Below are positions 1 to 64,000 of a DNA stretch of 64,000 nucleotides, piece by piece. This stretch comes from Grifola frondosa (Eukaryota > Basidiomycota > Agaricomycetes > Polyporales > Grifolaceae): the NCBI GenBank assembly GCA_001683735.1, contig LUGG01000057.1:1-64000 (forward strand), given 5' to 3'. How positions within the stretch are numbered: the stretch's first letter is position 1; each line of letters opens with the position of its first letter. Under the pieces are notes generated by a model, which was not told the DNA's origin, ran no database searches, and worked only from the letters and a program-made list of their open reading frames with translations. The position numbers and the translations under genes were made by a program.

Positions 1-343
1 GTATGAGAACTACTCACCATGAGTTTGTGGATATCGCTTCTGGTGTAAGGTCTGGTGAATACCTGCGGGAACTCGGGAGTTTGACAATGTGCAAAAAGGA
101 AGTCGACCTCTTCAACACGGTGAGAAATCACTCTGATTCCTATTGATCGCACGCACACCACGTTAGGAAGCATGCTATGTTCAAGTGTCTGATTGTACCT
201 TGGAAGCGACAAACACCCGGGTCCTTGGCATTCTTCTTGTAAGTACAAACAAAGCACTTTGATAGACGGCGCCATCTCGCAGCTTGGCTTTTCTCCTGGC
301 AGAATTCTTTCTGAAGTGTCTTTCGGGATGCTGTTCTAACCAT
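1..343 (-). other. possible exon of an unidentified Cys-containing protein at the left edge
   Basis: On the minus strand, 343 down to 140 is open and encodes about 67 residues with a CFVC pair followed by a Cys about 12 residues later (GVCRFQG). The spacing is loosely like small Cys-rich domains in basidiomycete transposon-associated proteins. A donor-like GTGAGT on the minus strand near position 17 suggests that more exons could lie outside the window. No family can be assigned. It may equally be a chance reading frame. Confidence 0.2.
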
Positions 344-1177
344 ACTAGAACAGAATCTGATTGGAGGTGTACCTACACGGCCAACGGTTCGATTAATTTA
401 TGACAAAATCGGTAACCCAGAATTAATACCCAAAAATCTATTTTATAAGTATAATGAACCATGTCCATATCTAGATATTTTGAGTCCCAACGGGTACCGG
501 TAGCACCAGACTTCAAGCTTCAAAGCTTCACCACCCCTGCCCGTATACGCCGGTCCTTCTTCACTAGGCGCCACACACTGGAGTCACACACTTATCATGC
601 CGCGCTCCACTGCAGTCACAAATTGCGCTGTGTTTTGCACACGATCCTTTTGGGAATCGCGTACGAATCTTCTCGGAATCCTGTCACACGATTCAGTGTC
701 ACGGCTTCAGTATAATCAATATGTATTCACCGAAAAATTCCTAATGAGATCATTACTTTTTCCCAAAATGTTTCCTAAATATGATTAATGATAATATGTG
801 AATATTATTTTGAATGTTTTTCGTGACATATTTATAATATATAATCAAAATATAATCATTTATAACATAAGAGTCACATGATAAACATACTTACAATGTT
901 ACCAGCATGTAATTTGCGAAAACATAATAGTTATATTGAAAAGAAATTTCAAGACCTGATTGAAAATGTTCTCGATCAGAACAATTTGGAGACATCAGGG
1001 TCACATACAAACTATTATTAATAAATATATTGTAAATGATATCATAATATCACCACTGATATCAATCTGGACTTATTCAATCTAAGTTCCCTATATTCTC
1101 ACGATGTTTTCAGCGGAAACATCGGAAGTTCCCCTCAGTGATCGCTCTCATCGTGCTCTGCGTATTCGCGAGCAAAT
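344..1177. other. AT-rich intergenic region upstream of glucosidase II
   Basis: No supportable gene is seen. The stretch from about 780 to 1100 is strongly AT-rich, with repeated AATATAATCA-like words, and contrasts with the more GC-balanced coding sequence on its right. It presumably contains the promoter of the glucosidase II gene starting at 1178. No specific regulatory site can be named. Confidence 0.5.
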
Positions 1178-4100
1178 ATGAGAGTATCATACTCTTTGCT
1201 ACTATTGTCTCTACCTGCTGTGCTCGCTGTGAAACTCAACGACTTCAAGACATGCTACAGGCAGCTTTTTGTCGCCGAGGACGTGCTTTGTCTGCTCGAG
1301 CGAATGACAGCCCGTCGTGGAGATCCCCCTACACCGTGGACTCGTCGAGCGTCGCTCTTGCGCCTGATCAGGTATCATTTACCGCGGCGGTGATATCTTC
1401 AATCTATCCCGACATCAAGTTTGCTTTGGATGTGCGGGTGCATGAGGACGGTGTTGTGAGAGTGCGGATGGATGAGGTAGACGGTATACGAAAGCGTTAC
1501 AACGAAGCTGCGTCGTGGGCGCTCTTGGATGAACCCAAGGCTAGCCGTGATATCCAATGGACTGTACGCAAGAAAGATCTGCGAGCTGTCTACGGCAGCA
1601 TGAAGGATGTGGAACTCGTGGTCTCATTCGATCCGCTGAAGGTGACCCTGTTGCGCAACGGAAAGGAGCAGGTAGTTCTGAATGGGCGCGGTCTGCTGCA
1701 CATGGAGCACTTCCGCACGAAAGAGTCGGTTGCTCAGAGCAAGCCGCCTATGGACATTCCCGAGGAAGGTTTCGACGTCGACGACTCGAATCAAGTAGTG
1801 ATGCAGGCCAACTCGCGAACAGCCTGGTTCGAGGGCGAGACCGAGGACGGCTGGTGGGAGGAGACGTTCTCCTCCTGGACGGACTCCAAACCGAAAGGTG
1901 CGTCCGCCTCGTTGAATCGCTGGAACTGCGGTCGTTGGAACCCCGATATCTGACTTGTCAAATAGGCCCGGAGTCTCTCTCTATCGACATCGATTTTCCC
2001 AACCATGGACACCTCTATGGCATCCCTCAGCATGCGACTCGCCTCGACTTGCCAACCACCACCGGAGAGAACGCATACTACTCGGACCCGTACCGCCTCT
2101 ACAACGCCGACGTCTTCGAGTATCTTGCAGACTCGACCATGTCCCTATACGGCTCTATTCCCGTCCTGCATGCACATTCCGCAGACTCCACTGTCGGTGT
2201 ATTCGACGCCGTCGCCTCCGAGACGTGGATCGACGTGTCGCGCCCCGCTTCTACGTCAACGCACACCCATTGGATCTCCGAATCCGGCATCCTGGACGTA
2301 TTCATTCTCCCTGGGCCTACGCCATCCGACGTCTTTGCGCAATACACGGGCCTCACTGGTACACCTGCCTTGCCTGCGCACTGGGCGCTCGGGTATCACC
2401 AATGCCGGTGGAACTATGTTAGCTCGGACGACGTACGGAGCGTGCAGAAGCGGTTTGACGAAGAAGACATGCCCGTAGACGTGTTTTGGCTCGACATTGA
2501 ATATGCGGAAGATCACAAATACTTCGTGTGGGACAAGAAGAATTTCCCCGATCCGGTGGATATGACTCATGATGTGGAAGCTTTAGCTCGAAAGGTAGGT
2601 GCTGTAGTGGGTTTATCTCGAAAGTAAAACGCTTATACATCTTCGCAGATGGTGGTCATCGTGGACCCTCACCTGAAGCGCACCTCGGATTATCCTGTGT
2701 ACCAGCAAGCGATGGAGCTCGGTGTGCTTGTCAAGCAGAAAGACGGCAACAATGATTACGAAGGCTGGTGCTGGAGCGGCAGTGCATCGTGGCCCGACTT
2801 CTTCAATCCCGCAAGCTGGGACTGGTGGAAGTCACTCTTCAAGACGGAGCAACACGGGAGCCAGTGGTCCTGGCTGGAGAGCACTGTCAATACGTTTATA
2901 TGGAATGATATGAACGAGGTATGCATCGATGTCGTCGATAATCCCATCCATTATTTGCTGAGGCATCTGTCTACCTGCAGCCTGCTGTGTTTAACGGTCC
3001 GGAAATCAGCATGCCCCGAGATAACATTCACTACGGTGGGTGGGAGCATCGCGACGTCCACAATATCAATGGCATGCTCTTTGTGAGTGGATTCAATTTT
3101 AGCATGTCTCCTGTCCTCACCCATCACACCTTTTTCTCAGAGTAATCTTACGTCTCAAGCTGTGATAGACAGAACAGACCCACCTCGACGTCCCTTTGTC
3201 CTGACTCGCTCATTCTATGCAGGCTCCCAGCGTTTCGGCGCCATGTGGACTGGTGATAATCTGGGTACGTGGGAGCACATGGCTGTCGGGGTTAAAATGG
3301 TACTCGCAAACAATATCGCCGGATTCAGCTTTGCAGGCTGTGAGTCTATCCAATTCTCCTCATAGCGCGAGTTCTAAAGGAGACTCGACTTCTACCAGCC
3401 GATGTTGGAGGGTTCTTCGGAAACCCTGAGCCCGAGATGTTAGTGAGATGGTATGGCGTCGGCGCGTTTGCTCCATTCTTCAGAGCCCACGCGCACATCG
3501 ATACCAAACGACGCGAACCATATCTCCTTGATGAGCCCTATAAGAGTCTTGTCCGTGGTATTCTGAGGCTGAGGTATAGTATGCTTCCCATCTGGTACAC
3601 TGCGTTCCGCGAAGCAAGTGTCACCGGACTGCCTGTGCTGCGGCCGCACTATGTCGCGTTCCCTCATGATGAGGCAGGTTTCCCCATCGATGACCAGTAC
3701 TTCATCGGAAGCTCGGGTCTGCTTGTGAAGCCTGTGACTAACAAGGATGTCACGGAAATGTCTGTATATCTTCCTGAAGACCAGGTATGTTCTCCCACTC
3801 GATAGTCATATGCAAATTAAGTGTATTTGTAAATAGGTCTATTACGATTATTTTTCAGAGCACGTTTACCGAGGTGCTCCCGCGGGCAAGGAGGTGACTG
3901 TACCTGCGGAACTACACCAAATTCCCCTGCTCATTCGCGGAGGATCTATCATTCCTACGCGGGAGCGCCCTCGTCGGTCGTCGCCACTCATGAAGCATGA
4001 CCCGTTCACTTTACGTGTGGCGCTAGATAAGGACGGTGGTGCGCGAGGCGAGCTGTACCTTGACGATGGTGAGACGTACTTCCACCGAGAAGGCAACATT

Positions 4101-4460
4101 GTCTGGCGCGAATTGAGCGCAGAGAAGCCCGCGAAGAAGAGCAAGAGTCTGCGAATCAGCAGCCGCGATCTTGCCTTACAGAAACCAACTCAGGCTGTCG
4201 AGGGCGTTGCGCTGTCGAAGTACAGTGGCGCGAACGAATTTGCACGGTCGATGGAGAAAGTACGAGTGGAAAAAATTATCGTGCTTGGCTTGCCTGCGAA
4301 GCCCACGAGCGTGCGCGTGGAAGGCGGGAAGGAGCTGGAGTGGGAGTTCAACCAGGGTATCGCATCGTCAGACAAGCAGGAGGGCACGGCGAGCGCGCTG
4401 GTGATCAAGGACCCGCGAGTGAGCATAGTGAGTGACTGGGATATCATCGTGGCGGCGTAA
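1178..4460 (+). CDS. ROT2: glucosidase II alpha subunit (GH31), one apparent frameshift near the N-terminus
   Basis: Catalytic subunit of ER glucosidase II, which trims the inner glucoses from N-glycans and so controls the calnexin cycle. The start at 1178 gives a hydrophobic signal peptide ([19 protein letters not shown]). Exons as read: 1178-1897, 1966-2594, 2649-2918, 2981-3082, 3141-3339, 3399-3784 and 3837-4460, all with GT-AG junctions. The GH31 nucleophile motif WNDMNE lies at the end of exon 3 and WTGDN, with the second catalytic Asp, lies in exon 5. The product is about 970 residues, normal for the family. The N-terminal Cys-rich region (DFKTC, then FCRRGRA) changes frame at about 1252-1258: one missing base would restore a continuous KTC-x-Q-A-A-F-C-R-R segment. 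Everything downstream is intact, so the break is more likely a sequence error than a dead gene. Confidence 0.93.
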
Positions 4461-4777
4461 ATTCATCATATAGATACCATCGATTTCACCTGTACAATGT
4501 CATCTTGCCTTTGATTGGACTACCTCCACTGTCTGGCAACTGTGGCTCGAACATGAGGCGGGAACGTGGACTGTTTCGGGTGATACGAGCTACGAGCCTA
4601 TTCATTGTTCGACGCCAACGAGGGCACGTGGATGGACATGGCACACCTATGGCTGCGGTGTGGCCGTCACTTCATCTTTCTTCCGTCTTCGTGGGCCTAT
4701 TTAACGGTGCGCAGTGTTAACTGTTTGATGCATTCTCCTGTTCCTTTTCTCGAGGATTTCGTTCGCCGTTACTCACT

Positions 4778-5026
4778 ATGCAGACGCGTATACTACGAAT
4801 CGTGGTCACCCCTCCAACGGATGACGTCTTGACCACAGACTTATGCCATGCGTCGCCGCCTGTAAGTACAGTCGTTCTCGTCTGCCATAAATCGGTCTGA
4901 ATGGACGTGATCAGCACTTCCAGGTCGCCGAAGCAACTCCCATGCTTGAAGGCTTGCGCAACGATGAGAGCTGTTTTGACGATCGTGACAAGACACAGAG
5001 GCAAGCTCAGGATACAAGCAGCATTG

Positions 5027-5059
<33 letters not shown>

Positions 5060-5514
5060 CGGACCGCGCGGGCCACTTTCTTTTGAATTTGGATTTTGAC
5101 AACCACACTCCTTTTAGTATCGAGAGCATTCTCTCTGAGATCGAGTCCTCGGGCTCTTCGAACTTCACTCTCCTTGGGGACATACAGACAGAGCGGCACC
5201 CTAGCGCGGGTGGGCAACCTTCTGAGCGTTCTCCGTTTGAGGATGACTCGGAGTACGTCGTGGTCACCGAGGAAATGTTGGGTACGCATCAAGACCGTGA
5301 TCTAAGCACCGACTCAGTGACGTATCGTCCCGCCCGGATCGCTCAAAATCAACTGTACCATGCGTCATGGCGACACGCGATGTACGTTAGTTCGCTCGTG
5401 TGGCCTGCAGGCACCAGAGCCAACGGAGAGCGGCTCAACACCAGGCGTGGGGACAAGCGCCGACGCGGTGTGAGCACGATCAAGCGGGTCCTCACGCTTG
5501 GCCTCAGTGCATGA
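4778..5514 (+). CDS. hypothetical protein with polyserine tract
   Basis: Two-exon model, 4778-4861 and 4924-5514, with a clean GTAAGT donor and CAG acceptor in frame, giving about 224 residues. Exon 2 contains a run of about ten serines encoded by an AGC repeat. It is followed by a region rich in Ser, Asp and Glu, and the C-terminus is basic (RRGDKRRRG). No domain, signal peptide or membrane segment is seen. It lies in the same orientation about 320 bp downstream of glucosidase II. The function is unknown. The continuity of two exons across a canonical intron is the main support for a real gene. Confidence 0.6.
5030..5060 (+). repeat. AGC trinucleotide microsatellite coding for serine
   Basis: About ten consecutive AGC units inside exon 2 of the polyserine gene. 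Such tracts vary in length by whole codons. Confidence 0.9.
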
Positions 5515-6204
5515 AGCGCACGAATGTTTCGTTTCGTTCTTTATGTCATTTCTGCGGGAGAAATGGCTAAAGATGTTTTACTTTGTTAATCACTGTTATC
5601 ATCATCCGTCATATGGACATCTGCGCCAAAAATAGCCTGCAAACCTACGAGTTACGATATGTACATGCCTGTATGCATATATGTAACCTAAAGTCAATAC
5701 ACATCGCCGCGCCACTTTTGTGAATAAGACATGATCCTATTCTTTAACAACATCTTCAACTCGCTAGAGCTGAGTTTTCGACAGCTGGCGGGAGATTGCA
5801 GTACACGTTGAGCATAGATGCGGAATTAATTGACCTGTGACCTACCTTGAACTGGTCTGAGCGGGTAGGCTCGCTGAAGGAGCCTCTAGTATTAGGAAGA
5901 TGTCGTTCGTTCCTTACATAGATGAGTGGGCACCCCTCCTCATCCAATACGCGTACTGTTACTTCGGCCAAAGCCCACTAAAATTCAGTAAGTCACCGAA
6001 ACAAATTATCCAAGTCTCCAATAAAATAGGAAATCTCGAACGCTATAGTGCCTCTCCAATTCAGAAGACGCGAATACAGAACCACTGCGGCTGAGCTTCC
6101 AATATCAAACATAATATTTGGCAGTTCTTGAACACAAATCAGGAAATGCACTGATTGGAAGATTGAGAAGAGTAGCTGGTAGTACCGCAGATTGGAGAGC
6201 CATT
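5515..6204. other. intergenic region, nothing recognised
   Basis: Convergent 3' ends of the polyserine gene (+) and the mitochondrial-like gene (-). Short open frames on both strands lack homologous appearance or splice support. Confidence 0.5.
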
Positions 6205-7968
6205 TCACAACCATTTACCACCTCCCATGAACTTCCACAGTCTGTCCCGCATCGACAACATCGTACGTTCTTGTTCCTCCTTCATCTCCTTCTCCGCACG
6301 CTTTTCTTCTGCCGCTTTGTCTACCGCCGAGGGCGGCAGCGGCGTTCGTGCGTTCGCCCGCGCCTGAGCAAGAAGGCGTTCGCGCCGCGTCATCCGGGGT
6401 GTTGCAGCGGTTTCATCAGCAGTGGCAACAGTTTCGTCTGTGTCAGAGGCAGCCTGTGAAGACGCTTCCTTCTCGAGTGTTGTACTCGCAATGGTCAGAT
6501 CTGAGGCTGAGGCAGTCGTCCCGAGCGAGGCCGCCGGCGGTGCCTCAGAAACCGACGCGCTAAGATCCTGCTCCTCAACTTTTTCTGATACTTCTTTTGT
6601 AACCGGCTCTACTTGCGCCTCTGCATTCTTCCTTTCCTTAGCCTCTTCGGCAGCAACGACAGCCGCCCTAGCCGCCCTTGCCGCCGCCGCTTGCTTCTCG
6701 CGAGCCGTTACCACGTCCGTCCACTTTACCCGTGCCTTCTTCATCCACTCCGATGGCCGTGCAGGCTCCTCAGGCGACGGCGTGTAGAACCCGCCCCAGA
6801 GATAGAATCCGTGTCCAAAAAAGTCTGGTGAACGATAGTTCTGATAGTTCTTCGTATTTCTTCTGGGTTCTGTGACTGCGTGCAGCGGGAGACAAAAAGA
6901 TTCCATCGCGATCAGCATCCGCAGTCCGACTTTAGAGTTCAAGACATTGAACTCACAATCCGTGGGCTCGACTCTGAGTTCGACAGTCCTCGTCGTTTTC
7001 TCTGCAGCCTCGGAACCCTCGGGCTGTGGCACAACGCCTTTCCATACTTCTTGTTGTTCCGGACCTTCCCAATCCTCTGCCTGAAGTACGTCCTGCAATT
7101 CATCCAATCCGACCCCGCCTGGACGGTCGGGATTGGCGATGGGCACTTCCGCCTGTAAAATGGACGATTGGGTCGGAACGCGGTTCATCGACTCTTGATC
7201 ACGGAAAGTCGCCCAAAAATGGGACATATAAAGCTCCGACGTATCGGAGTCCTATGCATGCCATGACATCAGTTATAGCCAATTTTGTCGTTCACAAGAC
7301 GAGATACAGAGCACAAATTGTGGAATATGGAAAAATACTAAGAGATGTAGGATCGTAATGAAGACATCTTACCGCGAGTACGGCTAATCATGGGTGTATG
7401 GCTATCATTGTACTCTGAGTGTCGCCTGACTCTATGTAGAGCCGTTTATAGCTATCTCTGCCTCCGTCCCATCGAATGAGAATGATTTCGCTCGCACCGT
7501 CGCGATGACAGAGTGAGCGAGCGACGATCGACCTATGACCACGCCACAAAGCTATACGAAAAATATGATATCACTCACGCGGGCTACATGGAATTCCTTC
7601 ACTCGGCCATATTTCCTCTCAATTGCCCGCACCATACCAAACAGCTCAGACATAGACCGTATACTATCCCAGGAGCGAACAAAGATTGTCCGTGACGTCT
7701 CGGTCTGTCTCCGCGGCCTGGGATTGAGTCCCGTAGTTACACGGTCTTTGGTGAGAGGGTTTTGTTCGAAACCAGCCGAGCTGACAGCGGCATCGTTTGT
7801 TGTTGACCCAAGACTGGCAGGACTTGGAGAAGGTTCAGTGGACGACGACGCCAGAGCTTCTGTCGCATATGCCCGAGCTAAGCATTGGCGACGCAGAAGA
7901 CCATGTGCAGTCCGAGCATAACACTGCATGCTGAGCACAAGCACTGAAGCAGGAGAGTACGAGTGCAA
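6205..7968 (-). CDS. probable mitochondrial protein, fungal-specific, uncharacterised
   Basis: Model: exon 1 at 7968-7579, a 327-bp intron with GTGAGT donor and a TAG acceptor, and exon 2 at 7251-6205, in phase, giving about 478 residues. A shorter start at 7929 (MQCYARTAHGLLRRQ) would give a typical Arg-rich mitochondrial presequence. After it come a segment with MSELFGMVRAIERKYG, a region spanning the splice junction (KEFHVAR/DSDTSELY), a long Ala/Glu/Lys-rich part that could form a coiled coil, and the C-terminus WKFMGGGKW. I recall similar basidiomycete hypothetical proteins with the same order of features, but no function. The intron is longer than its neighbours, so a small extra exon inside it cannot be excluded. 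Confidence 0.65.
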
Positions 7969-8098
7969 GGCAGAAACTAAGCAAACGGGAACTTAAGTTT
8001 TACTCTAGGCCGCCTATAATCTGAGTTTCAAATATTCTGTGGACCACTTAGTATGGAAGTAAGTCATAAACGGAAATCGTTCGAGTCCTGCACTCATC

Positions 8099-8803
8099 AT
8101 GACTTCAAAGCAACCGTCCTCCAACTCTCGTTTCGCGCCCTACAAGTATGCTCTGGATGCTCTAGCAGCTCGTACTCGTACCCCTCTGCCATCCCTTATT
8201 CTCTCTTTCGCTATACTTCATGAGCTCACCGCGATGATCCCGCTAGTAGGCCTCTTCTTTAGTGCACGAGCACTGGGAATTGGGGAGCGCTTTATCGAGG
8301 CTGTTGGCGTGCCTGTTGGAGTGGGTCATAAAACAGACAGCGATAACCCCGTATTACCCTCCGGATTGTCCTCTCGTTTTCAGGGAGCTGGTGGGCGGGA
8401 AGTCCCGTGAGTGGGTCCATGAGGGCGAAGAGTGGGCGGGGCGTATAGGCAGGAGATATGGTGTGTTTGGGTTTGAGAAATTCAGGAAGAGTGACCGCAG
8501 TGATAATGATGGAGAGGAAACACACCCGGACGCCTCTCTGTCAGTATCAGGCAGGATTGCGGGGACGTCGCGAACGCCGTCGTAGCATACGCGTTAACAA
8601 AGGTACGTCTATCGCATACTATTGCGTTATATTCAGATTGATCAGAGGGATATGTTATCGTCAATGTCACAAAGGCGTTGCTCCCTGTACGAATTGGATT
8701 CTCGTTATACCTTGCTCCCGGCTTCTCCAGACGACTAGTAGAACCTGTTGGTGTCACTATAGCACGAATAATCCGCCGAAACCCTCCAACATCTGGTCTA
8801 TAG
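8099..8803 (+). CDS. small conserved fungal membrane protein, probably mitochondrial; one apparent frameshift
   Basis: Exons read as about 8099-8320, 8388-8602 and 8675-8803. The N-terminus is RFAPYKYALDALAART, followed by a hydrophobic segment (LHELTAMIPLVGLFFSAR). The middle exon carries EWAGRIGRRYGVFGFEK. The last exon (ALLPVRIGFSLYLAPGFSR) ends at 8803. This layout matches a family of fungal inner-membrane proteins of unknown function, perhaps related to yeast Mrx11 (recalled, weak). Frames do not join near 8560: the GRIAG segment and the following DVANAVVAYALTK segment differ by one base at a GGGG run, and a fifth G would join them. The first intron's acceptor is less certain than the second. 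Confidence 0.6.
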
Positions 8804-9471
8804 CATTCGCATTCTTTGCACGCATCTAACACATCACATTGAGCGGTTGTGTCTCGTGGTAAGTAGTCCGCGTTCATCCCAAAATTGTTAATGCTCTAGG
8901 CATTATACGTGCCTTCAAGTCCATCGTCATGTGTATATCACCCCGAGGGAGGGAATCTTCTCAACATCTTCAAACAATGAGCGGCGCTAGTGAGTAGTCA
9001 TCATCAATCAATACTCTGTGTTGTCTCTTGGCGCCACGCTGATTCCGCAAGCAAACTTGGTCAGAAAGACGATGGTATATGGAACGGACGTTCGATGTCC
9101 TGCATGGAGCGTTCCAATTGTTACAACGCACCAGGCCTTGATATTACATCCGTATTGTATCATCCTCATTCTTAGGCTGCATTCTATCCATTTATACCAC
9201 CCCGCCGTCCGATGTCACTGAACGTTACTGGTCGCGGGCCATTTGGGGCATGTTTCGTCTTCTAATGACGTATCCGCGACTATGTCGGCGCATTCGTTTC
9301 ATGATAAAGTACGTACGAATGACCGTATATAGTCTATCTTCTTTGCTCACATAGTGCAAAAGGGTTTTCGGCCGATGGGCCTTGAAGTCGCGCTATCTGG
9401 TAGCTGTCCCTATGTTGAACCTTCTTATATCAGAGTTGCATCCTGTGTACGCTCATTCTCTCCATCTCAAC
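8804..9471. other. intergenic, no supportable gene
   Basis: Short open frames occur on the plus strand (around 9018-9220) but show no recognised domain and have no convincing splice partners. The region just upstream of 9472 presumably holds the promoter of the transporter. Confidence 0.4.
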
Positions 9472-11989
9472 ATGAGTCCTGTACACACCCGCCCAATCAA
9501 AAGTAACGTGGAGGCACAGAATGCAAGTGACTCCCTTCCCCCGCTCGATATCGATAGAATTTCTCTGACAGACCAAACAAATCTCTTACCGCGGAGGAAA
9601 GTGATGGCCGTTTTCTTCGGTCTTGCACTGTGTACTCTTGTCTCTTGTCTTGACTCGACCATTGTCGCTACTGCTTTGCCGACAATATCAGCCGCTTTCA
9701 ATGCAGGCTCCGTCATATCTTGGGTTCCATCAGCCTATTTTCTCACTTCGACCGCAGTTCAACTGCTTTGTAAGATTCGCTTTGGCCATTCTTTCGAAGC
9801 ATAATGGACTGACTATTTTACTCATTCACTTTCCCTTCAGACGGTCGCTTCAGCAATATCTTCGGGAGAAAAGTCACATTGTGTCTTGCAATGGGCGTAT
9901 TCATGACTGGCAGTCTTGCTGCGGGTTGCTCGCGCACGATTAATGAACTCATCGTGTTGCGCGGTATAATTGGTGCGGGTGGAGGCGGCATAGTGATTAT
10001 AGCACAAATCGTCATATCTGACGTGGTCTCCCTGCGTGAGCGGTTCGTCCTGTCCAATAAATCAAAAATTCTTGCCCATTGACATCACTTCAGAGGGAAA
10101 TACCGGGGAATTATCGGGGCTATTGTCGCTTTTGGCTTCGCCGTGGGTCCGCTCATTGGCGGTGCGCTATGGGAAAAAGTCAGCTGGCGATGGTGCTTCT
10201 GGATCACGCTCCCTGTATCGTTCTGTGCGGTGATATTTTCGCCCTCGTCCTCCCGCTGAAGCCTGCAAAGGGCGACTTCCGTCGAAAACTGGTTGTAGTG
10301 GACTATCTCGGTGCTGTGCTCACACTTGCAGCCTGCCCACTTGTGATCCTACCCCTCATCTGGGTAAGGTTCTGATGTACTGCCTCTCGATATGGGTAGC
10401 AGGGCTAATTCTAAACCACAGGGCGGTGTAACGTTTCCCTGGACCTCTGCAATTGTGCTCGCTCCGCTTTTTTCTGGCATTTTCATCGTATCACTTTTTT
10501 GTTGGTGGGAATGGAAGGGTGCACGCTTGCCAATTGTGCCAAGTAAGTTCTACTCAGTTGCTAATATTGGTGCTCCTTACCGGCGGTGTGAGCTGCCAAA
10601 GCGTTTTGGTTCGCAACCTCTGTGCTAGCATTTCATGTTTATCAGTCGTTCTCATTTTCCTCCTCACTTGTCTCTGAATGCCAAGCGACTAATGTTTTGT
10701 ACCGATTAGTGTATATTTTCAAATACGTCACCGTCACTGGCATTTATATCGCAATGTTCATTAAGTACGTTATTGATCCGATGTCGCTTTCCTCCCAGTT
10801 TTAGTTTCATGGCCCGAAACTGACATTTTCCGCTTCCTTTCTATATTTACTATCATTCCTTCAATTCGCGAATATTCGTGTTTTATTCTTCACTCTTCTA
10901 CCTCCCTCAATTCTTCCAGGTTGCCCTCGGTTACACGCCAATTCGGACGGGAGTATCTCTTCTTCCCGTGCTCGTCAGCCAAACTCTTGCCGATGTCATG
11001 TCTGTGCGTATTCAATTACTTTGTTTCCACTATTCGATTGCCGTATCACGCTAATGTTCACGTCGTAGGGTCAACTCGACTGGTAAATATCGTGTAAGTA
11101 CGTGTTCTCCTACAGATCTTAGCCTGCTTATCATGTCGATTCCACGCTGCATGTTGTCGTCAGACAATTATCTATCTTGGGTTTAGCGTCTGGGCAGTCG
11201 GGTGTGGGTTGTTTGTCCGCAGTGTACCGAATACACCCAATGGACTTCTTGTGTTTTTCATGCTGATGGCAGGAACTGGTGCCGGCCAGGTATACTCCAA
11301 CTCCAACCGTTCATCTCTGTGACTAATGCTGTGATCCTGTAATGCACAGACACTGCAGACAACTACTGTCGCTGCGCAGGCAAGCGTTTCCAGCCGAGAT
11401 ATGTCGGTGGTGACCGCCGTGCGCAACGTAAGTTTCGTGCGACATTTGAAAGGTTGCACATGCACTCATGTTTGTTGTCGCACAATTCATCCGATTGTTA
11501 GGAGGCACGCTCTCGCTCGCTATCGGTGCAACCATCATGTACGCCAACTGTCTTTCATGAGTTGTTATCACACCTTACTGAGAGTACTCCTGAAGTAACA
11601 ATTCACTCCGTCACTCCATGGTGTCGCTGCTGCTGCCTCCCTCCACAATTTCGGTTGTGATAAATGACCCCGCACTGCTCGGTGCCCGTCTCACGTCCCC
11701 TTCGACGAGCCCGCTTGTTGCACTTGGCATCACCCCTGCAATTGCAGAGCACATCCTGAATGCGTATGTTAGCGGTTTTAGGGTGGTATTTATTCTCAAC
11801 GCTAGCCTTGACGCCGTGGCGACGATCGCATGTATTTTCATGATACACCACAAAGAATTAACGAGGGGAGATGAGACGAGATTGCGCGCTGAAGCGGCCG
11901 AAAAGACGGGTGGAGATACCGAGCGTTCGAGCATTACTATCGAGCCAACTCCAGACATGGAGAGGGGCGCCGTCATGGACAAAGGATGA
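9472..11989 (+). pseudogene. MFS drug:H+ antiporter-like transporter, broken in several places
   Basis: A plasma-membrane type multidrug/toxin exporter of the 14-helix MFS class. Recognisable parts in order: MAVFFGLALCTLVSCLDSTI (helix 1), YGRFSNIFGRK (loop motif A), GAGGGGIVIIAQIVISDVV, GFAVGPLIGGALWEKVSWRW (the antiporter-type motif region), then later helices ending near 11860. Exons 9472-9769, 9841-10042, 10094-10363 and 10422-10542 join cleanly, and 10710-10764 follows in phase. Problems: one base is missing at a TTTT run near 10235; no AG acceptor precedes the VALGYTP exon between about 10810 and 10915; and the exon with RLLGGTLSLAIG (about 11485) lacks a clear acceptor. The conserved C-terminal part ends at 11989. 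The gene may be decaying, or partly affected by consensus errors. The missing acceptors favour real decay. Confidence 0.8.
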
Positions 11990-12320
11990 GCCATAAGAGC
12001 TAGATACACGTTCAGCCACCTCTTTCGACATGCAATTATATAGAATGGCGGGTGTATAGATGCTCGCTACTTATACAGACTCGGGGGTTTAGAGATGGCT
12101 CGACACCCCAGACAACGAATACTGTATCTTTCTCATAGCCTATAGGAACGTAAAGAATTTATACTCGAAGCTATCATGACATGCGACTCGTCACTCGCTT
12201 CAGTGCATTGGAAACACGGCATTTTCCGACCCCAAATTTAGTGTGTTCAAGAACAACAGCGCCGGTTGTAACCTGTCGCTGTTCTTTTCGCAACAAATAT
12301 TCTTTTCAACACTGAAAATC
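11990..12320. other. intergenic, nothing recognised
   Basis: About 330 bp between the transporter and the kinase-like gene. No gene or RNA is seen. Confidence 0.5.
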
Positions 12321-14396
12321 ATGGGTGAGGACTTTGAGTTTACCGTGAGATGCGTAGACGCGAGCCTCACCCCCTTTCCCGACAGACTCAGTCAGGTTCT
12401 GGGTCCTGGTCGACAATGAGCTCACACAACTTTCCCTCGACAGGAACGACACCATTTCATTTGTCTTTGATCTGGCCAAGGGACGATGTTCTCCCGCCTT
12501 ATCGAACAAGCTTGCGCATTGCAATCCTAACCAGTGCACATACTTCAAGCTCAGGGTTCCCATACGCGTCGGCGATAGGCCCATGAGCGAGATCGAGCAA
12601 GCATGCATGGACCAACATAACTGGGAAAAGTTGTCTTACGATGCTGTTCTGAAGCACATTTGGCCACAGTTCCTACGGGATCATGTTTACGTTGCAGTGC
12701 AACTTCCCCCTGGTGAGTTCTTGTACCCACAGGGAAGCGGAAACTGACTCCGAACATAATTAGATTGGACGAAAATAGCAATAGATAATCTGGAACGCTC
12801 TCATAAAGAGCTATTTACCAGCCTCCAAATTACTGTCAGGACGCGCAGTTATTTCGTGACGTTGTCACCAACGGTGGTGCCTACGTGGGTGAAAATATAC
12901 CATTGCCGCCAGAAGTGTCGGAGATAGAGAGACGACTGAACGAGAAACGGACATATCAAGTTAGTCCAATGTCTTCTTGCCTCTTCTCTTTCCTGTTCAT
13001 GAGTATCGCTAGGACCACGGAGGTCGAGATTTACTGCGCGCCCAAAGTTACTCAACCCATTTCTCTACGATGTTCCAACTCAGTGCCAGTACTAACCAAT
13101 CCGCTACTGTCATAAATGACAGAGAATTCGCAACTTTTTACAACGTCCTCCGCTGTTATCAGGAAGATGCTCAGCAAGTGAAGCTTAACCAATCCTCATC
13201 CCTGAAAGCAAGTACTTTTATGACATCTTTCATACAACCTGTGTTCTTCTCCCTCCGGAGTGAGGCCCCTTTTCAGTACAAGGAGTAAGCATTTTTATAA
13301 ACAAACATCTGTTTCCATGTTCATGTCTAATCTCAGGCAACTGTCATGGGAGTTTCCAATATTCATTTCCTTTTCTGAATTCCCTGACTCGTGGTGGAAG
13401 TACACACCCAACAGCAACTTCAGTGTCATTTCCCTCAGTCACTTGTGTCCTTTTGTCGTTGCCGAAGTTATTTCTCGGCAGCATGAAGAGGCTCGATACC
13501 GTATGCTATTACAAGCCGTTGCTGCCTCACGCGCGGGCAGATATCTTTTGAAGCCCCGTTCACAGAAGAGATTTTTCACGGTGGCGATCTGCCTCACCGC
13601 CGAACTGATTGCGGAGAGATACATTGTTTGCCCGGCAGAGTCAGGGTCGCAGGTAGGATCGGCATTCTTTCGTTTTATTGCGTGTCTGATGCACGATTGT
13701 TGCTCAAGGTGCATATCGCGACACAGCACTTTGACCTTACAAATGCGCATCAGGCAGTTGTATTCCTTCGTGAATTATACAACCTTGCGACATTGATCAA
13801 TGAGCTTGCTAGAGAGCTCGATGAAGGAAAAACTCAAAAACTGAAGGGTATCCGACAAGTGGCTTCCAAAATGGCTTCTCTCCATACTAGAAGAAGTTCT
13901 TCGAGCTCTCCTCGAACGACAGGATCTGCATCGTCTTCAATCAATGAAAGGGACGAAACGTCTGAGATAGAGGATGAAGATGATCTGGGGATATTCGGCA
14001 GCGATGAGGTTCGTTGCGTTCTTGACGAAATGAGCTATAAAGCGGCATGGCTTGCTTTCGGGGTACGTCCGTAAGATTTGTGGTGGACTTTCTATCCTTT
14101 AAAATCTCGCACAGCATCCAGACAAGGGTTATACAGGGACGAAAGGGTACATTGCACCGGAGGTTGGGAAGGGAGCTTTCAGTCCCATTCGTGCGGATTT
14201 ATGGTCGTGCGGAAAAGTCATTGAAGAACTTTGTTCGCGATGTCAGCCATCTGATGCCCGCGAGAGGTTGCTCGCTATCAGCAACCAACTTACTCACCAG
14301 GATCCAAAGAAGAGACCAACAATCTCTGAAGTTCTTCGGTCGATACGAGGGTCGAATTCAAACAGGGACGGGATAGACGAGGCTCCAATTCTGTGA
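12321..14396 (+). pseudogene. protein kinase-like gene, frames disrupted
   Basis: The start at 12321 gives MGEDFEFTVRCVDASLTPF. One extra C in the following run shifts the frame. Downstream frame: VRFWVLVDNELTQLSLDRND and YFKLRVPIRVG, to about 12711. After an intron, LERSHKELFTSLQ changes frame at an AAA run (about 12826) and continues as YCQDAQLFRDVVTNGG. Later exons include FATFYNVLRCYQEDAQQ (13127 on) and MLLQAVAASRAG (13500 on). The 3' exons carry an acidic insert (ETSEIEDEDDLGIF) and, across the intron 14063-14114, the kinase C-lobe: GTKGYIAPEVGKGAFSPIR (activation and P+1 loops), ADLWSCGKVIEEL (helix F) and DPKKRPTISEVL (helix I). Part of the central kinase region could not be read continuously. 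It is probably a basidiomycete-specific kinase. Whether it is dead or only misassembled at homopolymers cannot be decided here. Confidence 0.6.
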
Positions 14397-14454
14397 TCAC
14401 ATCAATCTCCTCTCGGATCATTAAATTGCTGGACATCTACAGAAACTTTATTTG

Positions 14455-14780
14455 GTCTAACCGATATGAATGCCTTGATGGGGAAGATTATCTGTTCTCG
14501 ACATTTGTGTATCTTATGTCTGTCCGTTCTTCCCGCACGCTCTGGCTAGCGCGCAACGTGTTCGTTCTTCCTGATGGCACCGTTCAAGTTCGCGAGTTCA
14601 AAGGCGAGTTGATCGCCAAGCGCGACAGCTGCGATAACAACAATACCGGAGGCCCTGGCTGCCGAACTCCTACTGTGAGGCGATGCATGGCAACTCCTAC
14701 CCGTACTGCGTAGAGGGTGGTGTGGGCGATGCGTCCTGCGCCACCTGCACTCATGGTGTACAAACAAACCTACTGAAAGT
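14455..14780 (+). pseudogene. small cysteine-rich secreted-type protein, copy A (broken)
   Basis: The sequence encodes ARNVFVLPDGTVQVREFKGE and KRDSCDNNNTGGPGC, then, one frame away after about 14671, CEAMHGNSYPYCVEGG followed by GDASCATCTHGV. The same order (LPDGT, V-R-[DE], GNxYPxC, VExGVG, CTxGV) occurs at 49.7 kb and 53.7 kb. A hydrophobic stretch in a third frame (CSRHLCILCLSVLPARSG) may be the signal peptide. Two frame changes separate the parts. The family looks like small secreted Cys-rich proteins; the role is unknown. Confidence 0.5.
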
Positions 14781-15086
14781 AAGCCTGTCTTCTCTGGTCT
14801 ATGTAACGAGATAGCTTACCAAAACAACCTCAGCTACGCAGTTGGGGGCAATTCGGGCGGCTGTCCAACGGCTCACGTGAGGATACATATCTCGCTGGAT
14901 AACTGCATTCCGTGTATGCTCTACGGTTTTTATGATAATCATACGATCAGTGAATCAACGCAAAAGTTGTCATAATTGTGGCATTATTGTCACCAGAGAT
15001 AAGCGTGAGGTTTAGTACTGGACCGATCGAAAGCGCGCTTGGACAATTCAGACAGAATTTGCCCCAAATAGGAAACTGCATAAAGG

Positions 15087-15094
15087 ATACACTG
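15087..15094. repeat. target-site duplication of outer TIR element, left copy
   Basis: ATACACTG here is repeated at 24714-24721, directly outside the long inverted repeats. With the preceding G the match is 9 bp. Confidence 0.65.
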
Positions 15095-15186
15095 GGTACG
15101 TCTGACGTAGTCTCGGAACCAGCCGTTCTACCCTATCGGACCCCCAATCGGAGAGCGAAAAACATCAGCACGGATCCGGGGTAGAA

Positions 15187-15838
15187 CGTCTGGTGAATTT
15201 GGTATAGAGGGGGAGGGGGGGGTTGTCACATTCACGTGCTCTTTGACGCGTCTGACGCGAGTGTTTACGCGCTGCAATCTTGCGTTTCCGCTGTGTTCCC
15301 GCTTGTTCCCGCCCCTTCTGGTATATATATCTTATCAAAATTAGCACTGCTACGACACTCTGTAAATCCCCTTTCTTCTCTGGCACAACTGTTTATACTT
15401 CTGTGAGGTTTCTTGCTTGCTTTAAGGTAGCATTCAATTCTGGGCTGTTTCACAAACAACTTATATTCATTCTTGCAACCTCTGCACTCCCAGTCAGCAG
15501 GGGTGATGTGCATGCCATCGGGGTCGAGATTGAGAAGTCGAGGAATGAGTGGGAGCTCCGCAAAGGTCGCGCTCGAGCTGCGTTTGCTGCGCCGCCGTGA
15601 GCAGCAAGGCAGGCGGGAGACATACTGCGCTGAAGCCGTCCAGGATGCGAAAACGACGCGGGAGTGTTTCGGGCATGCTAGTACATAAATAATATATATT
15701 TTTGGGCATATTTTCAGTGGAGTTTTGCGAGAGGAACGGAGGAAATGCGCTTGATGTTGAGAGAGATAATGCGCGCTTGACGCGACAGGTCACAAGCGTG
15801 ATGAACCCCCCCCCCCTCTATACCAAATTCACCAGACG
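15187..15838. repeat. inner, near-perfect inverted repeat pair of the outer element
   Basis: 15187-15222 and 15805-15838 are mirror images ending in G-run/C-run tracts. The interior, 15223-15804, has open frames on both strands without recognisable domains. Confidence 0.8.
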
Positions 15839-15840
15839 GT

Positions 15841-15848
15841 ATAGGGTG
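15841..15848. repeat. 8-bp target-site duplication of hAT composite, left
   Basis: ATAGGGTG, repeated at 24597-24604. Eight bases is the characteristic hAT duplication length. Confidence 0.9.
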
Positions 15849-15960
15849 TAGGGCTCCGAGCGTACCGTATACGCATCCGGGCGTGAAATTACGTTGCGTA
15901 ATTCATACGGCGCGTCAAATTACTATCAAATTACGCGTGACTCCGTATACGGGACGGCCC
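15849..15960 (-). repeat. 112-bp hAT 3'-terminal fragment, outer copy
   Basis: Identical to 20228-20339. Read on the minus strand at the centre, this sequence follows directly from the right-hand hAT body and ends in CGGAGCCCTA, so it is best explained as the true 3' terminus of the hAT element. Here it sits, inverted, immediately before the 5' end of the left copy. Confidence 0.75.
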
Positions 15961-16462
15961 TAGGGCTCCGAATCGTAACGTAAATACGCTGTACGGCCTG
16001 TTCGTAAACGGTTACGCTCCGTATCGTACACGGTTCGGAAGTTGCCGAGATGCTACGGGTCCGGTACGCCTTTCCCGTATTGTTCCTGTATCGTTACGGT
16101 TCGACGACCGTATTTACGATTTTCTCGAGCTTTCCAATCCTTTTCCTATGTGCGGTGTTTTCAGTTAAGTTCCTATAATCCTCAATCACGTCTGCCTCTC
16201 GTAAACACCGCGATTGAGCTGAAACCAGTGTGAGATCCACGCTTCTGAAATTTTCGTGTGACATTGTCATTGCCGGCTGCTCTCTAGGTCCGCGTCGTGC
16301 AATGGCAAGTACTATGTAGTCCAATATCGCAAATGTGCTATAACATGTAACAGCAAGATGAAACACAACCGTTTACGATAACTCGAGGCGGGTAATCAAC
16401 ATGGCGTACGTTCGCCCTACTCTATATATTTGAATGATACTGAAGTCTTTGCAGCTCCTTCA

Positions 16463-19400
16463 ATGATGCCTGCTTCACAGTTGAACTCTCATACTGCCCC
16501 CGCCGCCATTTATCAGGTGTCTCAAGGTCACAGCTCGACTTGGGCTCCATCCCGGCCCTCCCTCCACATTCCCGCAGCTTCTTTTGTCTCTCAGAATTCT
16601 TCCGAGAGCGTTGCAACCCTCGATGGATACTATTCCGGCTCATTCGACACTGCATGGCAGACGGTTCATCATGGTCCTCCGTCAGCGCCAACCGAAAGCT
16701 TGTCAATTGCATCTGCTTCCCGGACAAATGAAAATCGATATAGTGCTCTATTACTGACCGGTGATATACACGATATTGACGACGACAGCGATTTTAGTCC
16801 CAGTGGCTCGGAAACTGAAACGGATGATGACAGAGATGTCGGGAACATTCCGAATGATGAGGTGTGTTTCTGAAATGATTCACTCAAGTCTTCGGAGCTG
16901 ATAGCTGGGTCTATCAGGTTGCTGATTGCTTGCCGCGCATGAGGTTGACAATGAACAGTCGGCCGGCTGCCCAGTCTGCACTTGCTGCCATTGAGAAGGA
17001 ATTACCGAAAGGTAGTCGAAAAGGTCGAAAGCGCAAGGCATCTGGAAATCAGGGTGGCACAAAAAAGAAATCCCGCATGGATGTGCAACAGGTGAGCGGT
17101 CAATTCTGGATTGGTAATTTCTATTCACATATATTATAGAACATAATTTCCGGTCCTGCATCTCAACCGCTACCAAATTCTCAGTCTCAAGCCCCGATCA
17201 GTGTCGAAGCAGCTCAGGGTGAACAAATAAGGAAAAGGGTAAGCCCTTCGAGCAATTCGAAAGTTAGTTTATAGTCACTGAAAGTATTTATGCATGCAGC
17301 CGAAGAATCCAATCTATTTATTCTATAAGGAGATCGAGGAGAACCATAGGGCGCATCACAGTAGCTGGAAGCTTGGTGATCAGCTATATATGTGCCGATT
17401 TGGTAAGGAGCACAAAGTTCTCAGAATGACCCCGAGCATGCGAGGATCTACGAACGGTCTAAAAATGCACTTGCAAGCCGTAGATCCGGAATGTACTCGC
17501 TTTACAAGCGACTTCAGCTCATCCATGACCGAAAGCAGATACCCACAGTTACTGAGATACAAGTAGCGAAGGCGGAAAAGCCTCGTGAGTGTCTTCCCTA
17601 CCGTTTGGACTCTCCGATTTCATGCGATAACCATGAGAGTTTATTGCCGGTGAGTGTTAAACTAGATGCTATTGATTTACTTGTATAACATGCAGTTTCG
17701 TAGGGCTCGGAGCCGTTTGACTACAACACATGGGTCCGCCTCGTGTGCGAGTGGATCGCTGCCTGTGATGAACCATTTGATGCAGTCGAACGTCCCGAAT
17801 GGATTAAGATGGTCCGATATGCAAGTCGACGTGGGGATCAGTTGAAGACGCCATCCGCAGACACCGTGAAGAATCACGTTATGACCATGGCTGACGATGT
17901 TGTTGCTTCAATCAAGTCACTAATCAGAGTATACTTTACATTACCATTTATCACAATATGCACTGCTGACTATCGAGATATAGGATCTCGACGCAAAGGT
18001 GTCACTCGCCTTGGACTGTTGGACTTCAAGTAATAAGTGGGCATTTCTATGTATTGTCATGTCATTTGTCACGGAAGACTGGGAGCTTGGTGTGTCATAT
18101 GAGCTGTACTGATCATTCATATCAGTGCTAACTAATGTCAACCATCAGAGGAGACAGTGATTGACTTTCATGAAGTCCAAGGAGAGCACTCGGGCGAGAA
18201 TCTTGCTGAGCTAGTGTGGCAAACAATTGAGACTTATGGCTTGAAAGAGAAGGTATGTGATAGCTCTATTGATTATCATTCAATCTAAATGTACATCGAG
18301 AACCAGGTTCAGGCAGTTGTCGCTGATAACGCATCAAATAATGATACAATGATGTCAGCATTAGAACGAAGGTTTTTAGCAGCTGGAATCATCTTCAATG
18401 CAAGATGGGCACGAATGCGCTGTTTACCGCACACAATACATCTGTCGGCACTTGAGGTAAGGTTTATATAAGTCCATCTGTTCTAATAGTTAAATCTGAT
18501 GTTGTGAACATAGCTTCTAAAAACAGTCGGGCTTGTAAATGGCCCAAAGGCGACCAGTGACCAAAGTCGGCCAAAGCCGAGGCCCAGATCCACGGTGCAT
18601 GAGAAGAACACCATGACGCCGCTACCCCCGGTGCTCCAAGATGCGCCTGACAATTACCAAGAATCCATTCAAGAACCGCTGTCGTCACAAGCAGATGACT
18701 TTCTCGCTCAAGAAAATGATGCCGCTGCTGATGCGAATTCACGATCAGAAAGTGTACCAGATCCAAAGGAGGTCGAAGCGCTGCTGAAGGATCCCATGGA
18801 TATCACGCAGATGGTGAAAGCTATCCAGAAGGTGCGGCATATAATATATACAGTGAATCATGCCTGACGTTGTTGGTAGCTTCGCTTGATCGTTCGGACG
18901 GTACGATCGACTCCGCAAAGGAAGCAACAGTGGCTCGATGAAGTTAACTTATCTTTACGAAGTCTCGGTGATGCTTGCGATCACGCGGAACAATCCCTTA
19001 TGCTGATTCTGGATGTCGTAACACGATGGTCCTCTACACATCAAATGCTGCGTATGTGGATGGCTAATCCAGAGTATGTTTAATTCACTAATGTAATATT
19101 TTATTGCAGGTCGTGCATTGAAATACAAGGATACGATCAAGGCGTTCATCGCAAAACGAGTGGATCTTCGACATCTCGAACTCGACGAGAAGGAATGGGA
19201 CACCATCAAGCTCGTGACTGACTGGCTGTACCTTTTCCGGTCTGCGACAGAAACCATGTCCGCTTCAAAGGAGACTACATTATCTCTTGTTCATACAGTA
19301 TTCCACAGCCTTCAGGACCACCTCAAGAAGGAACTCTCCAAGCTTCCCGCTGAAATGTCAGCGATATTGAGGCAAGGTCTCATCGACGCCCATCGCAAGC

Positions 19401-20149
19401 TCTCCGATTACCACACATATTTCGACGAGTCACCGTATTACATGTGGGCCTGCTGTGAGTATTCATGTTCTGATATTCTAAGCTTAGCTCACTCAGACTG
19501 TTGCTCGCATATATTTTCAGTGCTTGATCCTCGTATCAATTATGGGGGACTTAAAGCTGAAGCACACAAAGATCGAAATGAGCTTAGCCGCGAGGCTTAT
19601 CTATCACAGATAGAGTCCGCAAAGCTCGAACTCAAGCATCATTATCTTCAGAACTATCTCAAGGCAACATCCTCTTCTTCCGAAACAGCATTTGCATCGG
19701 CAACGCCAAACACCCACACACCATCTCGATTTGACTTCCTTGCAAGTTACGCACCCGAGGAAGATCGTTCACCTACAGAGGAGATTGATGAATACTTCAA
19801 GTTGCGGCAGCAGGGTTTCGGAAAGCATATAATCCATCCCCTTCGCTGGTGGAGAGATCACCAGACATCATTTCCCAATCTTTCGAAGCTCGCTCGCGAT
19901 GTCTTGACGATACCCGGTATGCTGGCTACTTTTTTTTGCATCTTATCTTCTCTGACTCAGCTATGAGGCTCCGCCGTTGCTGTCGAGCGTGTTTTCTGTG
20001 GTGGCCGTGATACAATCTCTCTGCGTCGAGCAAGTTTGAAGCCGGAGACCATTCGGAAGTTGATGCTGGTGAAACACAGCTTATTGCTTGCTCGTCGGGA
20101 GTTCAAACGGGCAGTGCGCACAGAAGAAGCTCTGTTATTTAGTACCTAG
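16463..20149 (+). CDS. hAT family transposase, left copy
   Basis: Multi-exon transposase gene. Order of features: a Ser/Thr-rich N-terminus from 16463; a basic stretch (SRKGRKRKASG, near 17010) that may be a nuclear localisation signal; a BED-finger-like region from 17294 (YLFYKEIEENHRAHHSSWKL, then C and H ligand candidates); the RNase H-like core with ALDCWTSSN (about 18014), VVADNASNN (about 18316) and RCLPHTIHLSALE (about 18418); and the C-terminal dimerisation region HPLRWWRDHQTSFPNLSKLA (about 19838) joined over an intron to SAVAVERVF (about 19970). The stop is at 20147-20149. Exons are separated by short GT-AG introns, with intron ends such as the CAG near 20/17/18 kb. Relative to the right copy this copy lacks one G near 17490 and has extra bases near 16811, 17004, 17012 and 18628, so its frames break while those of the right copy join. 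It may be functional if these are sequence errors. Confidence 0.85.
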
Positions 20150-20227
20150 AATACTTCTACATTATATTGCTAGAGAGATTATCGTAAATACGGCCGTCTG
20201 GACGGTTACGAGGATATACGGGCCGTC

Positions 20228-20339
20228 TAGGGCTCCGAGCGTACCGTATACGCATCCGGGCGTGAAATTACGTTGCGTAATTCATACGGCGCGTCAAATT
20301 ACTATCAAATTACGCGTGACTCCGTATACGGGACGGCCC
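20228..20339 (-). repeat. 112-bp hAT 3'-terminal fragment, central copy
   Basis: A direct repeat of 15849-15960, and the spacer at the palindrome centre. Its last eight bases (GACGGCCC) belong also to the start of the inverted arm at 20332. It joins the right copy smoothly but truncates the left copy's 3' end. Confidence 0.8.
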
Positions 20340-20409
20340 GTATATCCTCGTAACCGTCCAGACGGCCGTATTTACGATAATCTCTCTAGCAATATAATGT
20401 AGAAGTATT

Positions 20410-23400
20410 CTAGGTACTAAATAACAGAGCTTCTTCTGTGCGCACTGCCCGTTTGAACTCCCGACGAGCAAGCAATAAGCTGTGTTTCACCAGCATCAAC
20501 TTCCGAATGGTCTCCGGCTTCAAACTTGCTCGACGCAGAGAGATTGTATCACGGCCACCACAGAAAACACGCTCGACAGCAACGGCGGAGCCTCATAGCT
20601 GAGTCAGAGAAGATAAGATGCAAAAAAAAGTAGCCAGCATACCGGGTATCGTCAAGACATCGCGAGCGAGCTTCGAAAGATTGGGAAATGATGTCTGGTG
20701 ATCTCTCCACCAGCGAAGGGGATGGATTATATGCTTTCCGAAACCCTGCTGCCGCAACTTGAAGTATTCATCAATCTCCTCTGTAGGTGAACGATCTTCC
20801 TCGGGTGCGTAACTTGCAAGGAAGTCAAATCGAGATGGTGTGTGGGTGTTTGGCGTTGCCGATGCAAATGCTGTTTCGGAAGAAGAGGATGTTGCCTTGA
20901 GATAGTTCTGAAGATAATGATGCTTGAGTTCGAGCTTTGCGGACTCTATCTGTGATAGATAAGCCTCGCGGCTAAGCTCATTTCGATCTTTGTGTGCTTC
21001 AGCTTTAAGTCCCCCATAATTGATACGAGGATCAAGCACTGAAAATATATGCGAGCAACAGTCTGAGTGAGCTAAGCTTAGAATATCAGAACATGAATAC
21101 TCACAGCAGGCCCACATGTAATACGGTGACTCGTCGAAATATGTGTGGTAATCGGAGAGCTTGCGATGGGCGTCGATGAGACCTTGCCTCAATATCGCTG
21201 ACATTTCAGCGGGAAGCTTGGAGAGTTCCTTCTTGAGGTGGTCCTGAAGGCTGTGGAATACTGTATGAACAAGAGATAATGTAGTCTCCTTTGAAGCGGA
21301 CATGGTTTCTGTCGCAGACCGGAAAAGGTACAGCCAGTCAGTCACGAGCTTGATGGTGTCCCATTCCTTCTCGTCGAGTTCGAGATGTCGAAGATCCACT
21401 CGTTTTGCGATGAACGCCTTGATCGTATCCTTGTATTTCAATGCACGACCTGCAATAAAATATTACATTAGTGAATTAAACATACTCTGGATTAGCCATC
21501 CACATACGCAGCATTTGATGTGTAGAGGACCATCGTGTTACGACATCCAGAATCAGCATAAGGGATTGTTCCGCGTGATCGCAAGCATCACCGAGACTTC
21601 GTAAAGATAAGTTAACTTCATCGAGCCACTGTTGCTTCCTTTGCGGAGTCGATCGTACCGTCCGAACGATCAAGCGAAGCTACCAACAACGTCAGGCATG
21701 ATTCACTGTATATATTATATGCCGCACCTTCTGGATAGCTTTCACCATCTGCGTGATATCCATGGGATCCTTCAGCAGCGCTTCGACCTCCTTTGGATCT
21801 GGTACACTTTCTGATCGTGAATTCGCATCAGCAGCGGCATCATTTTCTTGAGCGAGAAAGTCATCTGCTTGTGACGACAGCGGTTCTTGAATGGATTCTT
21901 GGTAATTGTCAGGCGCATCTTGGAGCACCGGGGTAGCGGCGTCATGGTGTTCTTCTCATGCACCGTGGGATCTGGGCCTCGGCTTTGGCCGACTTTGGTC
22001 ACTGGTCGCCTTTGGGCCATTTACAAGCCCGACTGTTTTTAGAAGCTATGTTCACAACATCAGATTTAACTATTAGAACAGATGGACTTATATAAACCTT
22101 ACCTCAAGTGCCGACAGATGTATTGTGTGCGGTAAACAGCGCATTCGTGCCCATCTTGCATTGAAGATGATTCCAGCTGCTAAAAACCTTCGTTCTAATG
22201 CTGACATCATTGTATCATTATTTGATGCGTTATCAGCGACAACTGCCTGAACCTGGTTCTCGATGTACATTTAGATTGAATGATAATCAATAGAGCTATC
22301 ACATACCTTCTCTTTCAAGCCATAAGTCTCAATTGTTTGCCACACTAGCTCAGCAAGATTCTCGCCCGAGTGCTCTCCTTGGACTTCATGAAAGTCAATC
22401 ACTGTCTCCTCTGATGGTTGACATTAGTTAGCACTGATATGAATGATCAGTACAGCTCATATGACACACCAAGCTCCCAGTCTTCCGTGACAAATGACAT
22501 GACAATACATAGAAATGCCCACTTATTACTTGAAGTCCAACAGTCCAAGGCGAGTGACACCTTTGCGTCGAGATCCTATATCTCGATAGTCAGCAGTGCA
22601 TATTGTGATAAATGGTAATGTAAAGTATACTCTGATTAGTGACTTGATTGAAGCAACAACATCGTCAGCCATGGTCATAACGTGATTCTTCACGGTGTCT
22701 GCGGATGGCGTCTTCAACTGATCCCCACGTCGACTTGCATATCGGACCATCTTAATCCATTCGGGACGTTCGACTGCATCAAATGGTTCATCACAGGCAG
22801 CGATCCACTCGCACACGAGGCGGACCCATGTGTTGTAGTCAAACGGCTCCGAGCCCTACGAAACTGCATGTTATACAAGTAAATCAATAGCATCTAGTTT
22901 AACACTCACCGGCAATAAACTCTCATGGTTATCGCATGAAATCGGAGAGTCCAAACGGTAGGGAAGACACTCACGAGGCTTTTCCGCCTTCGCTACTTGT
23001 ATCTCAGTAACTGTGGGTATCTGCTTTCGGTCATGGATGAGCTGAAGTCGCTTGTAAAGCGAGTACATCTCCGGATCTACGGCTTGCAAGTGCATTTTTA
23101 GACCGTTCGTAGATCCTCGCATGCTCGGGGTCATTCTGAGAACTTTGTGCTCCTTACCAAATCGGCACATATATAGCTGATCACCAAGCTTCCAGCTACT
23201 GTGATGCGCCCTATGGTTCTCCTCGATCTCCTTATAGAATAAATAGATTGGATTCTTCGGCTGCATGCATAAATACTTTCAGTGACTATAAACTAACTTT
23301 CGAATTGCTCGAAGGGCTTACCCTTTTCCTTATTTGTTCACCCTGAGCTGCTTCGACACTGATCGGGGCTTGAGACTGAGAATTTGGTAGCGGTTGAGAT

Positions 23401-24094
23401 GCAGGACCGGAAATTATGTTCTATAATATATGTGAATAGAAATTACCAATCCAGAATTGACCGCTCACCTGTTGCACATCCATGCGGGATTTCTTTTTTG
23501 TGCCACCCTGATTTCCAGATGCCTTGCGCTTTCGACCTTTTCGACTACCTTTCGTAATTCTTCTCAATGGCAGCAAGTGCAGACTGGGCAGCCGGCCGAC
23601 TGTTCATTGTCAACCTCATGCGCGGCAAGCAATCAGCAACCTGATAGACCCAGCTATCAGCTCCGAAGACTTGAGTGAATCATTTCAGAAACACACCTCA
23701 TCATTCGGAATGTTCCCGACATCTCTGTCATCATCCGTTTCAGTTCCGAGCCACTGGGACTAAAATCGCTGTCGTCGTCAATATCGTGTATATCACCGGT
23801 CAGTAATAGAGCACTATATCGATTTTCATTTGTCCGGGAAGCAGATGCAATTGACAAGCTTTCGGTTGGCGCTGACGGAGGACCATGATGAACCGTCTGC
23901 CATGCAGTGTCGAATGAGCCGGAATAGTATCCATCGAGGGTTGCAACGCTCTCGGAAGAATTCTGAGAGACAAAAGAAGCTGCGGGAATGTGGAGGGAGG
24001 GCCGGGATGGAGCCCAAGTCGAGCTGTGACCTTGAGACACCTGATAAATGGCGGCGGGGGCAGTATGAGAGTTCAACTGTGAAGCAGGCATCAT
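20410..24094 (-). CDS. hAT family transposase, right copy
   Basis: The inverted duplicate of the transposase at 16463-20149. It starts at 24094 (MMPASQLNSH), with a stop at 20412-20410. The BED-finger-like exon is longer in one frame here (23266-22871), running from MQPKNPIYLFYKE through DRKQIPTVTEIQVAKAEK, because it has one more G than the left copy. The core motifs ALDCWTSSN, VVADNASNN and HTIHLSALE and the dimerisation motif WWRDHQTSFPNL are all present in the same order. This is the better candidate for an active transposase of the pair, though the exon near 23500-23560 loses bases relative to the left copy. Confidence 0.85.
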
Positions 24095-24596
24095 TGAAGG
24101 AGCTGCAAAGACTTCAGTATCATTCAAATATATAGAGTAGGGCGAACGTACGCCATGTTGATTACCCGCCTCGAGTTATCGTAAACGGTTGTGTTTCATC
24201 TTGCTGTTACATGTTATAGCACATTTGCGATATTGGACTACATAGTACTTGCCATTGCACGACGCGGACCTAGAGAGCAGCCGGCAATGACAATGTCACA
24301 CGAAAATTTCAGAAGCGTGGATCTCACACTGGTTTCAGCTCAATCGCGGTGTTTACGAGAGGCAGACGTGATTGAGGATTATAGGAACTTAACTGAAAAC
24401 ACCGCACATAGGAAAAGGATTGGAAAGCTCGAGAAAATCGTAAATACGGTCGTCGAACCGTAACGATACAGGAACAATACGGGAAAGGCGTACCGGACCC
24501 GTAGCATCTCGGCAACTTCCGAACCGTGTACGATACGGAGCGTAACCGTTTACGAACAGGCCGTACAGCGTATTTACGTTACGATTCGGAGCCCTA

Positions 24597-24604
24597 ATAG
24601 GGTG
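24597..24604. repeat. 8-bp target-site duplication of hAT composite, right
   Basis: ATAGGGTG, identical to 15841-15848. Confidence 0.9.
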
Positions 24605-24713
24605 TGTCCGTGCTGCTGTTTTTCGCTCTCCGGTTTGAACTCCGAAGGGGAGCACGTGATCCCGGTGGCACGCTCACACCCTATGCCGTCTGGTTACGAG
24701 ACTACGTCTGACG

Positions 24714-24721
24714 ATACACTG
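24714..24721. repeat. target-site duplication of outer TIR element, right copy
   Basis: ATACACTG, as at 15087-15094, immediately outside the right inverted repeat. It lies 56 bp past the stop codon of the downstream polymerase gene, so the insertion point is just 3' of that gene. Confidence 0.65.
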
Positions 24722-24776
24722 AGAAGATAAACTACATTCAAGATACAATATCAAGAGTGGAAAAAAGACTAGCCAA

Positions 24777-27604
24777 TTAAGCATCCGCATTCCTTAACGT
24801 AGGGTCGATCCATTCCAACTCGAACAGGTCGAATACTTCTTTCTCAGTCTTTGGGAAGAACACTTTTGAGTCGTATCGGCGAGTTCTGCGAAGAATGTCG
24901 GCATTGATAAGTGATGAAGCGGCCCATTACTTACATGCCGGAACTATCAAACTTCATCCCACTTAGTAAGGCAAGACGATTAGAACGACAGGTAACTTAG
25001 ACGATAATCCGCAACGTACTGTTTGTCCTTTGCCCACTGCCTCAAATCTCTTTGGAACATAATAGAGCCGCTCCTACGCAACGATGATTTTACGGAAATT
25101 CATAGAAAATTCAAGAACACTTACCAGCCAACGACAGCTGTCCAGTACAGCTCGGGGGGACTGAATATCAGGTCAAGCCGTCGGCGAGTACCGCGGTAGA
25201 ATGTAGATGATGGCGGGAGGATGAAGACCGTGAGCGATTTCTCAAGTGAGTCCCAGTGCGTGGTACGGAGAGGGTTATGTGCATGAAATCCCGACAGGTC
25301 TGAGGAGCCCATGAACCGAGATCTCAGCTGGTCCACAAAACAGGGACATACGCATGACATGTGAGACCATCCCTGCAAGATTATGAGTCAGTTCCACGTT
25401 ACTTGTACGTTGAAGGGGTACTAACCGCCCTCATGAAGCCTCTGTACAACACGCTTACACAGCCCCTTGATCTTGGATGCGTCAGGGTGTGTGAAAACCA
25501 TGTCGACGTCGCTGCTTTCCGGCTTGCCTCTCCGGTAACTATATGCGTAACAAAAATGTCGTCAAGATTGCTCCCATGTGTATCGACATAATAAACATAC
25601 CCTCCGACGATGGTAGACACACATCCATGCTCTAGTTGGTCCAGCTCGCGCATGACTACTCGCCCCATCTCCTCGACCTCGTCCCTTGGTATCCTTCAAG
25701 ACGAGTTTCAGGTGGACGTATGAGCAACTGCAGAGCACAAACGCACTTGATCGCTAAGTCCTCCCTCAATCCGAGCGCAATTTTAATCCAAGTGTCTCCG
25801 AGACCTTCGTCGCCTTCGTCCTTCGCATGTCGACGTTTAGACTCCTTTTCTACCTCGACGATGCCGGAGTCAATTGAGGTTTGTGTCTTGGAGTCGACGC
25901 CATAGTACACCTCAAGTTCGTCAAGCGAGCGCAGACCAAGATCGTACAGCCGTTGGGCGGTCGTTGGGCCAATACCATAGATAGACGAAAAGAGGGAGAG
26001 CGCCTGGAAGCGGACGGAGGAACGGATAGTTTCTGAGAGTCGTTATGAACGCATGCACCAAGTAATGAGTTAATCAGCTCACCAGCCTCGTTGATGTGTC
26101 CGCCGTCAATAAATTCCTCAACCTGAAACAGAGATTTTGAGAGGACAGGATGCAAGGAAAAGAGGGCTTACCAGTCCTGTGATTTTCGTACCGATGTAGG
26201 GGAGCTTCTCCACTTGCTTCATGGATGTGATCTTGTGCGGATATGCTGAACCGTCCAGTTGCCTTGTGTAGTCACCAGATGCCACGGACAATGGACGTAC
26301 CTTTGAGTGCTGAGACTGCACGGGCGTAGCTTAGTGCACTTCGCACCTCACCCTCGAGAGCGCGGCTCTGTCGGATTATGTCTAGCTCATGCACAAGTGC
26401 CTGGTTCGGACACACAAGGGGCGATGCACGCTGGCACGCGTAACGCGAGGTATAGTCAAGTTTGGTGATGTCGGTCTCCAGTGGTGGAGAAGGCGGAAGG
26501 AGATAGGCTGGAATTGCTGTTGGGGGCGATGTCGCGGAAGTAGCGGATGCAAGGGATTCCTGTGAGTGACGAAGGGAAGAAGAGGCATACGAAGACGTGG
26601 AGGATGGGGAACACGCGCAAGGTTTGCAGTTACATTCAGGGCAGTTCTGCACTATCGTGTCTTGTAAGTCTTGTATAGCAATGTAGTTGTCGTAAGGTAG
26701 CGAGGAGCCATTTTTGACAGAGTCTCGCAACCATTGCGGGGTAACGACTGCCTTATGTTTCTGATGAACATGGGGATCAGCATTTGCATCTAGAGCAGTC
26801 AAAAGAAACACGAGAAAATATGTTGGTCACAGAAGCACTTTGAAAGCTTAGTAGCTTCTAGTTCTGCTCCGGAATCAATGCTCCCACTGAGAACTGTGTA
26901 ATGGCTTGATAACAATGCCTGAGCACCGACCGAGAAAACTCCTGATACACCGCTTATGTCACTCCACAATGCAGGGCGACAGAGAGAGAGCTATTCCTAT
27001 GAAATACAAACAACGTCATTTACAGACCGCCGCACCCGTTGATGCGAGAATGTAAAATGTCTCTATATGACGCGATTCACGAGCACCTATATGCCACTTC
27101 TCGCTGACCATTTGGATACGCAAACAAGTCGGTACTGCGAGTGAAACTCACCGCGAGTTCCCAAGGAATATGTCTCTCAAGACGTCGTCGCATGCCAATG
27201 GCCGTCACAATGACATCTGCATCCTCGGGCTTGTTGCACAAGCGTTTCGCGTGCTGTTCTGCAAGCCCGAACAATTCGGATATTGCGGAAGTATTCAGCT
27301 TAGCTTGAACAATGAAAAGCTTTACGTTAGGCAATGCCTTGCCCGGCGGCGGAGAGAGCCGCGGCCGTTTAGAAGACCCAGACAACAAGTTCGCCGATGA
27401 CGATGACTGCGATTCGGATTGAGAAGGGAGAGGCGCAGGTCTTTTGAATGGCATTCCAGACGATGTCTGCGGGGCTGAAGATGGTCTCCCACGAGCAGCG
27501 AAAGTGGTGTGGAACCAAGCCGCAGCGTCGCCCCTATTTGTGAGCTGATGCTCAGTATCGCGAGCGACTGTTCTGAAAACAGAACAAGACCGAAATAACA
27601 TCAT
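24777..27604 (-). CDS. POL4: family X DNA polymerase with BRCT domain (Pol lambda/mu/Pol4-like)
   Basis: Gap-filling polymerase of non-homologous end joining and base-excision repair. Read from 27604: a Ser/Pro-rich leader; a BRCT domain (KLFIVQAKLNTSAISELF, then VTPQWLRDSV across an intron at 27076-26793); a Ser/Pro linker with CPECNCKPCAC; an 8-kDa-like helical region (SRALEGEVRSALSYARAVSAL); helix-hairpin-helix segments (KLPYIGTKITGL and FSSIYGIGPTTAQRL); the palm with the metal-binding pair DVD (PESSDVDMVFTHP, about 25510) and the third Asp in RRLDLIFSPP (about 25170); and a C-terminus with TEKEVFDLLELEW, stop at 24777. Exons are joined by short introns. An internal start at 27453 (MPFKRPAPL) would omit a leader that looks weakly mitochondrial. 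Assignment to a specific subfamily is open. Confidence 0.88.
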
Positions 27605-28797
27605 ATCTTGAGCTTGCGCTCCTATGGTGAGAGATTGGTCTAGAAACAGTAAGTCCGGTCAGCTGGACGCAAACTTTGTGTTCCCAAAGTCGTTGAACGT
27701 CGGAATCTGTCGGCACAAGTTGATAGCCTTCGATATCAATATCCAGTACGAAAGAAGAGACGCAAGGGAATATTATTGGAACAAACCACACCAGAAGAAA
27801 GGTAGTAAAAATACGAAATTTCAGATTGGAGCACATAATTTCAAGAAACATTGTTTTACTTATTTAGCAATGACCTGTTATCACATATATGATATCTTAA
27901 CTCTCTATGTAACCAATAGAATCAGAGGATATTTATTCAACAAAAATTATTATTTCTTACGATACCAGCCCTGCCCTGAATATTGCGAGAAGACTATATG
28001 AACAAGGTTGACGCTCGAGGCTTCTTTGGACTCTTGCCCCTATTGCTCTAGTCACGGCGACTCTGAGATGGGGAGAGTTAACCCACCGTTTGATTCGTAC
28101 GTCGTCGACTTTCCCTGGCTGGACTTTTGCTTAACGCACTGACGACTCGTCTTCTCGCAGCCGAGCTGATGGCTCCGCGCACACCGACCCAAGAGGTTAA
28201 AATGCAAGGCCCATCACGTAAGCAGTGAAGTACCAGCCATTCCATATGTTGCATATGGATTGGGACTGTGCAGGCACGGTGGCGGTAGCAAGGGATCAAC
28301 GACAACCATGTATGTGTTCGAGTTTTCTTATTTCTTATGAAATCTCACTGCGATTCACAGTGGTTGTGGCACCACGGTGCATGACGGAATTTCCGTCAGT
28401 TTTTACAAATCAATTAACCCAGATCATCCGTTACCCCGATTCTCGATACTTCCTTCTCCCAGCGTCCATGACCGAATATGTGGTTTGCTGCATAGTCCGT
28501 AGAGAAGGGTTGAGAGATGGAGAGGTCGATGTTGACATGCGAGGCTGTGTAATTCCGCCATAGACGTTGTGCATGTCAAACCCACTCCTCAATACAAAGT
28601 GTTGAGTTGTATACATTGATGGAGTGTTACGTGTCAGTAAGTAAGCTGGGTGCTGGCGGGAAGATTCGAAATGTACGAAGCAACACACTCGCGGTTGGGT
28701 TTCCAGGATCATCTGCCAGCGAAATGAAGCTAACTCATTATATTTTAGGGTATCTTAGGGTATCTTGTATCTCCAAGTGTTGTGATATGTCATAATG
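27605..28797. other. intergenic, AT-rich in part, nothing recognised
   Basis: Divergence point between the polymerase and the downstream membrane protein's 3' end. 27800-27990 is AT-rich. A 12-bp word (GGTATCTTAGGG) is partly repeated at about 28750. No coding signal is supported. Confidence 0.5.
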
Positions 28798-29892
28798 TCA
28801 TACACGACCATGCTGCTCCTCTTCCTTCGCGAGCTCGTCCCGCGTAGGCACAAGACCCGGCACCGCGAAAAGAACCACTGCAAACAGCTCCGGCAGCGCT
28901 GCAAGCGGGTACCAGAAGTGCTCGTTGATTTGCTTCACGAATGGAGTCAACATTAGCACGCGAATGAAGGGGCTACTGGGAAGCGGAATATTAAACTAAC
29001 CTGGGCGGGGTTATTCGTTGTCGCAGCGAAGAACGCCTCGCGTAGAAGAATAAAGCCTGCAATCGCAGAGAGAATGTACACGCCGTGCGACGTGCCGAAA
29101 GGAACACCTTGGATGCGTGTTCTGCCCGCTACCGTGTGGGTCAGCTTTGTGATCTAAAGATAATAGATATAGCCAGGGGACGTACATGTAGACTCGGAGA
29201 CGCTGAGGATAAAGGTTTCGATAACGAGCAGAATGCTGACTACGAGGAAGATGTAGATGCTTGCGTGACGCAGCGAGTTACCGGTGTTGACTGTTGACGG
29301 ATTGGAGCTCGAGGCGTCCGTCTGATAAGAGTAACGTCAGAGAGGTATTGATGGCATACGAATCAAGGTTACTTACCGCCCCGATGATCCCGAGCACAAC
29401 TGCGACGAGTAGGATGATGCGGATCATATGCCGGTTGTGCATAATGCGCGAGATGAGTTTGACTGGGCCAGGCGCACGGTCGAAAATACGGGCGGTGTCC
29501 GCGAGGATATCGCGGTCGAGCGCGAGGGTATAGGCCGAGTAGATCACACCGAAGACGCCTACATTGTAAAGAACCTCCTGCGCGATCACCAGGTTCAGGT
29601 TCTGCCCCGCAGCGTTTGAGTCTGCCAGAACCGCACGGAGAATGAAAGAAACAGTCCGGACTAGAAAAGGTAGTTAGGGCTCGCGGCGGGTTGGAATTTA
29701 ATCGGACGTACTAAGGCAGAAGAGGGAGAGGACGATGAAGACATAGGTTGGGTATCGGATGCTTCGAAGAACGTAGAATATGAAAAGTGGAATATAGATT
29801 ATGGCGAAGACGATGGCGCCGCCGAGGGAGTGGATGCCTTCGATCTGCGCGTAGTTAATTGCGGATGCTCGAGCAATTATCTCAAATGCCAT
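28798..29892 (-). CDS. multi-pass membrane protein, fungal, uncharacterised
   Basis: Start at 29892 (MAFEIIARASAINYAQIEG), stop at 28798. Hydrophobic segments in order: GGAIVFAIIYIPLFIFYVL, TYVFIVLSLFCLS, VLYNVGVFGVIYSAYTLAL, IRIILLVAVVLGIIGA, IYIFLVVSILLVIETFIL, HGVYILSAIAGFILL, and WYPLAALPELFAVVLFAVPG. This makes about seven helices. The C-terminus is hydrophilic and acidic (TRDELAKEEEQHGRV). Introns fall near 29700-29660, 29375-29320, 29185-29120 and 29000-28930. The layout resembles the fungal RTA1/DUF7702-like membrane families. I cannot assign a function. Confidence 0.75.
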
Positions 29893-31245
29893 TGGAGTGA
29901 GCTTGTAGGGGATTTTTGTGACTAGCCATGAAGGAAAGGACGTACATATACATTTTCAGAACTGAGCACTTTGAGGTACGTGCAGGGCCCGAGTCCGCAG
30001 AGATTGTCTCAACAAGTGATCGCTTAATGACAATGCTGTGTATGTCCGTACATCGCATTCGCACCGGGTACAATTCATGTTAATAATAGCACGCAGCTTT
30101 TCCAGTGACAGCCCCGGACAATCGGAATAGTCGCCATCGAGCTCGGAAGGAAGAAATTGAGTGGTGCGCAGTAGTGCCGGCGCGAGATGGGGGCGAATCA
30201 CAGCAGGTACCACAGATGTGGTACCCCCGCAGAAGTCCATCTGGGGAATGAATTGCACCCGGTACTTCATTACATGAAACTACATTCCTTGAGGTCTCAA
30301 TGACGCCGATGCTCAAAAAATCACGGATTGCATGCGGTGTGTTATTGATCAAACTTCGCAACCGTGAACGCGTTCTTACTTGGATCCTGAATCTCAACAC
30401 TAGGTCAGAGGGCCGCCTTCATTAGAGTACGAGTGAATGAAAGGACTGACGTTCGTTGCGGAAGGAGCGGTCTCCGTCCTCGCCTGTCAACACCAGTCAA
30501 AGTCTATGTCAAAGGTGTAACAGCATCAGTGCGCATATGCCTGACGCCGAGCATTTGCGGAAGCACTGCGCACAAAATATTGATGTCAGCTGATAAGAAC
30601 ACAATGATATCACTGTGTTGAAAGAAATTAGCACCGACATTGATATTATCCTACTTATTAGGTATGGATTGGAAAGAATCTGAATGATATCGCACATACC
30701 TCTGAAATGTGAACTACATCTGTAGAACATGGATTAATGTTATCATCGCTGTGGCCGGCTGTGAGGCCTCCTCCTCGGTGCCGCGACGTGGCTGCGACAC
30801 GGCGAACGGTGCGCCAATTGGTTCTTAATGTTACCGTCAGTGCAACGAGCTGTGAGGCTTCGGTGCTGCGACCTGCGTGTTACTGCGCCAATTAATGATA
30901 GATGTGAAAGAAGGATCCAATATTACTTGATCGGGCAGCAAAGCTTTCCCACGCAGGCTGTTCTCCCTCCTCAGGCTCAGCGCTCATCGCGACTTGGGAG
31001 TCTTCGCTTCGTGAATTGTGGTCATCTTGCTTTCAGTTACTCCCGAAGGTATTTTCGTACGATATAACAGCTAATCAACACCTGAGCGCCCATCGTTGGC
31101 CGTTCCATTGGTTCTACCATGATGATCACAGCTTTCGGGTCAAAGGGGGTCCACGGGAACCCGCCCCTACCTCTGGCTAAGACGTGTCAGCTATCCTCGT
31201 TATCATTTGCGTTTTGGATCCACAACATAAGTACTTGTGGTCGAG
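29893..31245. other. intergenic region with a diverged short direct repeat
   Basis: No gene is supported. Two stretches, about 30752-30815 and 30848-30895, share GCTGTGAGGC, GGTGC-GCGAC and GCGCCAATT in the same order. This is a diverged direct repeat of about 50-60 bp. Confidence 0.45.
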
Positions 31246-32668
31246 ATGGCGCTTTTCAATCACCTCGATGTTCCTCGGATTCTGTCCGAGTCTGCAACTT
31301 GGTCGCATCAGAATGAAACTGTTAGTACGACTTTCTCTTCTCATACAGATTCTAACATCCGGGCAGGCATTACTCGAACCATTCACACATATCAATTCTA
31401 TCCCAGGCAAAGAGATACGTGGACAGATGGTCGAGGCTTTCAACACATGGTTGCATGTTCCCGACGACAGGCTCGCAATCATATCGAAAGTGGTTAGCAT
31501 GCTGCACACGGCGAGCCTTCTGTAAGTAAACGATGAAGAATTTCGTCGACTCAGCTGAGTCTTGTGCAGCATAGATGATATCGAAGATGATGCTCAACTC
31601 AGAAGAGGGGTGCCAGGTATGTAATCAACAGTTTCAGCCGAATTTTATGTTCAGGAATCATTGTAGTGTCTCATAAGATTTACGGCATACCGCAAACCAT
31701 AAACTCCGCAAACTACGTCTATTTTCTAGCGTACCAAGCACTGTTTTCGTTGCGATCTGGTTTGGGGGCAGGCACCGAGTCCTCGTCAGATGAAAAGCAT
31801 CGCCTCATCCCATTCAATGAACTTGATCGTGTTGTTACAGGTATAATTGTTATATTTAATAACGTGGATGTCATTACTCACTGCATACCGTAGCCGAACT
31901 CCTCTCTCTTCATCGTGGACAGGGACTTGAAATACTCTGGCGTGACTCGCTGCAATGTCCTACCGAAGAGGAATACGTGGCCATGGTCAATAATAGTCAG
32001 TTGCTCTCGTCGCGTGTATATCTCACTTGAATGACGGAATCGATATACAGAAACCGGCGGTCTATTCAGAGTCGCGGTGAAACTGATGATGGCTTGTTCC
32101 ACCGCAAATATCGATGTGTAAGATCTGAGGTCTATCCTTCATTCGTTTTTGTATGCTGATGCTTTGGCTTGTAGGGATTACGTGCCGCTTGTAAATTTGT
32201 TCGGCGTATATTTTCAGATTCGAGATGATTATATGAACTTGCAAAGTACCCTGGCAAGCTCATTTCTTTTGCTCTTTCTGTGTTGAGGGATCTCATAATG
32301 TGCTCTCAGTATACTGAGAACAAGGGCTTCGCTGAAGATTTGACGGAAGGAAAGTTTTCCTTTCCAATCGTGCACGCCGTCCGCGCGGATCCTTCGAACA
32401 GACAAGTGCTCAGTCAGTAGTTGTCTACTCAAGAGTTCACTTGACGTGTCTTACATTAACTTCTCGGGCAGATATCCTCCAGAAACGTCCGACCACACCC
32501 ACGTTGAAGGTTCATGCCATCTCATACCTAAAGAACCAGACGAAATCGTTCGACTATACGATAAGTGTCATGCGCGATCTCGAGAAGCAAATTCGTGAAG
32601 AGATTGGGAGGCTGGGAGGCAACCTGAGGTTGGAGAAGATTATGGATACTTTATACGTTGAGGCCTGA
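31246..32668 (+). CDS. geranylgeranyl diphosphate synthase (trans-isoprenyl diphosphate synthase)
   Basis: Makes C20 geranylgeranyl diphosphate from farnesyl or shorter diphosphates and isopentenyl diphosphate, for protein prenylation and terpenoids. Exon 1 is 31246-31320 ([12 protein letters not shown]), exon 2 31367-31521, exon 3 31570-31616, and exon 4 starts at 31667, all GT-AG. Domain marks: [16 protein letters not shown], the first Asp-rich motif DDIED in exon 3 followed by LRRG, HGQG-like [28 protein letters not shown], and the second Asp-rich motif in [10 protein letters not shown] followed by [18 protein letters not shown]. The C-terminus is in the exon ending at 32668. The length (about 320 residues) is normal. 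The residues before DDIED (HTASLLI) are short-chain type and consistent with GGPP synthase. It is not in an evident terpene cluster. Confidence 0.9.
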
Positions 32669-32882
32669 GGGGCCCTCACTTGGTTGATTCCAGTGATATT
32701 TTGGATAGTGGAATCTACTATATTATATTTATCATGTGTACGTCAAAGGCCATGGCCATCAGGTCCGCATATGGGCGCTTGTAGGCGCGAGTCCACAGCG
32801 CGCGAGACGTCGCGACCTGCTGTCTCTCATCTTTCACTGGCAGGCATCGACGCCTCTTCAAACCAAGGCTGCCATCGTCACG

Positions 32883-35800
32883 ATGGGCAGGTCTGAGATT
32901 GAATCGTGGATAGCTTCCACGTCTACTGCGAGCGACCTCTCTGAAAATTCAGCGCTATCAAGTGCCCTGCCTGCATGGCGGAGGGAAAAAGTCTTGTCTG
33001 ACTGGCCGAGGGCCCTCGAAGCTGCTCAAACCCATCTCCTGACAAGCAGTACGAAGCTGCGTATCAGATTTCTCCAAGATGAGTTGCTTGTTCTCGCGAG
33101 ACACGGAGGTGAGTGAGGCACGGTTCATCTCGCATAATGGCTCACATGGCGTGGTATGCAGATCTCAGCCTGTCGCAAATCTTGGATGTTTTCAAGCTCC
33201 TTACGCAGACGTATCCACGGTACGTTGATGCAGCATCGCGGGAGGCCGTTGAAGCTGTCGGAGTTGCACTGGTACGGCGGGACGAGCTGCGCGGCACGCC
33301 AGAAGGCGAGCCAAACGAGTCAAAGTTCGGCGTGACAGAGCAAATTCTGGGGTGGATGTCGCATGAGGTTGGGAAGTTTTCAAAACGAGCCAGGTTCGCG
33401 ATTATTTTCTTTTTTTAAAGGCTGACAGTTAACACTCCCGCTTAGTTCCCATGCTGCAGCGGACATGTTCGTCCTCCTGGGCTGGTGCTGCGGCCTATAT
33501 GTTGCATGCCTGCAGAGCAATCCGGAATTCACGTCGTCGCGTTGTTGGGAAGTCCTGGTCGGCGTTATGGCTTCTCTCGTCGACATGCTGCTAGATCCCT
33601 CTACACGAACCAAACACTCCATCCAGAAGAGTTCGCTGGTGCGCACCCGACGTGCGTTGCGTTCGGTATGTCGCATATTTCTACTCCGCTCTTAATTCTC
33701 ACCATGATTCTACCTCAGAAACCAGAGCAATTGCCAGTTATTATGAGAACACTGTTACGACTCGCGAAGACGCAATCTCTGTCCGTGGTCCCCTTGTTGG
33801 GTATATCAGTAGATGTGACAATTCGACTGAAAAATGTCAAGGATGATAATCTAAAGAAAGTGGACCCACAAATCAAGGTATGTTCTTCGCAGATTACATG
33901 TTTGCGATTCGGTTCATGACCCATATCGCAGTCGGAGATCCTGAATTTTTATGCCAACTCGATGCTGATGTCCAGAGTGCCTGTCCCATCCCATGCATCG
34001 GTGAGTGATGCGAATATGTGCCACGGCTCGATACTAATACTAAGTTGTATGCGGTGTTAGGCTGCTTTGCATGATTTTGTTCGAACCTCGGTCACGGAAG
34101 ATGACTTTGCAGGCACAATCTTGCCAGCCATGGAGAAGGCGCTCTTACGATCGCCTGAGATATCGTTGAATGGTGAGACAGCTACCATTTAAGGAATGCA
34201 TCTAATCCGAAATTTCAGTCATTTCTTACTTCTTCACGGCCTATTCACACCCAGTGCAAGATGATGTGTTCAAGAAGATCTTGACGCCGACTCTTAACAG
34301 CTCACGGTCAACCAGCCATGTCGTCCGGATGAACGCGGCTGCTCTTTTCAAAGTTCTCATACAGAAGAGCGCCGGAGAAGGCAACGTATTACACGCTGTG
34401 AATGAAGTGCTCGCTGTGCCGAAGGCAGGAAAGACTGCAGGCGCGGAGCATCGAGTTGCATTGTATAGCATGCTCGGCTCCGTGACGCCTTCCGCCTTGG
34501 TTTCTGAGACTATCATCCAGACAATGCTCCCTCTCCTCGCGAAGGAGACCCACGATGCGGCAATCGTCGTGTCCACCTCGTCGATCACTCCCCATCTCGT
34601 CTTTTGCCTGAACGCCAATACTGTGTTGCCGGAAGATGTGATGTCACTAGTGGTGAGGGAGATGAATAGCTCAAAGCCGGCTATACGACGGGCATTCTGC
34701 TCGCTTGTGGGAGATGCATTTTGGCAATTGGGGGAATTAAAGTCTGAAGTGTCCTTGACATTCGCGAAGGCTGTCCTCCCAGCATTCGAGACCAATTTGA
34801 AGACGGTGGCGGCGAACCCACTTAATGCCGTTGCAGGAGCGCTCGAGGGATATATTGCGGTCGCGATCTTGCTTGGTCCGCTCTCTCGTTCTGGCCAATT
34901 CGGTAGATTAATCATATTCTATCCTTGTGTTCTCTTGACGAATATCCTAATATTGGTTTTGTGTTGTCCCGGTTTACAGCAGGAATCATCTCTCAGAATA
35001 CCACACTTCAGACGTTGGTGTCTCCTGGTTCCAAGCCATCTTTCTTGCTGTGGGATAAGGTCTATCAAAAGCTCGCTCATGTTAACGACGAGGCGTGGTT
35101 GCTCCGTGCGAGTGAAGCCACCCTCCGATTCTACAAGGATGAACTAATGCAAAGTGAACAGTCACGGTTTGTGATCTTCACTAGTTTCGTTCACTTGATC
35201 GTGAATTCATATGTTTCCCCGTAGTGCTATGATGGGAATGATTTTCCTTCATCTTGCGGTCGAAAGCTCGTCCTCACACATCCGTCGCTCAGTAATCGCC
35301 TCCCTAGAACTGCTCACAACGCAGCTGCCTGAACTAGTGACGGACTCTGTGACTGCCGCTATGACAACGTACTTGTCGAAAGAGAGGTCGAAGGCTGCTA
35401 ATGGCGCCGGAGATGACTCTGAGCCGTCAATCAATAAGGAAAGCCGTTTATCAGCCGTCGTCCTCGCATGTGCTGCGTTCGCCGACGATTGCAGTCACGA
35501 GACTCGTGAGAAGCTGTTGATAAAGTTTATTGTTCTAGCACATCACTCTGCAGTTTGTGAGTATTCAAAATTTGTCCTATTGACGCCATCTGACTCTGCT
35601 TTTCCTTGACTCTGCAAGGCGGGTGGTTCCCGTCAGACGTGGATTGATATGTGCCAGAAGGGAGGTGTGGATCCGCATCAGCTCGTTTGCGCTTACCTGG
35701 ATCAGATTCTCATCACGGTAGTTGAATCGCTGAATCTCCAATCCAAGGTAACGTTGATATTTTGAATATACTGCGAGCACTCTATGGACTAATGTTACTA

Positions 35801-38800
35801 TCAGACCTACTCTGCTGCGTTCGCAGAAGCCGGCTATCGTGCAGTGACAACCTTGGCCTTTGTTTCCCCGGAAGTCGTGCTGCCGCGGGTGGTTGGTCAA
35901 ATCCGTGCTGACCTCACCGCCAGCGAGCTACGGTCCTTGAACGACACCGATATTGATATTTGGGCGACACCCGAAGGTCAAACTTATGTTGATGGTATGT
36001 TTATAGCTTGACAAGTACCACATCCATTGTGCTAATCATTTTTACTAGTGTTGTCTTCCAAGAAACCTGACGTAGTCGAGAAAAAAGGCAAGGGTTACAA
36101 GGACGCGCAATGGGAAGCTGAGGTACGCAAGTCCATAGCCAGCAAAAAGGGTGCGACGTCTGGTACACTGTCAAAACAAGATTTGGCCTTGGTCCAAGCT
36201 CAGCTGGATAAGGAATCTATCGTCCGACAACGAGTTGCAATTTTGAAAGCAAGGCTGGAACGCGGTCTTCATTTAGTTCGCAGCCTCGTGGCCTCTCAGG
36301 TCGAAGAGCTGCATTCGTATGTTGGATCTATCTCTACTCTGCTATTACAAGGTGCATTCGGCAAGGGAGTCGCATTGATCCGTGAAACTGCATTCGATAC
36401 CTACCTGGTATGTGTTATCGGATGTTTGTTGCTCAATTATGATGACGCAATCTCAGGAACTAGCTAATTGTTGCTCCCTTCGCCTTGACACCTTCCGCAA
36501 ATGGATAGGTGTCGCTACTCTGAGGGCCTCTGTAGTTGATGGAATTCCCGATGAGATGCAAGTGGAACCTCTTAATGGTATGTTTATTTACTTCAAGACC
36601 AGTCAGTACCGATTTTTGATCGCGTAATCGCAGCACTTGTCCTGCGTGTACTCTACCGACTTCGTTCACTGTCAGAGCAGTCACCGTTCGATGCTGCTAC
36701 ATATTGCTATGCTTCTCCGCTCCTCAGCCAAGTATTGTTGAAGGGAGGTGTCGGGCTCACAGAGGATGACGATCCTTTGGAACAGGTGGTTCTTGCCTTA
36801 GACATCATCAAGTTCCACTGCGGCGAATGTGAGTAATATCTGAAATCCCATTATGAACAGTGATATATTTATTCGACCCTCAGTTTCGGTCGCGGTATTC
36901 CCTCGTATCAACACAATCAAAGATCTACTCCACGTTATCAGACAACAACCCAAGCTTGCTAAGGAAGCATCATCTGCTCTGATTGACCTCGGGCAAGCTG
37001 TTCAATCTAACGCAACTCGTGAAGAGACCGCTGTTTCGCTACGCGGTACGTTATTCCAGGAGGTTTATGCCAGAAATTCCTGTCTTCAAACCCTTCAGGT
37101 ACGATATCTCCTTGCGACGTATTGTTCGTTGATCCAGACATTCCCCCCAGCCCTTCGATCTAACGGATCTTGATTGGTCCCCTGAGCTCTGGGTTGCGAG
37201 TCATGATAACGATGAACAAAATGCCCGCTTAGCTCGCCATCTTTGGGAGGACAACGGCTTTGATGTACCCGAAAATTTCCTTCAAGACATGTTACCCCTG
37301 CTAGGTGAGATACGTTTCCTTTAGCCGTCGAATGTGAGCTTATGGACCTGCCAGAGCATGAGAATTCATATGTGCGGTCCAGTTCTGCGGCCGCTCTCGC
37401 TGAGGCTATTCTGGAGTATTGGCCTAGTTCTGTTAGCGCTGTGCTATCCAGTCTACAAGACTTCTACCGCGAAAAGGTTCACATTGTCCTCTTGCGCTGG
37501 TTACAGTAATACTGATGCTATTCGCAGGCGAAGGTGCTTGCTCCAGAATTTGACGAATACGTGAGAACGCGACTTTGCATCCTGACTCCTCAATGCTTAC
37601 AACTCCATAGGGAATGCTGATTGCACAAAGCATTGATCGGACTGATCCTTGGCCTGCAAGGGTCGCGATATCACTCGCATTCGAGCTTCTTGCACCAGCT
37701 TTCTCAGCAGATGATGTGGAGCCATTTTTCAATTTTTTGATTCAAGATGCAGCACTAGGAGATCGCAACCCAGAGGTTCGCCGAGGCATGCTCAACGCTG
37801 GTACCGCTGTCATAGATTTGCACGGTGCTGTACGCCTTGCTGGTCTCATTGCAATGTTCGAGGGGAGCTGTCCACTGCGGGCCCAGCTACAGAAGCTGCC
37901 GACCAGATCAAAGAGGCAGTCGTAATTCTCTTCGGCCGCGTAGCTCGACATCTTGATCCCTCCGACCCTCGTATCCCAGACATTGTAGAGCGACTCGTGG
38001 GCGCCTTGAAGACTCCTGCCGAGCAAGTACAAATAGCGGTCTCCGACTGTCTCGCTCCTCTGGTGCAAGTAATGCAATCACCAGTTTCACAGCTGATTGA
38101 TCGCTTACTAGACGAGCTATTCAATGCACCGAAGTATGCTGCTCGACGTGGTGCTGCATATGGCCTCGCCGGCGTCATCAAGGGCGTAGGAATATCTGTT
38201 ATGAAGGATCTCGAGATCATCGAACGCCTGCGTGCCGCTGCTGAAGACAAGAAGCGGTTCGAGCCTCGGCAGGGTGCGATGTTTGCGTTTGAGACATTCT
38301 CAACCACGCTTGGACGTCTCTTCGAGCCCTACGTCATTCATATCTTGCCAGTGTTATTGAACTCCTTTGGAGATGCCACTGCAGATGTTCGGGAGGCTAC
38401 TCATGACGCTGCTCGAGTCATCATGGCGAACATGTCTGGCTACGGTGTGAAGACAATCCTCCCATCATTGCTTTCTGGCCTTGACGAGAAACAGTGGCGA
38501 ACGAAAAAGGGTTCCATCGAACTACTTGGAATGATTGCATATTGTGCCCCAAAACAGCTGTCTCAATCTCTACCCATTGTCATCCCCCGTCTCACTGGCG
38601 TGCTTACCGATTCGCACGCTCAAGTTCGAGCCGCTGCGAATAAATCTCTCAAACAGTTCGGCGAAGTTATCAGCAACCCCGAAATTCAATCCCTAGTACC
38701 TGTCTTCCTCAAAGCAATGGTCGATCCAGCAAAGACTCCAAATGCGCTGTCTGCTCTCTTGAAAACCTCTTTTACGCATTATATCGATCACTCCTCTTTG

Positions 38801-41800
38801 GCATTGGTGAGTCGATTTCCAAATATACTCGCGCACAACAGGGTATCGATTCATAAACATAGGTTGTTCCAATTATCGAACGAGGATTACGGGAACGCGG
38901 CGCAGACACCAAACGCAAAGCGGCTCAAATTGTGGGGAACTTGGCTTCGCTCACAGATTCCAAAGATTTCGTACCGTACTTAAATCGACTTCTTCCTATG
39001 GTTCACGTCGTCCTGGTGGATCCGGTTCCTGAAGCCCGAGCGACCGCTGCGAAGTCACTCGGTACCCTAGTAGAGCGACTTGGAGAAGTTCATTTCCCAG
39101 ATCTGGTCCCTGGTCTCCTTAGAACGTTAAAAACCGACACCTCTGGTGTAGATCGACAAGGAGCAGCTCAAGGTCTTAGTGAGGTCTTGGCTGGTCTTGG
39201 GATGGAACGAATGGAGGGTTTGTTGCCAGATATTATTGCAAATGCTCAGTCACCACGAAGCACCGTTCGAGAGGGATTCATGTCATTGCTTGTTTTCTTA
39301 CCGGCAACCTTTGGCGCGCGTTTCCAACCGCATCTGCCCAAAATTATTCCTCCTATCTTGGGCGGTTTATCTGATGCAGAAGATTATGTGCGAGAGGCTG
39401 CCATGCGGGCAGGGCGTATGATTGTCACCAACTACTCTGCCAGAGCCATTGATCTGCTCTTGCCGGAGCTCGAACGTGGAATGTTTGATTCCGGCTGGCG
39501 TATCAGAGTGAGTAATCCAAAATTGATGCGTGGTGTAATTCACGAATCCCTTCCACTAGCAATCATCCATTACACTCGTTGGAGAACTGTTATTTAAGGT
39601 TTCAGGCATCAGTGGCAAAGCCGAGATTGAAGAGGATGAAGAAATTGTGGATACTACCATCACAGAGTCCTCTCGACGGGCTCTTGTTGAGGTGCTTGGC
39701 GTGGAGCGCCGTGACAGAATTCTCTCTGCACTATATCTCGCGCGACAAGACGCAGTCAACGTTGTTAGGCTATCTTCCGTACACATCTGGAAGGCACTGG
39801 TTCACAACACCCCTCGAACAGGTATCGTCCATATTGTCCCCTCATATATGGCTTTTAGCTGATCATTCAATAACAGTCAGGGAGATTCTACCCGAACTCG
39901 TCAGTCGGATCGTTCTCTTACTTACTAGTGATGAGATTGATCAGCAAGAAGTACGTATCATCCTCTGTGAATGAAGACATACTGACTATGGGCCCCAGAC
40001 TGCTGCCCGCACAGTCGTGGAGCTTTGCCGCAAGTCGGGAGAAAAGATGTTCGCTGAAATGGTTTCCATTCTACGTGCGAAGTCTGTTTCCTCTGATCCT
40101 GTCACGCGTGAAGGTGTCTGCCTGATGCTTTGCGAACTTATGTGAGTGCACTTACCGGCATTGATGTATCATATGTAATGATCAATGTATTTTCACAGGG
40201 AGAGTACGACGGATAACCAACGAGAAGGTCAAGAAGATGAGATCATAACGATGGTTCGTACATCACTGGTTGACGATGAAGCCAATGTTCGTTCCGCTGC
40301 GGCAAAAGCATTCGATACACTTCAAGAACATATTGGAGCAAAGGCTATTGATCAAACAATCCCTACATTGTTGGAGGCTCTGCGTCAACCAGGCCAAAGC
40401 TCGGGTACTGCTCTACAAGCCCTGAGGGAGGTGATGGCGGTCAGTAACGAAATGCCTCTCCTCTTATCTAAATGACTGAAACATGTGCTCAGGTTCGCGC
40501 AACCACAGTCTTCCCAGTTCTCATCCCAACGCTGACAGCGATACCTATGTCCGTCTTCAATGCGCGGGCGTTGGCATCGCTTGTCACAGTCGCTGGGCAG
40601 CCCTGAGCAAACGTTTGACTGTAATTTTGAACTCTCTTGTCAAGATCATCGAGAGCTCAGATATTGATGACAACGAGGAACTCAAAATTGCCGTTGACGA
40701 AGCGATACGTGCACTGCTGGCTTCAAATATGTGACCCCGAAGGCTTGAACACATTAATGCTACTCTTGCTTGGATGGTGAGTCACTATATATTCGTGTAA
40801 GTGAATTGATTGACATCTTGGATGTAGGTGTAAACATGATACAGTGAAGCGTCGCGTCAGCGCCTGCAATCTTTTCGCGATCTTCTGCGAAGAAACGGAA
40901 CTTGACTCTTCGCTATATCGAGTAGACTGGATCCGTCAGTTGATATCCCTTCTAGACGACGGCGAAGCCCCAGTTCACACGGCAGCGTGGCATGCACTCG
41001 ATGCGTTCGTCAAGTCCATACCGAAGGATGAACTTGAACCTCTTGTTGTTCCCCTACGGCGTACTATTGAAAGCACAGGCGCTCCTGGAATCCATGTTCC
41101 CGGTTTCAGCCTTCGGAAGGGCGTATCACCTACCGTCCCCATTATCATTGCTGGTCTTACTACTGGGAGCAACGAACAACGGGAACAGGCTGCGTATGCC
41201 ATTAGCGATCTCGTGGAGCGCACCGAAGAGAATGCGATCAAACCCTTTGTCGTGCCGTTTACCGGCCCCCTTATTCGGGTGGCAACACAAGCAACAACAT
41301 ACCCCCCTGCAGTCAAGACCGCTATTCTCACCGCGTTGTCTACGATGCTCGAGCGTATCCCAACGTTCGTCAAACCATTCTTCCCACAGCTACAACGTAC
41401 ATTCGTAAAGAGCGCCAGCGATCCCGCTAGTACAGTTGTACGCACGAAGGCAGCACAGGCGTTAGGTGTTCTAATGAGGAGCCAAACTCGCGTGGACCCC
41501 GTCATAACAGAACTCATATCCGGCGTCAAGGTTAACGACGATGCTATTGCAGGCAGCTTGATCTTGGCCTTGGCCCATGTGGTCGAGAGCGCTGGCGCCA
41601 GTGTCGGCGAAAAGGCGCGGGAAGGTTGTGCTGAGCTCGTTGCAGACTCCTTTAAGGAAATTCACGATGGTGAGTACCTAATTTTAATTTGTCATCTCCC
41701 ATTTCATCTCTCCTGCGCGCAGATTACTACATTCAATCCGTGGCAGCGCTATTCGTAGCGCTGTCATCGTACCCAGATCTCGTGGAGCCCATCGTCGAGT

Positions 41801-42108
41801 AAGTTCAAGCAGTCATAAAAGCATTTGGTCACGTTAAGAAGGATTATCTCCAGCTCATATCTCGCAACCGAACATCATGCTCTGCGTTGTCATCGCACTG
41901 CATCCTGGCCGTCCTCTCACCTGATGGCGATTACGATCACCATGATGGTTCCCTAAATGTCTTCCAGAAATTGGATGTCCTGCGCAGCATTGCACAAAAG
42001 GTTCAAGAGAGCGCTGTGCATGAGAAACCATCGATTGCACGTCCAGCGCGCGAGGCGAGGGAGCTGCTAAAATCCTTAGACGATGACGCGCTACAAGGAA
42101 TTTTCTGA
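32883..42108 (+). CDS. GCN1: GCN1, HEAT-repeat activator of the eIF2alpha kinase GCN2
   Basis: Very large (about 2,600 residues after removing some 25 short introns) ribosome-associated scaffold that passes the collided/stalled ribosome or amino-acid starvation signal to GCN2. The in-frame ATG at 32883 (MGRSEIESWIAST) is the best start seen. Most of the protein is HEAT repeats. The eEF3-like and GCN2-binding core is clear between about 37.6 and 41.7 kb: FNAPKYAARRGAAYGLAG, LPSLLSGLDEKQWRTKKGS, RAAANKSLKQFGEVISNPEI, DPVPEARATAAKSLGTLVER and GAAQGLSEVLAGLG. The stop is at 42106-42108. Three single-base breaks interrupt well-conserved segments: GGGG at about 37862-37865 (one G short), about 40598 (one C short), and AAA at 40725-40727 (one A too many). 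Since this is a slowly evolving gene, these are most likely consensus errors. Confidence 0.94.
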
Positions 42109-43473
42109 GGGTCCCGCACTCTCGGGAGCACGGTTGGCCCAACTTTAAGCCAGCGACTATGTTGTACATTATTTTTTGCTTAACATCATATACACCCAGT
42201 TGCTCGTATTACGCGAAACTAACATCTTGGTGAAACTTGAAGTATTTACCACTTCCGCGAGAGCCTCGTCTGAGTCTATAGGGTCGTGTTCGGTATTCTG
42301 ACGTATAATACGTTGCCAAAAATGACTGGTTCGTTCTTAAACCATGTCCAGCAACAAACAAACTGACATGATTCCCAGATCATTGTTGGATGATCGGATC
42401 ACAGCCATATTCTCGTCTTGTCAACATTCATGCCTATGGCGGTACGGTAAGTCAAGATACAACAGAGGCGATATGACAAGCGACTGATATCGACTCCTTT
42501 CAACAGTTGTGCACGCTGTGGGTGCACGTAGTACAGAACGCACTGCCAACACCATCCTCGACATAACAGGGAGCGGAATCACCGTATGTCGACTCGTACT
42601 AGGAGTTTGGCAAGGGATCACTGGGGCCTCCGGCGTTGCTATGGTTGCACCTATCATGCTTGGTTATCACTTCACCGTCAAAGCTCCGAACTTGAATACT
42701 GCCGTCGGGAAGCGTACAGACTGCGCGAGGCATTAATAACCCGAGAGTGCAGGCGATGTCCACACATTCATAGCGCCAACAGTCAGGGCGATTATTGCAG
42801 TCGCGAAATCTTGAACTGCATGTCTGAACCTAGCGGTTGCGGATGGTCAATCGGCATGCGTCGAAGTAAACTCGAAGAGCCTCAAGGCTTACTAGTGGGT
42901 CCTGGAGTGACCGAAAGAGATGAACGATTCTATGAGTTAACCTGTGTCGACTCGCACATTTTATAGCCTATTTCCTCACCGGTGAAACCGTATCGAATCG
43001 TGCGACGGACCATCACCACAACCCTCGAGATACGCATGATAATATTTCGCAGCAAATCCTAGTGGCCGCATCAAAACATTTCACAAAGGCATCCTGTGCC
43101 AACCCCATCTCATGTCGTACCTTACGATACTTTTCGTAAAACGCCGCATTGTCAAGAGGACATCAAACTAGGCATACCGATGCATCCGAGGAAGGCGGGG
43201 AGTCCTCCTCAAAACATACCGGCCTCGTGGCGTTAAAGACCACAGAGAACAACTGCTCATTACCTAGTACGTGCCGGATTTTTAGTGCGCACAGCGTTTC
43301 ATGAAAATATTAAACGAGATATTAAGAAGAACATACACTGTTGATAATGTCTAGACGACTTTGCCGACTACTTACTTACCTTATTTAGTTCTTGTTTAGT
43401 CATCTTCTGATTGGGCGTTACTTGATTCTCAGGACCGCAGCCATCGCTTCTATGATTTGCATTGACAGCGAAG
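42109..43473. other. intergenic, nothing recognised
   Basis: A gap of about 1.36 kb between GCN1 and the first kinase-like gene. Open frames around 42509-42966 overlap in different frames and have no domain. Confidence 0.45.
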
Positions 43474-44681
43474 ATGAACGCAAAGCATCTTGTACGTTTG
43501 GAGACGCTATTCGATGAAACTGTCGGCTCAGACACTATTTCCTCGCCACAGGCACAAAACGCGATCTCCACGATCACTGTTCATGGGATTGCACACACCA
43601 AGGGCGATGATGCGACGGACTGCCCGTTGCACATGGCACGCGTCGAAATCCCTAAGATGAAGCGCCACATTCACCAACCATGGGAGCCAGATATCAGTCC
43701 TCATGGCTACCCTGAGGTCGCGCCCTCTCGGCTGCCACCCGAAGGAGATTATCGTGTCGAACTCTCTCTGGAGCCGCTCAAACAGACCGTTGGTTGCGAG
43801 GAGAATGGAAATTATGGACGTTGTGGCCATGTGTTCGCTGCTACTCCCACCTCTTGGTCAGATTCTTCCACCGGTCCGTGTCATGCCCCGTCTACGTTGA
43901 CCGGTCGTCTTCCTCCTCTCGCCGTCAAGATAGCTCGCTTTGGTTATAAGCGCGAGCTACTCTTAGAAGCCTCCGTTTATAAAGAGTTGGAACACCTTCA
44001 AGGTGTTTCTATTCCTCGTTGCTATGGACTCTTCGAGGGAGAACTGGAGGATGGTTGGGAGAGAGTCAGCGTGAAGCCAGACTATGAGGGTTGGGACACA
44101 ACCACGGACGAACATGCGCAGATCTCTGATCTCCCACTGGAGTTCAATTCTCTTCCCGAGAAGCAGTATATTAAACTGTGGGACGAGAAGTTGGAGCTTG
44201 CAACACAGGAACTGCGTTTCAATCGGGCTCACAATGGTCCTGGAGGCTCCAACACCGTTATGCTCCTCCTTCTAGAGCGGTTGGGCGGGAGGCTACCACT
44301 TGGTGTTGATCTAGGACCCGAGTTAAGGTGCGTGCGCAGACATACCAGTCCAAGCCAACGACGATGAGCTGACTTAAGGTTTCTTTCGATGTTGTTAGAG
44401 CAGATTTGCATGCGCTTTTCGAAGATATGGCAACGCAGGGCATCGTTTACTATGATATCCGATACTTCAACATTCTACAGCCGCTTCCAAATCCGCCTGG
44501 ATTCGCAGGCATAATATGTCCATATCATCACCGTCGACATTTGTGGAGGATCATCGATTTCTCCCATTATGTGTACAAAGTGGCGTTTACCATGGAATTC
44601 ATGAACGACGACAACGCAAGGAATGTGAACAGGTTCCTTGACTGCTTAGAAGGAGGAGAAATGTTTGAATTTGCGCACTGA
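43474..44681 (+). CDS. protein kinase-like protein, paralogue 1
   Basis: Model: 43474-43491, 43552-44327 and 44399-44681, 359 codons in frame. The 18-nt first exon (MNAKHL) and the acceptor CTCGCCACAG recur at the same place in paralogues 2 and 4. Kinase-fold marks: AVKIARFGYKRELLLEA (beta-3 Lys and helix-C Glu candidates), LLLLERLGG (hinge), YYDIRYFNIL in place of HRDxKxxN (the Asp and Asn kept, His/Arg replaced) and RIIDFSHY in place of DFG. An acidic insert (DYEGWDTTTDEHAQ) lies between the lobes. The N-terminal ~100 residues are rich in Pro and Cys and are not a known domain. It may be a small-molecule or protein kinase, or a pseudokinase. The function is unknown. Confidence 0.75.
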
Positions 44682-45058
44682 TAGATGTGTACGTGTTTCA
44701 TTTGTCCTCCCGATTTACTATGTGACCTCGCCGGCTGAAATAAACGAAATCATTCTTGTAAATACGACGCGATCTGCTAACACGTCGAACGAACTTGCTC
44801 CTAAACCTATAGCTTCACTCGCTGCAAAGTCCCATTTCTATCACAAGAAAAACACCTTTCCAGATGTGAGAACACCATAACTATACATACTTGGCGTACG
44901 ATTGCTAACATGAGTCACCTGTTCTAGAAAGAGCGTGAGATTCAACCACAAAGGTTTCCAAATTTGGTAACGTGTTTTCAAACACGAAGTCAATCGGATG
45001 TTCAAACCGTTCCTACTACTCTTGCCTCTACCATCTTCATTCATAGATAAAGATACAG
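44682..45058. other. spacer between kinase-like paralogues 1 and 2
   Basis: Contains, at about 44932-44982, a block matching in inverted orientation the sequence upstream of paralogue 4 (about 55690-55740; core ACCACAAAGGTTTCCAAATT). It is therefore shared promoter-side sequence of duplicated genes. Confidence 0.6.
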
Positions 45059-46275
45059 ATGCCAATAGTGCCTTTTGTACGTTTCAGAATGCCGTTTTAT
45101 GATTGTTTATGATTGTCTGCTCATATCATTTCCTCGCCACAGGCCCTAAATGCAATCTCTACGATCACCGTTCGCGGGATTGCACACATCAAGGGCGACG
45201 ACAAAACAGACTGCCCATTGCGCATGACACGCGTCGCAATCCCTAATATGAAGCGCAAATTTCACGAATCATCCGACCCGTTCTATTTCAGTCCTGATGG
45301 TCATCGTGAGATCGCGCCCTCACAGCTGCCACCCGAAGGAGATTACCATGTCGAACTCTCTCTTGAGCCGCTCAATCAGACCGTTGGTTGTGAGGAGAAT
45401 GGAAATTATGGACGTTGTGGCCATGTGTTTGCTGCTACTCCCATCTCTTGGTCAGATTCTTCCACCAGTCCGTCTCAGGACCCGTCGACGTTGACCGGTC
45501 GCCTCCCTCCTCTCGCCGTCAAAATAGCTCGCTTTGGCTATAAGCGCGAGCTACTATTGGAGGCCTCCGTTTATAAAGAGTTGGAGCACCTTCAAGGTGT
45601 TTCTATTCCTCGTTTCTATGGACTTTTCGAAGGCGAATTGGAGGAAGGTTGGGAGAGAGTCAGTCTGAAATCTGATTCTGAAGATTGGGGAATAGACACG
45701 GACGAAGATGCGGAGATCTTCTGACCTCCCACGGGAATTCCACGATCTCCCCGCAGAGCAGTATGAGAAACTGTGGGGCGAGAAATTTGAACTTGCGACA
45801 CAGGAACTGCGGTTCAATCGGACCCATAACGGTCCTGGAGGCTCCAACACCGTTATGCTCCTCCTTCTAGAGCGGTTGGGCGGGAGGCTACCACTTGGTG
45901 TTGATCTAGGACCCGAGTTAAGGTGCGTGCGCAGACATACTGGTCCAAGCGGATGACGATGAGCTGACTGACGGTTGTTTTTCACGTTGTAGAGCTGATT
46001 TGCATGCACTTCTCGAGGATATAGCGATACAAGGTGTCTTTTACTACGACATCCGATACTTCAACATTCTGCAGCCGCTTCCAAATCCTCCTGGATTCGC
46101 AGGCATAATATGTCCATATCATCACCGTCGACATCTGTGGAGAATCATCGATTTCTCCCATTATGTGTCCAAGGTGGCGTTTACCATGGAGTACATGAAG
46201 CTCGTCAACGAGTTGAATCTCAACAAGTTCCTTGACTTCTTAGAGGGAGGAGAGATTTATGAAATTCCACATTAG
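45059..46275 (+). CDS. protein kinase-like protein, paralogue 2 (one apparent frameshift)
   Basis: Model: 45059-45076 (MPIVPF), 45143-45922 and 45993-46275. The exon phases equal those of paralogue 1. The total is one base out of frame: where paralogue 1 has CAGATCTCTGAT this copy has GAGATCTTCTGAC at about 45713-45726, so one extra T causes the break between DEDAEIF and SDLPREF. Kinase-like marks are kept: AVKIARFGYKRELLLEA, LLLLERLGG, YYDIRYFNIL, RIIDFSHY. The tail differs from paralogue 1 (MKLVNELNLNKF). It is a tandem duplicate about 400 bp downstream of paralogue 1. Confidence 0.7.
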
Positions 46276-46688
46276 ATATGCATGCGCATGTGGTCCGTTA
46301 GATACGAACGTGTTCAATGATTTCGGAATCACGCCAGCTGAACGTTGAACACTCAATCACTCATGAGATGGACCAACAGGCATGTCCAAAATTATCTCAA
46401 TCTTAAGTTCAATCTCAGTTCAAATTCCACTGCTCCTCCGTATCAAACTGCCATCAACTTGGACTTGGACAGTTATAACTATCTTATATCTCCTGGGGGA
46501 AAAAGGTTTGATTGTGCTGCTCAGCTGCTCAATATTCCCAATATTGAATGTTCTGCGCTGCATGATTCTGTACGATCTCGGTTATACATCGGCCGATAGA
46601 GCCGGGACCGGGGACCCCGCACTCGATCTTCCCCGCATTCTTATGGATTAGGTTTTGAGATACCTTGACTCACCTCTGTTCGTTCAAC
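46276..46688. other. spacer upstream of glutaryl-CoA dehydrogenase
   Basis: About 410 bp without a supported gene. It presumably holds the dehydrogenase promoter. Confidence 0.4.
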
Positions 46689-48735
46689 ATGTCTCTAGCT
46701 CGTGCCAACCTTGCTCTCCGCCAAACCGCTGCTCGAAATGGCAGAGGGATAGTGGTATTAGGTGGGAGGCGATTTGCATCGAGTGAGTTCCCATGCGTTG
46801 AGGAATGTGGTCATGAATTGATTCGATTGCCGAAAGAGTACGCGAAGTTTGACTGGGAGGTGCACAGAGTTTCAATGCTTTCGGATAGTATCTGATTCAA
46901 TGGTTAGGATCCACTGAGTCTGGAAAGTCTGCTGACAGACGAGGAGATTGCTGTCCGGTCAGTTTTCCTGTGATCTCCGCTCTTCTCAGCTGACCTCTGT
47001 AACACTAGTGACACAGCACGTGCATTCTGTCAGGCAAGTATTGTTAGAAACTGTTCTCCCAACTATCTCTGACTGCTTTCATACCAGTAGGAAACTCTCT
47101 TACCACTAGTGCTCGAGGCCCAGCGCACTGAAGGTTCGTATGTCACTTGTCTCTTTTGAGTATAAACTCAACACCCACGTTATCCAGAATTTAACCATGA
47201 CATTCTTCCCTCCATGGGAAAGCTTGGGCTTCTCGGACCAACTATTCAAGGATACGGCTGTGCCGGTGTGAGCAGCGTCGCATATGGACTTGTCGCGCGT
47301 GAAGTGGAACGGTATATATGGCTTCTGATATCCACATCATTCCTCGTGTAATGATTATTCAGGGTCGATTCCGGTTACCGGTCAATTTCCTCTGTGCAGT
47401 CCTCGCTCGTTATGCACCCCATCAATGAGTATGGCAGTGAAGCGCAGAAGGAGAAGTACTTGCCTCGACTTGGTGAGTTCGGCCTCAATAAATTTTCCTC
47501 CTCTGATAGCTTTGCTGATTCGGACTTCAATAGCGAAGGGCGAACTGATCGGCTGTTTCGTACGTGGTTCCCTCCCGTTCACTTCCCCTACTAACCAGTG
47601 GTCCCACTTTGCAGGGCCTCACGGAACCGAACCATGGCTCTGATCCTGCAGGCATGGAGACGACGGCCGAAGAGGTTGACGGTGGGTTCATTTTGAATGG
47701 TTCCAAGACATGGATCTCCAATGCGCCCGTCGCGTGAGTTCCATTTGGTTGGATACGCATTTGAAATTTGGTCATTGATTGTCCACTAGCGATTTGTTCG
47801 TTGTGTGGGCGCGCTGCAAGTGGGATGAGAAAGTCCGAGGATTCCTTCTAGAGAAAGTTTGTCTTGGCGGCAATGTCAATGCTATTATGATCTGATGTAT
47901 ATCCACACAGGGAACGAAGGGCCTATCTGCCCCGCCTATCAAGCACAAGCTCGCGCTACGGTGCTCCTTGACCGGGTCGATATTCCTGGATAACGTGCAG
48001 GTGTCGCACGAGGCGCTGCTTCCGAAGGCGAAGGGCCTCGGTGCTCCATTCGGATGTCTGAACAACGCAAGGTCAGCGCACTGATCTTCTGTTGTCACCG
48101 CTAGATGAATCAATGCTGACCTGTCTCCCACACAGGTTCGGTATCTCGTGGGGCGCGATGGGTGCGCTGGAGGATTGCATCCACCGCACGCGCGCGTACG
48201 CGCTTGAGCGCCACCAGTTCAACCGCCCGCTGGCTTCGTTCCAGCTGGTGCAGAAGAAACTGGTGGATGCACAGACAGAGGTGGTTCTGGGACTGCATGC
48301 GAGCTTGCAAGTCGGGCGTCTCAAGGATGCGGGTAAACTCGCGCCGGAGATGATCAGTCTCGTGAAACGGAACAACTGTGGTAAGGCGCTTGAACACTCC
48401 CGGAGGGTTCTGGATATCCTTGGAGGGAACGCGTGTTCGGATGAGTACGTTGGCAGACTAATGTTTGTGTTTTGTTTGTGCTGATGCTGTGTCGGACAGG
48501 TATCATGTAGGGCGGCATGTTGCGAACCTGCAGGTCGTGAACACGTACGAAGGTACGGGAGCTTTTTCATCCGTCATTTTCTTCACATCCTCATTGTCGA
48601 TTTTTCTTACAGGAACATACGTGCGTATTCCTTTGGTGAAATATGCCCAGGCCGAAACTTATGCTTTGTTTACAGGATATTCATACCCTCATCCTCGGTA
48701 AAGCTATGACGGGCATCCAGGCATTCGCTAACTGA
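46689..48735 (+). CDS. GCDH: glutaryl-CoA dehydrogenase, mitochondrial
   Basis: FAD enzyme that oxidises and decarboxylates glutaryl-CoA to crotonyl-CoA in lysine and tryptophan breakdown. Start at 46689 with an Arg-rich mitochondrial leader ([19 protein letters not shown]). Acyl-CoA dehydrogenase marks in order: [112 protein letters not shown], and the active-site Glu in NTYEGTYDIH. The stop is at 48733-48735. It has many short introns, including an 8-nt microexon at 48613-48620 that supplies the GTY after the catalytic Glu. All pieces needed for the full ~410-residue enzyme are present and no frame break was seen. Confidence 0.92.
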
Positions 48736-49655
48736 GGGGGCGCTGAGCGGATACCATAAGCATGTAACAACTGAATATAAAGAATTTCCATCCTACAACC
48801 TACCGTCAGACATGCATCATGAAGATCTTGGTATCTCGGTGTAGCCAGGCCCAGCATAGGAACATGCTAAATGTGAGCATAAATTATGAGATTGCCTAAG
48901 TGGACGAAGCAATCCAACGATGCGGAAACCTCGACTATATCGAAACCACCATGCTTTCGCCATCGCTCACACTGGGTACGTCCCGTGCTTCCGCTTCCCA
49001 AGAACCCGTCCTAGCCCAAGGCTTGATAGCGTTTTTTTCCATAGACGCGTTTTGGTGTCGCGAGACACCGTTATGCTTCGCCAGTTACACTAAATATTAC
49101 ATTTTCCAGCTACCCATGAAATGTTGAACCTTAGCAGCCCATCTCCTCGACATAGCCTGAGACATCATGCCAGAAGTTTCCATCATCATATCTGTATGGA
49201 TGAAGATGTCACATATTTTCGTACTGACTGAGTCAACACAGAATTCGATCTCAATATTGGTTCCCGAGGCTTTCGGGCACCATTAGCGCCAGACCTGCCC
49301 AACGTGGTATGAGTTCAATGCGCCGACTTATAAATCCTCTCTCTCTCCGACTGACTTTCTATAGCGCCGATTGGGCAGAGACTCAGAGACTTTGTCTTCA
49401 GACGTGATGCGACATGGAGCCAAGCGTCGTCCGGAGGGCTGTGATCGAGGTCCGGGATCGAGTGCAGGTGTGGCTATACTTCAAGCCACACCGGGGTGAA
49501 GTACAACGGAGAGCATTGTTGACAACCTGAAATAACTATCCAGTTTACAGCTTTCACTAACTCATAATCCGCAATTCCGATAATTGTAAGCCGCGTCCCT
49601 TTTAGGCCATGCGATACGCCTCATTGAAGTTGCGCGTACTAGCCACAATACAGAC
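48736..49655. other. intergenic; its right part is a duplicated promoter-side segment
   Basis: 49410-49560 (GGAGCCAAGCG, GGAGGGCTGTGA, CCAGTTTACAG) matches 53283-53395 in the same order, placed in both cases ahead of a cysteine-rich secreted gene. No gene is seen in 48736-49380. Confidence 0.55.
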
Positions 49656-49980
49656 GTGCAATTCAAGAATATCTCTACTACTCTGATCACAATTCTTGTC
49701 GGCGCCGTTGACGTGTCGGCGTCGCCCGGACTTCATCAGTTGCTTGGAGCTCGCAATGCTTGCAAGCTTCCTGACGGTACCATCGAGGTTCGCGATTTAC
49801 ACAGTCAGCTCGTAACCGAGCGCGACGGATGCGATCTCAGCAATGCCGGAGGTGCTGGAAATCCAGGACCGAACGCTTAGTGCAGAGCTACGTACGGCAA
49901 CGCGTACCCGCGCTGTGTTGAGGACGGCGTCGGTGGTGCATTCTGCACTCCTTATACTCATGGCGTGCACGACTGCTGAA
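49656..49980 (+). pseudogene. small cysteine-rich secreted protein, copy B (in-frame stop)
   Basis: The N-terminus, a hydrophobic signal-like stretch (ISTTLITILVGAVDVSA), starts at about 49656 (a TTG/ATG start choice is uncertain). Then come NACKLPDGTIEVRDLHSQL, ERDGCDLSNAGGAGN and, after an in-frame TAG at 49878-49880, CRATYGNAYPRC, VEDGVGGAFC and THGVHDC, ending with TGA at 49978-49980. A single AAG-to-TAG change would explain the stop. The reading frame itself is continuous on both sides. Related to copies A (14.5 kb) and C (53.7 kb). Confidence 0.6.
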
Positions 49981-50259
49981 GTTCACAAGGACGAGGTAAC
50001 CTCTTCTCTCCGTGTAGTACTTGTGGAAGATTGACTCACCGTCTCCTGGCTAGGCATCTTGGTTGACCAGATAAAGATGGGCGGGGATGAGCTACTAAAG
50101 TCCATGGTATCTATACTATGATACTTCGTGACAACAAACGACTGTATGGCATGCGCAGTTCCCCCAAATTACTCCTTCTAATCATACATCCAGCACCTAA
50201 CAGGAGGTCGGACACATAAGCCTCGTCGCATGTGCAACTACTTAAGTGCATGTCCCTAA

Positions 50260-51295
50260 TCATTCTCCACCGCCGTAAATTATCCCCACTACCAAGAAAT
50301 TAAGCACTTGGCTCAGACAACACTTGTACTCTGCGTTCATGAATTCCGAAGTGTAGGCCACTTTTCTTATGTAATGGGAGAAATCTATGATACGCCACTG
50401 ATGCGAGCGACCATGGTAAGAGCAGATGGCACCGGGGAAGCCTGGGGGGCTCGCAGGTGCTTCTAAAATATTCCAAGCTCGGATATCTTCGTAGAAGATA
50501 CCGCATTCGGCAAGGTCTTCGTAGAGCGCAAGGATATCCGATCTATAGCCATCCATTAGTTTCGGTGACGTAAAGGTAATGCTGGAGACAGACTTACCTC
50601 ACTTCAGCACCCAATTCGACGAACATAGGAGGCGTTCCAGCAAGACGCTCCAGAAGAAGCAGAGTGACAGTGTTAGGCTCTTGAGGGCGCCGTCGCTCCC
50701 GCTCAAGCTGCTGTTTACGCAACGCCTCCTCAAATTTTTTGTTAAGCAGGTCATCGCGCTCGTCTGCGGAAAGACCTTCGTGCTCGGGGCCGAGTGGCGT
50801 AAGCGTCACGTCCTCCTCGTCGCTGTCGGAATAGTCACCCTCCATACTGACCATTTCCCAATCATCCTCCATGTACGCCTCGAAGAGGCCATAGCAGCGA
50901 GGGATGGAGACACCTTGTAGGTGCTCCATTTCTTCGTAGAATGACGCTTCGTGTATCAGCTCACTAATGTGGCCTTTGCGCGCGACCTTGACGACAAGCG
51001 GCGGCAGTCGACCTATCAGCTCCGACGGGTCATGAGGCGCATCATTGACTGCTGTCGACCACGAGGTCACAGCAACAGCATATACGAGACCGCATCGCCC
51101 TCTTGGGACACCCATTCCCGCATATCGAGTAGTCTGGGGGAGTGATTCTAAAGAGAATTTGATATGGCAATTACCCTTTGGCGGAAGTTGGGAGGGGAGG
51201 CGCTGTGGGTGCCCTTCAGGACGCATTTCAGACTCTGACCACAGCTCAGGAGGATGCTGATATGGTTGTAAAATGGGAACCTCTTTGCGTAACAT
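50260..51295 (-). CDS. protein kinase-like protein, paralogue 3 (divergent)
   Basis: The main exon runs from about 51295 to 50598 and the last exon is 50542-50260 (283 nt, the same length as in paralogues 1 and 2), joined through GTAAGTC and CTATAG. Marks: VVKVARKGHISELIHEASFY, HLQGVSIPRCYGLFEA, LLLLERLAG, FYEDIRAWNIL, RIIDFSHY. The central insert is strongly acidic (GDYSDSDEEDVTLT). It is more divergent than the others but clearly in the same family. The first coding exon is not certain; sequence up to 51411 on the same strand is open and may be part of it. Confidence 0.7.
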
Positions 51296-51411
51296 GAGGA
51301 GGGGACGGTCAGCTTGGTCGTCAGCAGAGTGGGCGATTCCGCTAACGGTAAGTGTAGCAATCGCGTTAAGAGGCTAGAATGAATGGTCCTGTCATATTCG
51401 TCATACCACAA

Positions 51412-52904
51412 ATGCTATTGAGACATACAAAATGATCCTGCGAGCTGTTATTCATTGTGAAAGGTATTGATGTTGAAGAATGTGCGTTGCGGTGAGCAAC
51501 TCATTCAGATTTTGGTGTGAACAATACCATGCATGCGGATCTCATTACTTTATTTAGAAGCGACGCTAGGGTCTGATACTACTTCGTTCCATCTACCGGG
51601 GAAATTTTTGTGTGAGCATCACCATCGTTTTTACTCATATTCCATGAAATTGACTGAAGCTCTTGCCTTGATCAGATCTCGAGAGTCACGGGTCTCCAAT
51701 GGGCGGATTGCCCGTGGCGTGATCTTCACTAACCGCATGAGTTATTCGTTCCGATGGCTTCGCTCGCCGCGAATTTCGCTCCCGCCGGAATGAGAGTGCC
51801 GAGACACCGTGTTAAGATTGTTCGCTCACAGTGATTATAGAGATTGCAGAGAGGGTGAAAGTTGTACATATACGGCGATGTGTGGTGGTAAAGGTTCACG
51901 TTGACAGGTAAATGTAAATCGGAAAGGCAGAAGCTGCGGTCGGAAAAGTCCGACTTCTTGAAACCCATCCCTGTGCGGTCTCATCCGCCTGCAACATACC
52001 TATCTTCGCGGATGCTCGGTTTCAATGGCCGTTAGCCATTGCGCAGTTGTTCCACTATTCACGGAGACGGGCCTGTACCCGCTCCATTACCGACGCGTTT
52101 CTTTGGCGCTGTGCTTCCTATCCTATCTTCCGACGCAGCGCCCCAAACTAGCACACCTCGCTATCGTGGAGGCTCGGGGTCTCGCGGTGCGCGGTTTTGT
52201 GTCCGGGGTCGCCGATCGGTGCCATGCGCTATGGGCCCTCAAGATGCTAGTGTGTCTGGACTACTCTCAGCTACCTTCGCTCTGGCAGCGGCGTGGCCTA
52301 AGGAGCTTCAAATTCCTGCAGGCTCTTTTGTCACACCGCCTTATTGTCAAACTGTTTACGGAGTATGTACACACTGTCTTTGAGTTGTGCGCTGTGGTCC
52401 CGCCTCTTCTGATCTCGATCTTGGACCAATTCCATGCATCGCCTGTCCCGTGACACGCCGTGAAGCGGGAGGCGAACGTCTGTACGACCGGTTGCCCCGT
52501 ACTGACGCTGTGGGCGATGTCGAATGCACTTGCCCTGTGCACCCATGCTTGCAGCTGATACCCTTGTTACTGCTGCGTGCTGACACGGCCCTATGAAAGA
52601 TCGTGTGAAGTTGTATCAACTCTCATACGGCGAGCAGAAACGGGTTGTACGTGGGGGGCTCATCTAAACAGAGTTCGTTGATAGTTGGTAGATTACTAAT
52701 CGTACCGCGTCCGATTTGTTGTAGTTTACTTGACTGTCAGAAGCAATCCACCTCCTCCTCCTCTTTGACATGTCACCAAATTTGGAAATTGGAAATTTCA
52801 AGGTAAATCGCGGGATCAAATGACTGCTTCGATAATGAACTAGTGGTCATGTTGCACTCGCCTCGCTCTGTCCATCGAGTTTGATCTTAATGGTTCATGA
52901 CCGC
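51412..52904. other. region without a supported gene
   Basis: 52025-52610 has overlapping open frames on both strands. One plus-strand series (ATFALAAAWPKELQIPAGSF, then VGDVECTCPVHPCLQL) has Cys-rich character, but no family is recognised and splice support is weak. The remainder shows nothing. Confidence 0.3.
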
Positions 52905-53166
52905 CTGTGGTGATATCTAATGTGAGAGAACCATCTTCTTTTTGGTGGACCCTTGTATCAAATTTGGTGTTCGGAAGGTACGGGAAGCGTTGTTCCGTCG
53001 TCATGCTTATCCATAGAACGCAGCTGTGGACTGCAGAACTCCCATCTAGGCCAACACGTCTCATGAAGGCATTCACTTGGCATTCACGTTTCTATTGTGA
53101 TTATCGATATCACTGGGAAAAAATCACGCGTCGGATTTCCGCTAGTACCATGCGGTACCGCATGAG
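52905..53166. repeat. direct repeat unit 1 of a diverged pair
   Basis: Matches 53414-53680 in the same orientation with scattered substitutions and indels. Shared blocks include GGTGTTCGGAAGGTACGGGA and GTCGGATTTCC. No coding function is seen. Confidence 0.75.
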
Positions 53167-53413
53167 CCGCAACATCAGAATTCACGCTCGGATCGGGGTT
53201 CCTCTTTCCACAAGTCCTCTTGCACAGCGTCTATCATTGGAGGCGATGGATTCAGAAACTCTGCGTCTACGCATAATGTAGTGTGGAGCCAAGCGTCCCC
53301 CGGAAGGCTGTAACTCAGATGTGCTGGTGTCGAAATGTTTGAAGCCAGATTAGAGGAAGGTATAAAGGTTAGGACTGTCGACATTCAGTTTACAGATTAT
53401 ATTTGACCGGTGA

Positions 53414-53680
53414 TCTGTGGGAATATCTAGTATGGGAGAATTATCTTGTTTTTGGCGGACCCGAGTTGTATAAAATTGGTGTTCGGAAGGTACGGGAAGC
53501 GTTGTTCCAGGTCATCTTCATGCTTATCGATAAAACCCAGCTGGGGACCGCAGAACTCTAAGCCAACAATACGGTCTCATGGAGACTTCACAATTCTTAT
53601 TGTGATTATCAATACTATGGGAAAAATCAAGTGTCGGATTTCCACTAGCATAACATGCGGGCGAGGAATCACCGCATGAG
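53414..53680. repeat. direct repeat unit 2 of a diverged pair
   Basis: Second copy of 52905-53166, separated from it by the promoter-like segment also found at 49.4 kb. Confidence 0.75.
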
Positions 53681-53730
53681 ACTTCATTCAAGTTGTGTGA
53701 GCGTGGAACTGAGTCTGGTGCTAGGAAACG

Positions 53731-53835
53731 GTGCCGAATGCTTTACATACGGCAGCGCGTACCCGTGCTATATCGAGGACGGCGTTGGCGGTGCATTCTA
53801 CACTACTTGTACCAACGGCGTGCACAACTACTGAA
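53731..53835 (+). pseudogene. cysteine-rich secreted protein, copy C (fragment)
   Basis: Only the C-terminal half is readable: AECFTYGSAYPC, IEDGVGGAFY, TTCTNGVHNY then TGA. Several Cys positions are changed (RC to CY, FC to FY). The N-terminal half is not found directly upstream. It is part of the duplicated block shared with 49.7-50.7 kb. Confidence 0.55.
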
Positions 53836-53934
53836 ATTCACAAGGATGGGGTAACTCGCTCAGGTTGTACAAGATTAGCTCACCGTTCCCAGTCAGACAC
53901 GTTGGTTGGTTGGATAAAGATGGGCCCGGGACCG

Positions 53935-54240
53935 AGCTACTGGTCAAAGCAGACGGTACCGAGGAAGCTCAGATATTCCCCAAGAAGACACCTCCGCAAG
54001 ATCTTCGGAGAGCTCCAGTAGATCCACTCTAAAGCACGCGTTGATTAGTCCCGATGGCGTAAATGTTATGCTGGGACAAGATGAGCTTACCGCACTTCAG
54101 CAACTAATGGGCGGTGGTTTACAAAGCTGCTCCGGGTGACAGTGTTAGGCACATGAGGCGCTCTCACTCCCGCTCAAGCCGCTATTTACACAACGCTTCA
54201 CCTACTTAATTTGTTCTTAAACAGCTCATAGTTTGTGGGC
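53935..54240 (-). pseudogene. degenerate fragment of kinase-like paralogue 3
   Basis: Nucleotide blocks match 50460-50750: GTGACAGTGTTAGGC, TCCCGCTCAAGC, CTTACC-CACTTCAGCA and AAATGTTATGCTGG. It keeps the exon 2/exon 3 junction order but has deletions and no continuous frame. It lies next to copy C of the secreted protein, just as paralogue 3 lies next to copy B. Confidence 0.7.
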
Positions 54241-54389
54241 CTAGATCGTGCGATGCAGCGAATAAAGTTACAGATTCAGGAGCTAGAAATAGTTGAAGTG
54301 CGTTCGATGTGTTAATCGTATAAAAAAAGGTTCAGCAGGCGAAGTACAAAATAAATCGGGGGGACAAATGAAACACGTCAGGCATATAT

Positions 54390-55594
54390 CTAACAGTGCG
54401 CAAATTCAAACATTTCTCCTCCCTCTAAGCAGCCAAGGAACCTGTTCACATTCCTTGCGTTGTTGTCGTTCATGAATTCCATGGTAAGAGCCACTTTGTA
54501 CACATAATGGGAGAAATCGATGATCCTCCACAAATGCCGACGGTGATGATATGGGCATATCCGACCTGGGAATCCAGGAGGATTTGGAAGCGGCTGCAGA
54601 ATGTTGAAGTATCGGATATCATAGTAAACGACGCCCTGTGTTGCCATGTCTTCGAAAAGTGCATGCAAATCTGCTCTAACGACAGAAAAAGCAACAGAAA
54701 TCAGCTCAGCGTTTCGTCGTATATCTATCTGCACACGCACCTAAGCTCAGATCCTAGATCAACACCGATCGGGAGCCTCCCGCCCAGCCGTTCCAGAAGG
54801 AGGAGCATAACGGTGTTGGAGCCTCCAGGACCATTGTGAGCCCGATTGAACCGAAGTTCCTGTGTTGCAAGCTCCAACTTCTCGTCCCACAGTTTAATAT
54901 ACTGCTCCTCGGGAAGAGAATTGAACTCCAGTGGCAGGTCAGATATCTGCGCACATTCGTCCTTGCCTGTGCCCCAATCTTCATACTCTGATTTCACACT
55001 AACTCTCTCCCAACCGTCCTTCAGTTCTCCTTCGAAGAGTCCATAGCAACGGGGAATAGAAACACCTTGAAGGTGCTCCAACTCTTTATAAACGGAAGCT
55101 TCCAAGAGTAGCTCGCGCTTATAGCCAAAGCGAGCTATCTTGACGGCGAGAGGAGGGAGGCGGCCGGTCAACGTCGACGGGCCATGACACGGACCGGTGG
55201 AAGAATCTGACCAAGAGGTGGGAGTAGCAGCGAACACATGGCCACAACGTCCATAATTTCCATTCTCCTCGCAACCAACGGTCTGTTTGAGCGGATCAAG
55301 AGAGAGTTCGACATGGTAATCTCCTTCGGGTGGCAGCCGAGAGGGCGCGACCTCAGGGTAGCCATGAGGACTAATATTTGGCTCGTATGGTTGGTGAATT
55401 TGGCGCTTCATCTTGGGAATTGCGACACGTGTCATGCGCAATGGGCAGTCCGTCGCATCATCACCCTTGGTATGTGCAATCCCATGAACAGTGATCGTGG
55501 AGATTGCGTTCAAGGCCTGTGGCGAGGAAATTGTGTCTGTGAGCGGACAATCACCGGACGACATCCTCAAACCTACAAAAGGCTCTATGTGCAT
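54390..55594 (-). CDS. protein kinase-like protein, paralogue 4
   Basis: Model: 55594-55577 (MHIEPF), 55516-54741 and 54675-54390, 360 codons in frame. The sequence is nearly the same as paralogue 1: AVKIARFGYKRELLLEA, LLLLERLGG, YYDIRYFNIL, RIIDFSHY, with one additional C-terminal residue. Exon lengths 18/776/286 against 18/776/283 in paralogue 1 confirm the gene structure. Paralogues 1 and 4 form a large inverted repeat about 9 kb apart, with the GCDH gene and paralogues 2 and 3 between them. Confidence 0.78.
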
Positions 55595-56933
55595 CTTGTT
55601 CTGTAAATATTGAAGTGGAAGCAAGAGCAGCAGGAACGGTTTGGACGTCTGTCTTCGATTCTGTTCGATTCGATCATGTGAGGACAAGCACATTACCAAA
55701 TTTGGAAACCTTTGTGGTCGAATCTCACGCTCTTCCTCGAACAAACATCAGGACTTCGATGGGAGTCTGATATGGGTTTAAATAGCTATACAATTTAAAG
55801 CAGGCACATCAAGTATATCAACATGATAAGCCAGTATAGATAACCTTGTATGTTATGCTAGGTTTGTTCAAGTTGAAAATATAATTCATGCTTGAAACAA
55901 ATGTTAATATCGTATCAGTGCTCTGACACTTGATCTAGGGGTATCAGAAAATTATGTCTAGGATGCTAATATCATTGCCAACTCCGTTTATAATCTATGC
56001 TGGCAATGATATCAATGACAGTTTAAGTCACTAGGTGATGGTATCTGTGTCGGGGATAGCAAGCAAAAACTCCCAGTTTACTGAAGACAACGATGGCAAT
56101 AGCTGACTGAAATGTACCAAAGTGCCAGAGTTCATAAGCACTGACCTTATTGTCAGAGATGATATGCTGTCGCAAGCTGTGATCCCTTTAAATGGCACTA
56201 CAGTGACCAAGCCGAATGTGGATTGCGTGCCAGTAAGCACACACAGTTTATAGAAGTTAGTGGAGATATGTGCTGTTACTTATCGACTTAAACATCAGAT
56301 AGCCGGTCTCGAATCAGTTCCATCCGATTGTTAACGGTGTTGGTAGTTCAACACATTTTGATCAGGATTACCGGGTATTGTCCTTGAATTATCCATGGCT
56401 GGTCTGTAAAGCTGCATAGGATATTTCCAAGCATTCTGATGTCGACAGAGAGATCCAGCATAACGTATACGATTTTGACAATATTCAATCAGACGCGGAG
56501 TGATATTCTAATGCATGTTTCCGACATACACATTTAAATCAAAGCACATCCTATAGCCGATCTCCAATCCGATTGTTAACGGTGTTGGTAGTTCAACACA
56601 TTTTGATCAGAATTACGGGTAATTGTCCTTGAATTATCCATGGCTGGTCTGTAAAGCTGCATAGGATATTTCAAGCATTCTGATTCGACAGAGAGATCCA
56701 GCATAATGTATACGATTTTGACAATATTCAATCAGACACGGAGTGATATTCTAATGCATGTTTCCGACGTACACATTCAAATCGAAGCACATCTTATAAC
56801 GGGTTCAATGAATTTTCATAGGATTATTGACATAATCGTGTGCAAAAGAGTAGGTAACAGGATTGGTGCAACGTGCAACAGATCCCCCGACAGCCATCAG
56901 GTCATTAGGGAGGTGCCAGCCCGGCAGCCGCTT
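55595..56933. other. AT-rich intergenic region containing a tandem duplication
   Basis: About 1.3 kb with no supported gene. 55690-55740 is the conserved upstream block of paralogue 4. 56299-56798 is the tandem duplication listed separately. Confidence 0.55.
56299..56798. repeat. tandem duplication, two ~250-bp units
   Basis: Units 56299-56552 and 56553-56798 match closely (AACGGTGTTGGTAGTTCAAC, GAATTATCCATGGCTGG, GACAGAGAGATCCAGCATAA). They differ by a few substitutions and single-base indels. Neither unit codes for protein. Confidence 0.9.
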
Positions 56934-58318
56934 TCAGGGCCATGCGTTTCGCACGATCTTGGCTAAAGCAGTGTTAGTGTTGCTGGGACGCTCCGGTTCG
57001 GCATATGCGGAGAAAAGCTGCCTGCGCAATGTGTCAGTGAAATCGGAAACCTGTACCAGAAATTGGATTGACCGGTTCCACCACGTAAGAAGACTGTCAA
57101 CTTCATCTTTCTCCTCCGGATCCTCGAGCAAGTCGACAATGCTATTGTAGAACCTTTCGGAATCTGTGACGAGGTCCGTGCGGGAAAACACCGCGGCCGA
57201 CGTTAAGCTGAAGCGTACCTACCGAGCTCGTATTAACAAGTGATCAAGCATATGAGATTGAACATACCTGCGTGGCTATATAAGCAATGGAGGCCTTTGT
57301 CATAGCGCGCATCCCATGGATACGAGCATTGCCTGATCGGGTTGCCTTCGGTTCTTGGTCTACCGAACTTGGGCTGGTGAAAACGAACTTTGCTGCCTAT
57401 AGGAACACTTAATATAAAAATGATACGAAACTTGATTGACCTACATTTACCAGAATTCCACTTCTAAGTAGCCCATTCCATGGATCTTCTGGGTCGTATC
57501 GGAAACCATCGTAGAGAACAAGCGGCCATTGATCTCCTGCAACTCGTATTGTCCCAGCGCGAAGTTTCTCCTTGATGCTGCAAAGGCAACATAAAAAAAA
57601 ATTCGCGAAAGAGCAAGGTGACGTACTCGTTATTGGACCAATCAAGTCCAGCGGGACACAGCAGAGCTCCGGTGCGTTCGTGATGGAAACCTCGACCAGT
57701 TTTGCTGTTGCGCGCGATGGGAGGTGATAGTGCTTGTCCCTTGGGGGTGATCCAATCTATCACAGTGCCTTTGATACCCTTCGTATCGTCGGAGCGTGCA
57801 CCATTCGCACCCTTCTGGATCTGATGCTAACGTGAACAATAGATAAATGCATATGTATAACAAAGGCTTACAAGATCAGCCATAATAATGACCTCTTCCT
57901 CGGAAGACTCCAATATGCGAGATTCGAAATGAGGAATTTGCTTGAGGAGTTCGCGGAAAACCTTGAGCTCACGGCGTTCACTGTAGATAAGTCAATTTCC
58001 GATCAGATAAACCGGAATGATACATACGTGGCCGTCAACTCTTCTTCGGATTTGCCATCCGCAAGGTCTCCGAAAAAGATTATGCCGTTGCACAACAAGG
58101 TCTGGACATTGCAAAATGCATGAATTGTCCGTCCAAAATGGCGACCGTGATGTACCAGGGGATCCTGGACGCATCTATCGAAACTGGTCACTTGATGTTC
58201 CGACGACGGAGGTATCAGATGAAACAACTCACGATTTTTTCCTCGGACCTAACTCTAGCGCGCTGCTGCGCTTTCGACCGGAATCGCAATCTGTAGGTGT
58301 GGGCAGAGAGTCGGACAT
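56934..58318 (-). CDS. DUF6698-like basidiomycete protein
   Basis: Start at 58318 (MSDSLPTPTDCDSGRKRSS), intron with a GTGAGT donor, and an exon with GRHFGRTIHAFCNVQTLL followed by GKSEEELTA. The next exons carry ERRELKVFRELLKQIPHFES, KGTVIDWITPKGQALSPPIA, GRGFHHERTGALLCPAGLDW, IRVAGDQWPLVLYDGFRYD, HGMRAMTKASIAYIATQ and FSRTDLVTDSERFYNSI, with the stop at 56934. This order is that of the DUF6698 proteins, which are expanded in Agaricomycetes and of unknown function (family recalled, not searched). The C-terminus has a WWNR motif followed by a short basic/Asn-rich tail. It has about six GT-AG introns. No lesion was seen. Confidence 0.75.
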
Positions 58319-58517
58319 ATCGAATAGAGTAGTCAGAATGGAACGCCCACGATGCTGCCCATTTATAGGCTGCTAGGTCGTGAGCGGGATGATGTGACAT
58401 CGAGTGCACTACGTGACAGTCGAGGGAAGCCACGCATGCGTCACGCGAGAGTCAGTAGGTGCTCCCATGTGTACAACTTCCAACTGCGTTACTAGCGTGT
58501 ACGACATTGTGACGTCG

Positions 58518-59049
58518 ATGTCCTCCATAAGACCCAATGGAGTCGAATGCGTCGCGCTCACCTGTGATGGCGAAATCTCGAAAGTAAGTTCACGATTATG
58601 TTCGTGGTGACTAGTATACCTACCGTATTTGACAGACAGAAACAAACTGGTAAAGCACGTAAAACTGTCTCCTCTACATCGAGAGAATGCAACCAGAGAG
58701 CTAGAAGAGAGTGTCAAGGTGAGCAATGAAAACATCTTAATGAAAAGATAACTACTTACAAGTCTCCACATTATCAGACCTGACCTTATTAGCAGGGCCA
58801 ATTTCCCGCGAGAGCCCGGAGTGCAAATTGATCCGACAGCTACAAGAGAGGGTTGCAGCACTGGAAAAAGAGCTTGCCGAGAAAGACGAAGATACCGAGA
58901 GGTACCGGGGGCTGTGGATTAGCGAATACCGACGGGGAGAAATGCTAGCGCGTCAAATACCAGAAGACTCCGTAATCCCTGGGATTTCTCAGGCGACGAT
59001 GGCTGCATCATCGCCGCTTTCTTCTCCGGAGGAACACGATATCTCGTAG
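58518..59049 (+). CDS. small coiled-coil protein, uncharacterised
   Basis: Model: 58518-58583, 58640-58718 and 58796-59049, with exon phases that fit, giving about 132 residues. Exon 3 contains a Leu/Glu heptad-like stretch (LIRQLQERVAALEKELAEK), which supports a coiled coil, and ends in a Ser/Pro tail (ASSPLSSPEEHDIS). It is divergent from the DUF6698-like gene, with about 200 bp between the two starts, so the two may share a promoter region. The first acceptor is chosen because it avoids an immediate stop. The function is unknown. Confidence 0.5.
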
Positions 59050-59500
59050 ATATACGATTGTGCCATTCTTGATGGAAGTAACTATTGGAGCAAATCATGC
59101 ACGCAATATGGTATACCATATTCTGTGTGAAGCAGAAAATAGCGGCCGAACCATATCGCATCTGAGAATAAATGTAGCCATTCCAAATCGGGCTCAATGT
59201 AGCACAGCCAGTGTAAGGAATGTGGAAGTGGCATAAGGCAATGGTGAACACAACGGCGACAACGTGGAGCCACACTGAGGGAACGTCGAGGCCGACGGAG
59301 GAGGGCGAAGCGTAGGGAACCGGCAAAATGACGGCGCTGACAATGTCGCCGATGTACTGCTACTCGCCGCCCGTCTTGTCGTATCAGAGCCTCCCCTCGG
59401 TGGCGAGCGTAATGTCGGCAGGGATCGAGATGCAGACAGCGCGTACTCCGCGACTGCGCCAAAAATCGAGAGACCTGTCAGTAATGGATTCAACAGAGAA
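59050..59500 (-). other. open minus-strand region with hydrophobic segments, unassigned
   Basis: One frame (59326-59050) reads VWLHVVAVVFTIALCHFHI and then further hydrophobic stretches. Adjacent frames are also open. It could be a remnant of a membrane protein. No family is recognised and no full gene model works. Confidence 0.25.
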
Positions 59501-60257
59501 GAGGAGAGAGAGAAAACTCACTTTTCACGATTGCCGTTGTCCCCTGGACGAGCATGATCTTCTCCGCTACGTCGCGGCCTTGCTCGAAGGCGCAGAAGCC
59601 GAGGACGCTACCCATCCGCGGGTACGTCTTCTTGTTGCCGTGAGTGACACCCATTTCACCGCCGGCTGTGACGTTGAAGCCGGTGAGGCCGTCGTTGTCG
59701 TCGACGTCGTTGGTGGAAGGTACTGTGAGAGCTCCTTTGAACTAGGAGGCAACATGCGCGGTAGCCGAGAACTTGTGCGATGGGATGGGAACAAACCTTA
59801 CCGGGAAGATAGAACTCGCCGTAGAGGCTCGACATCCTTGAGGGCGCCGCCGCCGCCGAGCTTCTTCTCAAGCCAGATCTCGTGGTAGGCAGTTGTGCCG
59901 GGGAGGGGGGGGGTGGTGACTGATGGATTTGGCAAATTCGTATGCCTAGTTATGCAGCTTCGAGAGCGACGGGAGCGCCGATACGATGACGTTCCTGGCG
60001 GGAAGTGTGAGATCTGGATCTGGATATGAAGAGAGAGAAAGAACGACGCACCGGTTGATATCACCGTACGCGGCGAGGGTGTCGAGGAGGGCGTGGTTAA
60101 TGTCCTGGATGACCGCCTTCAGGTGTCGCTTGATCACCCCGTGGAACTGGGACGTCTGCCGCGTCGTGATCTTCAGCGTCCCCCCATGCTCGTCTGCAAT
60201 CCTGTCCGGCAGCAGCCACTGCTCCGGCCTGCACACATCCCCAGGCATCCGCACCTA
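59500..60257 (-). pseudogene. fragment of sulfite reductase (NADPH) beta subunit
   Basis: Read from 60257 on the minus strand, right after a TTTAG acceptor: [20 protein letters not shown], then [20 protein letters not shown] and [17 protein letters not shown]. After introns come the LSKLHN region, AYHEIWLEKKL, GFNVTAGGEMGVTHGNKKTY and GSVLGFCAFEQGRDVAEK. This is the siroheme/ferredoxin-like sulfite reductase repeat of the assimilatory enzyme. Lesions: TAG after LHN (about 59944), TAG after AHVAS (about 59737), and a frame change near 59840. The N-terminal flavodoxin-like part and the Cys motifs for the 4Fe-4S cluster are absent. It is a truncated, dead copy. Confidence 0.75.
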
Positions 60258-61430
60258 AATCATGAAGCTGAATTTGTGCCTTGTTGCGTGACAGAATACA
60301 ATGCGAGTCCACGGCGACTTCGGCCTTTCTGGGATTTCGGGCACAGCAACCATCGAAAGAAATGCAGACTGCAAAGTGAACAAGAGTCAGGTATGCAATC
60401 GCATGTTAATAAAGGCTGACCTTTGCAACGCCTTCGCCTGCCTCTGTAGTGGCAATGACTGGAGACTCGAGCTTCTCTTCAAAGTCCATATGTTGCTGAA
60501 TATCTTCAGGCTGTCGGGGCTGTTACAGCAACCTCGACAACGACCTCGGGCGATTCCACAGTGGGGATACTCCGCACAGAGGCAGGCGATGATGATTCCG
60601 CCTCTTCAATATCGACGACTACAATGACCTGGGCAGTGCCAACCGAACTCCACCATGAGAGCTCACGGAATATGAAAGAATCCAAGGAGAGATCGGAGCC
60701 TCAGTAGTTGTGACAGGAATTGAGGAATTAACGAGCTTGTATTGTCTTAGTTAGCCAGCGTATATGATCAATCCCAGAGCAACCTACCTCCGAAGCATCT
60801 TCCACGGTTGTTGCGATGACGGGAATTGGTACATCGGCCTCCTCCTCAAGTCCTGATTCGGTAGCGATAACCGCCCCGACTTCGGCTTCTTGCGGTGTTG
60901 CAAACTCACCAGTTCTTCTTCCACTACAAGTCAACAGCAGAGTCGAGGTCCCGACAACTAGTGTCTCAACGGCTGTAACGGTCTCGCCGGCTGGACAGGC
61001 AGCCAGGCAGCGGCTCCACGGTGCTGAGTTCAGGAAGTGTGGTCGCCTCAGCTTTGGGTGAACGAAGACTACTGAATTAACAGGATATGAGGAAATCCAC
61101 GGTGACTTCGGTCTCTCATCAGTATCTGTAGCCTCAACCAAAGACATTCTTTGCTTGTGGATTGACGAAGGTACGTTAGCAGCATTCACTTGGGATGTAC
61201 TTCCGTCACATACCTTCGTGACGAGATCCGCGTCAGACGTCGAAATTGAGGGAAGTCCAGCAGATTGATCATCCTGTGAGGACTCCACAATAGGCGCAAC
61301 GACAACGGTATCGGAAATCGCGATCTCCGGTACAGCAACAACGGCTGCAAAAAGCTACTCCAGCTCTTCAATCTCATCTTGTTTTGGACCGCGGTGGTGG
61401 CGATCTGGAGACCTGTCGAGGGAACGCGCA
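60258..61430 (-). CDS. repeat-rich Pro/Val/Glu protein with SPW motifs, frames broken
   Basis: The minus strand encodes low-complexity acidic and Val-rich sequence in several pieces: VPEIAISDTVVVAPIVESSQ; RPKSPWISSYPVNSVVF (about 61095); EEEADVPIPVIATTVEDASE (about 60810); APISPWILSYSVSSHGG (about 60680); VIVVVDIEEAESSSP (about 60600); PEDIQQHMDFEEKLESPVIA (about 60500); and RPKSPWTRIVF (about 60320). The [KI]SPW.[LS]SYxV-type motif thus occurs three times. Single-base frame changes separate some pieces (for example at about 60655). No domain is known to me. It may be a structural or disordered protein. Confidence 0.45.
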
Positions 61431-62061
61431 ATGATCACCGCGTGTCTGGAAGTACCATACGTTCAACTTACCAGAACTTCAAGTCCTCAACCCGTTAGCG
61501 GCACCCGTACCCATATCGACCATGTTCACAGTAGACCTTCGAAAATTCATCTAAATAACGAGAAATTAGCTTCACCTGACATTCTGAACGTGGAAGAATT
61601 AGAGAGGAGAAATTAGAGAGGAGATGGACAGCAATGTGGGAAACGCAACGCCCAGTGGTTTGCAGACTTGCAAATAGTGATATGACGCGGATGTACAAAA
61701 GGACGAAAGGGAATGATGGCAGCACCTCAACATCCGAGCCCTCTCTACGCGCGTCCGCCAGGAAGAAACCTGGTTTCTGCGCGCTCAGGCCTCGGACACG
61801 AAGTTCTTTGGATGAAGTGGACTTGAGTTCGGAATCCCAGTGTTACGGCGGAGTTACAATCGCAGCGTGGTGATTCTTAATATATTGGGCCCGCTTCGAA
61901 TAGAAATTAGTGACTATGTACATCTTACGGCGCTGAATTAATGTATAGGAATACAATACATATCGGTAATTTGGACCGCATCGGTGAGTCGCTCACAGAT
62001 CTAGGCTTGACAACGATCCAGCAAGATGCCAATCTCGTCCAATATGATACACCTAGTAGTG
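61431..62061. other. intergenic, nothing certain
   Basis: A minus-strand frame around 61870-61620 (SSKELRVRGLSAQKPGF) may be an upstream exon of the SPW-motif protein but cannot be joined to it. Nothing else is seen. Confidence 0.3.
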
Positions 62062-64000
62062 CTACTCTCCGTCATTTATAAGGAATCTTGTCAGGCCGTA
62101 CATATTGTCCATCTCCAATGCTTCCTCGTCGGACTCATCATCGCGCTCTTCCCCCCGGATATGCCTTCCTCAGCTGAAGTGGCTCCATCATCATCCTCCC
62201 GATTGTCTAATCCCCATTCCGGAGAATCCACCGGCACGTCATCATGGTCTGTAACGTCTTTCCATTTGCATGTTCAGGAGCGTTCGGTATGGGTTGGAAC
62301 ACGGTGAGGTCCTGCTCGACTGCTTCTGAGGGTGTTGATGAGCTAACAGCGGACCTGCGGGCATAGGTATGGCCAACTGCCATACCCCAATAATATCGCA
62401 TGATCATGTCACGGTCCACAAACCTGCAGATAATTATGTCGATCAGACCTCTAAACTACTAGCCAAACAACAAACTCACCGATTCACATAGTATTTTTGC
62501 GCATCCGAAGCATCCTGTGCGATTGAAGACAATCCGATACCATCTGCATGCATTTGCCCATGCGTGTATGCCGGTATTATATGGCATCCCCGCAGGATAT
62601 CAGCAGGATCGATGAATCCAAACGCGTCTTCGTCGTACATCGGCACAAAGCGAAGTAAGTCCATCTTGAGACCACTCCAATTGATTGTCACGTCATCGAT
62701 CACCTGGAACCACCGGACCCACAGGAAATCCATGCGGCGCGACCGAAAGTCAAGCATCCCGGAGCCTGTGTAAACCACATCGACGTGGAAGATTCCGAGG
62801 ACACGAGCATACCAGAAAGGGTGAATGCCATGCTGTTCACCTTCTATCTCCACAAGACCCATGACGTCACGATGAGAAGTGTTCGGGTTGATAACGTCTT
62901 GAGCACGGCGGACGTCGTAGGTCATGTAGTTTAGTCTGAGGATGTAATGCCTATAAATGCAGTCATTCTTGAAAAGAACACAATTCTGGTCTTCGGATAC
63001 TTGTGCGTCATTAAGGTCCTCGACGCCCGTGCCGTTGCGATCAGATATCGCATTCACTGCGTCTTCTTCGCGGAGTTTAGCTTGAATTCGAGGCAGTAGA
63101 TGTTGCCTAAGCTTAGGAAGAAAGTTCTACAACGACAATCAGGATTGATAATGGGCTTGTTAGTTTACTCACCATAACAGCCGGATCATCAGAATTCTTC
63201 AGGAGAAACGGTCCAAGGACCTCACGGTGATTCTGCGATTTTCCCATGTGGTAATGTTCGTTCGGAGAGTTGTCGATTTCCTCCTTAGGCGTGTCGGCTG
63301 CTCTGTTGTACCTATTGCGAATGGCACGAATACGTGCTTGTCGACGTTCAATTTGTGTTAATTGCCTTACGAAGTGCTTTCGACTAGTCCGGCGATATCG
63401 TCCTTTCGACGTCCGGTGTTCTAGCTCTCCCTAAGTACGAAGAATGTTTAATAATATAGTACGTGGTACATTTTGACACTCACAGGCTGCGTAGAATATG
63501 AATCAGTTGTTCCATATCTTCTGATAGTCATGGTGTAGTCGCCAAGGGCATGATACTTGAATGTTTCAAGGTTCAGTGTCTTTGGGCGTCGAGCACTATC
63601 CGCTGCGGCATGAGAAGGGTTCGACGAAGCCTTTTCTTGACTTTGCTGTCTGGCCTGACGACGTCGGCGTGAGGCAGCTTCCCGCACCGACTCACGGGTC
63701 TCGTACTGCACGCATGTGGTAGTGAGGAATGTTCGCGTTATCCGACCAACGTCAGCTGTGACGCCATCCATCAGCTCGAGAGTTTCGTCCGTGTGCATCC
63801 TAAGTTTTGCCAAGCCGTGCCATTGCGCAAAGACAAAGAGGAGGTCCATCAAGACTTTATTATGGGGCTCCGGTAGTAGACCTTCGAAAGCAGGGATAGA
63901 GCACTGCATCTATAAGTGAGAACAGGTCACAGCAATCGAGAATTACCATTACCTGGAGGATATCTTCGTAGTCATGGGCAGCAAGTTGTTTGAGTTCAGA
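62062..64000 (-). mobile_element. Plavaka-type (CACTA-like) transposase, 3' part, continues off the right edge
   Basis: Read from the edge: MQCSIPAFEGLLPEPHNKVL, LLFVFAQWHGLAKLRMHTDE, KTLNLETFKYHALGDYTMTI and RRYGTTDSYSTQP (63909-63485); GELEHRTSKGRYRRTSRKHF (63420); HYHMGKSQNHREVLGPFLL; YTGSGMLDFRSRRMDF with FHVDVVY (62800); and FVDRDMIMRYYWGMAVGHTY (62430). The acidic tail ends at the stop 62062. These are the C-terminal hallmarks of Plavaka transposases, widespread in Agaricomycetes (recalled). The core DDE domain must lie beyond 64000. Two single-base losses, an A run at about 62255 and a six-base C run at about 62153, break the last exon. Joining across them gives a continuous tail ending LINDGE. 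Confidence 0.75.

What the first reader, a model, noticed from the sequence alone, without database searches (positions are those of the whole stretch)
15841..24604. An 8.7-kb palindromic hAT composite inserted as a single unit
Two ~4.26-kb hAT copies face each other around a 112-bp centre. The outermost ends are hAT termini (TAGGGCTCCGA) and both are flanked by the same 8-bp duplication ATAGGGTG. A duplication outside both arms means that the whole palindrome was cut and pasted as one macrotransposon. Perfect long palindromes are usually unstable, so the insertion should be recent.
Basis: partly seen in the sequence, partly recalled or inferred. Interest (0 to 1): 0.9.

Follow-up and report, generated by a model that had tools for sequence, protein, structure and literature searches.

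The report
A jumping gene inserted into itself
In a mushroom genome, a hAT-type jumping gene appears to have jumped into its own copy and left an 8.7-kb mirror-image structure, a fungal counterpart of the chromosome-breaking "double Ds" of maize that could break the chromosome or silence the transposon.

Summary
A 112-bp piece carrying the hAT 3' end (15849-15960) is followed by a 4,267-bp arm, a second identical 112-bp piece, and a reverse arm; the last two form one complete 4,369-bp hAT element (20228-24596, minus strand). The outer 8-bp duplication ATAGGGTG is a true target-site duplication: 12 of 15 other host-repeat loci carry it once. A second, inner 8-bp duplication (GACGGCCC) abuts the left arm's 5' end and the central 3' end. 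It shows that a hAT inserted into itself, in opposite orientation, 112 bp from the 3' end. This is the layout of maize "double Ds", with the central 104 bp inverted. A model with that inversion reproduces window 15700-24800 with 0 mismatches and six one-base gaps. The outer duplication needs only the first, ordinary insertion, so the "macrotransposon" reading is unnecessary. Inversion between the arms, assembly choice, or a one-step sister-chromatid transposition would all give the same sequence. No other full-length copy was found in the genome (Grifola frondosa by inference). Expected effects, both inferred: chromosome breakage and hairpin-RNA silencing.

The parts
15841..15848 (.). outer target-site duplication ATAGGGTG, left copy
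   Evidence: present once in 12 of 15 other host-repeat loci
24597..24604 (.). outer target-site duplication ATAGGGTG, right copy
15849..15960 (-). 112-bp 3'-terminal piece of the outer hAT copy (TIR TAGGGCTCCGAGCG... to GACGGCCC)
   Evidence: identical to 20228-20339; eight other genome matches at 91-95%
15953..15960 (+). inner target-site duplication GACGGCCC, next to the 5' end of the left arm
15961..20227 (+). left arm: hAT 5' end, transposase gene on + strand, up to inner target site; lacks a 3' terminus in native orientation
20220..20227 (-). inner target-site duplication (GGGCCGTC, reverse of GACGGCCC), next to the central 3' end
20228..20331 (-). 104-bp unpaired centre (hAT 3' end), inverted relative to a plain nested insertion
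20228..24596 (-). complete 4,369-bp hAT element (3' end at 20228, 5' end at 24596)
18014..20149 (+). left-arm transposase region (with introns) holding DCWT, ADNASN, CLPHTIH and AVERVF motifs; stop codon ends 78 bp before the centre
   Evidence: motif roles are recalled hAT knowledge
20593..21441 (-). 282-aa open frame of the right-arm transposase with the hAT dimerisation domain PF05699
   Evidence: E 5.2e-11
15107..15848 (+). left part of the host repeat (about 850 bp, inverted repeats near its ends) into which the first hAT inserted
24605..24705 (+). right part of the same host repeat

Best explanation
A hAT inserted into its own copy at this site, so the palindrome was built in place and did not arrive whole. 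Step 1 (shown by the sequence): a complete 4.37-kb hAT inserted in minus orientation into a copy of an ~850-bp repeat, duplicating ATAGGGTG. Step 2 (the insertion is shown by the inner duplication; its source is inferred): a second, identical copy, most likely the sister-chromatid copy of the same element, inserted into the first in opposite orientation 112 bp from its 3' end, duplicating GACGGCCC. That is the 'double Ds' layout. Step 3 (inferred): the central 104 bp between the ~4.26-kb inverted arms was inverted, by recombination between the arms or by an arbitrary assembly choice. Expected behaviour (inferred): 3' and 5' ends in direct orientation 112 bp apart (15849 and 15961) invite aberrant sister-chromatid transposition and chromosome breakage as in double Ds. 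The convergent transposase genes, whose stop lies 78 bp from the centre, would yield hairpin RNA on read-through and so could silence the family. The confidence given is for self-insertion in place by any route; rival 1 is a different route to the same result and overlaps with it.
For: The model with inverted centre matches window 15700-24800 with 0 mismatches and six one-base gaps, the arms' own differences. The uninverted nested form has 20 gap events and 12 mismatches, and its 14 extra gap events lie at 20228-20332; the same-orientation nested form has 683 mismatches and 659 gap events. Inner octamer GACGGCCC directly abuts the 5' end (15953-15960) and, inverted, the central 3' end (20220-20227), and occurs once in the complete element. 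Outer octamer occurs once at the empty site in 12 of 15 other host-repeat loci. No full-length copy other than these two was found in the 39-Mb assembly. Arms have 0 substitutions. Contrast: on contig C1 two inverted hAT copies of another family each carry their own duplication (CTCATATA, GCAGCAGG) and are separate insertions. Argonaute (Piwi), RdRP and Dicer-dimer domains are present in the genome.
Against: No reads were available, so the orientation of the central 104 bp rests on the assembly. The inversion step leaves no scar, so it cannot be proven from sequence. The open frames of the two arms differ in at least two places, so at least one arm, and perhaps each, is frame-broken as assembled; present activity is unknown. 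No transcript, small-RNA or breakage data exist here. Plain nesting in opposite orientation, the exact double-Ds form, was tested and fits worse.
Confidence: 0.8

Rival explanations
1. One-step alternative transposition: the 5' end of the element on one sister chromatid and the 3' end of the element on the other were excised together and inserted into the first chromatid's own element at GACGGCCC. This gives the observed order directly, with no later inversion, and would leave an empty site on the other chromatid. (A different route to self-insertion; overlaps with the best explanation's confidence.)
For: The simulated product is letter for letter the same as the nested-plus-inverted product (flip==h2 True). 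Sister chromatid transposition giving inverted duplications is documented for Ac/Ds (PMC3744419 and PMC8225341, passages).
Against: In Ac/Ds the documented reaction uses directly oriented ends of closely linked elements, and end competence depends on strand-specific hemimethylation (PMC3744419 passages); I infer that this disfavours joining the two ends of one element across sisters. Whether this fungal hAT obeys that rule is unknown.
Confidence: 0.2
2. The whole palindrome is a macrotransposon that formed elsewhere and was cut and pasted here as one unit.
For: The outer 8-bp duplication flanks the whole unit and the outer ends are a 3' end and a 5' end.
Against: A single ordinary insertion followed by self-insertion explains the same duplication. 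No other copy of the composite was found. The left outer end retains 112 bp of the 3' region whereas 8 of 8 shorter relatives keep 434 bp, so its cis sequence may be incomplete; that the longer stretch is needed was not tested.
Confidence: 0.06
3. Assembly artefact: only one hAT exists here and the palindrome was created by the assembler or by inverted-repeat read chimeras. (A wrong orientation of the centre alone is counted under the best explanation.)
For: All six arm differences are single-base indels. Near-identical repeats elsewhere in the assembly also show one-base indels, for example L033 against L034 with 0 substitutions and 3 one-base indels in 1.6 kb, which suggests consensus error in repeats. 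Orientation of a 104-bp centre between 4.26-kb repeats cannot be decided by shorter reads.
Against: A hairpin-read chimera would mirror the flanks too, yet the palindrome stops exactly at hAT ends, with an inner 8-bp duplication of the right length and distinct flanks on the two sides. An artefact would not be expected to invent a target duplication. Other near-identical pairs also differ by substitutions, so the indel argument is not clean.
Confidence: 0.12
4. Two independent hAT insertions next to each other in opposite orientation.
For: Such a pair exists in this genome (contig C1).
Against: Here no other DNA separates the copies, neither copy has its own pair of duplications in the host repeat, and the inner junctions lie inside hAT sequence.
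Confidence: 0.02

Closest known systems
Maize double Ds (chromosome-breaking Ds; layout recalled, consequences seen in passages of PMC3260210 and PMC10615209)
   Same: hAT element inserted into an identical copy in opposite orientation, with an 8-bp duplication at the inner site, direct and inverted pairs of ends close together.
   Different: Fungal family, not shown to be Ac/Ds; both arms are nearly full-length transposase-bearing copies; the central 104 bp is inverted; breakage not observed.
Ac/Ds alternative transposition products: sister chromatid transposition, composite insertions (PMC3744419 and PMC8225341 passages; PMC4270019 abstract and introduction)
   Same: Inverted duplication, with 8-bp duplications at rearrangement junctions.
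   Different: No flanking host DNA was duplicated: the target lies inside the element itself; only one element would be needed.
Mu killer of maize (PMC3440606, abstract and passages)
   Same: Inverted duplication of a transposase gene that could give a hairpin RNA.
   Different: Mutator element and a partial duplication; silencing is demonstrated there and only inferred here; that paper itself disputes the read-through hairpin model.
hAT-derived inverted repeats at Atlantic cod inversion breakpoints (PMC12368964, passages)
   Same: Inverted arrangements of hAT copies linked to chromosome inversions.
   Different: MITE arrays at breakpoints, not one full-length self-insertion.

Membership tests
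hAT superfamily | 8-bp target-site duplication | tested here: met
   outer ATAGGGTG, single at 12 of 15 other host-repeat loci; inner GACGGCCC; 7 of 8 shorter relatives flanked on both sides by GTGCAAAC
hAT superfamily | short terminal inverted repeats | tested here: met
   TAGGGCTCCGA / TCGGAGCCCTA, 11 bp
hAT superfamily | transposase with hAT C-terminal dimerisation domain | tested here: met
   PF05699 E 5.2e-11, 42.6 bits against cut-off 21.4
hAT superfamily | D, D, E catalytic motifs (recalled) | tested here: met
   DCWT, ADNASN and AVERVF in both arms; residue roles recalled, not tested
double Ds type structure | one copy inserted in an identical copy, opposite orientation, with an inner 8-bp duplication | tested here: met
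   given the inverted centre
double Ds type structure | inner copy has both its ends in native orientation | tested here: not met
   central 104 bp is inverted as assembled
double Ds type structure | transposase-dependent chromosome breakage | not testable with these tools
   needs cytology or genetics
Ac/Ds element family of maize | sequence kinship to Ac | not tested
   best match is a G. frondosa protein named 'putative AC transposase', a source's label; membership not claimed
Mu killer type silencing locus | inverted duplication of the transposase gene | tested here: met
Mu killer type silencing locus | transcript, small RNAs and silencing in trans | not testable with these tools
   no expression data; Piwi, RdRP and Dicer-dimer domains present in the genome
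macrotransposon | the composite moves as one unit | tested here: inconclusive
   no second copy found; outer duplication compatible but not diagnostic

The most novel reading that the evidence does not exclude
A single element copied itself into a palindrome in one transposase reaction by using its 5' end from one sister chromatid and its 3' end from the other, with its own body as target. The product is at once a double-Ds-like chromosome breaker and a hairpin 'killer' locus that now silences the family, which could explain why the only full-length copies found in the genome sit inside it.
Probability: 0.15. Interest if true: 0.75.

Novelty: new variant of a known kind. Interest (0 to 1): 0.5.

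Why it matters
Double Ds, the structure behind McClintock's breaking Ds (PMC10615209, passage), is scarce: a survey of the maize B73 genome detected no chromosome-breaking double Ds and suggested that nested Ds are selected against, although it did report one Ds-l4 nested in a Ds-l3 (PMC3260210, section read). A natural case in a mushroom, with both target duplications intact and two near-full-length copies, would let one test outside plants whether hAT self-insertion breaks chromosomes and whether a self-made inverted copy silences its family by RNA interference. It also gives a concrete case in which an outer target duplication around a palindrome need not mean that the palindrome moved as a unit.

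Tried and rejected
Rejected: fold-back or hairpin-read palindrome, because the flanks differ and the palindrome ends exactly at hAT termini with an inner 8-bp duplication. Rejected: two adjacent independent insertions. Rejected: same-orientation nesting (683 mismatches, 659 gap events). Looked for other palindromic hAT pairs: the 27 hAT-domain matches include, by eye, four opposite-strand pairs within 12 kb (C48, C1, C57, C6). Of these, only C48 was seen to be a self-nested palindrome. C1 is two separate insertions. The stretches read of C57 (its first 10 kb of 23 kb) and C6 (17 kb) gave only inverted repeats of about 300 to 454 bp, and those elements were not analysed further. Led nowhere: Pfam scan of P0001 (0 families at E 0.001) and its search against solved structures (one match, E 0.27, an RNase P). 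Dating by arm identity was abandoned, because gene conversion between palindrome arms would keep them identical (recalled). The nested-plus-inverted and one-step routes could not be separated: their products are identical. Literature: no fungal double-Ds-like case was seen in the listed titles and abstract starts (20 of 601 papers; 20 of 114; 15 of 39; 15 of 73; 5 of 5; 20 of 83; 4 of 4). The library holds open-licence papers only, and three double-Ds or chromosome-breakage papers that I tried are not in it, so the double-Ds layout is recalled and its consequences come from citing papers.
Full report
What is there. Searches confirm two inverted arms, 15961-20227 (4,267 bp) and 20332-24596 (4,265 bp), with 104 bp between them. 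The arms have 0 substitutions and six single-base indels. The outer 8-bp repeat ATAGGGTG flanks 15849-24596. The unit is therefore: 3'-end piece, left arm, 3'-end piece, right arm. The last two together are one complete 4,369-bp hAT in minus orientation. Four termini exist: three face left (15849, 15961, 20228) and one faces right (24596). Simple insertions give equal numbers of left-facing and right-facing ends, so an inversion or a non-standard transposition must be involved, unless the assembly misplaced the centre.

Outer insertion. The flanks belong to an ~850-bp repeat with inverted repeats near its ends. All 15 non-self matches to the right flank were fetched and aligned to the joined flanks. 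In 12 of 15 the site is uninterrupted and holds ATAGGGTG once; in L053 and L054 only part of the left flank aligns with it. L050 has a 10-bp deletion at the site, L040 has its left flank 659 bp further off (another insertion close by), and L052 matches on the right side only. The outer duplication is real.

Inner insertion. The octamer GACGGCCC (bases 105-112 from the 3' end of the element) stands directly before the 5' end of the left arm (15953-15960). Its reverse stands directly before the central 3' end (20220-20227), and it stands once more in its native place (20332-20339). This is the footprint of a hAT end pair inserting into hAT DNA. A simulated product, in which an element in minus orientation receives a second copy in plus orientation at this octamer and the 104 bp between the arms is inverted, fits 15700-24800 with 0 mismatches and six one-base gaps. 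Without the inversion the fit has 20 gap events and 12 mismatches; with same-orientation nesting it has 683 mismatches and 659 gap events. The right-hand element served as the template for the model, so the arms' own six indels are the only residue.

Route. Three histories give the same letters: nested insertion followed by recombination between the arms; nested insertion whose centre the assembler placed in the other orientation; and a one-step reaction using the 5' end of one sister chromatid and the 3' end of the other (products identical). I favour nested insertion first because it uses one ordinary reaction, and because long inverted repeats recombine readily (recalled). The one-step route has precedents of its kind in maize (PMC3744419 passages, PMC8225341 passages, PMC4270019 introduction), but maize rules on end competence count against it.

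Copy number. In the 39.06-Mb assembly (64 contigs) the left arm finds 29 matches: the two arms here, plus partial matches only (the tool calls its counts lower bounds). The 112-bp piece finds 10 matches, two here and eight elsewhere. Those eight lie in shorter relatives that keep 434 bp of the 3' end at 84.6-85.8% identity and, in seven of eight, the first 331 bp of the 5' end at 87-89%; in L037 the 5' part is split into pieces of 85% and 95% and its first 20 bp are missing. By their length of 1.0-1.8 kb I take them for nonautonomous copies. Seven of the eight have the same 12 bp on each side, including the duplication GTGCAAAC, so they look like one insertion multiplied inside a larger repeat. 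Six of these seven, compared with 300-bp flanks, differ by 0 to 143 substitutions per pair, so that repeat is partly diverged. One further 5' fragment lies on C6 (L038). No full-length copy outside the composite was found, which points to the sister or self copy as the source of the second insertion.

Organism. Contig C48 is 74,504 bp long. The best protein match, P0001, is named "putative AC transposase [Grifola frondosa]" and comes from a contig of 74,504 bp. I infer that the window is from Grifola frondosa (Basidiomycota, Polyporales). P0001 covers 39% of the 282-aa query at 98% identity; the other five matches are at 33-39% identity.

Transposase. A 282-aa open frame holds the hAT dimerisation domain. 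DCWT, ADNASN, CLPHTIH and AVERVF occur in both arms (their roles are recalled). The splice structure was not determined. The open frames of the two arms differ in at least two places (147 against 156 aa at the start of the gene, 90 against 131 aa from the frame beginning MQPKNP), so at least one arm, and perhaps each, is frame-broken as assembled. Near-identical repeats elsewhere in this assembly also show one-base indels: L033 against L034 has 0 substitutions and 3 indels, L032 against L033 has 3 and 3, L032 against L034 has 3 and 2. The host repeat against L041-L044 has 3-4 substitutions and 5-7 indels, and against L045-L048 15-31 and 6-10. The arm indels may therefore be consensus errors, but this was not proven.

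What it would do. All of this is inferred. Ends in direct orientation 112 bp apart resemble the layout for which maize work reports bridges and breaks (PMC3744419, passages). The transposase genes converge on the centre, the left stop codon ends 78 bp before it, and read-through would give an RNA that folds on itself. Piwi, RdRP and Dicer-dimer domains are encoded in the genome. A review states that elements transposing into copies of their own family, or holding inverted duplications, can trigger silencing (PMC10801548, passages). Against an easy analogy, the Mu killer paper reports short antisense transcripts in effective silencers and says that they cannot form large hairpins, while leaving room for minor longer transcripts (PMC3440606, abstract and passages).

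Controls. Another opposite-strand hAT pair, C1:2406435-2409773 and 2420090-2423419, has 99.2% identical arms, but each copy has its own 8-bp duplication and 10.3 kb of other DNA lies between them. It shows what two ordinary insertions look like here.

Verdict. The structure is a double-Ds-like self-insertion with an inverted centre: a new variant of a known kind. It is of moderate interest, higher if breakage or silencing is shown.

Noticed in passing
G000 contig C1:2406435-2409773 and 2420090-2423419 (L055, L056): Two nearly identical (99.2%) 3.3-kb hAT elements of another family in opposite orientation, each with its own 8-bp duplication, with an inverted pair of 31-bp-unit tandem arrays between them.
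   Followed up: partly
L030-L036: Seven 1.0-1.8-kb relatives of this hAT share the same 12-bp flanks and the duplication GTGCAAAC, so they look like one insertion multiplied within a larger repeat; one lies near a contig start (C26:588-1615).
   Followed up: partly
L050 (G000:C28:151077-152096): One copy of the host repeat has a 10-bp deletion at the hAT target octamer; it could be an excision scar or chance.
   Followed up: no
L037 (G000:C22:31500-34500): A shorter hAT relative whose 5' part is split by about 730 bp, with matches to the host repeat family within it, and with the first 20 bp of its 5' end missing.
   Followed up: no
window 43529-46271 and 54379-55539: A ~1.6-kb tandem duplication (85-91%) and an inverted copy 81-92% alike about 10 kb away: another repeated unit in the window.
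   Followed up: no
window 56322-56798: A ~243-bp tandem duplication, 95-96% identical.
   Followed up: no
L038 (G000:C6:1941500-1949500): A 5' fragment of this hAT (96% and 92% identical pieces) interrupted by about 5.8 kb of other DNA, with no 3' end found there.
   Followed up: no
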